Shown here: positions 1 to 39,409 of the stretch, piece after piece
Numbering within the stretch: the first letter of the stretch is position 1
How the letters are laid out: each line of letters opens with the position of its first letter
Source: a virus
Direction: 5' to 3' (one strand)
Virus record (IMG/VR): IMGVR_UViG_3300035703_000193
Location: 1-39,409 of that record
DNA length: 39,409 bases
Notes under the pieces: generated by a model
Told to the model about the DNA's origin: nothing
Databases searched by the model: none
Seen by the model: only the letters and a program-made list of their open reading frames with translations
Made by a program: the position numbers and the translations under genes

Positions 1-127
1 TCCCTCGATGTCTCTTTAATCTTATCCCAAATGATTTGAGCCAGTTGGATGTATTCGCGCCACGTGAATTTTACTTTGTTGCCTTCCAAGTGTACATTGA
101 TTTCACTTGCAAGTTCCGCAAAGTTCA
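1..127. repeat. Terminal direct repeat, left copy
   Basis: These 127 bases are identical to 39283-39409. The repeat lies inside one open reading frame that becomes whole when the two ends are merged. A length of exactly 127 matches a commonly used maximum de Bruijn k-mer, so the repeat is best read as the assembly overlap of a circular or circularly permuted genome rather than a biological terminal repeat. Confidence 0.95.
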
Positions 128-206
128 TTGAGTAGCAAGCCACGTCACCCATCGGCGACTTTATCCCATCTGCATTTTTCAATGCTTCTTTTAAATTTGT
201 TTGCAT
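1..206 (-). CDS. N-terminal part of a 97-residue lysis-region protein split by the record ends
   Basis: An ATG at 206 reads leftward for 68 codons to base 1 and continues in frame at 39282 when the 127-base overlap is collapsed, ending with TAG at 39195. The joined protein has 97 residues, starts MQTNLKEALKNADG and ends ALIGFKL. It has no signal peptide, clear membrane segment or family that I recognise. It sits 10 bases downstream of the holin gene and upstream of the amidase gene, so it belongs to the lysis end of the late operon. Being small, charged and placed between holin and endolysin it could be an accessory lysis protein, but that is only position-based inference. Confidence 0.85.
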   Translation of the reverse strand, partial: MQTNLKEALKNADGIKSPMGDVACYSMNFAELASEINVHLEGNKVKFTWREYIQLAQIIWDKIKETSR

Positions 207-216
207 GATTATTATT

Positions 217-621
217 TTAACGATTAAAAAAACGTGTGATTAAAACGCCAAGATTTACACCTGTGATGCGCTTTATATTTTCAGCAATAGAATACAATTC
301 AACGGTTGCAATTAAAAACGCTGCCATGTACGTAATGTTGAATGGAAGCGAAAATGTATTTCTTGCACCCTCGAAAATAAGGATACCACAAAAATAAACG
401 ACTATCTTTTCCATTGTGCGATAAAGTCCTTTGCTATTTATCTTTTGTTGTTCTTTTCTTGCGGCTATGATACCCGTTGCCATGTCGGCGAAAACAACGA
501 AAACCGTAAAAATCAGGAATCCTTTAATCGGGATAAAGAAGGAAAAGACCCAGCCACAGCAAATGGCGTATGTTATCTTTTCCCATCCAAGGTGCAAAAA
601 GTTGATTAAAGTTGTTTTCAT
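217..621 (-). CDS. Holin, phage_holin_4 (toxin secretion/lysis holin) type
   Basis: The 134-residue product has several hydrophobic stretches (about residues 15-50 and again near 70-110) and the family-like segment DMATGIIAARKEQQKINSKG followed by LYRTMEKI. In the phage_holin_4 family this D-x-x-TG-x-x-AA ... S-x-GL-x-RT-x-x-K pattern is characteristic. The protein would oligomerise in the inner membrane and release the amidase encoded two genes downstream on the circle. Its ATG at 621 shares one base with the stop of the upstream 196-residue gene, so translation is probably coupled. The basic C-terminus (RFFNR) is typical of holins. Confidence 0.88.
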   Translation of the reverse strand: MKTTLINFLHLGWEKITYAICCGWVFSFFIPIKGFLIFTVFVVFADMATGIIAARKEQQKINSKGLYRTMEKIVVYFCGILIFEGARNTFSLPFNITYMAAFLIATVELYSIAENIKRITGVNLGVLITRFFNR

Positions 622-1211
622 TACTTTGTTTTTCTCAGGATTAATTTATTGTCAAAGTCTTTGAAAATATTTGCCTTGGTTAAATAAATAACCATTTTAT
701 CACCTTGATTTGGGTAATTTAAAATATACCCGTATGTGTCAGAAATGATAACCAAAGGTCTATTTAAAGATTCACCAATTTTAATCCTCAGGCTTCCCGC
801 TTGATTTACAAATATTTCAGCCCCTGCCACAACTTTTACACCGTTGGTAATGGCTTGATAATTACCTGTCCAAAACCTTTTGAATTGTTCTTGCAAATAA
901 TCAAATGAGCCTTGTATTTTACCATTCGTTAATGACTTATCTAACTTGTTTGCGCTTGCGATAAACTTGTTTTGTCCCTCAAGTAAATTCAAGGCATCAG
1001 CCATTTTCCGTGCATCGTCAACCAAGTCGTTGGTAAGAAATGGAATAATTAAATTTGAATCAGCAAATATTTTTAAACTCGAATTGTCCGCATCGGTGAT
1101 TTGCTTTACCTGCCAAACCGTATCAGGGTCAATAAATACCTTTTTAATAATGATTGTATCCTGACCAAAGGAAAACGCCGGGAAAAGGAAAAGGAATAAT
1201 ATTTTTTTCAT
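621..1211 (-). CDS. Predicted secreted or periplasmic protein of unknown function
   Basis: The 196-residue protein begins MKKILFLFLFPAFSFGQ, a compact signal peptide with the FGQ cleavage context common in Bacteroidota. The mature part is rich in D, N and K, has no cysteine motif and no recognised enzyme motif. It lies between the tail fibre and the holin in the late operon, so it could be a spanin-like or exported late protein. No second membrane anchor is visible, which makes a classical two-component spanin unlikely. Function unknown; the export signal is the main observable property. Confidence 0.8.
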   Translation of the reverse strand: MKKILFLFLFPAFSFGQDTIIIKKVFIDPDTVWQVKQITDADNSSLKIFADSNLIIPFLTNDLVDDARKMADALNLLEGQNKFIASANKLDKSLTNGKIQGSFDYLQEQFKRFWTGNYQAITNGVKVVAGAEIFVNQAGSLRIKIGESLNRPLVIISDTYGYILNYPNQGDKMVIYLTKANIFKDFDNKLILRKTK

Positions 1212-1217
1212 GTGTTT

Positions 1218-3632
1218 TTATTTAATTGCAAGCCAAAATATTTTAACGCTTTTACTTGAAGCCTCTGTACCGTCTAAGTTCCATGCTTGCACGGAAAAGG
1301 TTGTACTATTTTTCGTGTAAACCTCAAATAATATTTTATTACCCCCACCAATACCAGCCGAGGTAATTATAACCGATGAAGGATTTGAGCCAAGTCCATG
1401 AGTAACGGTAAATATCGCCGAGGGTGTCCCTGTTGTTGCCGTGGTTTCACCCCTTGTCATTAACCCCGTTTGCGCCACCGTTGTAACCTCGCCCACCACG
1501 TTGCTCCCGTCTTTTCCAAGTAAACTTGTTGGCGTCGCCGTGGTTGTGGATAAAGTTACCGCGCCTGATATTGTCCCTCCAGTTTTTGGGTAATAAGTTG
1601 AACCAGCTGAAGAAGTAGTTAAATAGTCATTTCCGTCAACCGTTCCATCTGCTTTTAAAAATTCCGTAAATGAACCGCCTGATTTTATAAAACTATTTGC
1701 AGTTACGTTACTTGATACACCAACCGTGCCGTTTACCTCAAGTGTTCGAGTTGGCGCGTTTGTCCCAATACCCACCCTGTCCGTTGAGGCATCCACGAAA
1801 ACCATATTTGCGTTTCCGTCGCTTTCAATGCGCGTGTCAAAGTCGCCAGAACCTTCGTTTAACACCGTGGCATTGTTTACGGTGAGTGCGCCTGTCAATG
1901 TCGTTGCACCTGTAACGCCGAGTGTGCCATTCATATTTATATTTCCAAATTCATTTATAGTCATAGCAATTGTTGGAGTTTCCGTATTATAAGATGTTTG
2001 AAAATGCATTCTTCCAGCCCACGTTCCAATTGTTCCAACACTACCAATGAATAAATCTCTATTTGGAGATACATCAGTTGTTTTAAAATATCGTGTTCTT
2101 AATCCAGAATATTGTGAACTTGAACCAAAAAATATGTCTCCTATTGAATTAATAGTTGAACTTAAATTTATACTTGTTCCCGTCAACCCTCCCGTCAACG
2201 TCCCCCCTGTCAATGGCAAATAAGTTGAAGCCGCCACGCCACTACGCAAGTAATTTGTAAGCATGGAAGCCGTGTCGCTTATGTTTACCTTTAAATTCAA
2301 CGCCGTTTGCGTTGCCGTTGATATTGGTTTATTAGCATCCGAAGTATTATCCACATTCCCTAGGCCAACCATACTTTTCGTTATCCCCGAAACCGTACCC
2401 GTGAAGGTTGGTGAGGCTAAATTTGCTTTTAACGCAAATCTAGAAGTTAAATTTAATTGATTTGTATCTGATTGAGTAAACAAAAAAGACGTATCAGTAT
2501 AATTTAATTTAGCCGCAAATCTGGAAGTTAAATTTAATAATGATGTATCAGCATCTCGAAAGTAATTTGTAAGCATGGAAGCCGTGTCACTTACCAAAAG
2601 TGTTGGCGTTGTATCGCGCCAAAGTCCACTTTTATAATACAAAGATGAATTTTCAACTGGTGAGGTAATTGAAAGATCATGAAGCTCTGATAATTTATAA
2701 CCCGATGCCACGCGTATGGCGATTGTTCCGTTGTTTACCGATGAATTAATACAAAATCCAATAGGCATATCAATGTTAGGCGCAATTGGTTCAATATCTG
2801 TCCAAACACCTGCCACCGTTGGCGAAGGGTAAAGGATCGCGCCAGCCGCAAAGGTATCAGTATTAACCTGCCTTATTTTGCCAAATGAAATAACATATCC
2901 ATCCTCACCGTTGCTTAAATCATGTGCCGTTATTCCAAGTAAATATTTTGCATCTATTGAGCCGTTGGCGATAAATTTAGCAACGGTTATTCTACCACTT
3001 GCCCCAACCGTGCCATTGGCATAAACAAGGCTTCCTTTGGTAATCGTTGCGCCTGTTTGATTCTTAACAAGCCAAAAGTTTTTAAATCCAAGTTCGTTGG
3101 GTACATTGTCATTTAATCCAAGTACCACCGTCGCCAAATCACTGTCCCAACGCATTTTTGCCGTGTCGACGTTGTTTGTTGGAACACCAACATTGAAAAA
3201 CAAGGAGTCCACGGGCTGGGTGAAATTGTTATTTATTATAATTGTATCGCCGTTGCTAAAAACCCAGCCTCCCTTTGTTTTAATGTAATTATACTGAATG
3301 TTATTTACTGTATCAAGAATAAAATAAGCGTTATTTAAACCACTTGATTTTATTGCAACCGTATCCGTCGCCCTTCCACGGTAAACAAGCCCGTCGCCCG
3401 TGGTTTGAAAACCAAGGCGTTGTTTGTTTCCCGTTGCTGGGTATTGGGCGAATAGGCTGAGGGAAAGGAATAAAAAAAGAATTGAAGGCAAAGTTTTTTT
3501 GCCTCCAATCTTCTTGATTATGCTACTCCCCAGTTTAAGCAATACTTGTTCCACCAATATTTCACCAACGCGCCCCAATGTTTTCAGGAATCGCCTTTCT
3601 TTTCTTTGTTTTATTTCTTTCATAAAATTCAT
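1218..3632 (-). CDS. Tail fibre protein with an N-terminal signal-like segment
   Basis: The 804-residue product carries low-complexity beta-rich fibre sequence. The segment KSMVGLGNVDNTSDANKPIS near the middle is a classic tail-fibre shaft repeat, and SDTASMLTNY occurs twice. The C-terminal part (HGLGSNPSSVIITSAG and beyond) looks like a compact receptor-binding tip. Residues 1-46 are basic and amphipathic, followed by a hydrophobic stretch at about 48-62 ending FAQ. That looks like a Bacteroidota signal peptide, which is odd for a virion protein. The start is supported by a 4-base ATGA overlap with the upstream connector gene. It likely mediates host recognition. Confidence 0.85.
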   Translation of the reverse strand: MNFMKEIKQRKERRFLKTLGRVGEILVEQVLLKLGSSIIKKIGGKKTLPSILFLFLSLSLFAQYPATGNKQRLGFQTTGDGLVYRGRATDTVAIKSSGLNNAYFILDTVNNIQYNYIKTKGGWVFSNGDTIIINNNFTQPVDSLFFNVGVPTNNVDTAKMRWDSDLATVVLGLNDNVPNELGFKNFWLVKNQTGATITKGSLVYANGTVGASGRITVAKFIANGSIDAKYLLGITAHDLSNGEDGYVISFGKIRQVNTDTFAAGAILYPSPTVAGVWTDIEPIAPNIDMPIGFCINSSVNNGTIAIRVASGYKLSELHDLSITSPVENSSLYYKSGLWRDTTPTLLVSDTASMLTNYFRDADTSLLNLTSRFAAKLNYTDTSFLFTQSDTNQLNLTSRFALKANLASPTFTGTVSGITKSMVGLGNVDNTSDANKPISTATQTALNLKVNISDTASMLTNYLRSGVAASTYLPLTGGTLTGGLTGTSINLSSTINSIGDIFFGSSSQYSGLRTRYFKTTDVSPNRDLFIGSVGTIGTWAGRMHFQTSYNTETPTIAMTINEFGNINMNGTLGVTGATTLTGALTVNNATVLNEGSGDFDTRIESDGNANMVFVDASTDRVGIGTNAPTRTLEVNGTVGVSSNVTANSFIKSGGSFTEFLKADGTVDGNDYLTTSSAGSTYYPKTGGTISGAVTLSTTTATPTSLLGKDGSNVVGEVTTVAQTGLMTRGETTATTGTPSAIFTVTHGLGSNPSSVIITSAGIGGGNKILFEVYTKNSTTFSVQAWNLDGTEASSKSVKIFWLAIK
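2249..2276. repeat. Internal direct repeat of the tail fibre gene, copy 1
   Basis: A 28-base stretch here recurs exactly at 2561-2588. On the coding strand both encode DTASMLTNY, flanked by near-repeats of the LNLTSRFA segment. It reflects duplication of a fibre shaft unit, a common source of length variation in fibres. Confidence 0.9.
2561..2588. repeat. Internal direct repeat of the tail fibre gene, copy 2
   Basis: Exact second copy of 2249-2276, 312 bases away and in the same frame (312 is divisible by 3), so recombination between the copies would remove 104 residues without breaking the frame. Confidence 0.9.
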
Positions 3633-4168
3633 AAAACTATTCCCATCGTGTTATAAATGTCAAATATTTCTTCATCCTCATTACAAGTCGCCTCAGGACA
3701 ACCAATCGCACTTGGAACAAAGCCTATTAAATTAGTTGCGCAAGTACACAAATAATCTTTGATTCTTTTTTTCTTTACTCCAAGCCTTTGAAGCATGGTA
3801 TCTTGATAGAATTTTAATCCATCAACCCCCACGTTTTGCCCGTACTCGTTATCCAATGTATATAAGCCATTTGTACCAAGTTGCATAACCATATAAGGTG
3901 CTGCTTCGTATAACACGGCGTTTGCGCAAAAGGATTTTAAATGATCATTCCATAATGCTTGATAAGCCGTGGACGTGAAGGCGGTTGAACTTCCTTTGTC
4001 CGCAACCAGGGCATCGTAAAAAGTTAAGCCTATCGCTGGAACAATCCATTGAAACTCCGCATCTTGAATGTGAGGGCTTATAAGGCTTTTGTCAATCCTT
4101 ATATCTGCTGGTGTTGGTCTTGCAACTCCTCCGCTTATAACCTCAGACGGTTGTATTAATTGTGCCAT
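3629..4168 (-). CDS. Head-tail connector/adaptor-like protein
   Basis: The 179-residue protein lies immediately downstream of the portal gene. It begins with a short flexible stretch, then helical sequence beginning IRIDKSLISPHIQDAEFQWI, a pattern seen in adaptor proteins where an N-terminal helix bundle docks on the portal. The C-terminal third contains four cysteines (LCTCATN and GCPEATC), which is unusual for a connector and may form a metal site or disulphides. Assignment rests on size, position after portal and the general look of connector families in Bacteroidota phages. The start abuts the portal stop with a one-base overlap. Confidence 0.65.
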   Translation of the reverse strand: MAQLIQPSEVISGGVARPTPADIRIDKSLISPHIQDAEFQWIVPAIGLTFYDALVADKGSSTAFTSTAYQALWNDHLKSFCANAVLYEAAPYMVMQLGTNGLYTLDNEYGQNVGVDGLKFYQDTMLQRLGVKKKRIKDYLCTCATNLIGFVPSAIGCPEATCNEDEEIFDIYNTMGIVL

Positions 4169-5802
4169 TATTCATTAATATTTTGCACGTTACCAAGTTC
4201 CGCTTGTCTTTCCTCAGTTGATTTCAATGTAATTGGTCTTCGTACGCCCTCGTTTTCCCAAACATCATTTACTTCTTTTGACGTTTCTGGAAACCCTGAT
4301 ATATTTCTAAAAAATTCTTCATCACTTTTTTGCGCGGTTATCGCTCCGCTTCTTACTCCTATACCATAAGCATTAATTAAGTTTTGAATTTCAAGTGAAG
4401 TCATTTGATTTTCCGATTCTTCATTAATTGGCGAATAACCTAATATTTCCCTCTTTTCATTTGTCGATAAATTATCCTCAACTTTAATGTCACCCATGAA
4501 TGACACGGGCAAAGTATTTGATATGGAAAATTGAACGTCTTTAAAGGCTGGGTTGTATTGCCCAATTTCGGCTAAATAGGGATTTATAATTTTAGATAAC
4601 ATCAAGTTTTGGCGCGGCTTAATTACCGTACTTTGTAAGTACTCCATTTCTTGTCTTATCTGTTGATTGCTGCCAAGTTGCCCCGCGGTTGCGAAGCCTG
4701 CAAGTGACTTGCTCCATCTATTAGCCACGACAATCGCCGAGGCTGCCAAGTTTTGCAAGTTTAAAAATTCGCCCTCGCTTTCCTTTGAGGTGGGAATCCA
4801 ATTCGCTTTTAATTTTTCGTCACGGAGAACTTGAACGAATAACTTATGATTATTCCCCATTCCCGTGAACTTACTTTCTATACCTTCAACCAATTTCTTT
4901 GCTTGGTCTGGCGTAATTGAGCCGAAGAATTGCATCACCCCAGAAGGCATGAAACCATTTTCAAACTTACTTGTATTAAACCGCTGAATTCGGTATTCAA
5001 TTTCAGCCCACATTTTCGCGCCTATCCATTCAGGTAAGCCAAAGTAAAAATACCCTGCGGCGTATTGCTTCACATGGATGACGCTTCTTTGCGTTCCATC
5101 TTCAAATTTCTTAAAGTCTGGATAAATTGGTACCTCCCTGAATCCTTCGCTTTCGTAAAATACGCCGTCGGTAGTAAGTGGCACCTCTTCCCAATTGTCG
5201 TAAATGCCAACCGATTTTATAATCTGATCCGCTTCGGCTTTTCGAATACCGACGTTATAAACGGGTACATGGTAAATATAAGTGAATGGCTCGCTTCCTA
5301 CTTTGCCTTTAACAATTTCGCAAAAGCTATTCCCAAAAGCATCATAGTCAAACGCAAGTTGAGCCAAAACCTCCTGAAGATTTTGCCCGTGTAAATTAAC
5401 CTGCGAAATAACATCTTCTATTTCGCTTAAAGAATCGTCGGTGATAACTTCACCCTTCATTGACGTGGTGAGCAAAGTATTTGATTTGCCCTTCATGGGA
5501 ATGAAGCCGTCACCGACAACCATGTTTGTTTTATCTTCTATTATCCTTCGTAACGTCGGCGAATTATTAACAATGGCGATAAGGCTCTTTAAAAAGTCGT
5601 CTTTTTGCGTAAAGAACCGCACCCATTTTGCCCCCGTGAAATCAAGCCTCTCCCGTGACGGCTCATTAAAAATATCTTCCTTCACTAACATGGTATTGGA
5701 AGTATCTAAGGTAACCGATGCAAGTAAAGGGCTTTGATTTCGTTTACTTACTCGATTGTTCCTGTTCGGGACTGCCTGTATTTTCTTTAATTGTTGGCTC
5801 AT
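4168..5802 (-). CDS. Portal protein
   Basis: The product of about 544 residues resembles phage portal proteins: an early FFTQKDDFLKSLIAIVNNSP segment with IIEDKTNMVVG, a central region with an IYHVPVYNVGIRKAEADQI stretch, YFGLPEW, and a C-terminal helical region with WSKSLAGFATAGQLGSNQQI and NQLRQEME-like helices. Portal forms the dodecameric head vertex for DNA packaging. I chose the ATG at 5802 (MSQQLKKIQ) over the upstream ATG at 5841, because the longer form adds only 13 residues in an overlap with the preceding gene; either start overlaps that gene. It sits downstream of the capsid gene, the reverse of the usual portal-protease-capsid order. Confidence 0.88.
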   Translation of the reverse strand: MSQQLKKIQAVPNRNNRVSKRNQSPLLASVTLDTSNTMLVKEDIFNEPSRERLDFTGAKWVRFFTQKDDFLKSLIAIVNNSPTLRRIIEDKTNMVVGDGFIPMKGKSNTLLTTSMKGEVITDDSLSEIEDVISQVNLHGQNLQEVLAQLAFDYDAFGNSFCEIVKGKVGSEPFTYIYHVPVYNVGIRKAEADQIIKSVGIYDNWEEVPLTTDGVFYESEGFREVPIYPDFKKFEDGTQRSVIHVKQYAAGYFYFGLPEWIGAKMWAEIEYRIQRFNTSKFENGFMPSGVMQFFGSITPDQAKKLVEGIESKFTGMGNNHKLFVQVLRDEKLKANWIPTSKESEGEFLNLQNLAASAIVVANRWSKSLAGFATAGQLGSNQQIRQEMEYLQSTVIKPRQNLMLSKIINPYLAEIGQYNPAFKDVQFSISNTLPVSFMGDIKVEDNLSTNEKREILGYSPINEESENQMTSLEIQNLINAYGIGVRSGAITAQKSDEEFFRNISGFPETSKEVNDVWENEGVRRPITLKSTEERQAELGNVQNINE

Positions 5803-5980
5803 AGCTTTTTTTCTCGGGGGTATAAATAACGTGTTGCCCAACGGTCTGAGGGCTTGATTTATACCAAGCCCTCAATTCGTTTTGTGAAAGTTCGCCGATA
5901 GTTTTTCGAATGATGCCAGCTTTGCCCGAAAGGTCAGCCCCAACGTAAAGCATTTGCCTACTTTTTTCTCTAACTATCAT
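5744..5980 (-). CDS. Small protein upstream of portal, function unknown
   Basis: A 78-residue protein beginning MIVREKSRQMLYVGADLSGK. The N-terminal half could form a small mixed alpha/beta fold with an internal GELSQNELRAWYKSS helix; the C-terminus is charged and probably disordered (TGSPEQEQSSK). It lies 5 bases after the preceding 182-residue gene's stop and overlaps the portal gene start. Position in the head module suggests a structural or assembly accessory role; no family recognised. Confidence 0.6.
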   Translation of the reverse strand: MIVREKSRQMLYVGADLSGKAGIIRKTIGELSQNELRAWYKSSPQTVGQHVIYTPEKKSYEPTIKENTGSPEQEQSSK

Positions 5981-5985
5981 ATTTG

Positions 5986-6534
5986 TTAATCTAAGGCGTT
6001 CATCACTGTTTCGCCGTTTACAATGTACCTCGCTTTGTTCGTGGTTCTGCAGGTAATGGTAAGAGTTTCTTGATTTGAATCGGTAAACAATGCACCCGAT
6101 AAACCTTCTGCACTCGTTAACCTTGCAACTCTTTTCTTACCGCCAACCAATTCAACACCCCAAATCCAATAGTTACCCGTGTTTTCCACGTGGACACAAA
6201 CCAATCCGCAAGCTTGATTTGCCATGTCTTGAATAAGGTTACGTAATTCCTGATCGCGGCAGTTAATGATTCCCGTTAAACTTTGCTCAATGGCAACCGA
6301 TAAAGTATCAGCATCTTGCGTCACCGTTTCCGTGAACGCGCCTGAATTATCCCTAAATTCAATTTCGTAAAACACGGCAGCCGTGGATGCCATTGTTATT
6401 GCCGTGGTTGCTCCCGATGCGTTATTGGTTATGCTTGTCACCTGATTAGCATTGGCAATGTAAAATTTGCCAATACCTCCTGCGCAAGTGCCATCTGTAC
6501 ATTGATTAAGCCAACCGCCTGTTATTGCGCTCAT
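5986..6534 (-). CDS. Virion structural protein, candidate tail tube or head completion protein
   Basis: The 182-residue product begins MSAITGGWLNQCTDGTCAGG and continues with beta-rich sequence (FYIANANQVTSITNNASG). The alternating polar/hydrophobic pattern, YWIWGVEL core strand and absence of enzyme motifs suit a small virion protein such as a tail tube subunit. Neighbours are major capsid on one side and portal on the other. Several cysteines (CTDGTC, NQACGLVC) are unusual. Family not certain, so only a structural role is proposed. Confidence 0.6.
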   Translation of the reverse strand: MSAITGGWLNQCTDGTCAGGIGKFYIANANQVTSITNNASGATTAITMASTAAVFYEIEFRDNSGAFTETVTQDADTLSVAIEQSLTGIINCRDQELRNLIQDMANQACGLVCVHVENTGNYWIWGVELVGGKKRVARLTSAEGLSGALFTDSNQETLTITCRTTNKARYIVNGETVMNALD

Positions 6535-6544
6535 TCGTTATTGA

Positions 6545-7528
6545 TTAGTAGCCTAAGCTGATTAATGATGGGTGAATATAATTAACGCCCATTTTGAAGC
6601 GCGCTTTAATGTACACCTTTTCGTCCTTCTGGTCATACCAAAGTTCCAAAGCCGTTTCAGGGCTTAGAACGTCCGTTGCAAGTACCTTATTTTGCGGAGT
6701 GGTGTATTCCACGTAATGAGGCTTAGTTGTTCCAAGTCCTGTTGCAATATCGTCCCAACGGAATTGAGGTACAACGGGTACACCACGGAAGGTGAATTGC
6801 TCAACACCGTTAATCAACTGGAGTAAACCATAGTCACCGCCACCGCCGTTTTCAATGTCTTCCCTTAATTGAGAATAAACGCTTTGCGTCACATTGAATA
6901 CTTTTTGGTTCGTAGGTAAACCTTTCAACTGTAAAGGAGCTTGGTCATATACCGCGCGAAGGATTGCGAAGCCGTCACCTGAGGAAAGGTCTGAGCCTGA
7001 ACCCGTGTTTGTTCTTGGTGTCAAAGCATCTGCAACCAACTGAGGATAATAAACAGTCCAAAAACCGTCTAATGAATCAAAGTTAGGATTGTTTGAAGAC
7101 TGGTCACCAAAGTAAGAAAGACGGGTAATATCATTTCTTATCGCCTGTTGTGTACGGGTCAAAAGAATATTTTCAATCAAAGTTCCCGAAACATCTGGAA
7201 GCCTTGTACCTGTTTTCAATAACTCTTCAAAAACGGTATCCTCGAACTCGTCCCAGCACATTTCAAGATCCACCTTCATTTTTTCAACGTCAATAGTACG
7301 CTGGTAAATGTCAACCGAACCCACTGGATTAAATCCGCAGCCTGAGTACTTGCGTACAATGTTTTCCAACTGCTGAACAAAAACCATTTTCTTTTTATTC
7401 GCAACGTTTCCAAGCACGCGAAATTGTCCGCGAAGGTCATCGTCAAAGAATACTGGTTCTAAAAAAATGTTATTTGCCTCCGTGCCTCTGAAGGACACGT
7501 CTAATTGGCTTATTTCAACTAATGCCAT
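6545..7528 (-). CDS. Major capsid protein
   Basis: The 327-residue protein follows a small structural gene and the protease-scaffold gene, as major capsid genes do. The segment FLEPVFFDDDLRGQFRVLGN and the later WFDEF-like CWDEFEDTVFEELLKTGTRL and TRTQQAIRNDITRLSYFGD are capsid-like, as is the C-terminal VLSPETALELWYDQKDEKVY with IKARFKMGVNYIHP, typical of HK97-type capsid P-domain ends in Bacteroidota phages. The protein lacks an obvious long N-terminal delta domain, fitting the scaffold-like tail on the protease. Assembly into the icosahedral head is inferred from family and position. Confidence 0.85.
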   Translation of the reverse strand: MALVEISQLDVSFRGTEANNIFLEPVFFDDDLRGQFRVLGNVANKKKMVFVQQLENIVRKYSGCGFNPVGSVDIYQRTIDVEKMKVDLEMCWDEFEDTVFEELLKTGTRLPDVSGTLIENILLTRTQQAIRNDITRLSYFGDQSSNNPNFDSLDGFWTVYYPQLVADALTPRTNTGSGSDLSSGDGFAILRAVYDQAPLQLKGLPTNQKVFNVTQSVYSQLREDIENGGGGDYGLLQLINGVEQFTFRGVPVVPQFRWDDIATGLGTTKPHYVEYTTPQNKVLATDVLSPETALELWYDQKDEKVYIKARFKMGVNYIHPSLISLGY

Positions 7529-7540
7529 TTTGTTTTAGTT

Positions 7541-8002
7541 TTAAAGATTTGGGTAAGAAATTGTTGCAGACGTATTGGTTAATACCAATGAATCCTCAAT
7601 CACAAATGAAAACTCGGTTTTTGCGCCAGCCGCTGCCGTTGCAAATAACACCTTCCAATCGTTGCCTTTGTTCAACGCCGTGGTTGTTATCTGTAAGATT
7701 GCCGTTGGTGCTGAGGATTGCCAATTTGCATAAGCCTCGTTACCTGATTCATCAACGACGGTAACCTTGTAAAAATCACTTGCGCTTGTTACGCCTGTCA
7801 ACGGTGCAACGCTCAAGCGATTGCCAGCCGTGGAAGTGCCATAAGTGAAGGATACGGGAATTCGATCCTCAAAGGTATCGATGCCGTATAACTGTTCCGC
7901 GTTTATCCCTTGCGCGTTGGCATACGGGTTAGTGCGGTTTAAACTGTTTTGCCCGACGTATGTGTTTGAGTCGGAAAAACCATTGACGTTTGCTGTTGCC
8001 AT
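7541..8002 (-). CDS. Structural protein between protease and capsid, possible head decoration protein
   Basis: A 153-residue protein, rich in A, T, S and N and predicted beta-rich, beginning MATANVNGFSDSNTYVGQNS. It lies exactly between the head protease (one-base overlap at 8002) and the major capsid gene (12-base gap), the usual place for a decoration or head-stabilising protein. The C-terminal half (FSFVIEDSLVLTNTSATISY) looks like a jelly-roll or Ig-like beta sandwich. Family not recognised; decoration is inferred from position and composition. Confidence 0.55.
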   Translation of the reverse strand: MATANVNGFSDSNTYVGQNSLNRTNPYANAQGINAEQLYGIDTFEDRIPVSFTYGTSTAGNRLSVAPLTGVTSASDFYKVTVVDESGNEAYANWQSSAPTAILQITTTALNKGNDWKVLFATAAAGAKTEFSFVIEDSLVLTNTSATISYPNL

Positions 8003-9384
8003 TATCTTTGTGAGATTTTAGATTGAACTAATGAAGCGAAAGAATCAAAGTAACTCGATTTCGCTTTTGTTTCCTGAACCTTTTCGTGTGCTGAGCCGCC
8101 CGAAGGAAGTCCAACGCCTTTTTTAACTTGCGCCCGAAGTGCGACTAATTCGTTGCCCAATGTTTCCAAAACCGATTCAATTTCAGTAATCGAATTCTTT
8201 TGTTCTTCGGTCTTTTTGTACATTGATTCCATTTCCTCTTTTTGCTTTGAGTGCATCGATTCCATTTCATCGGGTGACAAAACAAAGTAACCTTTTTCTT
8301 TGAGCATGGAAATAGCAACTTCCACCTCATCGTTTTTTGGCTCTTCCTCAACTACTTTTTCCTCCTCAATAACATTTTCCACGGCGGGAGTTTCATCTAT
8401 GCTATTAAGAAGGCTTTTGATTTTTTCTAAAATAGAACTACCCATTTCATCTTCTTTTTTTGTATTTGTTAATAATGCGGCTGGTACATTTAGAAATTTG
8501 TTTAGGCTATTTTGCAACGGTAACATATCAATGTTTTTTTCGCCAACTTTCACAATTTCATCAATGAAGCCAAATTCAAGTGCTTCCTGAGCGGTCAGCC
8601 ATGTTTCAGCTGCCATCATATTTGTAATAATTTCCTTTAGGTTCTTTTGGTCTCCTTTGCGTTTAATAACAGAAGCCGTGTAAATGTCAAGTAACTTTGC
8701 CTCCATTTTGTCCAATAATTCAGCCGTTGCCTCAAGTTCGTCGGCGTTACCCATCGTATAACTCCAAGGTCGGTGAATCATCATGAAGGCGTTTTCGGTC
8801 ATCTTAACTTTATCCGCTGCCAACAGTACAACCGTTGCAATGCTTGCTACCAAGCCGATTCCTGTTGCCGTGGTTTCTTCGGGATAATTAGCCACTAAAT
8901 CAGCAATACCCATGCCCTCGGTGACTGAGCCACCGCCTGAGGATATCGTCAAATTAATTGGCTGCCCGTTCGCCTGGTTAATCTTTGCCCTTACCGAATT
9001 ATAAGAATTAACCGATTCCGAAATTTCCCCTAAAATATCTATACTTACTTTTGCCATGTTTTTCGCTTTGTCCTTTTGTATCGCCTTGTACTTTGCCTCA
9101 GCCCAAACCCTCATAGCACTCCCGCCCCATGCGTCGTACATTACTGAGCCGCAAATTTCAGACCCATCTTCATCAAAGTATTTCCCTTGGTCATAGGTTT
9201 CCGCGCGGCTTAAAAAGGAATATGTGCGTTGTACCGTTTCTTCTGACAAGCCTTCACCGTTTGCGATTTGATTCGCACGTTGCCAGCCGACAAGCGTACC
9301 GCAGTCAGACCCGTTCTTTTCCTTATGGTCGAGTGCGCGTCGTGCGTTGTTTTTTGCGGCATCTGGATAATCGGCGTATGTCAT
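8002..9384 (-). CDS. Head maturation protease, ClpP-like, with N-terminal accessory domain and C-terminal scaffold-like coiled coil
   Basis: The 460-residue protein has three parts. Residues 1-110 form a small domain (SDCGTLVGWQRANQIANGEG, TYDQGKYF, GSVMYDAWGGSAMRVWAE) seen in other phage proteins. Residues 112-280 form a ClpP-fold protease with ISSGGGS, the nucleophile Ser181 in GLVASIAT and catalytic His204 in MMIHRP, followed by the helix that normally supplies the Asp. The remainder is charged and coiled coil (about 350-430), with the look of an internal scaffold removed during maturation. It would cleave head proteins during capsid assembly. ATG at 9384 lies 27 bases after the stop of the upstream gene. 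Confidence 0.85.
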   Translation of the reverse strand: MTYADYPDAAKNNARRALDHKEKNGSDCGTLVGWQRANQIANGEGLSEETVQRTYSFLSRAETYDQGKYFDEDGSEICGSVMYDAWGGSAMRVWAEAKYKAIQKDKAKNMAKVSIDILGEISESVNSYNSVRAKINQANGQPINLTISSGGGSVTEGMGIADLVANYPEETTATGIGLVASIATVVLLAADKVKMTENAFMMIHRPWSYTMGNADELEATAELLDKMEAKLLDIYTASVIKRKGDQKNLKEIITNMMAAETWLTAQEALEFGFIDEIVKVGEKNIDMLPLQNSLNKFLNVPAALLTNTKKEDEMGSSILEKIKSLLNSIDETPAVENVIEEEKVVEEEPKNDEVEVAISMLKEKGYFVLSPDEMESMHSKQKEEMESMYKKTEEQKNSITEIESVLETLGNELVALRAQVKKGVGLPSGGSAHEKVQETKAKSSYFDSFASLVQSKISQR

Positions 9385-9405
9385 AAAATAAAAATAATTT
9401 ATTTA

Positions 9406-9413
9406 CAAAATTA
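9406..9413 (-). promoter_or_regulatory. Possible late promoter -7 box upstream of the head protease
   Basis: Read on the minus strand, TAATTTTG fits the Bacteroidota -7 pattern TAnnTTTG and lies about 22 bases upstream of the protease ATG. No convincing -33 TTTG is present at the usual distance, so it may be only AT-rich intergenic sequence. An internal promoter here would allow higher expression of the capsid block than of the upstream tail genes. Confidence 0.3.
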
Positions 9414-9761
9414 CTCGGTCTTCTTTTTATCTTTTCTTTTTTGCTTGATTTGATAACCAAACCTTTCAGGGTGCTGAACCATGTTATAAACGTGCTTCTT
9501 GGAAATACCCGTGCGTATGCTTATTTCCATCATGGCATCCATCTTTGAATCATTTGAATAAAGGCTATTCGGGTAAAGGTGCATCACCATATACTTTGCC
9601 ACCGTCTTTTCCTTCACCACGTCGGTTTTTACGAGGAAGGAAATAAGATGAAAAAAGCTGGGCGCAATGCCTTCCTTTTGGCAAAATGCACTGTATTTAT
9701 TCAAGATTTCATGTGTAAAATCCTTCAATAAATCACCATTAATCATTTCAAAGTCATCCAT
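9411..9761 (-). CDS. Small helical protein with HTH-like segment, unknown function
   Basis: The 116-residue product has an acidic N-terminus (MDDFEMINGDLLKDFTHEIL) and a segment MEISIRTGISKKHVYNMVQH that resembles a helix-turn-helix (S/TG-I-S-x-x-x-V-x-x-x recognition). The C-terminus is strongly basic (KQKRKDKKKTE). It sits between the tape measure and head protease modules, overlapping the upstream 87-residue gene by 8 bases. It could be a DNA-binding late regulator or a small assembly factor. The HTH reading is inference from pattern only. Confidence 0.55.
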   Translation of the reverse strand: MDDFEMINGDLLKDFTHEILNKYSAFCQKEGIAPSFFHLISFLVKTDVVKEKTVAKYMVMHLYPNSLYSNDSKMDAMMEISIRTGISKKHVYNMVQHPERFGYQIKQKRKDKKKTE

Positions 9762-10017
9762 TTTCGTTCCAATAATTTACAATTTGCCTCATTTTACCGA
9801 CTACTTTTGTCCGACACGCGGGACAATTACGCCGCTCAGGCTCGTAATGATTCACAAAGTTGTTATAAATATTAAATAAATAATCCATGTCGTTCGGGTC
9901 AATGCTTAAAACCCTGTATGTCCTATTGACCGTGGCGATAACTTGCGCTTTGTATTCCTCTGGAATGCGTGAACCAAGTTCTCCCCATATACTATCTGTC
10001 TTCATGCAATTGCACAT
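9754..10017 (-). CDS. Small cysteine-rich protein, likely zinc-binding
   Basis: The 87-residue protein begins MCNCMK and has a C-terminal RRNCPACRTKV motif, a CxxC pair followed by a basic helix; together the four cysteines could bind one zinc ion. It directly follows the tape measure gene's start context in the operon: its ATG at 10017 is adjacent to the tape measure stop at 10018. Proteins ending in a NCPACR-type motif are widespread hypothetical genes in Bacteroidota phages, but the function is unknown to me. Confidence 0.6.
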   Translation of the reverse strand: MCNCMKTDSIWGELGSRIPEEYKAQVIATVNRTYRVLSIDPNDMDYLFNIYNNFVNHYEPERRNCPACRTKVVGKMRQIVNYWNENG

Positions 10018-13000
10018 TTATAAAGTGGCGTTTATTTTCAACTTATTTCCCTCAGCAAGATCGCGCGCAATGTCTTCGCTTACGACGTATGCTTGTAACC
10101 TGTCTATCCTGTTGTTTATCGCGTCTGTCTTTGCCTCCATGACTTGCAAAAATTCGTTCATGTTGCCCTGTAAACCTAAGCCTTGTATCGGTGGGCTTAT
10201 CGGTGGAACCATGCCACCTTCAGCGAAACCTTTGATTCCAAGTTTCCTGAATGTGGGAGAACCACCTAATAAACTTTGTTGGCGTTGGTTCAATACCACC
10301 TCACCACGTTTTACGTATGCAAGTACATTGTCACCATTTGACCGCGTTGGTATGTTTTGCTTTTGATTCACCCGTTGCCCTGTGACCACGCCACCTTCTG
10401 CAAGGGGCTGGGCGATAATCGTCGCCGTTTGTATTCCTGCGAAAACACCTGCAGAAATGGCTGAACCAATAGTAAATGGCGGACCAGGGGGAACGGCTAA
10501 AGCCCTGTTTACCGCCAAAGCCCCTTGTATTATTGATTGAAGAATGGCTATTTTCTTTTCAGCCTTCGCCGCTTTTAATTGCAATGCTTCGGCTTCTTTG
10601 TTTCTTGATTCTAACAACGCCTTTTCCTGAACAATTTCTTTTTCTAATCGCCTCTTTTTTATACCACTCGCCTTTTCCGCTTTGGCTTCAAGTGTTGCAA
10701 TATTTTCTTCCGTTAATTCTATCTGTTCGTTTAATTGGTCAGCATCCTTTTTAAAACGCGCTTGCTGAACCGTGGAGAAAAAGTCAGTTACTAAAGAAGC
10801 GGTTTGCAAATAAGTTTCAATTCTTTTGGCTCGTTCCTCTAAATCTTCCTCTTCCTTTTTCTTTTGTTCGTTCCTAAAGTCGTCCGCGTTTTTTGTAACC
10901 TCTTTAAATACCTTTTGAATATCTTCCACCTCTTTTTTCAATAACTCAGGCGGCTTTGTCGTCAATGGCAAGGTCGCAAGTTGCTCCGCATTTTTTAAAT
11001 TGTTAAGCAAGTTACCACGCGCCGCATCTGCTAAGATTTGATTCTGTTGTTCAACCGCTGACTTGATTTGGTTATTAATTGCGTTCAACTTTACCGCCAG
11101 TTCTTTCTGTGTCCCTGAGCCAAACACGGCGTTGGAAAAAGCGGTTTGCAATTTGCTTCGTTCATCTTCGAGGGCTGCAAGTGAACCTTCAGTGAATGCC
11201 TTTACCGTTTCCTTCGCCGCCTCTTTGCCTAATTTGCCACCTAAATTTCGTGCTGGAACTTCGGGTTTAAATTTATTTAACTCCGATTCAATTCCTTTAA
11301 TTTCTTCGCTTAATTTTTTGTAATCCGCAGAACCAAATAAAACAACCTTTCTTTGCTTTCTCTTTTCAGATAACTTTTGTTCTAATCCTTCCTGAGTACC
11401 CAATAATGCCGCCGCCTGTTCCTTTGCGATTCTTTCTTGTTCTTTAAGAGCCTCTTTATTAATTAAATTTATCTCTTTGTTTCCATCTTTGATTTGTTGA
11501 TTGAAAACTTTGAAGAAGGAAAGAATTGAACCCTCAGGCTTTGTAAACTCGGCGAACGCTTTTTTGTACGCGTTCAATCTGTTTGGTACTTGCTCAAAGT
11601 AATTTAGGATTCCAGATAAAACGCCGTTTAAAAATAACTTACCCTTTGCCGTTGCAATTTCAAACTCCACTCCCGTGGTTGCAAGGGTTTGATTATAGGC
11701 AACCTCACTTATTTTTAATTGCTCATTTACTCTAAATAATTCTTCTTGTTGCTTTTGATAAAGGTTACTTGATAAAGTTACGTCGTCCGTACTTTGTAAA
11801 ACATCGCCCAGAGTTATCAAAAAGTCTTTACCAATATCTTCGCCTGGTCCGCCAAAAACATCTGCAATAACCGTTTGAAGCTGCGAACCCGCAATACCTG
11901 TTTCCGTTATTTTATCGGTTACAAGTCCAAATGCCTGACCCGATGTTACTGAGCCATTATTTATATTGGTAAATAATTCGTCTGTAAATTCTTTGCCAAA
12001 AGCATTTTCCAAAGCTGCCTTTGAGGCTTTGGTTTGTTCGTTTATTCTTAATCCAAACTCTTTAACCGCATCAAGTCCCTTATCTGAAAATATGCCTTCA
12101 TTTGCTGAGGCTATTGATACTCTTAAAAAATCTTCGGCACTTAATCCAGCGTCACGAAATTGAACTGAGTATTGTTTTAAGCCGTCAAGAAATTGCCCCT
12201 GAGCATCCGCACCTTTTCGAAAACCAATTTCAACCACGTCCAACGCCTGAGCAAAAGAAATACCCAACGCCTTACTTGCGCTATTTGCTGCAACAACAAT
12301 GTCATCAACATTTTTCCCATACGTCACCGCAATGGCTTGACTACTTGCCACTACTTGCGTCAATTCTTCGCCCGTGATTTGTGTAAAGTTGGTAACCTGA
12401 GCCGATAACTCCTGCGTTGCCCTTGCGGCTTCAATTAAGCCTCCAACGATTTCGCTTATCGCTTGAAACGCGGTCAATGCTATTCCTATTGTACCAAGCC
12501 CAACGCTTAATGACCCTGAGGCTTTGTTTAAACTTGCGAATCCGTTTTGCACTCCACCAATAGCGCCTGTAACTTGTCCAAGTGTTCCGCTTAACTTTGG
12601 GAAAAAGTTTGATAAGGCTTCGGTATAACCTCCGACATTTCTTTGAAATTGCCCAACCGTGGCATCAATGCCCTTTAGTTTTTTATCAAGGTTGTTGATA
12701 CTTACAAGAAGGTCTTTTGCCTCCTGTGTATTTGTCATTTGAGCCGCCGCCAAATCTTTGTAGCGGTTGCGTTGGTCATTTAACTCTTTGCTTAACTTTC
12801 GATAAGCTCCGTTGGCTTTGTCGGTTGCGGTTATTTCTTCGTTGCGGCTTTTGATTTGCTCCTTAACAACTTTGTTAACCTCCATTTGCGCCGCCTTCAA
12901 ATCAACCAACTTCGCTTCAAGTTTCTTGATTTCTTGAACGTCGGTTGTTTTCTTGATTTCAGCGTTTACATCGGCAATGGCTCTTTTCAATTCCGTTGCC

Positions 13001-13059
13001 GTTTCAACCGTTTTGCCTAAGCCGTCTATTACTATTTGAAAACCTATTACTTTTGACAT
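10018..13059 (-). CDS. Tail tape measure protein
   Basis: The longest gene of the window, 1013 residues. The N-terminal about 130 residues are coiled coil rich in K, E and N, followed by G/A-rich hydrophobic stretches (LSVGLGTIGIALTAFQAISE near 190) and the minor-tail/tape-measure-type segment FTQITGEELTQVVASSQAIA. Long coiled coils occupy about 520-860, and a second hydrophobic stretch (AILQSIIQGALAVNRALAVP) lies near 870, as expected for a protein that fills the tail lumen and enters the membrane. In long-tailed phages tape measure length sets tail length. It overlaps the upstream 811-residue gene by one base. Confidence 0.9.
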   Translation of the reverse strand: MSKVIGFQIVIDGLGKTVETATELKRAIADVNAEIKKTTDVQEIKKLEAKLVDLKAAQMEVNKVVKEQIKSRNEEITATDKANGAYRKLSKELNDQRNRYKDLAAAQMTNTQEAKDLLVSINNLDKKLKGIDATVGQFQRNVGGYTEALSNFFPKLSGTLGQVTGAIGGVQNGFASLNKASGSLSVGLGTIGIALTAFQAISEIVGGLIEAARATQELSAQVTNFTQITGEELTQVVASSQAIAVTYGKNVDDIVVAANSASKALGISFAQALDVVEIGFRKGADAQGQFLDGLKQYSVQFRDAGLSAEDFLRVSIASANEGIFSDKGLDAVKEFGLRINEQTKASKAALENAFGKEFTDELFTNINNGSVTSGQAFGLVTDKITETGIAGSQLQTVIADVFGGPGEDIGKDFLITLGDVLQSTDDVTLSSNLYQKQQEELFRVNEQLKISEVAYNQTLATTGVEFEIATAKGKLFLNGVLSGILNYFEQVPNRLNAYKKAFAEFTKPEGSILSFFKVFNQQIKDGNKEINLINKEALKEQERIAKEQAAALLGTQEGLEQKLSEKRKQRKVVLFGSADYKKLSEEIKGIESELNKFKPEVPARNLGGKLGKEAAKETVKAFTEGSLAALEDERSKLQTAFSNAVFGSGTQKELAVKLNAINNQIKSAVEQQNQILADAARGNLLNNLKNAEQLATLPLTTKPPELLKKEVEDIQKVFKEVTKNADDFRNEQKKKEEEDLEERAKRIETYLQTASLVTDFFSTVQQARFKKDADQLNEQIELTEENIATLEAKAEKASGIKKRRLEKEIVQEKALLESRNKEAEALQLKAAKAEKKIAILQSIIQGALAVNRALAVPPGPPFTIGSAISAGVFAGIQTATIIAQPLAEGGVVTGQRVNQKQNIPTRSNGDNVLAYVKRGEVVLNQRQQSLLGGSPTFRKLGIKGFAEGGMVPPISPPIQGLGLQGNMNEFLQVMEAKTDAINNRIDRLQAYVVSEDIARDLAEGNKLKINATL

Positions 13060-15494
13060 TATCCCTTTGTTACGCCGTTTACAATAACTTCATAATTTGC
13101 CCCATCGTAATGGGTATCAATGTTTATCCCGATGGTTGAGCCGCTAATAATATATTGAATCGTTGGTATCAACTTTTGCCCGTTCTGGAAAACAAGTACA
13201 TTTGCATTTGTGTTTGAAACATTTGTTACGCCTGAATTGACGGGTAATACAAGTACGTTGGTATTTGAGTTAAGGAACGGCGTATAAGATAACTGAATGT
13301 TTACCGTTGCCCCATTTGCCCCAACCAATCCGCTTCCCGAGCCTGTAACCGTGCCACCTTGCGGCGGTGCTCCTGCCAGGGTAATCGTATTACTTACTTT
13401 GCTAAGGTCGTTTACATTTGGCTTTTCATCGTATAAAATTACGGTTCTTGCTGGGCTATTGCTTTTGGGATTGTATTCAAGTTCCTGAATAATGAAATTG
13501 GAACTTCCAATCATTCCTTTGCGCCTGAAGGAAAGTTGCGTTATGTCCTTGTTTTCCCATTTGACAAAGGTTGTGTATTGCTTTCCAAGTTCTATTCGCT
13601 TGTACGTTTGAAGGTGGAACGTTTTAAAAACGCCTTGCATCACATTGGTATAATTTGTGACTTCATCGGAAAAGGAAAGGTTAAAATCTCCGCCGCTCGG
13701 GTCATTGTAATTTACCATGAAAGCCGCAGGAAAATCAAAAGCCGAAGCCGCTGAGCTTGCTTCATCATACAAACGAACGTATCCATCTAAGCCGCTGCGC
13801 CTGCCTGCGTAATAAAGCAAACGAGGTGCAAGGTTATAATTGGGTTCTGCATCAGGAACGGTATTATAATCGTCGCCGAAAACAAGGGGCATCTGCGCCC
13901 CGTATGTTCCACCCGTGGTAATCGCCACGTCGTTAATATGAATAGCTTTTGCGAAGAACTTTGTATAAAGAAATTCAATGCCATTTGGAAAACGATCCTC
14001 AGGAAAGTTGTAACCTCCTGAATAAATGTTAACGCCGCGCCTTGCTTCCTCTTTGTTTGTCGTATCGTCATCCGTGGCGTATGCCAACACCTGACTTGAT
14101 TTGTAATTATCGAGAATGGTTAATTCACTTCCGTCAATGTCACGGGTATTTAAATCATATTTATTCGTGTCCTTAAAAAAGCCGTCAAAGGTTGTAAGGG
14201 TAATCGCGCCGCTTGCGTTCGCCCTGTATCTTACCGTATAATTGTCCTTTGGATACGCGTAAACTTGTTTGCTTAGCACGTCTGTTTCCCATGCTAAATT
14301 GAAAATGGTTGTTAAGTCCGCAATAATATCTTTGACATACCAACTATTAGGTATGATATATTCCAAGTTTACCGTTTCCCCCTGTTCCAAGCCTTCCTTT
14401 TGCGCCACCACCGACAAAGAACCGTCTATTGTAAGACTAAAGGTTACATTCTCGTATCTCAGTCGCATTTTAACCAAGTCCCCTGCCACCAAGTCCCCCA
14501 GAAATTCAAGTGCAATAGAATCATTCAACGATGTTTCATTGGTTAAATCATACACGGAAACAACGTTGTTGTTCACTTCAAAGAAAAGAATAAGTTCTGC
14601 AAATTGGTTTAAGTCACCAATCGAAGCCGTTAAGGTAACGTTTAACTCAGCTATCAACTCGTATAAAGCATTTATCGGCACGGTATAAACGCCGCCTGTG
14701 TAATTCCCACCCGTGTCAAAGTTGGGTGACGTTGTTTCATTTGTAAATGTAATATCAACCGTCCCGTAATCACCAGCGGAATAAACGAAGGACGAAGGCG
14801 AAGGATTGGAAGCCCTGAGGTTTACAAAGTCTTTAATGTAATCAGCATCAAGATTAAGCCCCATTGGAATAATGAGGCGACTGAAAGGATCGGTTTTAAA
14901 AATGCTGTTTAATTGATACCCCTTATTTTGAAAAGCCTTTTCCAAGATTTGCCAAATGAAAATGGCAGGCGTCAACTCATTGTCAACAATGTACGTTTCA
15001 TTTTCCCACGCCTTCCATTTCATCAAGATGAAACAATGTTCTGAAGTCAAAGGATTATAATTCGTTTTTACCGTTGCCGTGGATACGGTTATGTCCTGCC
15101 AACCAAGTGACCTGACTAAGATGTTACCCACGTCTGCGAACCAATCCGCATTATTTCCAATCAATGCAACCTTGTAATTATTCGCTTTGAATCCGTGGTT
15201 CATGGCGGTTAATTCGCCTGAATCAAGTCGCGCTTTTCCTGTGAGAATTGAAACACCGTTTGCCTCCAGCCGTGCAGGTAATAACTTGTAAGCATTGTTT
15301 ACAATGACATTTGGCGTTTCAATGTTTTCAAATATTTCAATGTTCGTCTTTGTGCCAGGAAGTGTTACATTCCTTTTCGAGTGCGCTCCTGATATGTTAC
15401 CAAGCTCGATATTTTCAATAGAATAATCAATGGTAACATTGACATCCTTTTGGTTTAAATCGACTTCTTGATTATTTATAAATAGTTTTATCAT
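13059..15494 (-). CDS. Large tail protein, probable distal tail/baseplate hub protein
   Basis: The 811-residue protein begins MIKLFINNQEVDLNQKDVNV, with early segment GNISGAHSKRNVTLPGTKTN seen in tail-tip proteins of Bacteroidota phages. Predicted largely beta with no enzyme motif. It is immediately upstream of the tape measure gene in transcription order, and a 4-base overlap links it to the upstream 400-residue gene. The N-terminal region likely forms the ring that closes the tail tube and the C-terminal GSTIGINIDTHYDGANYEVI part a peripheral domain. A role in the tail tip is inferred from size and position. Confidence 0.65.
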   Translation of the reverse strand: MIKLFINNQEVDLNQKDVNVTIDYSIENIELGNISGAHSKRNVTLPGTKTNIEIFENIETPNVIVNNAYKLLPARLEANGVSILTGKARLDSGELTAMNHGFKANNYKVALIGNNADWFADVGNILVRSLGWQDITVSTATVKTNYNPLTSEHCFILMKWKAWENETYIVDNELTPAIFIWQILEKAFQNKGYQLNSIFKTDPFSRLIIPMGLNLDADYIKDFVNLRASNPSPSSFVYSAGDYGTVDITFTNETTSPNFDTGGNYTGGVYTVPINALYELIAELNVTLTASIGDLNQFAELILFFEVNNNVVSVYDLTNETSLNDSIALEFLGDLVAGDLVKMRLRYENVTFSLTIDGSLSVVAQKEGLEQGETVNLEYIIPNSWYVKDIIADLTTIFNLAWETDVLSKQVYAYPKDNYTVRYRANASGAITLTTFDGFFKDTNKYDLNTRDIDGSELTILDNYKSSQVLAYATDDDTTNKEEARRGVNIYSGGYNFPEDRFPNGIEFLYTKFFAKAIHINDVAITTGGTYGAQMPLVFGDDYNTVPDAEPNYNLAPRLLYYAGRRSGLDGYVRLYDEASSAASAFDFPAAFMVNYNDPSGGDFNLSFSDEVTNYTNVMQGVFKTFHLQTYKRIELGKQYTTFVKWENKDITQLSFRRKGMIGSSNFIIQELEYNPKSNSPARTVILYDEKPNVNDLSKVSNTITLAGAPPQGGTVTGSGSGLVGANGATVNIQLSYTPFLNSNTNVLVLPVNSGVTNVSNTNANVLVFQNGQKLIPTIQYIISGSTIGINIDTHYDGANYEVIVNGVTKG

Positions 15495-16693
15495 AGCTGA
15501 GCCACTGGCGTATTTTGATAAATGATTTCAAACGAAACGCCAATGTCCGTCGCCCTGTTGTTATCCGTGTTTATCTCCCCGTTGGCAATGGTGACGTTAA
15601 CGTATTTGCCATTCTCTACAATGTACACCTCAGGAGAATTAAACATTGTGGCAATGTACAACGCATCCTCATGACTTACCGCCACCGTGACCGTCTTACT
15701 TTTGTTTGACCTTTGATTAACCTTAATAACATTTTTGTCAAACGTGTTAGCTTTTGGACTTGCGGCAATGTTCCATCGTTGCGCAAGGTTAATCGTATCC
15801 GCGTTGCTCGTTTGTTTGTCAATGATTAACCCAATGAATTGATAGCTTTCCGCGCCTCCATGCTTACCGAACCAATGAAGCTCAATGTTATCGTCGCAAT
15901 TTGGGTAAATGTAAATCCTTTGCCTTTCGCTTAGGCGCGTGTACGTCCCTGAGTAAACACCAACGGAGACATCGTAATAATCGTAAAGGTCGGGATTGGT
16001 TGGAAAATTGCCAGCGTGAAAAATGGCACTGCTTCCAAATATATTTGATACGCCAGCGGACAAAGAATATAAGTCATTGTTTGCCGTGGAATTTAAATTG
16101 TCAACAATCGTAACGGCTGAACTTCCAGACTTTAAATAAAATTCAAATTGAGCCGCGTTTGTTCCACGCCCGATGTAACTTAAAAATATGTTACCCGAGG
16201 AATTGCATTTTATAAAATCATTCCTTTGTGTCAGGAATAAAAAAGGATTTGCCGAGGGTTGATAAAAATCCCCCATGTCGTATTCCCCATCCACAAACAA
16301 TGAAGGCAAAACGTATGCCGTGGTGCTGCTTTGCGCTGCCGTGGAGGTAACTACGAAGCCCGATGAATTAATCGTTTGATTAAACGCCGTGCAATACAAT
16401 GATGAAATAACGTCGGTATTATTTGTAAGACTGAACCCGTAAAGGTTTCCGAAGAAACTTGTTTTGGCGTTTGTCTTTGGTGCAAGCTGAGTAATCAAGA
16501 ACGATTGGACATTTGTGTCAAACACCGCCGAAGTTCCACTTGTTCCCGTTTGAGCCGCCAAGAAAGAACCTTCCAATGTTCCATCAAGATAAACATTGAC
16601 TTGCTGCTGAATAACCCCAGACGGTTCAATGGAACGAAACGCCACGGGATAAAGGCTACTTGAAATGGTATCGGGGTTTATCGTGTAACTCAT
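15491..16693 (-). CDS. Tail-associated structural protein
   Basis: A 400-residue, beta-rich protein rich in S, T, N and aromatic residues (starts MSYTINPDTISSSLYPVAFR). The C-terminal part includes VTVAVSHEDALYIATMFNSP and ends IGVSFEIIYQNTPVAQL. It has no enzyme motif. Overlaps of 4 bases on both sides tie it to the 175-residue gene upstream and the 811-residue tail gene downstream, so it is translated as part of the tail module. In Bacteroidota siphophages such genes beside the tail hub are structural; exact role not determined. Confidence 0.6.
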   Translation of the reverse strand: MSYTINPDTISSSLYPVAFRSIEPSGVIQQQVNVYLDGTLEGSFLAAQTGTSGTSAVFDTNVQSFLITQLAPKTNAKTSFFGNLYGFSLTNNTDVISSLYCTAFNQTINSSGFVVTSTAAQSSTTAYVLPSLFVDGEYDMGDFYQPSANPFLFLTQRNDFIKCNSSGNIFLSYIGRGTNAAQFEFYLKSGSSAVTIVDNLNSTANNDLYSLSAGVSNIFGSSAIFHAGNFPTNPDLYDYYDVSVGVYSGTYTRLSERQRIYIYPNCDDNIELHWFGKHGGAESYQFIGLIIDKQTSNADTINLAQRWNIAASPKANTFDKNVIKVNQRSNKSKTVTVAVSHEDALYIATMFNSPEVYIVENGKYVNVTIANGEINTDNNRATDIGVSFEIIYQNTPVAQL

Positions 16694-17217
16694 CTATTTA
16701 AAATTGATTTGTAAAATGTTTCAACCGTAATTATCATGCTTTGATAAATTGCCATGTTTATCAAGTGCGACATTTCAGCCTCCTTCTTATCAAGCGCTTC
16801 TTCAATGAAGCCTGTGCGCTTTCCAGTCTTTGAATGCTTTTGGCTTTTAATTGTTGGCATTCCTTCCTTTTTATGCTTTGAGGCAATAGCGAAGGCAATT
16901 GATTTAGCTTCTTTATCCGATGCGCCAAACCTTTGTTTAGCATATTTCATTAAGCCTTTAATATATTCGCTTTCCTTTCGTCCGCTGCCTGGGTAATAAG
17001 GAATCTTTGTTGCAAGTACCCCTTTGTTATTGATTGCCATGTAATCAGGAACATAGCCTTCAATGATTAATTCATTTGTTTGGAAGCGTATAACCGTTTC
17101 CATGTTCTTAATGGCTGAGCCTGTCAAGTTGTGTCCTTGCGCCTTCCATTCATTCGCCACGGCTTCAATAGCCATTTGCGCAATGTTATCCGCTAAAATT
17201 TGTAACTCTTTCTCCAT
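16690..17217 (-). CDS. Tail completion/terminator-like protein
   Basis: The 175-residue protein is mostly helical, with an N-terminal LADNIAQMAIEAVANEWKAQ helix and a central YKGLMKYAKQR-like block (YIKGLMKYAKQRFGASDKEA) plus IAFAIASKHKKEGMP. This architecture resembles HK97 gp10-type neck/tail completion proteins. The gene lies at the start of the tail block after a terminator-like hairpin at 17228-17247, and overlaps the downstream 400-residue tail gene by 4 bases. The family match is by pattern only. Confidence 0.55.
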   Translation of the reverse strand: MEKELQILADNIAQMAIEAVANEWKAQGHNLTGSAIKNMETVIRFQTNELIIEGYVPDYMAINNKGVLATKIPYYPGSGRKESEYIKGLMKYAKQRFGASDKEAKSIAFAIASKHKKEGMPTIKSQKHSKTGKRTGFIEEALDKKEAEMSHLINMAIYQSMIITVETFYKSILNR

Positions 17218-17258
17218 AATAAAAATAGGTAACCCCGAAGGGCTACCGTGTTTTTTTT
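17218..17258. terminator. Bidirectional terminator-like hairpin inside the late operon
   Basis: The arms are 17228-17235 and 17240-17247 with a four-base loop. On the minus strand the hairpin reads GGTAGCCC-TTCG-GGGTTACC, a UUCG tetraloop stem with one G-U pair, followed by TATTTTTATT. On the plus strand a run of eight T follows the stem. It separates the 129-residue gene from the 175-residue gene, so it probably works as a partial terminator that lowers expression of downstream genes. Confidence 0.7.
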
Positions 17259-17646
17259 AATCAACGCGCAAGGTAAGGGCTGAGGCGTTAAATTTCACTT
17301 CATCACCTACCGCAATGGTTTTCGACGTGGTTAATAATCCATGAAACAAAAGGTTTCCAGCCGCCGAGGAATCAAAGACACCTACATAATCAGCCACCGC
17401 CGAAGGTGATGCGCTCGTGGTTATCGTCAACGCCGTCGTGTTCGTTATCGTCGCCGTTGTTCCCGTGGTTGTTGTCCAACCGCCTGCAGCAACCGAGGCG
17501 CGCGTATAAAGAGCCGTGCCGCCCGTGCCAGTATCCGTTGGATTTCCGTTGAACAATTGTACCCATGTCGCCGTTGGCGGCGTCGGGAACGAACCTCCGT
17601 TAATCCAATCGAGTATCTCATTCTCCATGTAATTTGAAAAAGCCAT
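17257..17646 (-). CDS. Small tail-fibre-like/structural protein
   Basis: The 129-residue protein starts MAFSNYMENEILDWINGGSF and contains ATWVQLFNGNPTDTGTGG, then a T/S/A-rich beta region with VGVFDSSAAGNLLFHGLL and a terminal strand (FNASALTLRVD). This layout is the same as a widespread small phage protein annotated as tail fibre protein. The base composition is more GC rich and repetitive (ACC/GCC codons) than its neighbours. It precedes a terminator-like hairpin, suggesting that it is made in larger amounts than the genes beyond. Confidence 0.65.
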   Translation of the reverse strand: MAFSNYMENEILDWINGGSFPTPPTATWVQLFNGNPTDTGTGGTALYTRASVAAGGWTTTTGTTATITNTTALTITTSASPSAVADYVGVFDSSAAGNLLFHGLLTTSKTIAVGDEVKFNASALTLRVD

Positions 17647-17673
17647 GATATTTATTTTTTAGTTAAGGTTAAT

Positions 17674-17892
17674 TTATATTGGAAAACTTGATTCAGGTGG
17701 AACATATTCCTCTTGTGGACAATCTAAAACCCATGCGTATTCAGTTGTTTCAATGATTGCTTTGTCTTCATCTGTAAAAAAGGTAAACCAATCATTGTTT
17801 ATATCTTGAACACAATTAATAAATTGATAAGGTGCGTAAAATTGCCCTTGTATTATTTCTTTTTGTTGTTCTGTTAATTTGTAGCCTATCAT
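17674..17892 (-). CDS. Small acidic protein, unknown function
   Basis: A 72-residue protein beginning MIGYKLTEQQKEIIQGQFYA and rich in aromatic and acidic residues (DWFTFFTDEDKAI, CPQEEYVPPE). It lies 4 bases after the 494-residue fibre-like gene's stop. Small proteins of this appearance frequently follow fibre-type genes in Bacteroidota phages and may be fibre chaperones, which is only a suggestion from context. No family recognised. Confidence 0.55.
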   Translation of the reverse strand: MIGYKLTEQQKEIIQGQFYAPYQFINCVQDINNDWFTFFTDEDKAIIETTEYAWVLDCPQEEYVPPESSFPI

Positions 17893-17896
17893 ATTA

Positions 17897-19381
17897 TCAA
17901 GGATTAATTTGTCGATTTAAAGTTGTTTGAAAGGATTGTACATTAGTGTATAAATTAATTGCTTCGGTGTTTGTTAAGCCATCGCCAATACCAACTAAAG
18001 CCGTTTCACGTGGCGAATACTCACCATTAAAATTTCCTGCTCTTGATACTATGAAATTTACTGTTAATAGGTTGTTTGAATTATTTGACACTGTAGTTTG
18101 AGTTATATTCTTTTGAAATACAACCTCAGTAGATGAAGTTCTTTTGTTTAAAAAAAAACCAGTTGAATTTGAGCTAAATCCTGATAAATTAATTTGACTG
18201 CTGCTATTATTGTTAAGAAAAACACGTGCAACAGATTGCCCTGAATATATACTTGAACCAAAACTTCCATTCCAACAACCTATATCACAAGTACCCGCAG
18301 GTATTTCAAAATTAGTCCTTAAATATGTACATATTGTTAACGAATTTTGAGACATAGTATTATTTGGGAGATTAGTATCCATAAAAGCACTTGTTCCATT
18401 TGGCTTTGCTCCCGTACTCGAAAATGTCCATCCAGCACTAAATGTACCTGTAAAACTTGCACTCTTTAAATTTTGCGCACACGCTGCGGCACTTGCTCCC
18501 ACCATTGGGTAAATGGCTTTCATCTTATCCCAAATGCCATCTGCTTTCATTCCAATAACCAACGTATTAACTGCCGTTTTTTCAGTCGCATTCAACGTCC
18601 CCCCAGCTGCTGTAACACGGTCAAAGAATGCTTGCGCATCTGCGTCAAAAGCTCCTCCCACTGTCAAATTCGCCGCCGTTATCCCTGCCCCTGTCAATGA
18701 TGCTTGAACAAGTTTTGGAATAATAATATTTCCCGTGACACTTGCCGACGTTAACAAGGATGCTTGCACCTTTTGAACGAAGTTAATGTCAGCCGTCACC
18801 GTTGCCCTGCCTTCCAAGCTTGCGGCAAATTTTAACACCGTTGTCAATGATGCGGTCAAATTGCTCGATGTTACAATGTTTGCAATGCACTGAACCAAAG
18901 TAATAATACCAGGGTCGCAATTTGTGGGTACAACCAAATTAAAGCTAAGTTGTACGGTTATCATTCTTTGAATACCAGTGAATGAATCAAAGGTAATCGA
19001 AGGAGCCTCAGGAATAAAAAGGTAATTTGGTAAAATGCTTTGCTTTATCTTATTCAGCCGTTGAACAAAGTAATTTGCATACTGCTGAAGATTTGCCCAC
19101 TTGTCTATCTGTAACGTCGGGTCTTCATCGCCCTCGTTATCGTATCCAAGTAAATCGTCAAAAAACAAAGTCACTTGATACGTGTCTTGTTTCCTCGTTT
19201 GGTCTGAGCCTGTAATCGTTGGCACGGCAAAGAAGACGCGCGGGAACTCATTCAACTCCTGAAAGTCCTCGATATTACCCTGCCGCACGCGGTCGGAAGC
19301 CCAACCGAAATTATAGCTTTTTATCGCCGTTATATTATCCGCGGTATCTTTGAAAATATCACTTATTTCCCTGATGTTCAT
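17897..19381 (-). CDS. Mosaic tail protein: tail N-terminal domain fused to repeats and a fibre-type C-terminal domain
   Basis: A 494-residue protein in three parts. Residues 1-165 form a compact tail-completion-like domain (REISDIFKDTADNITAIKSY, YVQRLNKIKQS-like helix). Residues about 165-250 are short imperfect repeats of the type VQASLTGAGIT with AASLEGRATV and QASLLTSASV. The remainder, starting DADAQAFFDRVTAAGG, contains MKAIYPMVG, WTFSSTGAKPNGTSAFMDTN and IGDGLTNTEAINLYTNVQSF, a domain I know from many Bacteroidota phage fibre or structural proteins. The fusion suggests a domain swap that placed an adhesin-like module on a core tail protein. It overlaps the chaperone extension by 4 bases. 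Confidence 0.65.
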   Translation of the reverse strand: MNIREISDIFKDTADNITAIKSYNFGWASDRVRQGNIEDFQELNEFPRVFFAVPTITGSDQTRKQDTYQVTLFFDDLLGYDNEGDEDPTLQIDKWANLQQYANYFVQRLNKIKQSILPNYLFIPEAPSITFDSFTGIQRMITVQLSFNLVVPTNCDPGIITLVQCIANIVTSSNLTASLTTVLKFAASLEGRATVTADINFVQKVQASLLTSASVTGNIIIPKLVQASLTGAGITAANLTVGGAFDADAQAFFDRVTAAGGTLNATEKTAVNTLVIGMKADGIWDKMKAIYPMVGASAAACAQNLKSASFTGTFSAGWTFSSTGAKPNGTSAFMDTNLPNNTMSQNSLTICTYLRTNFEIPAGTCDIGCWNGSFGSSIYSGQSVARVFLNNNSSSQINLSGFSSNSTGFFLNKRTSSTEVVFQKNITQTTVSNNSNNLLTVNFIVSRAGNFNGEYSPRETALVGIGDGLTNTEAINLYTNVQSFQTTLNRQINP

Positions 19382-19566
19382 TTTTTACTTTGCTTTTGTA
19401 TCTCATTGTATAAGTTATCCTCAGCCGCTTTGCTCGCAAGGTATTGAAAGACCTCGTATAAATTTGCCTTTTCGCTTGATTGTAAGGGCGTGAGTTCTGC
19501 CAAGTTGAACAATCCGCACTCAGCTATTTTCTTAATCGTCAAGTACCAACCGTATTTGTCATTCAA
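19378..19566 (-). CDS. C-terminal frameshift extension of the tail assembly chaperone
   Basis: This 62-codon frame would need a TTG start (19566), but the same frame is open without stops back through 19654, so it is better read as the extension reached by -1 frameshifting from the 297-residue gene. It encodes DKYGWYLTIKKIAECGLFN and LYEVFQYLASKAAEDN, matching a small conserved segment (K-x-GWY-x-T-I/L ... L-x-Y-L-x) seen in second-frame chaperone products. The full frameshift product would have about 359 residues. A separate TTG initiation coupled to the TGA at 19563-19565 remains possible. Confidence 0.7.
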   Translation of the reverse strand: MNDKYGWYLTIKKIAECGLFNLAELTPLQSSEKANLYEVFQYLASKAAEDNLYNEIQKQSKK

Positions 19567-20456
19567 TTGCTTTGAAGCGGCGGCATACTTTCCATCGCCT
19601 TGCGAAGCATAGAGGTCTGCAAATCGACTTGATAACTCTCGCTTAACTTCGTCAAAAAAAAACCAACCTCAAAGGCAACTTGTAAGGGCAATTTTAAAAA
19701 GTCAAGACAATTTCTTTGAAATACCTCGTCGCTATATGCCTCATCCTTTTTCCTCAGCAACACGGCGATAACATGAAGCAAACCTTGTGCGTCATTGTTT
19801 TCAATTGCTTTGCGCCCTTTGTCAAACTGGGCTGCCTCAGCGAATTCAAGTAACGTGGATTTTGCCATGAGCTTATCAGGAAGATAATACAAAGTGCCAT
19901 TGAAGTCATAAATCTGTTTGTATTTCAATTCCTCGGGTACGCTTATTGCATTGAGGATCTTTGTAAACATGAAGGTTAAATATTTTAACTCCAAGCTTTC
20001 GGCAACTTTGCCATAACACGCATCCAAAGGAATGCCCGTGAAATAATTTACCACCTTTGCCATGTACGGGTATTTTACATTTGCTTCCCAGACTTCGTCC
20101 ATGATTTCAAAGCATTTGTCCAATGCCTTTTGATTTGCGTTGAATGTGTCAATCAATGCTGGAAGGAAACGGCGAACATTGTCTTTGACATCTTTTGTCA
20201 AAAGGATTATTTCACATTCTTGAACCACGTCCGCCCACAACTTATTCAAGTCAATGCCAAGCTTCTTCGCATACGGTTTGATTTTATCATACGCCGCGTT
20301 CATTTGCTTTTGTGCAACAAGGGCATCAAGTTCAACCTCAGGGTATTGAGGTAAAATAAACTTATGGAAGTAAACATATTGTTCCAAAGTTATATCCGCT
20401 GCCGTCTCAGGATAAAAATACTTTGTATCTGAATGCGATAAATGAAATTGTACCAT
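19563..20456 (-). CDS. Tail assembly chaperone-like protein, short (0-frame) product
   Basis: The 297-residue product is helical, with no enzyme or membrane motif (starts MVQFHLSHSDTKYFYPETAA). Near its end, codons for VGFFL lie on a run of nine T, and the -1 frame stays open into the next gene, the signature of gpG/gpGT-type tail chaperones that coat the tape measure. It lies in the tail region but is longer than most gpG proteins, and the tape measure is several genes downstream, so family assignment comes mainly from the frameshift architecture. A 4-base overlap couples it to the preceding 99-residue gene. Confidence 0.65.
   Translation of the reverse strand: MVQFHLSHSDTKYFYPETAADITLEQYVYFHKFILPQYPEVELDALVAQKQMNAAYDKIKPYAKKLGIDLNKLWADVVQECEIILLTKDVKDNVRRFLPALIDTFNANQKALDKCFEIMDEVWEANVKYPYMAKVVNYFTGIPLDACYGKVAESLELKYLTFMFTKILNAISVPEELKYKQIYDFNGTLYYLPDKLMAKSTLLEFAEAAQFDKGRKAIENNDAQGLLHVIAVLLRKKDEAYSDEVFQRNCLDFLKLPLQVAFEVGFFLTKLSESYQVDLQTSMLRKAMESMPPLQSN
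19654..19662 (-). promoter_or_regulatory. T9 slippery site for a possible programmed -1 frameshift
   Basis: On the minus strand the sequence reads GGTTGG-T9-GACGAAG. In zero frame the codons are GGT TTT TTT TTG, so a T-TTT-TTT heptamer allows both tRNAs to re-pair one base back. The -1 frame from here is open for about 95 codons to the stop at 19378. The genome keeps the zero frame open for 30 more codons, as is usual for chaperone genes. Confidence 0.65.
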
Positions 20457-20755
20457 TATTTGCGTTTGCTTTTTCTTGTTGGTTCGGGAATATTATCTGC
20501 AATTATTGCGCTCGGTTCAACGCTCTTTGGCTTTTCCGTTATCTCTTCGGGCAATACTTTTGCATGGCTAACAAGGGGCAAAGACTCAGGGCGTTTTAAT
20601 TCTCTGTACCTGCCCGTGCCAGTCAACCGCACCGCCTTTTCCAAGTGGGAGCGAAGCAAAAGCAATTGTTTTCTTCGCATCGGATGCTCTTGTATCTCTT
20701 TGGTTATCTCTTCAATCAGGTGAATGATGTAAACCGCCTTTTCGTTGTTCGTCAT
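20456..20755 (-). CDS. Small charged protein, unknown function
   Basis: A 99-residue protein: N-terminal helix-rich half (KAVYIIHLIEEITKEIQEHP, RKQLLLLRSHLEKAV) and a proline/lysine-rich, probably disordered C-terminal half ending RKSKRK. It lies between the paralogous MTPK-type genes and the chaperone gene, overlapping each by 1-4 bases, so it is translated within the terminase-tail stretch. No family recognised; small size and basic tail would suit an assembly or DNA-contact role, which is not shown. Confidence 0.55.
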   Translation of the reverse strand: MTNNEKAVYIIHLIEEITKEIQEHPMRRKQLLLLRSHLEKAVRLTGTGRYRELKRPESLPLVSHAKVLPEEITEKPKSVEPSAIIADNIPEPTRKSKRK

Positions 20756-20994
20756 TTCGTTATGATATTTTTTAAATGCAGCTCAACTTCGCACCAATAA
20801 GCCGTGTTTTCATCCACGTCTGAGCCAAGTTGTCCGCAAATCGTTTGGTTATTGCTTATGATTTGTTCGGTTAAAAGCAAGGCTATTTTCTTTGCCTCCA
20901 GCCAACTGTCGTATTCACCTGTTACCACGTGCCGATAAGGCAATGTATCGTAAATCATTAAATGCAATTCCCTTGCTTTGTCTTTTGGTGTCAT
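20752..20994 (-). CDS. MTPK-type small protein, copy 2
   Basis: The 80-residue product starts MTPKDKARELHLMIYDTLPY, matching the MTPKEKADEL start of the gene just upstream, and both end with a W-x-E-V-E-x-x-x-x-x-I segment (YWCEVELHLKNI versus YYWEEVEHEIQNL). They are tandem paralogues. Middle parts share the pattern AKK/KQ-x-ALL with helices. The ATGA overlap with the upstream copy fixes the start. Such proteins are common hypothetical genes in flavobacterial phages; function unknown. Confidence 0.65.
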   Translation of the reverse strand: MTPKDKARELHLMIYDTLPYRHVVTGEYDSWLEAKKIALLLTEQIISNNQTICGQLGSDVDENTAYWCEVELHLKNIITK

Positions 20995-21212
20995 AGGTTT
21001 TGTATTTCGTGTTCAACTTCTTCCCAATAATAATATGTTTCATGAAAATCTTCTGTTGTATGCTTATCGTTTAATAATGTGTTTACCGCAAACAAGGCGC
21101 TTTGCTTTGCAAGTATTGTAACGAGTATCTCCTGACCAAGTTCGCCCCCGATGCTTTGAATCAGGTTGTAATAATGGGTGAATAATTCGTCTGCTTTTTC
21201 CTTTGGTGTCAT
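20991..21212 (-). CDS. MTPK-type small protein, copy 1
   Basis: A 73-residue helical protein starting MTPKEKADELFTHYYNLIQS and ending YYWEEVEHEIQNL, paralogous to the next gene downstream. It lies 6 bases after the large terminase stop. The conserved N-terminal MTPKxKAxEL helix and C-terminal W-E-x-E helix probably form a small helical bundle. Retention of two copies in tandem suggests either recent duplication or a hetero-oligomer; function unknown. Confidence 0.65.
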   Translation of the reverse strand: MTPKEKADELFTHYYNLIQSIGGELGQEILVTILAKQSALFAVNTLLNDKHTTEDFHETYYYWEEVEHEIQNL

Positions 21213-21218
21213 ATCTTT

Positions 21219-22448
21219 TTAATTAAATGCCAATACGTCTGAGCCTTCCAATAGCCTCATTGAGGCATAGCGTGCGCCGTCAAGCCCATGCTGATGCATA
21301 TCCATTGGCGTTGAAGATTTCTTATCATTCCAAATATAATTTCTTAATTCAAATTTTAAATTATACGATTCCTCAGTGACCACTATGGTAAAGTCAGCCA
21401 TTTTCTTAATCCCGTCAACCACGCTGCCAGCATACTTTTCCGTTTTATGCACGTTGATTCCGTTTGAGGTAAGCGCGTCTATCAAACGTGGCTCACTTGT
21501 ATCCGCAACAATCATGGCATCAAGTTCAATGCTATTCCTAATCTTTGTCAAAACCATGTCATACGAAAGACTTTGTTCGTAAATGATTTCCTTTACGTAT
21601 ATCTTATTCGCCGTGGTATCAACCGCAACTTTGACTAATGCCAAGGGATCGGGATAGAATCCGAAGTCAAGCCCGTAAGCAAAAGGCAAACTTGTATCAA
21701 ATTCTCCTTCCACCCAGTTTGGAAATACAACGCCCTGTTTCTTATCCAGCCATTTGCCAAGAAACCTGTGCGCGTATGCCTCAGGTGACTTGCTTTTTAT
21801 CGCCTCAATCTTTGCAATATAATCCTTACTTATGTTATGGTAATTATCCAAGTAAGTCGTATGAATATGCGTTATGTCCTCATGCGTACTTATCGGTATC
21901 ATGTGTCCGTCAATCGTCTCCATGCGGTGTGACTTTTCAAACCACCGCTTCCAAATCCAATGTTCCACGTCCTGCGGGTTCATCACCAAAATAACAATGT
22001 TTGGCGTATCAGGCATACGAATTGATTCGTCAATCGTATCAAAGTCCTTTTCGCTTACAAACTCCTCAGCCTCGTCCACGATGAAAACATTCAACGCAGG
22101 TATCGATTTTAACTTTGCCGTTTGATTACCAGAACTTGTTTTAATGCCTGAGAATATTATTTCACTCTTTGTGACCTTGTGGCTTATCTGCGCGTTGGTC
22201 ATATTGAACTCATCACCCACGCCAAGCAAATCAATCTTTTCCCGGAACTCCGGAATAACGGATATGTTCGCACTTGATAACGTGTACCGGGTAAACAGCA
22301 CCTTCCAATTTTTGTAAGCAAGTAACATATTACAAGCCCAAAGCCCAACCGTGAAGGACTTTGCTGAACCACGCCCCCCAGTGATGAGGAAGTAACGCGT
22401 CCGCGGTTGCCAAAGGGCTTGGTATTTGTCACTAACCTTTATCTCCAT
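21219..22448 (-). CDS. terL: Terminase large subunit (packaging ATPase/nuclease)
   Basis: About 409 residues from ATG 22448. Walker A GGRGSAKS lies at residues 24-31, and the Walker B-type LNVFIVDEAEEF stretch follows, with the coupling region VILVMNPQD. The C-terminal nuclease domain shows acidic residues in AYGLDFGFYPDPLALV, IVADTSEPRLIDAL and HQGLDGARYA-like ends (LDGARYASM). It pumps DNA into the procapsid and cuts concatemers. The ATG at 22448 is preferred to the longer frame from 22565, whose first 39 codons only mirror the overlapping small terminase gene; it leaves a 17-base overlap. Confidence 0.92.
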   Translation of the reverse strand: MEIKVSDKYQALWQPRTRYFLITGGRGSAKSFTVGLWACNMLLAYKNWKVLFTRYTLSSANISVIPEFREKIDLLGVGDEFNMTNAQISHKVTKSEIIFSGIKTSSGNQTAKLKSIPALNVFIVDEAEEFVSEKDFDTIDESIRMPDTPNIVILVMNPQDVEHWIWKRWFEKSHRMETIDGHMIPISTHEDITHIHTTYLDNYHNISKDYIAKIEAIKSKSPEAYAHRFLGKWLDKKQGVVFPNWVEGEFDTSLPFAYGLDFGFYPDPLALVKVAVDTTANKIYVKEIIYEQSLSYDMVLTKIRNSIELDAMIVADTSEPRLIDALTSNGINVHKTEKYAGSVVDGIKKMADFTIVVTEESYNLKFELRNYIWNDKKSSTPMDMHQHGLDGARYASMRLLEGSDVLAFN

Positions 22449-22752
22449 CCTTTGTAAATATAATCGTTGGCACGGTAACCTTTTCCCCTTGCGTGGTAAT
22501 ATCAATGTTTTGCTTTGCCTTTCCGTAAGCACGGTCAAGAAGCAACTGAGCCGCTTTGATGTCACCCTTTGCCGCCTGCTCCCTTAGCTTCATGATAATT
22601 GCCTCGGCTGCCGTGATACCGTCTTTCTCCTGCCCCATGACATTTGCCATTATCAAGTCAAGGGCTGGGAGTTTCTTGGGGCGACCGTTGGGGTTGCCTG
22701 ATTGTCCTTTGACAAATGGTTTTGCATCTAAATATATATCCTTTCGTCCCAT
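22432..22752 (-). CDS. terS: Probable terminase small subunit (DUF5681-like N-terminus)
   Basis: A 106-residue basic protein starting MGRKDIYLDAKPFVKGQSGN with the DUF5681-like KGQSGNPNGRPKK motif, then a helix pair (EAIIMKLREQAAKGDIKAAQ and LLLDRAYGKAKQ). Proteins of this composition occur directly upstream of large terminase in several phages and probably recognise the packaging site. It overlaps the terL start by 17 bases. It is shorter than typical small terminases, and the naming relies on position and motif. Confidence 0.65.
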   Translation of the reverse strand: MGRKDIYLDAKPFVKGQSGNPNGRPKKLPALDLIMANVMGQEKDGITAAEAIIMKLREQAAKGDIKAAQLLLDRAYGKAKQNIDITTQGEKVTVPTIIFTKDGDKG

Positions 22753-22761
22753 AAACTGATT

Positions 22762-23883
22762 TTAAACTGTTTTTAACTCCACGCCATTACGCTTAATAAT
22801 CAATGATGAATCAAGTTTACGCATCCTGTCAATGATAACGGCGCAGTACTTTGGTTCCAGTTCCATGCCATAACACTTGCGTTTAAGTTGGTGCGCGGCT
22901 ACCATTGTTGAACCGCTGCCGAGGTAAGGGTCTAATAATAAATTAGGAGCGTTTATCTTTTCAAATATCTTTTCCAAAAGTTTAATAGGCTTTTGCGTTG
23001 GGTGAAACCTTTTTTTATCGCTACTTACAAATCCTTGATGCGTTTCAGCAATTATATAAACCGCTCCGCTTCCATTATACCAAGCGACTTCTGCATCAGC
23101 CAAAAAGGCTTTGCCGTTTTCAAATCTTTTGTCCCATACAATCCAATTTCCTTTTGGTAACTTATCACTAAAACAGTTAGCCCCAAAAAATAAACAATTT
23201 TCATGAGTGGCTAAAAAAAACGAAGGGTCAAATGCTTTTTCGTCATCATGTATTTTATTATATTTATTTTCACTTGGTATTAATCCGCCCGTAAAACGCG
23301 TATAATCCGTATTCCAATCAATTCCATACGGAGGGTCTGTAAATACCATGTCCGCCTTCTCCCCGTTCATCAACCTTGCTACCGCGTCCGAGTCCGTGCT
23401 ATCCCCACAAAGCAACCGATGCTCACCAATCTCAAACAAGTCACCAATGACAATGTCCGTTTCCATGCCTCCCTCTGGGACTTCGTAATCGTCCTCACTT
23501 GCCTCTAATTCCTCCACCGTGTCAAACTGCGGTATCTCCAACCCCCATGCCTCCAAGTCCACCACCTCCCAATCGTTCGCAAGTGTGTCCCAGTCCCATT
23601 CCCCGAAGGCGACGTTATCCGCAATGATGAACCGCTTCTTTTCTTCCTCAGTTAAATCGCTGCTTCGTTTTACCCATGCCTCATCCACGTCCGTGAATCC
23701 AAGTTCTTGCAAGGCGCGAAGCCTCATGTTGCCACCAAGCACCACGTTGTTTTCGTCAATGACCATTGGGCGAAGGGAAAGCATCTTAGGAAACTCAGTG
23801 ATGCTTTGCTTTAGCTTTTGAAACTTTTCATCCCTCAGGACGCGTGGGTTATTCGGGTTTGGTTTAATATCCTTTAGCTTCAT
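22762..23883 (-). CDS. ParB-like/DNA methyltransferase fusion
   Basis: The 373-residue protein has a ParB/sulfiredoxin-like N-terminal domain (MKLKDIKPNPNNPR, VLGGNMRLRALQELGF) of about 110 residues followed by an N6-adenine/N4-cytosine methyltransferase. Catalytic motif IV is TDPPYGIDW near residue 183, and the SAM-binding motif is LLDPYLGSGSTMVAAHQL near 325; HPTQKP is also typical of this order. It would methylate phage DNA, protecting it from host restriction or marking it for packaging. It lies between a 84-residue gene and terS, with 4-base overlap to the former. Confidence 0.88.
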   Translation of the reverse strand: MKLKDIKPNPNNPRVLRDEKFQKLKQSITEFPKMLSLRPMVIDENNVVLGGNMRLRALQELGFTDVDEAWVKRSSDLTEEEKKRFIIADNVAFGEWDWDTLANDWEVVDLEAWGLEIPQFDTVEELEASEDDYEVPEGGMETDIVIGDLFEIGEHRLLCGDSTDSDAVARLMNGEKADMVFTDPPYGIDWNTDYTRFTGGLIPSENKYNKIHDDEKAFDPSFFLATHENCLFFGANCFSDKLPKGNWIVWDKRFENGKAFLADAEVAWYNGSGAVYIIAETHQGFVSSDKKRFHPTQKPIKLLEKIFEKINAPNLLLDPYLGSGSTMVAAHQLKRKCYGMELEPKYCAVIIDRMRKLDSSLIIKRNGVELKTV

Positions 23884-24134
23884 ATTTTCTTCAGTAACTC
23901 TTTAATTAATCGCTTGTAAACCTTTGTTTCAATTTTCTTTTCCAACCGCCTTTGTGCATTGATTGCAGCCGCCCTTTCTTTCCATTGTCTTTCGGCTTCG
24001 GCGTCATAAAAAGCGCCTGAAGATTGTGGTTGATTAGTATTAACCGTGGTTTTTGATTCATACAAATCTTTAACCGTGTTTTCTTTTTCGTTTGGGTCAA
24101 ACGATAAATTATTATTTCCTGCTGCTGTTATCAT
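23880..24134 (-). CDS. Small protein, unknown function
   Basis: An 84-residue protein, N-terminal part polar and probably disordered (N/T/S rich), C-terminal half basic helical (RQWKERAAAINAQRRLEKKI, YKRLIKELLKKI). It overlaps the glycosyltransferase gene by one base and the methyltransferase by 4 bases, so all three are co-translated. The basic helical tail would suit nucleic-acid or protein contact. Family not recognised. Confidence 0.6.
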   Translation of the reverse strand: MITAAGNNNLSFDPNEKENTVKDLYESKTTVNTNQPQSSGAFYDAEAERQWKERAAAINAQRRLEKKIETKVYKRLIKELLKKI

Positions 24135-25138
24135 TATATTCCTTTTAACACTTGTTTTCTTTTGTTGTTGACTGTGAGCAAATTTCGCTCAGTCAAAAGC
24201 CATTTCCTGCCTGCCTGCAAATGATTGAAATAATCCCCATCCTTTGCCAATGCCTTTTCAAATTGATAATACAAATCGTCTGAACCCTCGTACAACCGCA
24301 CCCCCGGAACATTGAACTCAGTTATTTCCTTCGGTGCATACGGAATGCAACCTGTGACAAGCATCTCCATGGCAAAGTTATTTGACTTGCTTTGATTGAA
24401 ATTGTCATTTGTCAACGGAAACACGGCATAATGTGCCGCACTGTTTTTGATAAGCTCAAAATACTGGAAAAGAGAATTGTTCCACGGTATCACCTTTACA
24501 TTGGGATACAATGTTTTTCCCAACCACTCAGGGATGCCAATAAATGCAACCTCGGTGTCCTTGCGTCCACTGACATAATGCCAAAATGTATCAACGGTTT
24601 TTAAATCCTCGATATGTGTCATTGAACCACGCCACAACACGCGTTTAACCTTTGCCTCCAGCTTATCAGGTGACACGGGGCAAAGAGGCGTTACTTGAAA
24701 GTCAATAGCATTTGGAATAACCATTATTTTACTTTCGTCAAAGAATTGCTTATAAAACTCTTTGAGAAAGGGTGTTGATACAATGGTATAATCCGCATAC
24801 TTAAAAGCCTTTTCAACCGATTCTTTCACTTGAGTCTTACCGAAGTGTGCCGAGGCTGGATTCGCGGCGTTGACTTCGTGTAATAAATCGTCGTGGTCGA
24901 GAATGATTTTCTTTCCCATTTTCTTTGCCTCCGCGATCATGGATAACATACCGTCGCCGTTGGGGCGTTGGAAAAGGATAACGTCAACGTCGTAAAAATC
25001 GTACCATTTTACCGTCTCAGGATTCAAATAGGTAATGGTTAGATTTACCATTTGCGAACGAAGCCGCATGAATGGATTAACCGAACGGTAATAATCGGTC
25101 GTGGGGCTGGTTAAATTGGTTACAATGCCTAACCTCAT
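24134..25138 (-). CDS. Glycosyltransferase (GT-B-like fold)
   Basis: The 334-residue protein begins MRLGIVTNLTSPTTDYYRSV and carries DHDD at residues 81-84 and the domain boundary typical of GT family 4-like enzymes: STPFLKEFYKQFFDES then VIPNAIDF. In its C-terminal domain VLWRGSMTH, a glycine-containing donor-site loop, and the SNNFAMEMLVTGCIPYAPKE segment match the EX7E-type region. It may glycosylate a virion protein or modified DNA base. Its ATGA overlap with the upstream 57-residue gene shows that it is a member of the late operon, although no modified-base synthesis genes are visible nearby. Confidence 0.8.
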   Translation of the reverse strand: MRLGIVTNLTSPTTDYYRSVNPFMRLRSQMVNLTITYLNPETVKWYDFYDVDVILFQRPNGDGMLSMIAEAKKMGKKIILDHDDLLHEVNAANPASAHFGKTQVKESVEKAFKYADYTIVSTPFLKEFYKQFFDESKIMVIPNAIDFQVTPLCPVSPDKLEAKVKRVLWRGSMTHIEDLKTVDTFWHYVSGRKDTEVAFIGIPEWLGKTLYPNVKVIPWNNSLFQYFELIKNSAAHYAVFPLTNDNFNQSKSNNFAMEMLVTGCIPYAPKEITEFNVPGVRLYEGSDDLYYQFEKALAKDGDYFNHLQAGRKWLLTERNLLTVNNKRKQVLKGI

Positions 25139-25308
25139 TTGTGATTCTTTTGGTATGTGTCCAATAAAAGGTTTAAAACTTCTTCCATCGAGTGTTTGAC
25201 ATTTGTTTCCTTCCAGAGTTGAAATTGTAAATCAAGCAACTTCTTTCTTATTTTTTCGTCCCGATAGCTTACCGAAAAAACGGCGGCGGCTGGTTTATTG
25301 ACATTCAT
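25135..25308 (-). CDS. Small helical protein, possibly ribbon-helix-helix-like
   Basis: A 57-residue product (MNVNKPAAAVFSVSYRDEKI ... VLNLLLDTYQKNHK). A short strand-like segment AAAVFSVSYRDE and a C-terminal helix SMEEVLNLLLDTY are compatible with a ribbon-helix-helix DNA-binding fold, though no family signature is certain. The start at 25308 overlaps the preceding gene by 14 bases; the stop at 25135-25137 overlaps the glycosyltransferase ATG (ATGA). If RHH, it could regulate the operon; position near the ssb end makes that plausible but unproven. Confidence 0.65.
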   Translation of the reverse strand: MNVNKPAAAVFSVSYRDEKIRKKLLDLQFQLWKETNVKHSMEEVLNLLLDTYQKNHK

Positions 25309-25519
25309 TTTTCTTTTCTTTTAATCTGTAATATCTTTCCATTTGGTATTTATTTACCCTTTCTTTGTTCGCTTGATACCACGCCTGATTCCTCAACCTT
25401 TTTTCAGCCTTCTTTTCGGGCGTTTGATTCTGGTGATAAAGTCTGAAATATTCTCTTAACTTTTGCTTTTGGTACTCGGTCATGTTTTCCCGATACTGCC
25501 TTTGATACTCAGGTGTCAT
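25295..25519 (-). CDS. Basic coiled helical protein of the Y-R-E-Y repeat type
   Basis: The 74-residue protein is a long basic helix with repeated aromatic/charged patterns (YQRQYREN, KLREYFRLYHQN, WYQANKERVNKY). Two plus-strand genes at 34594 and 34838 encode proteins of the same look (YDREYYRN, RNRTYYAKNKD), so three members of this family exist in the genome. In some phages such sequence forms the N-terminal arm of HNH endonucleases, but no HNH domain follows here. It probably binds nucleic acid; that is inference. Confidence 0.6.
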   Translation of the reverse strand: MTPEYQRQYRENMTEYQKQKLREYFRLYHQNQTPEKKAEKRLRNQAWYQANKERVNKYQMERYYRLKEKKNECQ

Positions 25520-25521
25520 AT

Positions 25522-25899
25522 TTAAAATGGTAGGGATTCGTCTTTTACCGTTGTTTCATCTGTCATTTTCGGGTTGTTCTCCCCTGCCGTTGCCTTGCCT
25601 CCAAACTCAATGTTATTCACCATGCACCGAATGATCCCCGTGGGTTCTCCGTTTTTCATATACGCATTCACGCCGCCTGTTCCTTCAACCACGACGTACG
25701 TTCCCTTTACTAAGTGCGGTGCAAGCTTGGAACCACGTTCACCCCACATTGAGCAAGTCACCCATACCGTCTTTTCCGTGGGATTGTTTCCAAATGTTTT
25801 TTCAGTGTGTGCCACGGAGAAGGAACAAACAGTGGTATCGCCAACCGATTTTATTTCAGCATCCTGACCAATGCGACCTGCAACTATTAATTTTATCAT
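25522..25899 (-). CDS. ssb: Single-stranded DNA-binding protein
   Basis: A 125-residue OB-fold protein starting MIKLIVAGRIGQDAEIKSVG with the SSB-typical KTVWVTCSMWGERGSKLAPH and VKGTYVVVEG strands. The acidic C-terminal tip DESLPF matches the conserved DxxxPF-type tail used to bind replication and repair partners. It is the first gene of the minus-strand unit, 18 bases after the -7 box at 25917-25924. SSB being the first gene of the late-direction operon ensures early supply, and it may work with the recombination/nuclease genes encoded on the other strand. Confidence 0.92.
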   Translation of the reverse strand: MIKLIVAGRIGQDAEIKSVGDTTVCSFSVAHTEKTFGNNPTEKTVWVTCSMWGERGSKLAPHLVKGTYVVVEGTGGVNAYMKNGEPTGIIRCMVNNIEFGGKATAGENNPKMTDETTVKDESLPF

Positions 25900-25916
25900 T
25901 GTATTTTTTCTTTCTG

Positions 25917-25944
25917 CAAAGATAATAATTTATTTGTTATCAAA
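25917..25944 (-). promoter_or_regulatory. Promoter of the minus-strand unit
   Basis: On the minus strand a TTTG (25944-25941) is followed after 16 bases by TATCTTTG (25924-25917), matching the Bacteroidota -33/-7 pattern TTTG ... TAnnTTTG. The predicted start lies about 6 bases further, a few bases upstream of the ssb ATG. It is divergent to the box at 25974. Confidence 0.7.
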
Positions 25945-25973
25945 TTTAAAATATTTTTTAACAAAATTATTTA

Positions 25974-25981
25974 TATCTTTG
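25974..25981 (+). promoter_or_regulatory. Promoter -7 box of the plus-strand RNA cluster
   Basis: TATCTTTG fits TAnnTTTG exactly and lies in AT-rich intergenic DNA. The expected start, about 5-7 bases after the box, coincides with the first base of the tRNA-like element at 25985. A good -33 box is not visible. Together with the minus-strand box 50 bases away it makes a divergent promoter region between the two halves of the genome. Confidence 0.65.
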
Positions 25982-25984
25982 TGG

Positions 25985-26054
25985 CGCAAGTTAGTTTAGT
26001 GTTAAAATGTTTTGCGACGGCAAAAAGACGAAGATTAGATTCCTTCACTTGCTT
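25985..26054 (+). ncRNA. tRNA-like element 0 with 6-nt anticodon loop
   Basis: A cloverleaf can be drawn. The acceptor stem is 25986-25991 with 26047-26052, and T8-A9 follow. The D arm is GTTT-AGTGTTA-AAAT, and the anticodon arm is TTTTG-CGACGG-CAAAA at 26010-26025. A 4-base variable region leads to a T arm with loop TTAGATT at 26030-26046. Departures from a working tRNA are a 6-nt anticodon loop with no U33, a T loop with A in place of C56, and a D loop with GT in place of GG. The last two changes would keep a 19-56 base pair (T-A instead of G-C). It may be a decayed tRNA or a tRNA mimic. Confidence 0.55.
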
Positions 26055-26068
26055 CTAAAATTGTAATT

Positions 26069-26239
26069 ATGGAAATAACAATGATTGTAGGATGGGCATT
26101 TATACTATTGAGTTGGATAATACCCCCTTTTATTAAAGATACACCTATTAAAGATGTATCCAAAAGAAGATTTGTAGCATTAATTTTAGCAACATTTGCA
26201 TTAGGTATTTTCTTAGGTCATGGATTATCTTTATTTTAG
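26069..26239 (+). CDS. 56-residue membrane protein
   Basis: The ORF starts with ATG at 26069 and ends with TAG at 26237-26239. It encodes two hydrophobic segments (about residues 4-20, IVGWAFILLSWIIPPF, and 36-54, VALILATFALGIFLGHG) separated by a charged KDTPIKDVSKRR loop, so a two-helix hairpin membrane protein is expected. It lies between tRNA-like elements and is AT rich. No family recognised; small phage membrane proteins in this early position are often exclusion or host-modulating factors, which is only a possibility. Confidence 0.7.
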   Translation: MEITMIVGWAFILLSWIIPPFIKDTPIKDVSKRRFVALILATFALGIFLGHGLSLF

Positions 26240-26256
26240 TTAATTTAAAATTAATT

Positions 26257-26348
26257 AGCAAGGTGGCGGAATTGGTAGACGCAAGGACATCGTAATTGAT
26301 TATAAAAAGGTCTCCGAAAAGTTGCAGGTTCGAATCCTGCCCTTGTTG
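26257..26348 (+). ncRNA. tRNA-like element 1 (leucine-tRNA-like arms, enlarged anticodon region)
   Basis: Acceptor AGCAAGG (26257-26263) pairs with CCTTGTT (26341-26347). The D arm has the class II type GGCGGAATTGGTAGACGC. The T arm is GCAGG-TTCGAAT-CCTGC at 26324-26340. Between D and T arms there are 41 bases instead of about 23-33. The only possible anticodon stem (26285-26288 with a GTCT at about 26309-26312) closes a loop of about 20 bases, so no normal seven-base anticodon loop exists. No CCA is encoded. tRNA-like, not a standard decoding tRNA. Confidence 0.65.
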
Positions 26349-26360
26349 CCCTACAAAAGG

Positions 26361-26422
26361 CAGACGTTAAACCAGAGTGAAATAGATGGTGGTTGTATTT
26401 CTAAAGTCTGTATTGTACCACC
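26361..26422 (+). other. Possible H-type pseudoknot between tRNA-like elements
   Basis: CAGAC (26361-26365) pairs with GTCTG (26406-26410), and GGTGGT (26388-26393) pairs with ACCACC (26417-26422). The second helix crosses the first, giving a pseudoknot. The pairings are short and no second copy shows covariation, so confidence is low. There is no gene in this stretch. Confidence 0.35.
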
Positions 26423-26424
26423 AA

Positions 26425-26519
26425 AGCAAGGTGGCGAAAGGTATCGCCAGGGCTAACCGTGTACGCAAGCTACCCAACGTTGAGCGGTGCACAATCGGGT
26501 TCGATTCCCGACCTTGTAT
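26425..26519 (+). ncRNA. tRNA-like element 2
   Basis: GCAAGG (26426-26431) pairs with CCTTGT (26512-26517) as a six-base acceptor stem. The D arm is GGCG-AAAGGTAT-CGCC (26433-26448), and the T arm is TCGGG-TTCGATT-CCCGA (26495-26511), a perfect five-base stem with the canonical TTCGATT loop. The 46 bases between D and T arms fold into no standard 5+7+5 anticodon arm; a bulged GGGCT/AGCTACCC stem closing a 13-base loop is possible. D and T arms differ in sequence from elements 1 and 3. Confidence 0.55.
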
Positions 26520-26528
26520 TTTTTAAAA

Positions 26529-26638
26529 AACAAGGTGGCGGAATTGGTATACGCTTAAGGGTTTGGTGGAAGTCGCGACGTAAAATTAAAAAACAACCTT
26601 TAAAATCCACCGTGCAGGTTCGAATCCTGCCCTTGTTA
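26529..26638 (+). ncRNA. tRNA-like element 3 with pseudoknotted anticodon region
   Basis: AACAAGG (26529-26535) and CCTTGTT (26631-26637) form a perfect seven-base acceptor stem. The D arm region 26531-26554 matches element 1 at 23 of 24 positions and the T arm to acceptor block 26614-26637 is identical to element 1. The 59 bases between the arms contain TTAAGGGTT (26555-26563) pairing with AACCTTTAA (26595-26603), and GGTGGA (26565-26570) pairing with TCCACC (26606-26611), which cross. No usable anticodon loop is present. An internal GTCGCGAC palindrome also lies in the loop. Confidence 0.6.
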
Positions 26639-26652
26639 CAAAAACAAAGCAA

Positions 26653-27261
26653 ATGATTGATAACAAATTCTTTTTCGACAAATCCGTTGAGCTTGGTTTT
26701 ACCACGCGCGACTATGAACCCCTGGTAAACTTGCACACCAATGGCGCAAGGGTTTTGCAAATCATGGGTTGTAAATCTGTGTTCGAATTCGGCTCAGGAC
26801 TTGGATTCTTTTTATCCGCGTGCCAGCGCGTGGGCTTGTATAATTACATGGGTTATGACATTAACCCGTATGAAAGGGAATTTGCGATAAGCAAGGGCGT
26901 TGAGCCGTCAAAATATATGCTTGCAAAGTGGGCTTCAAAATATCAACAGGGAAGGTATGAATTGAGGATAAAGGGAAAATACGATGCCATTTATTCCACC
27001 GAGGTATTTGAACACATGACCGACCAACAAATTTCCTTTGTCATGCCGATCCTTCACAAAGCCTGTAACAAGTATTTTTATTTTACATCCACGCCTTATG
27101 CCTCGGCGGATCCAGCGTTTGACATTGAATGGGGTCATATTAACCTGAAGCAAAAGGAACAATGGGTTGCCGTGTTTCAACGCCACGGTTTTGACTTGCT
27201 CAGGGAAACAACGGAGGTGACTCCGTGGGGGTTGTTATTTGTGAAAAGGGAGGGAAAGTAA
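26653..27261 (+). CDS. Class I SAM-dependent methyltransferase
   Basis: The 202-residue protein has the SAM-binding motif I VFEFGSGLG at residues 43-51, the acidic residue GYDINPYE next strand, and a later IYSTEVFEHMTDQQ, like the EVFEH motif of Methyltransf_23 type enzymes that act on small molecules or protein/nucleic-acid targets. It follows tRNA-like element 3 by 15 bases and is followed directly by a 50-residue gene. It may modify nucleic acid, lipid or protein; the substrate cannot be read from sequence. RNA target near the tRNA-like cluster is an attractive but unproven idea. Confidence 0.78.
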   Translation: MIDNKFFFDKSVELGFTTRDYEPLVNLHTNGARVLQIMGCKSVFEFGSGLGFFLSACQRVGLYNYMGYDINPYEREFAISKGVEPSKYMLAKWASKYQQGRYELRIKGKYDAIYSTEVFEHMTDQQISFVMPILHKACNKYFYFTSTPYASADPAFDIEWGHINLKQKEQWVAVFQRHGFDLLRETTEVTPWGLLFVKREGK

Positions 27262-27414
27262 ATGGCAAACTTCATTAAAGCAGCCTTGGACAAGGTTTTG
27301 ACAGAGGGAAATCAATTTCCGTCTGTGACATACGAAACCCCTGAAGCCGTGGTAAAATACATGGAAATGCAAAGCGCACTTGGGAATCCAGGGTGGAAAA
27401 AAAGGAAAAAGTAA
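27262..27414 (+). CDS. 50-residue basic protein
   Basis: Starts ATG at 27262 right after the methyltransferase stop (27259-27261), ends TAA at 27412-27414. The sequence (MANFIKAALDKVLTEGNQFP ... GNPGWKKRKK) has an N-terminal helix and a basic C-terminus. The reading frame has normal codon usage and tight spacing to the upstream gene, which supports reality. Unknown family. Confidence 0.6.
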   Translation: MANFIKAALDKVLTEGNQFPSVTYETPEAVVKYMEMQSALGNPGWKKRKK

Positions 27415-27425
27415 TTAATATTTTG

Positions 27426-27433
27426 TATATTTA
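27426..27433 (+). promoter_or_regulatory. Promoter -7-like box before RNA element 1
   Basis: TATATTTA resembles TAnnTTTG with the last base changed. It lies exactly four bases before the first base of the 5-prime hairpin of the RNA element, the same distance as the box at 28935 to the second copy. The shared spacing makes a transcription start at the hairpin likely. Confidence 0.55.
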
Positions 27434-27437
27434 CGTA

Positions 27438-27538
27438 TTCTTTAAATCGAAGTAGAGGTCAATTTAAAGAACTTTGAAGCAAGTCCTACATTGTTTCACT
27501 TTGCCCCGATGAACCTCTACTCATTGGGGCATTTTTTT
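27438..27538 (+). ncRNA. Three-hairpin RNA/attenuator element, copy 1 (kissing-loop type)
   Basis: Hairpin 1: TTCTTTAAAT (27438-27447), 14-base loop, ATTTAAAGAA (27462-27471). Hairpin 2: GAAGCAA (27476-27482) with TTGTTTC (27491-27497). Hairpin 3: GCCCCGATGA (27503-27512), 8-base loop, TCATTGGGGC (27521-27530), then T7: an intrinsic terminator. Loop 1 holds AGTAGAGGT (27451-27459), complementary over 9 bases to ACCTCTACT (27513-27521) of the terminator loop. Copy 2 at 28947-29043 shares the layout with compensatory changes. The terminator ends 6 bases before the ATG of the adenine methyltransferase gene. Confidence 0.85.
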
Positions 27539-27544
27539 ATACTT

Positions 27545-28516
27545 ATGCAAATATTAAACATTTATGAATCGCACGAACTCGAAAGATGCGAGGTAGTTAT
27601 TAAACAGGGCTTACAAACCTTCATTGAGGTTGGACAGGCATTAATGACTATTAGGGAAAAACGATTGTATCGAATTGGTTTTAAAACGTTTGAGGATTAT
27701 TGCGTTGAAAGATGGTCGATGGACAAAAGACACGCAAACAGATTAATACAAGCGTCTGAAACAATTAGCAATTTGGGACCCATGGGTCCCGTTTTACCAC
27801 AAAGCGAAAGACAAACAAGACCCCTTACAAGTTTGGAGCCTGAAATTCAAAAAGAGGTTTGGACAGAAGTTGTCAAGACACATGGTGACAATATTACAGC
27901 TGCAAAGGTTCAAACAGTTGTTAATAATTGGAAACCTGTTGATATTGAAGTTAAGGAGGCTAAAGCAAATCCAATGTTTTCTCCAGACATTGAGGTAATT
28001 ATTGAAGACAAAAAGTCGAAAGCTCACGTTTCAAATAATTCAGGCGAAAACGAATGGTACACTCCCGAATGTTATATAGAAAGTGCAAGGCTTGCAATGG
28101 GTAGCATTGATTTAGACCCCGCTTCGTCTGAAATTGCAAATCAAACGGTTAATGCAAATTTATTTTACACTCAGGAAGAAGACGGGCTTTCTAAAGAATG
28201 GTTTGGTAATATCTGGATGAATCCACCCTATTCACAACCATTAATATTTCAATTTATATCTAAGTTAGTTGAATCAAATCAAGTAAATCAAGCCATTGTT
28301 TTGGTAAACAACGGAACAGAAACAAAATGGGGTCAATTATTAATGAAGCATTCAAGTGCTGTTTGCTTCCACCAGGGTAGAATTAGGTTTATTGATAAAT
28401 ACGGGAACTTAGGGGATGCACCTTTACAGGGGCAAATGATTTGTTATTTAGGTTCTGAGGTAAACAATTTTGTAAACGAATTTAATCAATATGGAACAAT
28501 CTTACGAAAGGGGTGA
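27545..28516 (+). CDS. Phage N6-adenine DNA methyltransferase
   Basis: 323 residues from ATG 27545; an upstream in-frame ATG at 27491 lies inside the structured leader and is rejected. Residues 20-70 resemble a DUF3102-like helical domain (FIEVGQALMTIREKRLY). The C-terminal part has EWYTP at 170, DLDPAS at 189-194 and the catalytic NPPYS at 226-230, the set found in phage adenine methyltransferases. It would modify phage DNA and help escape restriction. Its 3-prime end overlaps a PD-(D/E)XK-like gene by 26 bases, and it is preceded by the attenuator-like RNA. Confidence 0.88.
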   Translation: MQILNIYESHELERCEVVIKQGLQTFIEVGQALMTIREKRLYRIGFKTFEDYCVERWSMDKRHANRLIQASETISNLGPMGPVLPQSERQTRPLTSLEPEIQKEVWTEVVKTHGDNITAAKVQTVVNNWKPVDIEVKEAKANPMFSPDIEVIIEDKKSKAHVSNNSGENEWYTPECYIESARLAMGSIDLDPASSEIANQTVNANLFYTQEEDGLSKEWFGNIWMNPPYSQPLIFQFISKLVESNQVNQAIVLVNNGTETKWGQLLMKHSSAVCFHQGRIRFIDKYGNLGDAPLQGQMICYLGSEVNNFVNEFNQYGTILRKG

Positions 28517-28913
28517 TATAAAATTTAAAGGCAGGGCAAAGCAGTTGAATAGCTTTTCTGGAATGATAAGAAGAAGGAATATTACGCCAACCGACATTGA
28601 TGGAATCATTGATTATGGTGGAAAGGCTTTTGTTATTCTTGAAGGAAAATACGGAGATGCTGAATTACCAAAAGGTCAAAAAATGGCACTTGAAAATTTA
28701 GCAAATACAATTCTATCCGCTAATAAAAGAGTTGTTGTAATTATTTACAGGCATTTTGTTCATGATACAAATAAGGATATAAATGTATCAAAACAATTGG
28801 TAAGCGATATTTATTTCAAAAGAAAATGGGATAAAATTACAGTTGAAAAAAATGTATTAGAAGTCATAGAAATGTTTGAAAACCATTGCGATAATAATAA
28901 TTATCAAATATGA
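28491..28913 (+). CDS. PD-(D/E)XK-like nuclease domain protein
   Basis: The 140-residue product has a DIDGIIDY stretch (D37, D41) followed by FVILEGKYG with E51 and K53, the arrangement of a PD-(D/E)XK catalytic core: acid, then E-x-K on the next strand. The size and a following Q-K-x-x-L helix suit a small endonuclease or nuclease-like protein. The start overlaps the adenine methyltransferase gene by 26 bases, suggesting a translationally coupled pair. It could be a resolvase, a restriction-like nuclease or a replication/repair enzyme. Catalytic activity needs testing. Confidence 0.65.
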   Translation: MEQSYERGDIKFKGRAKQLNSFSGMIRRRNITPTDIDGIIDYGGKAFVILEGKYGDAELPKGQKMALENLANTILSANKRVVVIIYRHFVHDTNKDINVSKQLVSDIYFKRKWDKITVEKNVLEVIEMFENHCDNNNYQI

Positions 28914-28934
28914 AAAACATATAAATAAATTACT

Positions 28935-28942
28935 TATCTTTA
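28935..28942 (+). promoter_or_regulatory. Promoter -7-like box before RNA element 2
   Basis: TATCTTTA differs from TAnnTTTG only in the last base and ends four bases before hairpin 1 of the second RNA element, as at 27426-27433. It lies in the AT-rich gap after the PD-(D/E)XK gene. Confidence 0.55.
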
Positions 28943-28946
28943 ATCA

Positions 28947-29043
28947 TTCTTTTGAACGAGGTGCAAGTCATTCAAAAGAACTTCGGGACAATATCCGCAT
29001 TGTTTCAACTAACCCAGTAGCCTTGCACCTGCTGGGTTTTTTT
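28947..29043 (+). ncRNA. Three-hairpin RNA/attenuator element, copy 2 (kissing-loop type)
   Basis: Hairpin 1: TTCTTTTGAA (28947-28956), 14-base loop, TTCAAAAGAA (28971-28980). Hairpin 2: GGGACAA (28985-28991) with TTGTTTC (29000-29006). Hairpin 3: AACCCAGTAG (29011-29020), 8-base loop, CTGCTGGGTT (29029-29038), then a T run. Loop 1 AGGTGCAAG (28959-28967) is complementary over 9 bases to CTTGCACCT (29022-29030). The block CATTGTTTCA is identical to copy 1 and equally placed. The T run ends about 10 bases before the ATG of the replication-initiation-like gene. Confidence 0.85.
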
Positions 29044-29053
29044 ATACATTTTT

Positions 29054-29983
29054 ATGAATAAGTTAAATAACAAAATCAAGGATAATTTTACTATTATCCC
29101 CAATGACATTATCCGAAACAAAAGCCTGAGCGACCGCGCCCGCTTCATCTTTTGTTACATGGCTTCCATGCCAGACGATTGGAAATTTTATCAAGGCGCA
29201 ATGGCAAAGGAACTTGGATACACAAAGGACACTTTGAGGAAATACATTGAAGAACTTTTGACAACAGGTTACCTTCATCGGGAACAAAGAAGGGAAACGG
29301 GTAAATTTGATAGTTACGATTATACCCTGAATTTTACACCGAGTGGTAAAAAAGCCGACACGGTAAAAATCCGCAACGGAGAAAAACCGACACGGGAAAA
29401 GTCGGCACTAATAAATAAAGACTTGGAACAAAGAAAGATTATAACAAATATAGACTTTGAACAAAGTATTGAAAATCCAATGGATTTTACCGACTTTACA
29501 AAAGTTGAAACAAATCTCCAAAGCCCCAAAGTAAACCCTTTTACCTTGATTGCAAATCTTGAAAAAGAAAAAACTTCGGGTAAAAAAGAAAAAGCCGACC
29601 GCCAGCCCTCCCCCACGTACGCCGCCTTCACCGTGTTTTGCCAAACGTTTGAAGCGTTATCGGGTGCAGCGTACCCAACCGACCAGAATGGACATTACAT
29701 CATGATGCCAAAAGATGCAGGGCAAATAGGAAACCTCATGCGGTACATTGACAAAATAGATAAGCATGGCAATAGCATTGAGGCATTGAAGGTGTTTATC
29801 CAAGCCGCGTGGTCATTACCTGACAAATGGTTAAAAGCAAATTTCACGGTAGGCAACCTTTACTCCCAGGCTTCAAAGATATTTACCGCATACCAAACGA
29901 CAAGCCCAGCGGCAAAGGACAAAGCGTATAATGACAGGATTCAGGAATTGCTTGCAGAACGCATGGCAAAGTTTCAAGATTAA
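29054..29983 (+). CDS. Replication initiation/organiser-like protein with N-terminal HTH
   Basis: The 309-residue protein begins MNKLNNKIKDNFTIIPNDII and continues with the winged-HTH-like block RARFIFCYMASMPDDWKFYQ, MAKELGYTKDTLRKYIEELL, TTGYLHREQRR, which is typical of phage replisome organisers. The C-terminal part (from about 190) is a helical domain (GNLMRYIDKIDKHGNSIEAL, FIQAAWSLPDKWLKANFTVG), like the DnaD-type half that recruits host helicase. The middle is low complexity. It likely binds the phage origin; no origin repeats were identified with certainty. Transcription passes through the upstream attenuator element. Confidence 0.75.
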   Translation: MNKLNNKIKDNFTIIPNDIIRNKSLSDRARFIFCYMASMPDDWKFYQGAMAKELGYTKDTLRKYIEELLTTGYLHREQRRETGKFDSYDYTLNFTPSGKKADTVKIRNGEKPTREKSALINKDLEQRKIITNIDFEQSIENPMDFTDFTKVETNLQSPKVNPFTLIANLEKEKTSGKKEKADRQPSPTYAAFTVFCQTFEALSGAAYPTDQNGHYIMMPKDAGQIGNLMRYIDKIDKHGNSIEALKVFIQAAWSLPDKWLKANFTVGNLYSQASKIFTAYQTTSPAAKDKAYNDRIQELLAERMAKFQD

Positions 29984-29998
29984 TAAAACCAACCAATT

Positions 29999-30733
29999 AT
30001 GAACAATTTACCAATGATTGCAAACCGCGTGGAAGAGAAAATACAAGATGTGCAGCTTGTTATCCAAAACCGCGAACTTAGAATTTTTAAAACAGGGACA
30101 AAGGAAGCCATTCCAAAGATTGCCCAAACCTTAAGCCAACTTCTCCCCGTGTATGGCATTGAGCCAAAGCCCGAACACTTGATGGAGGTCACCGAATTTG
30201 TATCAAATTACAAATTACTTGCCGTCGATGAAATTAAACTGGCATTTGAAAAGTTTGCCAAACAAGAACTTGATATTAACGACCATAAACTTTATGGCAA
30301 AGTTGACCTTCATGCTATTGGGCGAATAATCACGGCGTATATAACGTGGAGGCAAAAGATTTACTTTGCCATGGATTCCGATTTGCAGGCGAAGAAGGAA
30401 GAAGAAGAAAGGATTAAACGCCTGGGGAAAGTGGCTGAGGAATACGATAAGGACTTTGATAATAAGCTGAAAAACTTTCAAAAGCCGTTGGAAGAAATAC
30501 CCGTATTTTGGTACGACGAATGTGTAAAGCGTGGTTATATCAATGAATGGGGCGAAGGAGAAAAGGAAGCCTTGTGGGCTGAGGCTCAGGAAATGGCAAA
30601 GAACGAAAAGCCAGATTCTGATAATTTAATTGATCGCAAGAACCACATGAGGAAAATTGAGGAAGGAAATATGCCACGCGCCCGCGCACTTGCTTACAAG
30701 TTAGCCGTCTGGCGCAAGGTGTTATTAAGATAA
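29999..30733 (+). CDS. Hypothetical replication-region protein
   Basis: A 244-residue helical, charged protein (MNNLPMIANRVEEKIQDVQL ... KLAVWRKVLLR) with a KAxxExEERIKRLGKVAEEY-like coiled segment (about 127-160) and many aromatic/charged residues. Directly downstream of the replication-initiation-like gene (15-base gap) and upstream of a strong terminator, so they form one short operon. It could act as helicase loader or co-initiator; no P-loop is visible, which argues against a DnaC-type ATPase loader. Family not recognised. Confidence 0.55.
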   Translation: MNNLPMIANRVEEKIQDVQLVIQNRELRIFKTGTKEAIPKIAQTLSQLLPVYGIEPKPEHLMEVTEFVSNYKLLAVDEIKLAFEKFAKQELDINDHKLYGKVDLHAIGRIITAYITWRQKIYFAMDSDLQAKKEEEERIKRLGKVAEEYDKDFDNKLKNFQKPLEEIPVFWYDECVKRGYINEWGEGEKEALWAEAQEMAKNEKPDSDNLIDRKNHMRKIEEGNMPRARALAYKLAVWRKVLLR

Positions 30734-30757
30734 GTTTCATAATTTGGTTTTGTTTTG

Positions 30758-30791
30758 GTGGGGTATAGAAATTATACCTCACTTTTTTTTT
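30758..30791 (+). terminator. Intrinsic terminator after the replication operon
   Basis: GTGGGGTATA (30758-30767) pairs with TATACCTCAC (30773-30782) over 10 bases with one G-U pair and a five-base GAAAT loop, followed by nine T (30783-30791). A strong rho-independent terminator for the two-gene replication operon, directly before the next promoter region. Confidence 0.88.
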
Positions 30792-30792
30792 A

Positions 30793-30851
30793 ATTTATTT
30801 TTGTAAATATTTTTTTCTTTCAATATTTAATATTAAATTTACGTATTGAAA
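30793..30851 (+). promoter_or_regulatory. 59-bp promoter/operator element, copy A
   Basis: Matches 36370-36428 at 58 of 59 positions (difference at 30817/36394). It contains TTGTAAATAT, then after 26 bases ATTTACG as a -7-like region; a TTTAATATTAAA palindrome; and an inverted repeat TTTCAATA/TATTGAAA that spans the -7 region. The gene at 30872 starts 20 bases after it. Overlap of palindromes with the promoter suggests regulated transcription by an unknown phage or host factor. Confidence 0.75.
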
Positions 30852-30871
30852 ATATTTTAAAACTTACCAAA

Positions 30872-31135
30872 ATGAATATTACGAAATACACCTGCAAATG
30901 TACCCTCGATAAAAAGCTGGGTCACTTTGTACACGTCAATTTCTCCCACGGCTTCGGCTTGTACGGGCAAACGTCGCCGCATTCCCCTGATGATAACATC
31001 GAGATCCACGGCTGGACATTTGAGCCAGAGGACATTGACCTTGAGTTATACCCAAAAATCAACCGTTACAACCTCATGCCTCTTGTGGCTGAGAACGAAA
31101 TGGACTGGGTAATTATGAATAATCAATCACTTTAA
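30872..31135 (+). CDS. Small early protein, unknown function
   Basis: An 87-residue protein (MNITKYTCKCTLDKKLGHFV ... MNNQSL). N-terminal CxC and a beta-rich middle (GLYGQTSPHSPDDNIEIHGW). It is the first gene after the regulated promoter copy A, which marks it as an early product controlled with the gene at 36467 behind copy B. No family recognised. Confidence 0.65.
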   Translation: MNITKYTCKCTLDKKLGHFVHVNFSHGFGLYGQTSPHSPDDNIEIHGWTFEPEDIDLELYPKINRYNLMPLVAENEMDWVIMNNQSL

Positions 31136-31148
31136 AACAAACCAAAGA

Positions 31149-31499
31149 ATGGAAAAAATTGAAAGCACTTTCACAAACAACAGCCTAACAAGGTATTATG
31201 AGGAACGTATCGTATATCTTGAAAGCGAAAACGAAAGATTAAGAAATGAGGCACGCGCCGACTTTTTGATTGTTCTTGATTTCTGGATTTACTCTCAAAG
31301 AATGATTGAAGTTTATGTTATTTGGCATAAAGAAGCCCAACATAATCACTATCTTGATTGCATAAAAACAATGTTACAAACATTGGAGGCGCACGAAACA
31401 AGGGTTTTGGATACTAGTACAAATAAGTTAAGAATTCAAGTTATCGAGGAATGTAAAGAAGCTATTATTAAATGCCAACAAATAACCGCAGCAAGATGA
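31149..31499 (+). CDS. Helical protein, unknown function
   Basis: A 116-residue helical protein with an N-terminal coiled-coil look (YEERIVYLESENERLRNEAR) and later helices containing Q, L and K. The TGA at 31497-31499 overlaps the next gene's ATG, so translation is coupled. Family unknown. Confidence 0.6.
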   Translation: MEKIESTFTNNSLTRYYEERIVYLESENERLRNEARADFLIVLDFWIYSQRMIEVYVIWHKEAQHNHYLDCIKTMLQTLEAHETRVLDTSTNKLRIQVIEECKEAIIKCQQITAAR

Positions 31500-31756
31500 T
31501 TAAGATACAAGACTTCGCGTTAAACGCCTGTATATCCATTTGCCCCAACCACATTGTTGAACCAAAGCACTTGCAAAAATGGTGGAGGGAAAAAGGAATA
31601 GGCGAAATTGAAAAATACTTTTGGACTGGAAAGAAAATAAGTTACAATCAGGAAATAGACTGGAAGGCAATAAGTGACCACAAAAAACAAATGTGGTACG
31701 ATTCTCAAAATTTTCAAATTCAAGCAGGAAATGAATATTCTCAAAGGAAGGGTTAA
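31496..31756 (+). CDS. Small protein, unknown function
   Basis: Starting at ATG 31496 (ATGA overlap with the upstream stop) rather than the frame's earlier ATG at 31472, the product has 86 residues (MIKIQDFALNACISICPNHI). It contains an HLQKWWREKGIGEIEKYFW segment, W- and K-rich. Its end overlaps the next gene by 26 bases. Family unknown; the tryptophan-rich helix may be a binding surface. Confidence 0.6.
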   Translation: MIKIQDFALNACISICPNHIVEPKHLQKWWREKGIGEIEKYFWTGKKISYNQEIDWKAISDHKKQMWYDSQNFQIQAGNEYSQRKG

Positions 31757-32189
31757 ATACACGGCAGGCAAAGTTTTTGAAGGTCAATACGGACCTTCCA
31801 TCAACGCCGTCATAACATTGGACAACGGCACGGAGGCGCGCGTTTACGGAAAAGCCGACGATGCAAAGTTAATGGCATTGAAGAAAGACGATGCCGTGAC
31901 CGTTATCCACGACGGCAAATCTTACAAAGTAGCATTCGATATGCTCACAGCGAACGAAATACCTGAAAAGGTACAAACACCCACCGAAGGCGCAAACGTG
32001 CAGCAGGCGGCAAATGTACCGCTTAAAAACAACGGTAAATTGACACACGACGAAATAACGGAGAAAGCCACGCTTATGACCTCGGTTTACGCTGACATAT
32101 TTCACCAGTTGCAAGCCTCAGGACTTGAGCCTGCCCAGGCGCAACCTGCCGCCGCGACGATATTTATTAAATTAGGAAATTATTTTTAA
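31731..32189 (+). CDS. OB-fold-like single-strand-binding or annealing-type protein
   Basis: With the start at 31731 (MNILKGRVKYTAGKVFEGQY) the protein has 152 residues. Its first 70 residues have a beta-barrel look (SINAVITLDNGTEARVYGKA, DDAVTVIHDGKSYKVAFDML) compatible with an OB fold, and the C-terminal 40 are helical. The earlier ATG at 31674 lies within the preceding gene and gives residues with no sense. It is placed before a RecB/Cas4-like nuclease two genes on, fitting a recombination or replication accessory. The OB-fold reading is inference. Confidence 0.5.
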   Translation: MNILKGRVKYTAGKVFEGQYGPSINAVITLDNGTEARVYGKADDAKLMALKKDDAVTVIHDGKSYKVAFDMLTANEIPEKVQTPTEGANVQQAANVPLKNNGKLTHDEITEKATLMTSVYADIFHQLQASGLEPAQAQPAAATIFIKLGNYF

Positions 32190-32208
32190 TCAATTTGGTA
32201 CGTTTTTT

Positions 32209-32232
32209 CCCCAGCCTGAAACATGGCTGGGG
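32209..32232 (+). other. Strong hairpin in the gap before the 68-residue gene
   Basis: CCCCAGCC (32209-32216) and GGCTGGGG (32225-32232) form a perfect eight-base GC-rich stem with loop TGAAACAT, followed by TTATACC and not by a long T run. Terminator efficiency would be low; on the minus strand no T run follows either. The loop TGAAACA is complementary to TGTTTCA conserved in both three-hairpin RNAs. Confidence 0.65.
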
Positions 32233-32262
32233 TTATACCGCGCCGCAAAACAAAAAAGAAAC

Positions 32263-32469
32263 ATGGAAAACCAAGAAAAAGAAACGTCGTTGGAATACTT
32301 TTACGACAAGGTGTTAGACGCTTCCGAGTTTTACGAAAGCGAATACCAAGCCATTGTCGATGCTTTGAATGAGGCAAAGAAAATGTATGCTGAGGAAATT
32401 ATGAACGCCTATAAAGACGGTTGGATAAAAGGTGCTGAAGTATTTTTTAAACCTAATGAAAATATATAA
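32263..32469 (+). CDS. Small acidic helical protein
   Basis: A 68-residue protein (MENQEKETSLEYFYDKVLDA ... FKPNENI) with a helical AYKDGWIKGAE end, typical of small acidic phage early proteins. It lies after the strong hairpin and two bases before the nuclease gene. Family unknown. Confidence 0.6.
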   Translation: MENQEKETSLEYFYDKVLDASEFYESEYQAIVDALNEAKKMYAEEIMNAYKDGWIKGAEVFFKPNENI

Positions 32470-32471
32470 CC

Positions 32472-33095
32472 ATGCTCCTTCCAAAAAAATACATATCAGT
32501 CAGTCAAATAAACCTTTGGTACAGTGACCGCCAAAAGTATATTAACCGTTACTTTTTGAACATTCCTGAAGAACCATCCATTTACATGGACTTTGGCAAG
32601 CGCTTTGCCGAGGACACGGAGGCGTTTATTAAAAATGGAATAATCATGGAAACCTTTCCAGATTTTTACATTGACAAAATACAAAGCTTCAAAGGACTTG
32701 AGGCTGAGAAACCGATAAGCCTGAGTATAAACGACATTCAAGTCGTTGGTTATATAGACGCGTGGGATAGGGAAAATAACCGCGTTATCGATTTTAAAAC
32801 CTCAGGGAGACCGTGGACAATGCACACGTTGCACAATAGCCTTCAAATGAAAGTTTACGCACTGGCAATGTTTGTAAATGGGGACACAATCCCAGAAAGC
32901 CAAATCAACTGGCTGGGAACAAAGATGACCAAAAACGGCTTATCTTTTACGGGCGAAAGTTATGAATTAAATCATACCTTTGAAATGGATGACTTACTTA
33001 AAGCCATTGTTTTAATTGAGCAGACTTGTAATGAAATCAGCGAGGTTTATAAAAGTTTTTTACATACCCATAAAAATGGAAGCCATGACAGATGA
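32472..33095 (+). CDS. RecB/Cas4-type PD-(D/E)XK nuclease
   Basis: The 207-residue protein carries the RecB-nuclease pattern: GYID with D96, VIDFKTSG with D107 and K109, and QMKVYALA with Q125 and Y129 (motif QxxxY). An N-terminal SQINLWYSDRQKYINRYFLN region with a conserved aromatic/arginine layout is also typical for the superfamily. It is probably a 5-prime to 3-prime exonuclease for recombination or processing of phage DNA, not a CRISPR protein as no CRISPR array or cas neighbours exist. It overlaps the next gene by 20 bases. Confidence 0.85.
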   Translation: MLLPKKYISVSQINLWYSDRQKYINRYFLNIPEEPSIYMDFGKRFAEDTEAFIKNGIIMETFPDFYIDKIQSFKGLEAEKPISLSINDIQVVGYIDAWDRENNRVIDFKTSGRPWTMHTLHNSLQMKVYALAMFVNGDTIPESQINWLGTKMTKNGLSFTGESYELNHTFEMDDLLKAIVLIEQTCNEISEVYKSFLHTHKNGSHDR

Positions 33096-33444
33096 CTTGG
33101 AAAATGAATTGAAAAAGATAATGAAATCAGAAACAAGGGGGCTAAGGTTCAATGATGAAAAAATCAGGTATGACTTAATCCCCCCGTTGGCTCACCGTGA
33201 ATGCGCCAAAGTTTGGACAAAGGGTTTGGATAAATACCCCGCGGGCAACTGGGAAAAGGGGATGCCATGGAGCGAAGTAATCGCCTCAGCCTTGCGTCAC
33301 TTGGAAGCCATTCGCCTGGGAGAGGACATTGACCAAGAAAGCGGTTGCCTTCACGCCGCGCACTTGCAATGCAACGCGCAAATGTTGACTGAATATTATT
33401 TTACTAAAAAGGAATTTGATAACCGAAAAAAATACGATTTATGA
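33076..33444 (+). CDS. dATP/dGTP diphosphohydrolase-like protein (DUF5664 type)
   Basis: About 122 residues. The segments GLRFNDEKIRYDLIPPLAHR, KYPAGNWEKGMPWSEVIASA, LRHLEAIRLGEDIDQESG and LHAAHLQCNAQML match the MazG-like DUF5664 family, where glutamate/aspartate clusters bind magnesium and hydrolyse dNTPs to dNMP and pyrophosphate. Start candidates are ATG 33076 and 33085; both overlap the nuclease end. An earlier in-frame ATG at 33016 lies in the nuclease gene and is not used. Works with the dCTP deaminase-like gene in nucleotide-pool control. Z-base synthesis genes (PurZ) were not seen. Confidence 0.78.
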   Translation: MEAMTDDLENELKKIMKSETRGLRFNDEKIRYDLIPPLAHRECAKVWTKGLDKYPAGNWEKGMPWSEVIASALRHLEAIRLGEDIDQESGCLHAAHLQCNAQMLTEYYFTKKEFDNRKKYDL

Positions 33445-33689
33445 AACAAACGGCAGTTGAATGGTTGATAGAAAAATTAAACCAATGCGAACCAATGTAC
33501 AGTGGTGTTCAATCAAACGAACACAAAGAACACCTTGAAAAATTAGTGCAAATATCGAAAGAAATAGAAAAAGAACAGATAATTTATGCTCATATTTCAG
33601 GCGTGCAATCAATATCAGGTAAAATGAGGCATCATTATAATAATGCATTAGAATATTACAACGAAACTTATAAAAACGAAGCAAAATGA
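33441..33689 (+). CDS. TAVEWL-type small protein, copy 1
   Basis: An 82-residue protein starting MKQTAVEWLIEKLNQ and containing KEIEKEQIIYA. It shares MK-(K)-QTAV-x-WL and EMEKEQ/EIEKEQ with the following gene, so the two are paralogues. Small proteins with this start are common in flavobacterial phages. ATGA overlaps on both sides; function unknown. Confidence 0.65.
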   Translation: MKQTAVEWLIEKLNQCEPMYSGVQSNEHKEHLEKLVQISKEIEKEQIIYAHISGVQSISGKMRHHYNNALEYYNETYKNEAK

Positions 33690-33889
33690 AAAAACAAACG
33701 GCAGTTAAATGGTTAGTAGAACAATTACCATTAATTCAACAAGAAGGATTAAGAGATGAAATTAAACAAGCCAAAGAAATGGAAAAGGAGCAACATGAAA
33801 TGACTTTTAATGAAGCACTAAATGAACATTCCAGTCTTTCGTTTGAAAAATATTACGAAGAAACTTTTGAAATTAGCTTCTTTATTTGA
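33686..33889 (+). CDS. TAVEWL-type small protein, copy 2
   Basis: A 67-residue protein starting MKKQTAVKWLVEQLPLIQQE with KEMEKEQHEM, paralogous to 33441-33689. The end (YYEETFEISFFI) is hydrophobic, unlike copy 1. It is followed by a 46-base gap to the dCTP deaminase-like gene. Function unknown; the tandem arrangement suggests duplication and drift. Confidence 0.65.
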   Translation: MKKQTAVKWLVEQLPLIQQEGLRDEIKQAKEMEKEQHEMTFNEALNEHSSLSFEKYYEETFEISFFI

Positions 33890-33935
33890 AGGTAAACCTA
33901 AACAAATACTTGAAAAAAAACAAAAACGAAACAAA

Positions 33936-34475
33936 ATGATTTTAACCGACAAAACCATCATTGACGAAATTACCGAAGGAAACATCGTTATTGATCCGTT
34001 TAACCCTGAGAACCTTGGCACCAATAGCTACGACCTTACTTTGTCAAATACCTTGGTACTTTACACGGAGCGCGTATTGGATGTGCGAAAGAAAAACCCA
34101 TCCGCACCAATGATTATTCCCGATGAAGGATTGATTCTCCAGCCTGGCATTGTTTACCTTGCTTCCACGGTGGAATACACGGAAACCATGAAACACGTAC
34201 CAATTATCCAAGGCAAAAGTTCGCTCGGAAGGCTCGGTTTATTTGTCCACGTGACCGCAGGATTTGGCGACGTTGGATTCAAAGGGCATTGGACGTTGGA
34301 GCTTTTGACGGTTCAACCGTTGAAGATTTACCCAAACATGAAGATTGCCCAGCTTACTTATCAGGACATAAGCGAGATGCCAAATATTTCGTACGATAAA
34401 AAGCAAGACGCAAAGTATAGTAATCAGGGGAAAGATCCAGTTGCCTCAAAGAATTATTTAAACAAGCAGCCATGA
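33936..34475 (+). CDS. dcd: dCTP deaminase-like protein
   Basis: From ATG 33936 the protein has 179 residues (MILTDKTIIDEITEGNIVID), close to the usual Dcd length of about 190. QGKSSLGRLGLFVHVTAGFG and the next HWTLEL follow the Dcd/dUTPase trimer motif (xGxSSxxRxGL-x-VHVTAG) with a catalytic-type Glu in TLEL. It converts dCTP to dUTP to supply thymidylate synthesis, or acts as a dUTPase. The earlier ATG at 33822 lies inside the previous gene. Its stop overlaps the ATG of the next gene. Confidence 0.8.
   Translation: MILTDKTIIDEITEGNIVIDPFNPENLGTNSYDLTLSNTLVLYTERVLDVRKKNPSAPMIIPDEGLILQPGIVYLASTVEYTETMKHVPIIQGKSSLGRLGLFVHVTAGFGDVGFKGHWTLELLTVQPLKIYPNMKIAQLTYQDISEMPNISYDKKQDAKYSNQGKDPVASKNYLNKQP
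34455..34475. repeat. 21-bp direct repeat, copy 1 (end of dcd)
   Basis: Identical to 34577-34597. It covers the last codons of dcd (YLNKQP-stop) and contains the ATGA where the next gene begins. The two copies flank the 41-residue membrane-protein gene. Confidence 0.95.
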
Positions 34476-34597
34476 ACAATAAACAAATAACTATTTTATA
34501 TAGAACGCTTTCTATTATTTTTGGCTTAATATCTTTAATTGCTGGAATAAGATTGCTTTATGTTTTTATTAATTGGTATTTAAACAAGCAGCCATGA
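34472..34597 (+). CDS. 41-residue single-span membrane protein
   Basis: ATG 34472 to TGA 34595-34597. The product is MNNKQITILYRTLSIIFGLI followed by SLIAGIRLLYVFINWYLNKQP, with one membrane helix at about residues 12-34. Its last six residues are identical to those of the upstream dcd product because both genes end in the 21-bp repeat. Overlapping ATGA on both sides keeps translation coupled. Function unknown; looks inserted by repeat-mediated recombination. Confidence 0.7.
   Translation: MNNKQITILYRTLSIIFGLISLIAGIRLLYVFINWYLNKQP
34577..34597. repeat. 21-bp direct repeat, copy 2
   Basis: Second copy of 34455-34475, 122 bases away, ending at the TGA that overlaps the ATG of the next gene. 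Recombination between the copies would excise precisely the 41-residue gene and leave dcd fused correctly to the next start codon. Confidence 0.95.
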
Positions 34598-34845
34598 CGG
34601 ACGAAGAAAGGGAAAAGCAACGGGCGTATGACCGTGAATATTATCGGAATATGCCAGCCTTCCAAAAGGATAAACGAAAGGCGGCGGTTAATATAAGGAA
34701 TAAAGACAATTACTGGAAGTTGACGGACGAAGAAAGGCAGATTAAAAAAGACAAAAGCCTTGCATATTATTACGCGAACATTGAGGCATTGAAAATTAAA
34801 GCAAAGGCATATCGTGAACGAAAATTAAAAAGTAAATATGAGTGA
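34594..34845 (+). CDS. Basic helical protein, Y-R-E-Y repeat type, copy 2
   Basis: With the ATG at 34594 the product has 83 residues (MTDEEREKQRAYDREYYRNM), strongly basic and helical, with aromatic Y clusters. It shares TDEER with the next protein (MSDEER) and belongs with 25295-25519 to a three-member family. ATGA overlap with the upstream gene supports this start against the longer ATG at 34573. Nucleic-acid binding is likely but not shown. Confidence 0.6.
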   Translation: MTDEEREKQRAYDREYYRNMPAFQKDKRKAAVNIRNKDNYWKLTDEERQIKKDKSLAYYYANIEALKIKAKAYRERKLKSKYE

Positions 34846-35092
34846 CGAAGAAAGGAAAGCAAAGCGCGCCGCTTATGTGGTTCAATGGAGAAAAAATTTA
34901 AGCCGCTTCCAAAAAGAAAAAAGACGGTTAGAAATGAATGAGTACCGAAGGAAGGCGCGCGAAAATTGGACGCCTGAGTATTTGGAAAAAATGAGGGAAA
35001 GAAATAGGACTTATTATGCAAAAAATAAAGATATATTATTAGCTAAAATGGCAATTTACCGAAAAAAAAAACAAGAAAATCATGATGACTGA
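34838..35092 (+). CDS. Basic helical protein, Y-R-E-Y repeat type, copy 3
   Basis: An 84-residue basic helical protein (MSDEERKAKRAAYVVQWRKN ... RKKKQENHDD). An 8-base overlap with the previous gene and similar composition point to duplication. Contains WTPEYLEKMRERNRTYYAKN, similar to MTPEYQRQYREN of the minus-strand member at 25295-25519. Function unknown. Confidence 0.6.
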   Translation: MSDEERKAKRAAYVVQWRKNLSRFQKEKRRLEMNEYRRKARENWTPEYLEKMRERNRTYYAKNKDILLAKMAIYRKKKQENHDD

Positions 35093-35210
35093 AAGAGAAA
35101 AAGAAAAGTTAATCAAAGATGCCGCCAACATCTTCGTTGCCGCTGGCGGAATTGTTACCTTGGCTTATGCCATTTATTTTATTATTCACACTTTAAAAAA
35201 TTGGTATTAA
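35082..35210 (+). CDS. 42-residue single-span membrane protein
   Basis: ATG 35082 (or 35085) to TAA 35208-35210. The product begins MMTEREKEKLIKDAAN and has a membrane helix (IFVAAGGIVTLAYAIYFIIH) at about residues 17-36. It overlaps the preceding gene and shares one base with the next. It is a second very small membrane protein within 0.6 kb. Function unknown. Confidence 0.65.
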   Translation: MMTEREKEKLIKDAANIFVAAGGIVTLAYAIYFIIHTLKNWY

Positions 35211-35359
35211 TGAGCAAATTCGAAATTAAGTACAATGACAAACGAATGATCATTGAGGCAGATTCGGTTGAAAAGGCTTTGGAGCAATTCAAAGAATTAA
35301 AAATCGATGTGCAAAACTTTGAGATAAGCATTTCAAAGTTTGGCGAATACAGGAAGTAA
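35210..35359 (+). CDS. 49-residue small protein
   Basis: ATG 35210 (TAATG overlap) to TAA 35357-35359, encoding MSKFEIKYNDKRMIIEADSV with a beta-alpha-beta look (KALEQFKELKIDVQNFEISI). Compact size and coupling support expression. Followed by a terminator, so it is the last gene of this operon. Unknown family. Confidence 0.6.
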   Translation: MSKFEIKYNDKRMIIEADSVEKALEQFKELKIDVQNFEISISKFGEYRK

Positions 35360-35395
35360 ATGTGAGTTAGTGAGTTTTTAAAAGTGTTCTAATTC

Positions 35396-35429
35396 ATGTC
35401 CGCGTCAACCGATGCGGACATTTTTTTTT
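35396..35429 (+). terminator. Intrinsic terminator
   Basis: ATGTCCGC (35396-35403) pairs with GCGGACAT (35414-35421) around a 10-base loop, followed by a run of T to 35429. It closes the operon that ends with the 49-residue gene. Confidence 0.88.
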
Positions 35430-35438
35430 ATTTTATCA

Positions 35439-35482
35439 TTGTAAATATTCTTTATTATAAATAATTATATATATATTTACAA
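35439..35482 (+). promoter_or_regulatory. Promoter/operator with inverted repeat
   Basis: TTGTAAATAT (35439-35448) and its exact reverse complement ATATTTACAA (35473-35482) flank 24 AT-rich bases. Copies A and B have the same TTGTAAATAT followed by ATTTAC at the same 26-base distance. It lies upstream of the glucosaminidase-like gene at 35517. Confidence 0.65.
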
Positions 35483-35516
35483 ACGAAATTAATTTACCAG
35501 TTTAAAAACCAATTTT

Positions 35517-36359
35517 ATGAAAGACAAAATCATTGATTATGTTCCACAAAACAAACGCCTCCCCTATCAAGTCGCCGCAGGTGTTGGCGTTGCCTTCGTG
35601 GTTGGGTTAATTTATTCCCCAATCAATACCCAATATCAATATACCTCATTCGTGCCAGTTATTGAGCGCGATACCGTGTACGTTCACAAAATAACAACGC
35701 TTACCTTTCCCGCAAAGGAAGAAAAAGGCGAAGTCGACGAAAGCGCGTATGGCTCACGGTCATACGGTTGGGAAATACGAAAAATGAATATCCATGAACT
35801 TCGAAAAACATTGCAAGGCAAAGGATTCAGAAACCTCGATAAAATCGACTTGTTTAAAATGCGTCGTATATGGCTGGCTTATTCTTACGAATCCATGCTT
35901 ATGAATGTACACCACCTGACCGACTTCCCCGTTTCCATGATCTATTCCTTTTTCATCATTGAGGCAACGACCTCAGGCGTTGAGACCGAACTTTGGCGCA
36001 AACACGCCAACGCTGGAGGCGTGAAGGCTTTGAAAAATCAAAAGTCAGTGACGTACAAAACACGGGAGGTCATTCGCGGACGTGACAAATACATTCGCGC
36101 CAAGTTCATGAGTGCAAGTACCACGGAAGAAGGGATGAAGCTTTGGGCAGACGTTTTAAATTCTGGAAGGTACGCCGCCTGTAAAAAGGCAAATTACAAG
36201 TTGAAAGGCATACGGTTATACGAATCCATTTGTAAATGCGTTTACAAATCAGGGTATCACACGGACACAGATTACAAGTTTCGCGCCTCGCTTATGGCTG
36301 AGTTCTGGGAATTGAAAAAGAATCATTACCCATTGAAAGGCAAAAGAGACGAATTTTAA
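35517..36359 (+). CDS. Membrane-anchored glucosaminidase-like protein
   Basis: A 280-residue protein with an N-terminal membrane helix at about residues 17-33 and a C-terminal domain that includes MIYSFFIIEATTSGVETELW and KHANAGGVKALKN, resembling the catalytic-glutamate region of FlgJ/LytG-type N-acetylglucosaminidases (I-x-E-x-x-x-S ... N-x-x-GI/VK); candidate Glu149. Anchoring to the inner membrane would expose it to periplasmic peptidoglycan. It is separated from the lysis cassette by a different promoter, so it may act in superinfection exclusion or early cell-wall control. Confidence 0.6.
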   Translation: MKDKIIDYVPQNKRLPYQVAAGVGVAFVVGLIYSPINTQYQYTSFVPVIERDTVYVHKITTLTFPAKEEKGEVDESAYGSRSYGWEIRKMNIHELRKTLQGKGFRNLDKIDLFKMRRIWLAYSYESMLMNVHHLTDFPVSMIYSFFIIEATTSGVETELWRKHANAGGVKALKNQKSVTYKTREVIRGRDKYIRAKFMSASTTEEGMKLWADVLNSGRYAACKKANYKLKGIRLYESICKCVYKSGYHTDTDYKFRASLMAEFWELKKNHYPLKGKRDEF

Positions 36360-36369
36360 ATTATTTTGC

Positions 36370-36428
36370 ATTTATTTTTGTAAATATTTTTTTGTTTCAA
36401 TATTTAATATTAAATTTACGTATTGAAA
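36370..36428 (+). promoter_or_regulatory. 59-bp promoter/operator element, copy B
   Basis: Matches copy A (30793-30851) at 58 of 59 positions. The changed base (G at 36394) extends the inverted repeat to nine bases GTTTCAATA/TATTGAAAC. It precedes the gene at 36467 by 38 bases. Confidence 0.75.
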
Positions 36429-36466
36429 CGAACGAAAGATATTTCACACAACAAAAACAAAACAAA

Positions 36467-36676
36467 ATGACATCAATTAACTTAGGAAACATCGGTTGCA
36501 AAACTCAGGCAGAAAAAATTAAGGCTAAATTACAAGGTCAATCATGGATGAACTTTGAAGTTATTATTTGCTCTATGCAAAATAACTGGCCTGTAACAAT
36601 AGCGACCGAAGATACATCGGTAACTAAAAAGCAATTAAGAAGAATGGTAACATTTGTTTTAGCAACCGAATTATAA
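36467..36676 (+). CDS. Small early protein, unknown function
   Basis: With ATG 36467 the product has 69 residues (MTSINLGNIGCKTQAEKIKA). The longer frame from 36392 overlaps the duplicated promoter and is rejected. It is controlled by promoter copy B and ends before a terminator, so it forms a single-gene unit. Helix-strand pattern, no family known. Confidence 0.65.
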   Translation: MTSINLGNIGCKTQAEKIKAKLQGQSWMNFEVIICSMQNNWPVTIATEDTSVTKKQLRRMVTFVLATEL

Positions 36677-36685
36677 TCACCTCAC

Positions 36686-36716
36686 AGGGCAGCGCCCCCA
36701 GCTGCCCTACTTTTTT
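36686..36716 (+). terminator. Intrinsic terminator
   Basis: AGGGCAGC (36686-36693) pairs with GCTGCCCT (36701-36708), loop GCCCCCA, followed by AC and six T. It ends the single-gene unit at 36467. Confidence 0.88.
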
Positions 36717-36741
36717 ACACACAACAAAAAACAAATTAATC

Positions 36742-37290
36742 ATGGAAAAGAATTTTAACAACCTTCAATTTAAATGGACATTCGAAAGTATTTCGGATAA
36801 CATTCCAACTATCATGCTTTTAACAATCGTTTTAACGTATGGCATTAACGCCTACCTAACCGCCATTTTTCTCCCGATTGACTTTTGGCTTGCGATTATT
36901 GCCGCCAGTATCTTGCAACTCGGACGCTTTGCCGTGGTTTTCATGGACTTCCTGAATCCAACCAAAGGGCGAAGCACTTACCCTCCGAAGATTGCCCTGG
37001 GCGCGACGCTTGTTGCCTTGGTTGAAATCTTCTTCGGGTTGCAGGAAAAGTACGAAGGCGGCGAATTTATCACCATGTTTCTTTTCGTTGGAACCATTGT
37101 TGTTTTCGGTTATTTACTTGAAATCAACTTTGTTGACAAGGGCGTGGAAGCATACGGAATCAACACACCTGAGCCAAAGCCAAAGCGCAAAAGAAAACCA
37201 CGCGTAAAGGTTGAGGCAAAAGAAAACAATGAAACAACAGGAACAACGGCAAAAAACTTTGTATCTTCATTCAAAACAATAACACTTTGA
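36742..37290 (+). CDS. Multi-span membrane protein
   Basis: The 182-residue protein has about four hydrophobic helices (residues about 21-45, 46-68, 83-100 and 108-128; e.g. IPTIMLLTIVLTYGINAYLT, MFLFVGTIVVFGYLLEINFV) and a long charged cytoplasmic-type tail (KPKRKRKPRVKVEAKE). No family recognised. The basic tail after the last helix could contact DNA or RNA. Its TGA overlaps the TTG start of the following resolvase gene. Confidence 0.6.
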   Translation: MEKNFNNLQFKWTFESISDNIPTIMLLTIVLTYGINAYLTAIFLPIDFWLAIIAASILQLGRFAVVFMDFLNPTKGRSTYPPKIALGATLVALVEIFFGLQEKYEGGEFITMFLFVGTIVVFGYLLEINFVDKGVEAYGINTPEPKPKRKRKPRVKVEAKENNETTGTTAKNFVSSFKTITL

Positions 37291-37763
37291 GGACACTTAT
37301 AGGGGTTGACCCAGCGTTAAGAATAAAAGGAATGGCTGCCTGTATTATCGTAAACCAAACCATGATTTTTAAAAGATATAAAAGGTTTGTCGATTTTATA
37401 AAAGACGTTGAAAATTGGATGATATGGGACAACCCGATTATTTTAGTTGAAGATTCAAGCCTTCAGAATGTGACCTTTAATAATTCAATCAACCGCGCGA
37501 TTCTTTCCCGAATGAGCCGCAACGTTGGCATGAACCAAGCCGCTTCGCGAATTGCTTATGAATGGATAAAAAGTTATGATTTGGAAGCATACAATATCAG
37601 CCCTGAGGCAAAGGGTAAAAAGTTTAACAAAGACGTGTTTATGAAAGTTGTCGCAAGTGAGCGACTGAAATTTGAACCAGATTTTAAACCAGCCAAAATA
37701 AGTCAAGACGAAATCGACGCTTTTTTCCTTGCGCTTATGGCAAAAAATTACATTAAAAGATGA
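37287..37763 (+). CDS. RuvC-like Holliday-junction resolvase
   Basis: The 158-residue protein (frame starting TTG at 37287) has GVDP at the N-terminus with D8, VEDSS with E55, and SQDEIDAFF with D141/D144 near the C-terminus: the four acidic residues of the RNase H-fold resolvase active site. It would cut branched DNA before packaging or in recombination. The TTG overlaps the upstream TGA by two bases; no better upstream start exists, since IGVDP lies directly behind it. The stop overlaps the next gene's ATG. Confidence 0.75.
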   Translation: MRTLIGVDPALRIKGMAACIIVNQTMIFKRYKRFVDFIKDVENWMIWDNPIILVEDSSLQNVTFNNSINRAILSRMSRNVGMNQAASRIAYEWIKSYDLEAYNISPEAKGKKFNKDVFMKVVASERLKFEPDFKPAKISQDEIDAFFLALMAKNYIKR

Positions 37764-38095
37764 TTTATATATGTAAAAATTGCAGCTCTGAATCAAATAA
37801 TATTGATTTTGGGGAGTATTGCGAAGATTGTGGGGATTTTACAAGGGAAAAAATCATGCCTATGAAAAGAGAATATACGCATGATTTGATTTGGCAAAAG
37901 TACCTAGAGGATAAATGCCCTGTTTGCGATGGTAAAGTGGATTCTGATTCCCAATATTCGCACACCGAAAACGGAGGCAAATGTATGGCAAAGTATTTTG
38001 CTTGTGACAGCTGTTTAAGCCGTTATACCGTTGGATACAACAGAAGCCGTCAACCAATAATGTGTGAAATAACCTATAACGCTGTACACAAATAA
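37760..38095 (+). CDS. Multi-zinc-ribbon protein
   Basis: The 111-residue protein has several CxxC pairs: ICKNCSSE, EYCEDCGD, DKCPVCDG, and GGKCMAKYFACDSCLSRY, enough for two or more zinc ribbons. The arrangement resembles small zinc-ribbon nucleic-acid or protein-interaction modules. ATGA overlap links it to the RuvC-like gene. Function unknown; a partner of resolvase or transcription is possible. Confidence 0.65.
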   Translation: MIYICKNCSSESNNIDFGEYCEDCGDFTREKIMPMKREYTHDLIWQKYLEDKCPVCDGKVDSDSQYSHTENGGKCMAKYFACDSCLSRYTVGYNRSRQPIMCEITYNAVHK

Positions 38096-38107
38096 AACAA
38101 AGTAAAC

Positions 38108-38392
38108 ATGGAAAATAACGAATTAACAGACGGATTAACGAATGAACAATGGAAGGAGGCGCAAAGATGTTTTAACGCCCGTCCAAAGCCTGTCCGCTTT
38201 GCCGACACGGTAAATAGCAAACAATCGGTAATAAATTTTTACCTGAACCCTTTGATTCCTGAGACAATGCCTACTTATCAGTCAATGAATAAAGAAAGAA
38301 TGATAAGCATTTGTTACCAACTTTATCACTCAAAGGAAACCGATACTCTAAAAGAATCAGCCGCAAAGCTTATAAAACTTATAATTGATTGA
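38108..38392 (+). CDS. Hypothetical protein, last gene of the plus-strand unit
   Basis: The 94-residue protein (MENNELTDGLTNEQWKEAQR ... LIKLIID) is helical with a conserved-looking SKQSVINFYLNPLIPETMPT. It lies 12 bases after the zinc-ribbon gene and 34 bases before a terminator. No family recognised. Confidence 0.6.
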   Translation: MENNELTDGLTNEQWKEAQRCFNARPKPVRFADTVNSKQSVINFYLNPLIPETMPTYQSMNKERMISICYQLYHSKETDTLKESAAKLIKLIID

Positions 38393-38426
38393 TTACTAAT
38401 TTGTTGAATTGTTGATGTGTATATCG

Positions 38427-38454
38427 GGGCTGGCATTTGAACCAGCCCTTTTTT
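38427..38454 (+). terminator. Intrinsic terminator between the converging units
   Basis: GGGCTGG (38427-38433) pairs with CCAGCCC (38442-38448), loop CATTTGAA, followed by six T on the plus strand. On the minus strand no T run follows, so it serves mainly the plus unit that ends at 38392. The amidase gene on the minus strand ends two bases away. Confidence 0.85.
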
Positions 38455-38456
38455 AT

Positions 38457-39119
38457 TTAAAAGATTACCCCCTGCGTTTTCGCGTAATCAACCACCGCCC
38501 TTGCATGAGACAAAGCCAACGTATTTTGGAACACTGGGTCAAACATCATTAAAGCATCGTGGTAATTTGTAAAGAATCCATTTTCGCTCAATACCGCTGG
38601 CATATTTGTTTGAGTAATAACGAAAAAACTTTCTTCTTTGTCCTTATCCCCGTCCGTGGTATCCATGCGATAAACCCATTTAGGGAAAGCCTCCTGAACT
38701 TCGTTAAACAAGAACTCAGCGTAAATGTCCGACCTTGTTTTGCCCTTGCTCGTAAACACTTCAAATCCCCTTGCATTGGGCGAAGTCGCCGCGTTGCCGT
38801 GAATGCTGAGGTATAACGAATCTTCGTAATTTTTTGCGTTGATATTTGCCTTCGCCACGCGCTTTGCCAAAGTTAAATCCAAGACAGGATCGTAAACGCG
38901 CACCACAGGAAAGCCCCAGTCAATTAAATACTGCTCAATCTTTGCCGCAACGTCGCGGTTGAACACGCCCTCAAAGAACCACCCGTAACCATGGAACTTT
39001 GCGTTGTTATGCTGAGCGCACTTTGACGGATACGTGGTATAATTGTAAGGTAACTTTTTCTTTGCGTCAATACCTCCATGACCAGCGTCGATGAAGATGC
39101 AAAATTTAGATGCTTTCAT
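38457..39119 (-). CDS. N-acetylmuramoyl-L-alanine amidase (amidase_3 endolysin)
   Basis: The 220-residue protein has the amidase_3 zinc site: H14 in DAGHGG, E50 in FFEGVFN, H107 in SIHGNAA, and the catalytic glutamate in AVLSENGFF near residue 183. It hydrolyses the amide bond between MurNAc and the stem peptide. No signal peptide is present, so release depends on the holin encoded two genes upstream on the circle. The C-terminus is short, without a recognisable cell-wall binding domain. A hairpin at 39135-39162 lies 16 bases upstream of the ATG. Confidence 0.92.
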   Translation of the reverse strand: MKASKFCIFIDAGHGGIDAKKKLPYNYTTYPSKCAQHNNAKFHGYGWFFEGVFNRDVAAKIEQYLIDWGFPVVRVYDPVLDLTLAKRVAKANINAKNYEDSLYLSIHGNAATSPNARGFEVFTSKGKTRSDIYAEFLFNEVQEAFPKWVYRMDTTDGDKDKEESFFVITQTNMPAVLSENGFFTNYHDALMMFDPVFQNTLALSHARAVVDYAKTQGVIF

Positions 39120-39134
39120 ATTTTGATATTTTTA

Positions 39135-39162
39135 AGGGCGATGTAAATCAATACACCGCCCT
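39135..39162 (-). other. Hairpin upstream of the amidase gene
   Basis: AGGGCGATGT (39135-39144) and ACACCGCCCT (39153-39162) form a 10-base stem with one G-U pair (in minus-strand RNA) around an 8-base loop. It lies between the 97-residue gene and the amidase start and is not followed by a T run on either strand. It may act as an RNA processing/stability or translation-control element. Confidence 0.6.
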
Positions 39163-39194
39163 GATAGTCGCCCAAGGTAGCGATTCTTCTGCGC

Positions 39195-39409
39195 CTATAA
39201 CTTGAATCCGATAAGGGCAAAAGCTGCCGATACCAAACCTAATTTTGCTGGCAATTTTACCTCAATCTCTTTTCCTGCACATTCCCTCGATGTCTCTTTA
39301 ATCTTATCCCAAATGATTTGAGCCAGTTGGATGTATTCGCGCCACGTGAATTTTACTTTGTTGCCTTCCAAGTGTACATTGATTTCACTTGCAAGTTCCG
39401 CAAAGTTCA
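39195..39409 (-). CDS. C-terminal part of the 97-residue lysis-region protein
   Basis: This is the right-hand part of the gene that starts at 206. In the linear record it enters from the right end and stops at TAG 39195-39197. Bases 39283-39409 duplicate bases 1-127. The residues encoded beyond the join are ECAGKEIEVKLPAKLG and then LVSAAFALIGFKL. Confidence 0.85.
   Translation of the reverse strand, partial: NFAELASEINVHLEGNKVKFTWREYIQLAQIIWDKIKETSRECAGKEIEVKLPAKLGLVSAAFALIGFKL
39283..39409. repeat. Terminal direct repeat, right copy
   Basis: Identical to bases 1-127. It joins the ends of the record into a 39,282-base circle and restores the 97-residue gene. Confidence 0.95.

Follow-up and report, generated by a model that had tools for sequence, protein, structure and literature searches.

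Kissing-loop RNAs of about 100 nucleotides at the heads of operons in uncultured phages, most likely of Bacteroidota

The IMG/VR virus record IMGVR_UViG_3300035703_000193, analysed here over its whole length of 39,409 bp (positions 1-39,409) and called the window below, encodes portal, terminase and replication proteins of a tailed phage and carries, ahead of two of its genes, two similar stretches for which a three-hairpin RNA with complementary loops had been proposed. It raises the question whether such an RNA is real, how far it extends beyond this phage, and what it does in the position where it is found, between a promoter and a start codon.

Both copies, at 27438-27538 and 28947-29043, have the sequence and the coordinates given in the original prediction, and free-energy folding of each copy alone returned the three hairpins that it had drawn (-33.8 kcal/mol for copy 1 and -31.0 kcal/mol for copy 2). 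As it had also described, each copy begins 4 nt past a -7-like box (TATATTTA and TATCTTTA, respectively), stem 1 differs between the copies by three compensatory pair changes (pairs 7, 8 and 10), and the block CATTGTTTCA has the same sequence and the same placement in both. The nine-of-nine complementarity of loop 1 to the terminator loop is present in the sequence of the two copies, as AGTAGAGGT/ACCTCTACT in copy 1 and AGGTGCAAG/CTTGCACCT in copy 2, and with the loops shuffled a Watson-Crick run of 9 nt in one copy has a chance of P ~0.0002. The features of the region are as follows.

27426-27433, + strand: -7 box TATATTTA of element 1, by sequence, ending 4 nt before stem 1
27438-27471, + strand: hairpin 1 of element 1, stem 27438-27447 / 27462-27471, loop 27448-27461, by fold and covariation
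27451-27459, + strand: kissing strand AGTAGAGGT of element 1, core GTAGAGG at 27452-27458, by fold and covariation
27476-27497, + strand: hairpin 2 of element 1, GAAGCAA/TTGTTTC, by fold and covariation
27503-27538, + strand: terminator hairpin (27503-27530) and T run of element 1, by fold
27513-27521, + strand: kissing strand ACCTCTACT in the terminator loop of element 1, core CCTCTAC at 27514-27520, by fold and covariation
27545-28516, + strand: gene led by element 1, with a C-terminal DNA N-6-adenine methyltransferase (Dam, PF05869) domain
28491-28913, + strand: second gene of unit 1, whose homologues in loci L017 and L018 have an element of their own
28935-28942, + strand: -7 box TATCTTTA of element 2, by sequence, ending 4 nt before stem 1
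28947-28980, + strand: hairpin 1 of element 2, stem 28947-28956 / 28971-28980, loop 28957-28970, by fold and covariation
28959-28967, + strand: kissing strand AGGTGCAAG of element 2, core GTGCAAG at 28961-28967, by fold and covariation
28985-29006, + strand: hairpin 2 of element 2, GGGACAA/TTGTTTC, by fold and covariation
29011-29043, + strand: terminator hairpin (29011-29038) and T run of element 2, by fold
29022-29030, + strand: kissing strand CTTGCACCT in the terminator loop of element 2, core CTTGCAC at 29022-29028, by fold and covariation
29054-29983, + strand: gene led by element 2, a replication-initiation / DnaD-like protein (HTH_36)
29999-30733, + strand: second gene of unit 2
30757-30783, + strand: ordinary intrinsic terminator after unit 2

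In unit 1, element 1 is followed by the Dam gene and then by a small gene; unit 2 consists of element 2, the replication gene, one more gene and the ordinary terminator, which probably ends it. This terminator, GGTGGGGTATAGAAATTATACCTCACT, recurs with a variable stem in related loci (L009 about 7060, L018 about 6600). The later transcription units of the phage carry no element; later units on the + strand without it are preceded by a second promoter-like motif, at 30797-30845, 35425-35480 and 36375-36420, which consists of TTGTAAATATT, an AT-rich stretch and then AAATTTAC or ATATTTAC.

Relatives were sought with the replication protein behind copy 2 as a seed, which led to 80 viral loci, and any statement that an element is present at every locus applies to the lineage of this single protein. 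A first scan of these loci for a stem, a terminator and complementary loops gave candidates in most of them. A covariance model built from 27 sequences, with the loop-loop pairing left out, then returned 111 elements at 59 bits or more from the 80 loci and the window, and pattern scans brought further contigs, so that the total came to 143 elements, 74 of them distinct, in about 100 related viral contigs, with one or two elements per whole phage record. Many of the loci are near-duplicates, hence our counts are on distinct sequences where possible. Model matches on the opposite strand that overlap the promoter were read as artefacts of the palindromic stem.

The original prediction had named as its own test the existence of more copies in related phages keeping both helices, and among the 143 copies all four helices do covary. 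In the model-aligned set of 74 distinct sequences, 97.4% of the cells pair, versus 78.5% in shuffles and 37-48% with the partner slid, and each of the four helices shows compensatory variation. The kissing helix between loop 1 and the terminator loop is the most telling of them, with 99% of its cells paired and with 158 two-sided changes, zero one-sided ones and zero G-U, while all seven of its pairs vary on both sides; the stems, unlike this helix, tolerate G-U. Its covariation is an independent test, since the kiss was absent from the search model. About 20 different 7-nt words occupy the helix over the 74 elements, and a tree computed with the kissing columns left out requires no fewer than 27 changes of word. 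In 73 of the 74, cognate loops match over 7 nt or more, whereas most non-cognate pairs share 3-5 nt. It is this 7-nt core that the family conserves; the 9-nt match proposed earlier holds for the two copies of the window and does not extend to the family in its full length. The 10-bp stem and 14-nt loop proposed for hairpin 1 are present as well and can be refined, as one or two extra pairs are usual past a one-base internal loop (columns 12-23 are paired in all 74 sequences and columns 13-22 in about half), which leaves a loop 1 of about 8 nt, as large as the terminator loop, and each of the two loops frames its 7-nt core. Readings at the level of DNA, such as an operator or a recombination site, were rejected in view of the G-U-tolerant stems, of the anatomy of a transcript running from promoter to terminator and of the free replacement of words, always on both sides of the match.

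The sequence of hairpin 2 is strongly conserved. One subgroup (e.g. L005:1129, L009:3196, L024:2025) has GAGGAAA...TTTACCTC in its place and retains most of the pairing, possibly a different recognition type. The terminators are stable, GC-rich hairpins (mean -14.7 kcal/mol) with T runs of 5-10, resembling the ordinary terminators of the same phage.

We consider it near certain that we deal with a real structured RNA family. It is a large and undescribed one, of ~100-nucleotide RNAs in uncultured phages, most likely of Bacteroidota. Placing it outside the named families was justified: Rfam 15 gave no match at the elements of the window or in 14 related loci, and the best sub-threshold matches at the window (TarA, PyrR and others) were far under the cut-off, the gathering threshold of the family. 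No account of the RNA was found in a search of the open-access literature, which left most subscription papers and bioRxiv preprints outside and beside which candidate-RNA surveys of the human microbiome, kept outside Rfam, may include it. The cultured relatives Flavobacterium phage tant8-1, Croceibacter phage P2559S and Riemerella phage RAP44 have no element, and neither the region nor one element, each used as a DNA query against 50,697 phage records, gave a match. A pattern scan of 84,980 bacterial species genomes gave 9 matches, none of which scored as a full element with the covariance model, the sole weak model match being a stem-1-like stretch in L131, and 0 of 296 genomes from the order of one flavobacterial genome matched, a weak negative; these searches of bacterial genomes and cultured phages were not exhaustive. 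As to the host, the flavobacterial phage named in the original prediction is plausible, not proven. Riemerella phages have the nearest terminase, with 44% identity, and the promoters follow the TAnnTTTG pattern of Bacteroidota; on both grounds the host most likely belongs to Bacteroidota.

The surroundings of the elements are as uniform as their structure. A -7 box lies 3-6 nt upstream of stem 1, mostly 4, in all 60 distinct elements examined, and as in F. psychrophilum TAnnTTTG occupies -12 to -5 (PMC9723704), stem 1 should begin at +1. At the other end, a start codon on the same strand lies 5-26 nt beyond the end of the model, with 9 nt the commonest distance, in 143 of 143 elements, and none of the 143 is free-standing or stands before a gene of the opposite strand. 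The genes behind belong to about 16 unrelated families, including replication proteins, DNA methylases, HNH-helicase and AP2/HNH endonucleases, and as many as 15 different words occur within one such family, which makes the word independent of the gene. An element is found upstream of the replication gene in 79 of 79 loci with upstream sequence, the 80th locus holding 75 nt upstream; in the non-adjacent cases listed it lies 270-2065 nt upstream, with the replication gene closely behind another coding sequence. A TANNTTTG box between the terminator and the gene occurs in 0 of the 74 distinct elements. Nor was a conserved antisense promoter of this type found, since an opposite-strand TANNTTTG falls within the element in 2 of 74 cases and the positions are unrelated.

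Each copy in the window stands at the head of a transcription unit, with a start codon shortly past its terminator. This placement, on which the original prediction had not remarked, points to a cis-acting leader, although in compact phage genomes a nearby downstream gene is partly expected. We regard the role of a cis-acting leader as well supported, and it seems to us rather probable that the cassette of promoter, ~100-nt kissing-loop RNA, terminator and start codon controls read-through into an early operon, the elements being probably built-in switches for phage replication and DNA-modification genes. Transcription would start on the first base of stem 1 or close to it, as the position of the -7 box suggests; hairpins 1 and 2 would fold, and the 7-nt word of loop 1 would pair with its complement in the terminator loop, a pairing shown by the strict Watson-Crick covariation. 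The terminator would then either release an RNA of ~100 nt or be passed, and in the latter case the gene 5-26 nt further on would be made. As no other promoter was found between, the downstream gene should depend on this read-through, and a factor acting at the strongly conserved hairpin 2 would be the probable control point.

That the contact matters is shown by its strictly Watson-Crick character. The kissing core, inside the 8-nt terminator loop, is geometrically compatible with a closed terminator, and because the kiss can coexist with the closed hairpin it could either promote or hinder termination; the mean energies (-14.7 kcal/mol for the terminator hairpin versus -9.0 kcal/mol for the word duplex) do not decide the direction. 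We lean to a kiss that would slow the closure of the terminator and so favour read-through, because loop 1 would be ready before the 3' arm of the terminator and because the downstream genes seem to be read-through-dependent. The kiss may also serve the structure and not the regulation, and an alternative antiterminator pairing with the terminator stem was seen neither in minimum-energy folds nor by eye. More tentatively, one may think of a new class of genetic switch: the hairpin at the 5' end of a nascent RNA would govern the terminator of that RNA through a loop-loop kiss, a freely exchangeable 7-nt word would make each switch private, and the whole would be a portable cassette for the heads of early phage operons.

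Other explanations have to be weighed against the same observations. A promoter, a hairpin at the 5' end and a terminator are also the anatomy of a stable small RNA gene, and the conservation of hairpin 2 in sequence is what a protein site would show. Were the element a free-standing phage RNA of that kind, the kiss tying its ends for stability or for a protein-binding fold and the gene being near by genome compactness only, the downstream operon would be left without any other promoter that we could find; given moreover that the element tracks operon heads and has a same-strand start codon in every one of the 143 cases, we hold this to be unlikely. A slightly smaller chance is given to a processive antiterminator after the manner of put, in which the folded nascent RNA would stay on the polymerase and make it resist its own terminator and later ones: a structured RNA that measures ~70-100 nt, stands at early promoters and occurs twice per genome in many records does recall HK022 put, but put consists of two hairpins with no described kissing contact and no terminator of its own, whereas the covarying contact here targets the terminator loop itself, and an ordinary terminator closes unit 2 after two genes, with later units having no elements.

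The words themselves invite a different idea, that of self-recognition in trans, by which released RNAs would bind nascent ones carrying the same word and hold expression down when the copy number rises or on superinfection, after the example of ColE1 or pT181, the words serving as separate specificities. About 20 words, all strictly complementary and without G-U, the 15 words within one downstream family, hence independent of the gene, and the fact that two elements of one record never share a word would all suit it. Each RNA can, however, meet its own pairing intramolecularly, a conserved antisense promoter of the TANNTTTG type was not found, and the word columns evolve no faster than the terminator stem (6.9 versus 7.1 steps), and zero shared words in 15 distinct pairs are expected by chance (P about 0.3), which makes the idea improbable. 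For the same reasons we rejected two related candidates: privacy of words within a genome, for which chance accounts, and an accelerated diversification of the words, which a few near-identical pairs show and the overall tree comparison does not. Most improbable of all appears a stabiliser of the 5' end or a translation leader, where the hairpin at +1 and the kiss would protect the mRNA, a U-rich tract would aid ribosomes and the 'terminator' would barely terminate. Stem 1 begins at the predicted +1, the start codon comes directly after the T run, and PMC6847099 describes the mRNAs of Bacteroidota as naturally devoid of Shine-Dalgarno sequences, all of which would agree with it; the GC-rich terminator hairpins with T runs of 5-10 are nevertheless like the ordinary terminators of the phage.

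The cis-acting leader that we prefer has the general anatomy of an attenuator with an intrinsic terminator, that is a promoter, an RNA and a terminator ahead of a gene with no promoter between, and it can be compared to several known systems. The gene behind the pT181 leader is a replication initiator, and like the repC attenuator of that plasmid our element is a leader in which a 5' hairpin and an intrinsic terminator precede a gene, a replication gene included. Loop-loop kissing is central in pT181 as well (PMC4878617). There the kiss is made with a separate antisense RNA, and here within one RNA, to the terminator loop; the pT181 antiterminator pairs with the terminator stem, a pairing absent here from the folds inspected; and for the antisense RNA, a defining feature of pT181, no counterpart was found with promoters of the TANNTTTG type, which lie on the opposite strand in just 2 of 74. 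In ColE1, RNAI and RNAII form 7-bp loop-loop helices that vary with complementarity preserved, as our helix of the same length does, but the ColE1 kiss joins two RNAs from opposite strands and ours is intramolecular. The put RNAs of HK022, putL and putR, are structured, stand at early promoters of the phage and affect read-through (PMC9378689), and our element shares these places and, in many records, the number of two per genome. Binding to the beta' zinc-binding domain and processive antitermination characterise put, which has two hairpins; in our element hairpins 1 and 2 stand at the promoter, but with a third hairpin, the terminator within the element, and with the kiss. In lambda, early genes also lie behind a terminator that must be passed, by N/nut antitermination (PMC9378689); lambda uses the N protein at nut sites, and no such protein or site was identified here. 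The element would thus work somewhat like the pT181 attenuator and like put, but it differs from pT181 by a defining feature and from put by anatomy, and Rfam 15 has no family that it matches.

For this group of Bacteroidota phages it would be a first regulatory RNA to be described. Its compact and simple anatomy and unusually clean covariation make the effect of a tertiary loop-loop contact with a terminator on transcription directly testable, the about 20 naturally matched 7-nt words are ready-made and possibly independent RNA parts, and the replication gene together with the element can serve as a marker for a widespread group of uncultured Bacteroidota phages.

Some of the small genes led by elements (in L079, L062, L025, L100 and L126) look like AP2/HNH homing endonucleases, in L079 by Pfam and in the others by sequence similarity, and such genes might help to move elements between phages. 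Upstream of element 1, at 26257-26640, the window holds three tandem tRNA-Leu-like sequences, each of which has GTGGCG towards its 5' side and finishes with GGTTCGAATCCTGCCCTTGTT or a variant of it; the first alone was called by Rfam and none by ARAGORN, and they may be degenerate or unusual tRNAs. Matches to tRNAs lie upstream of elements in L006, L009 and L030 also.
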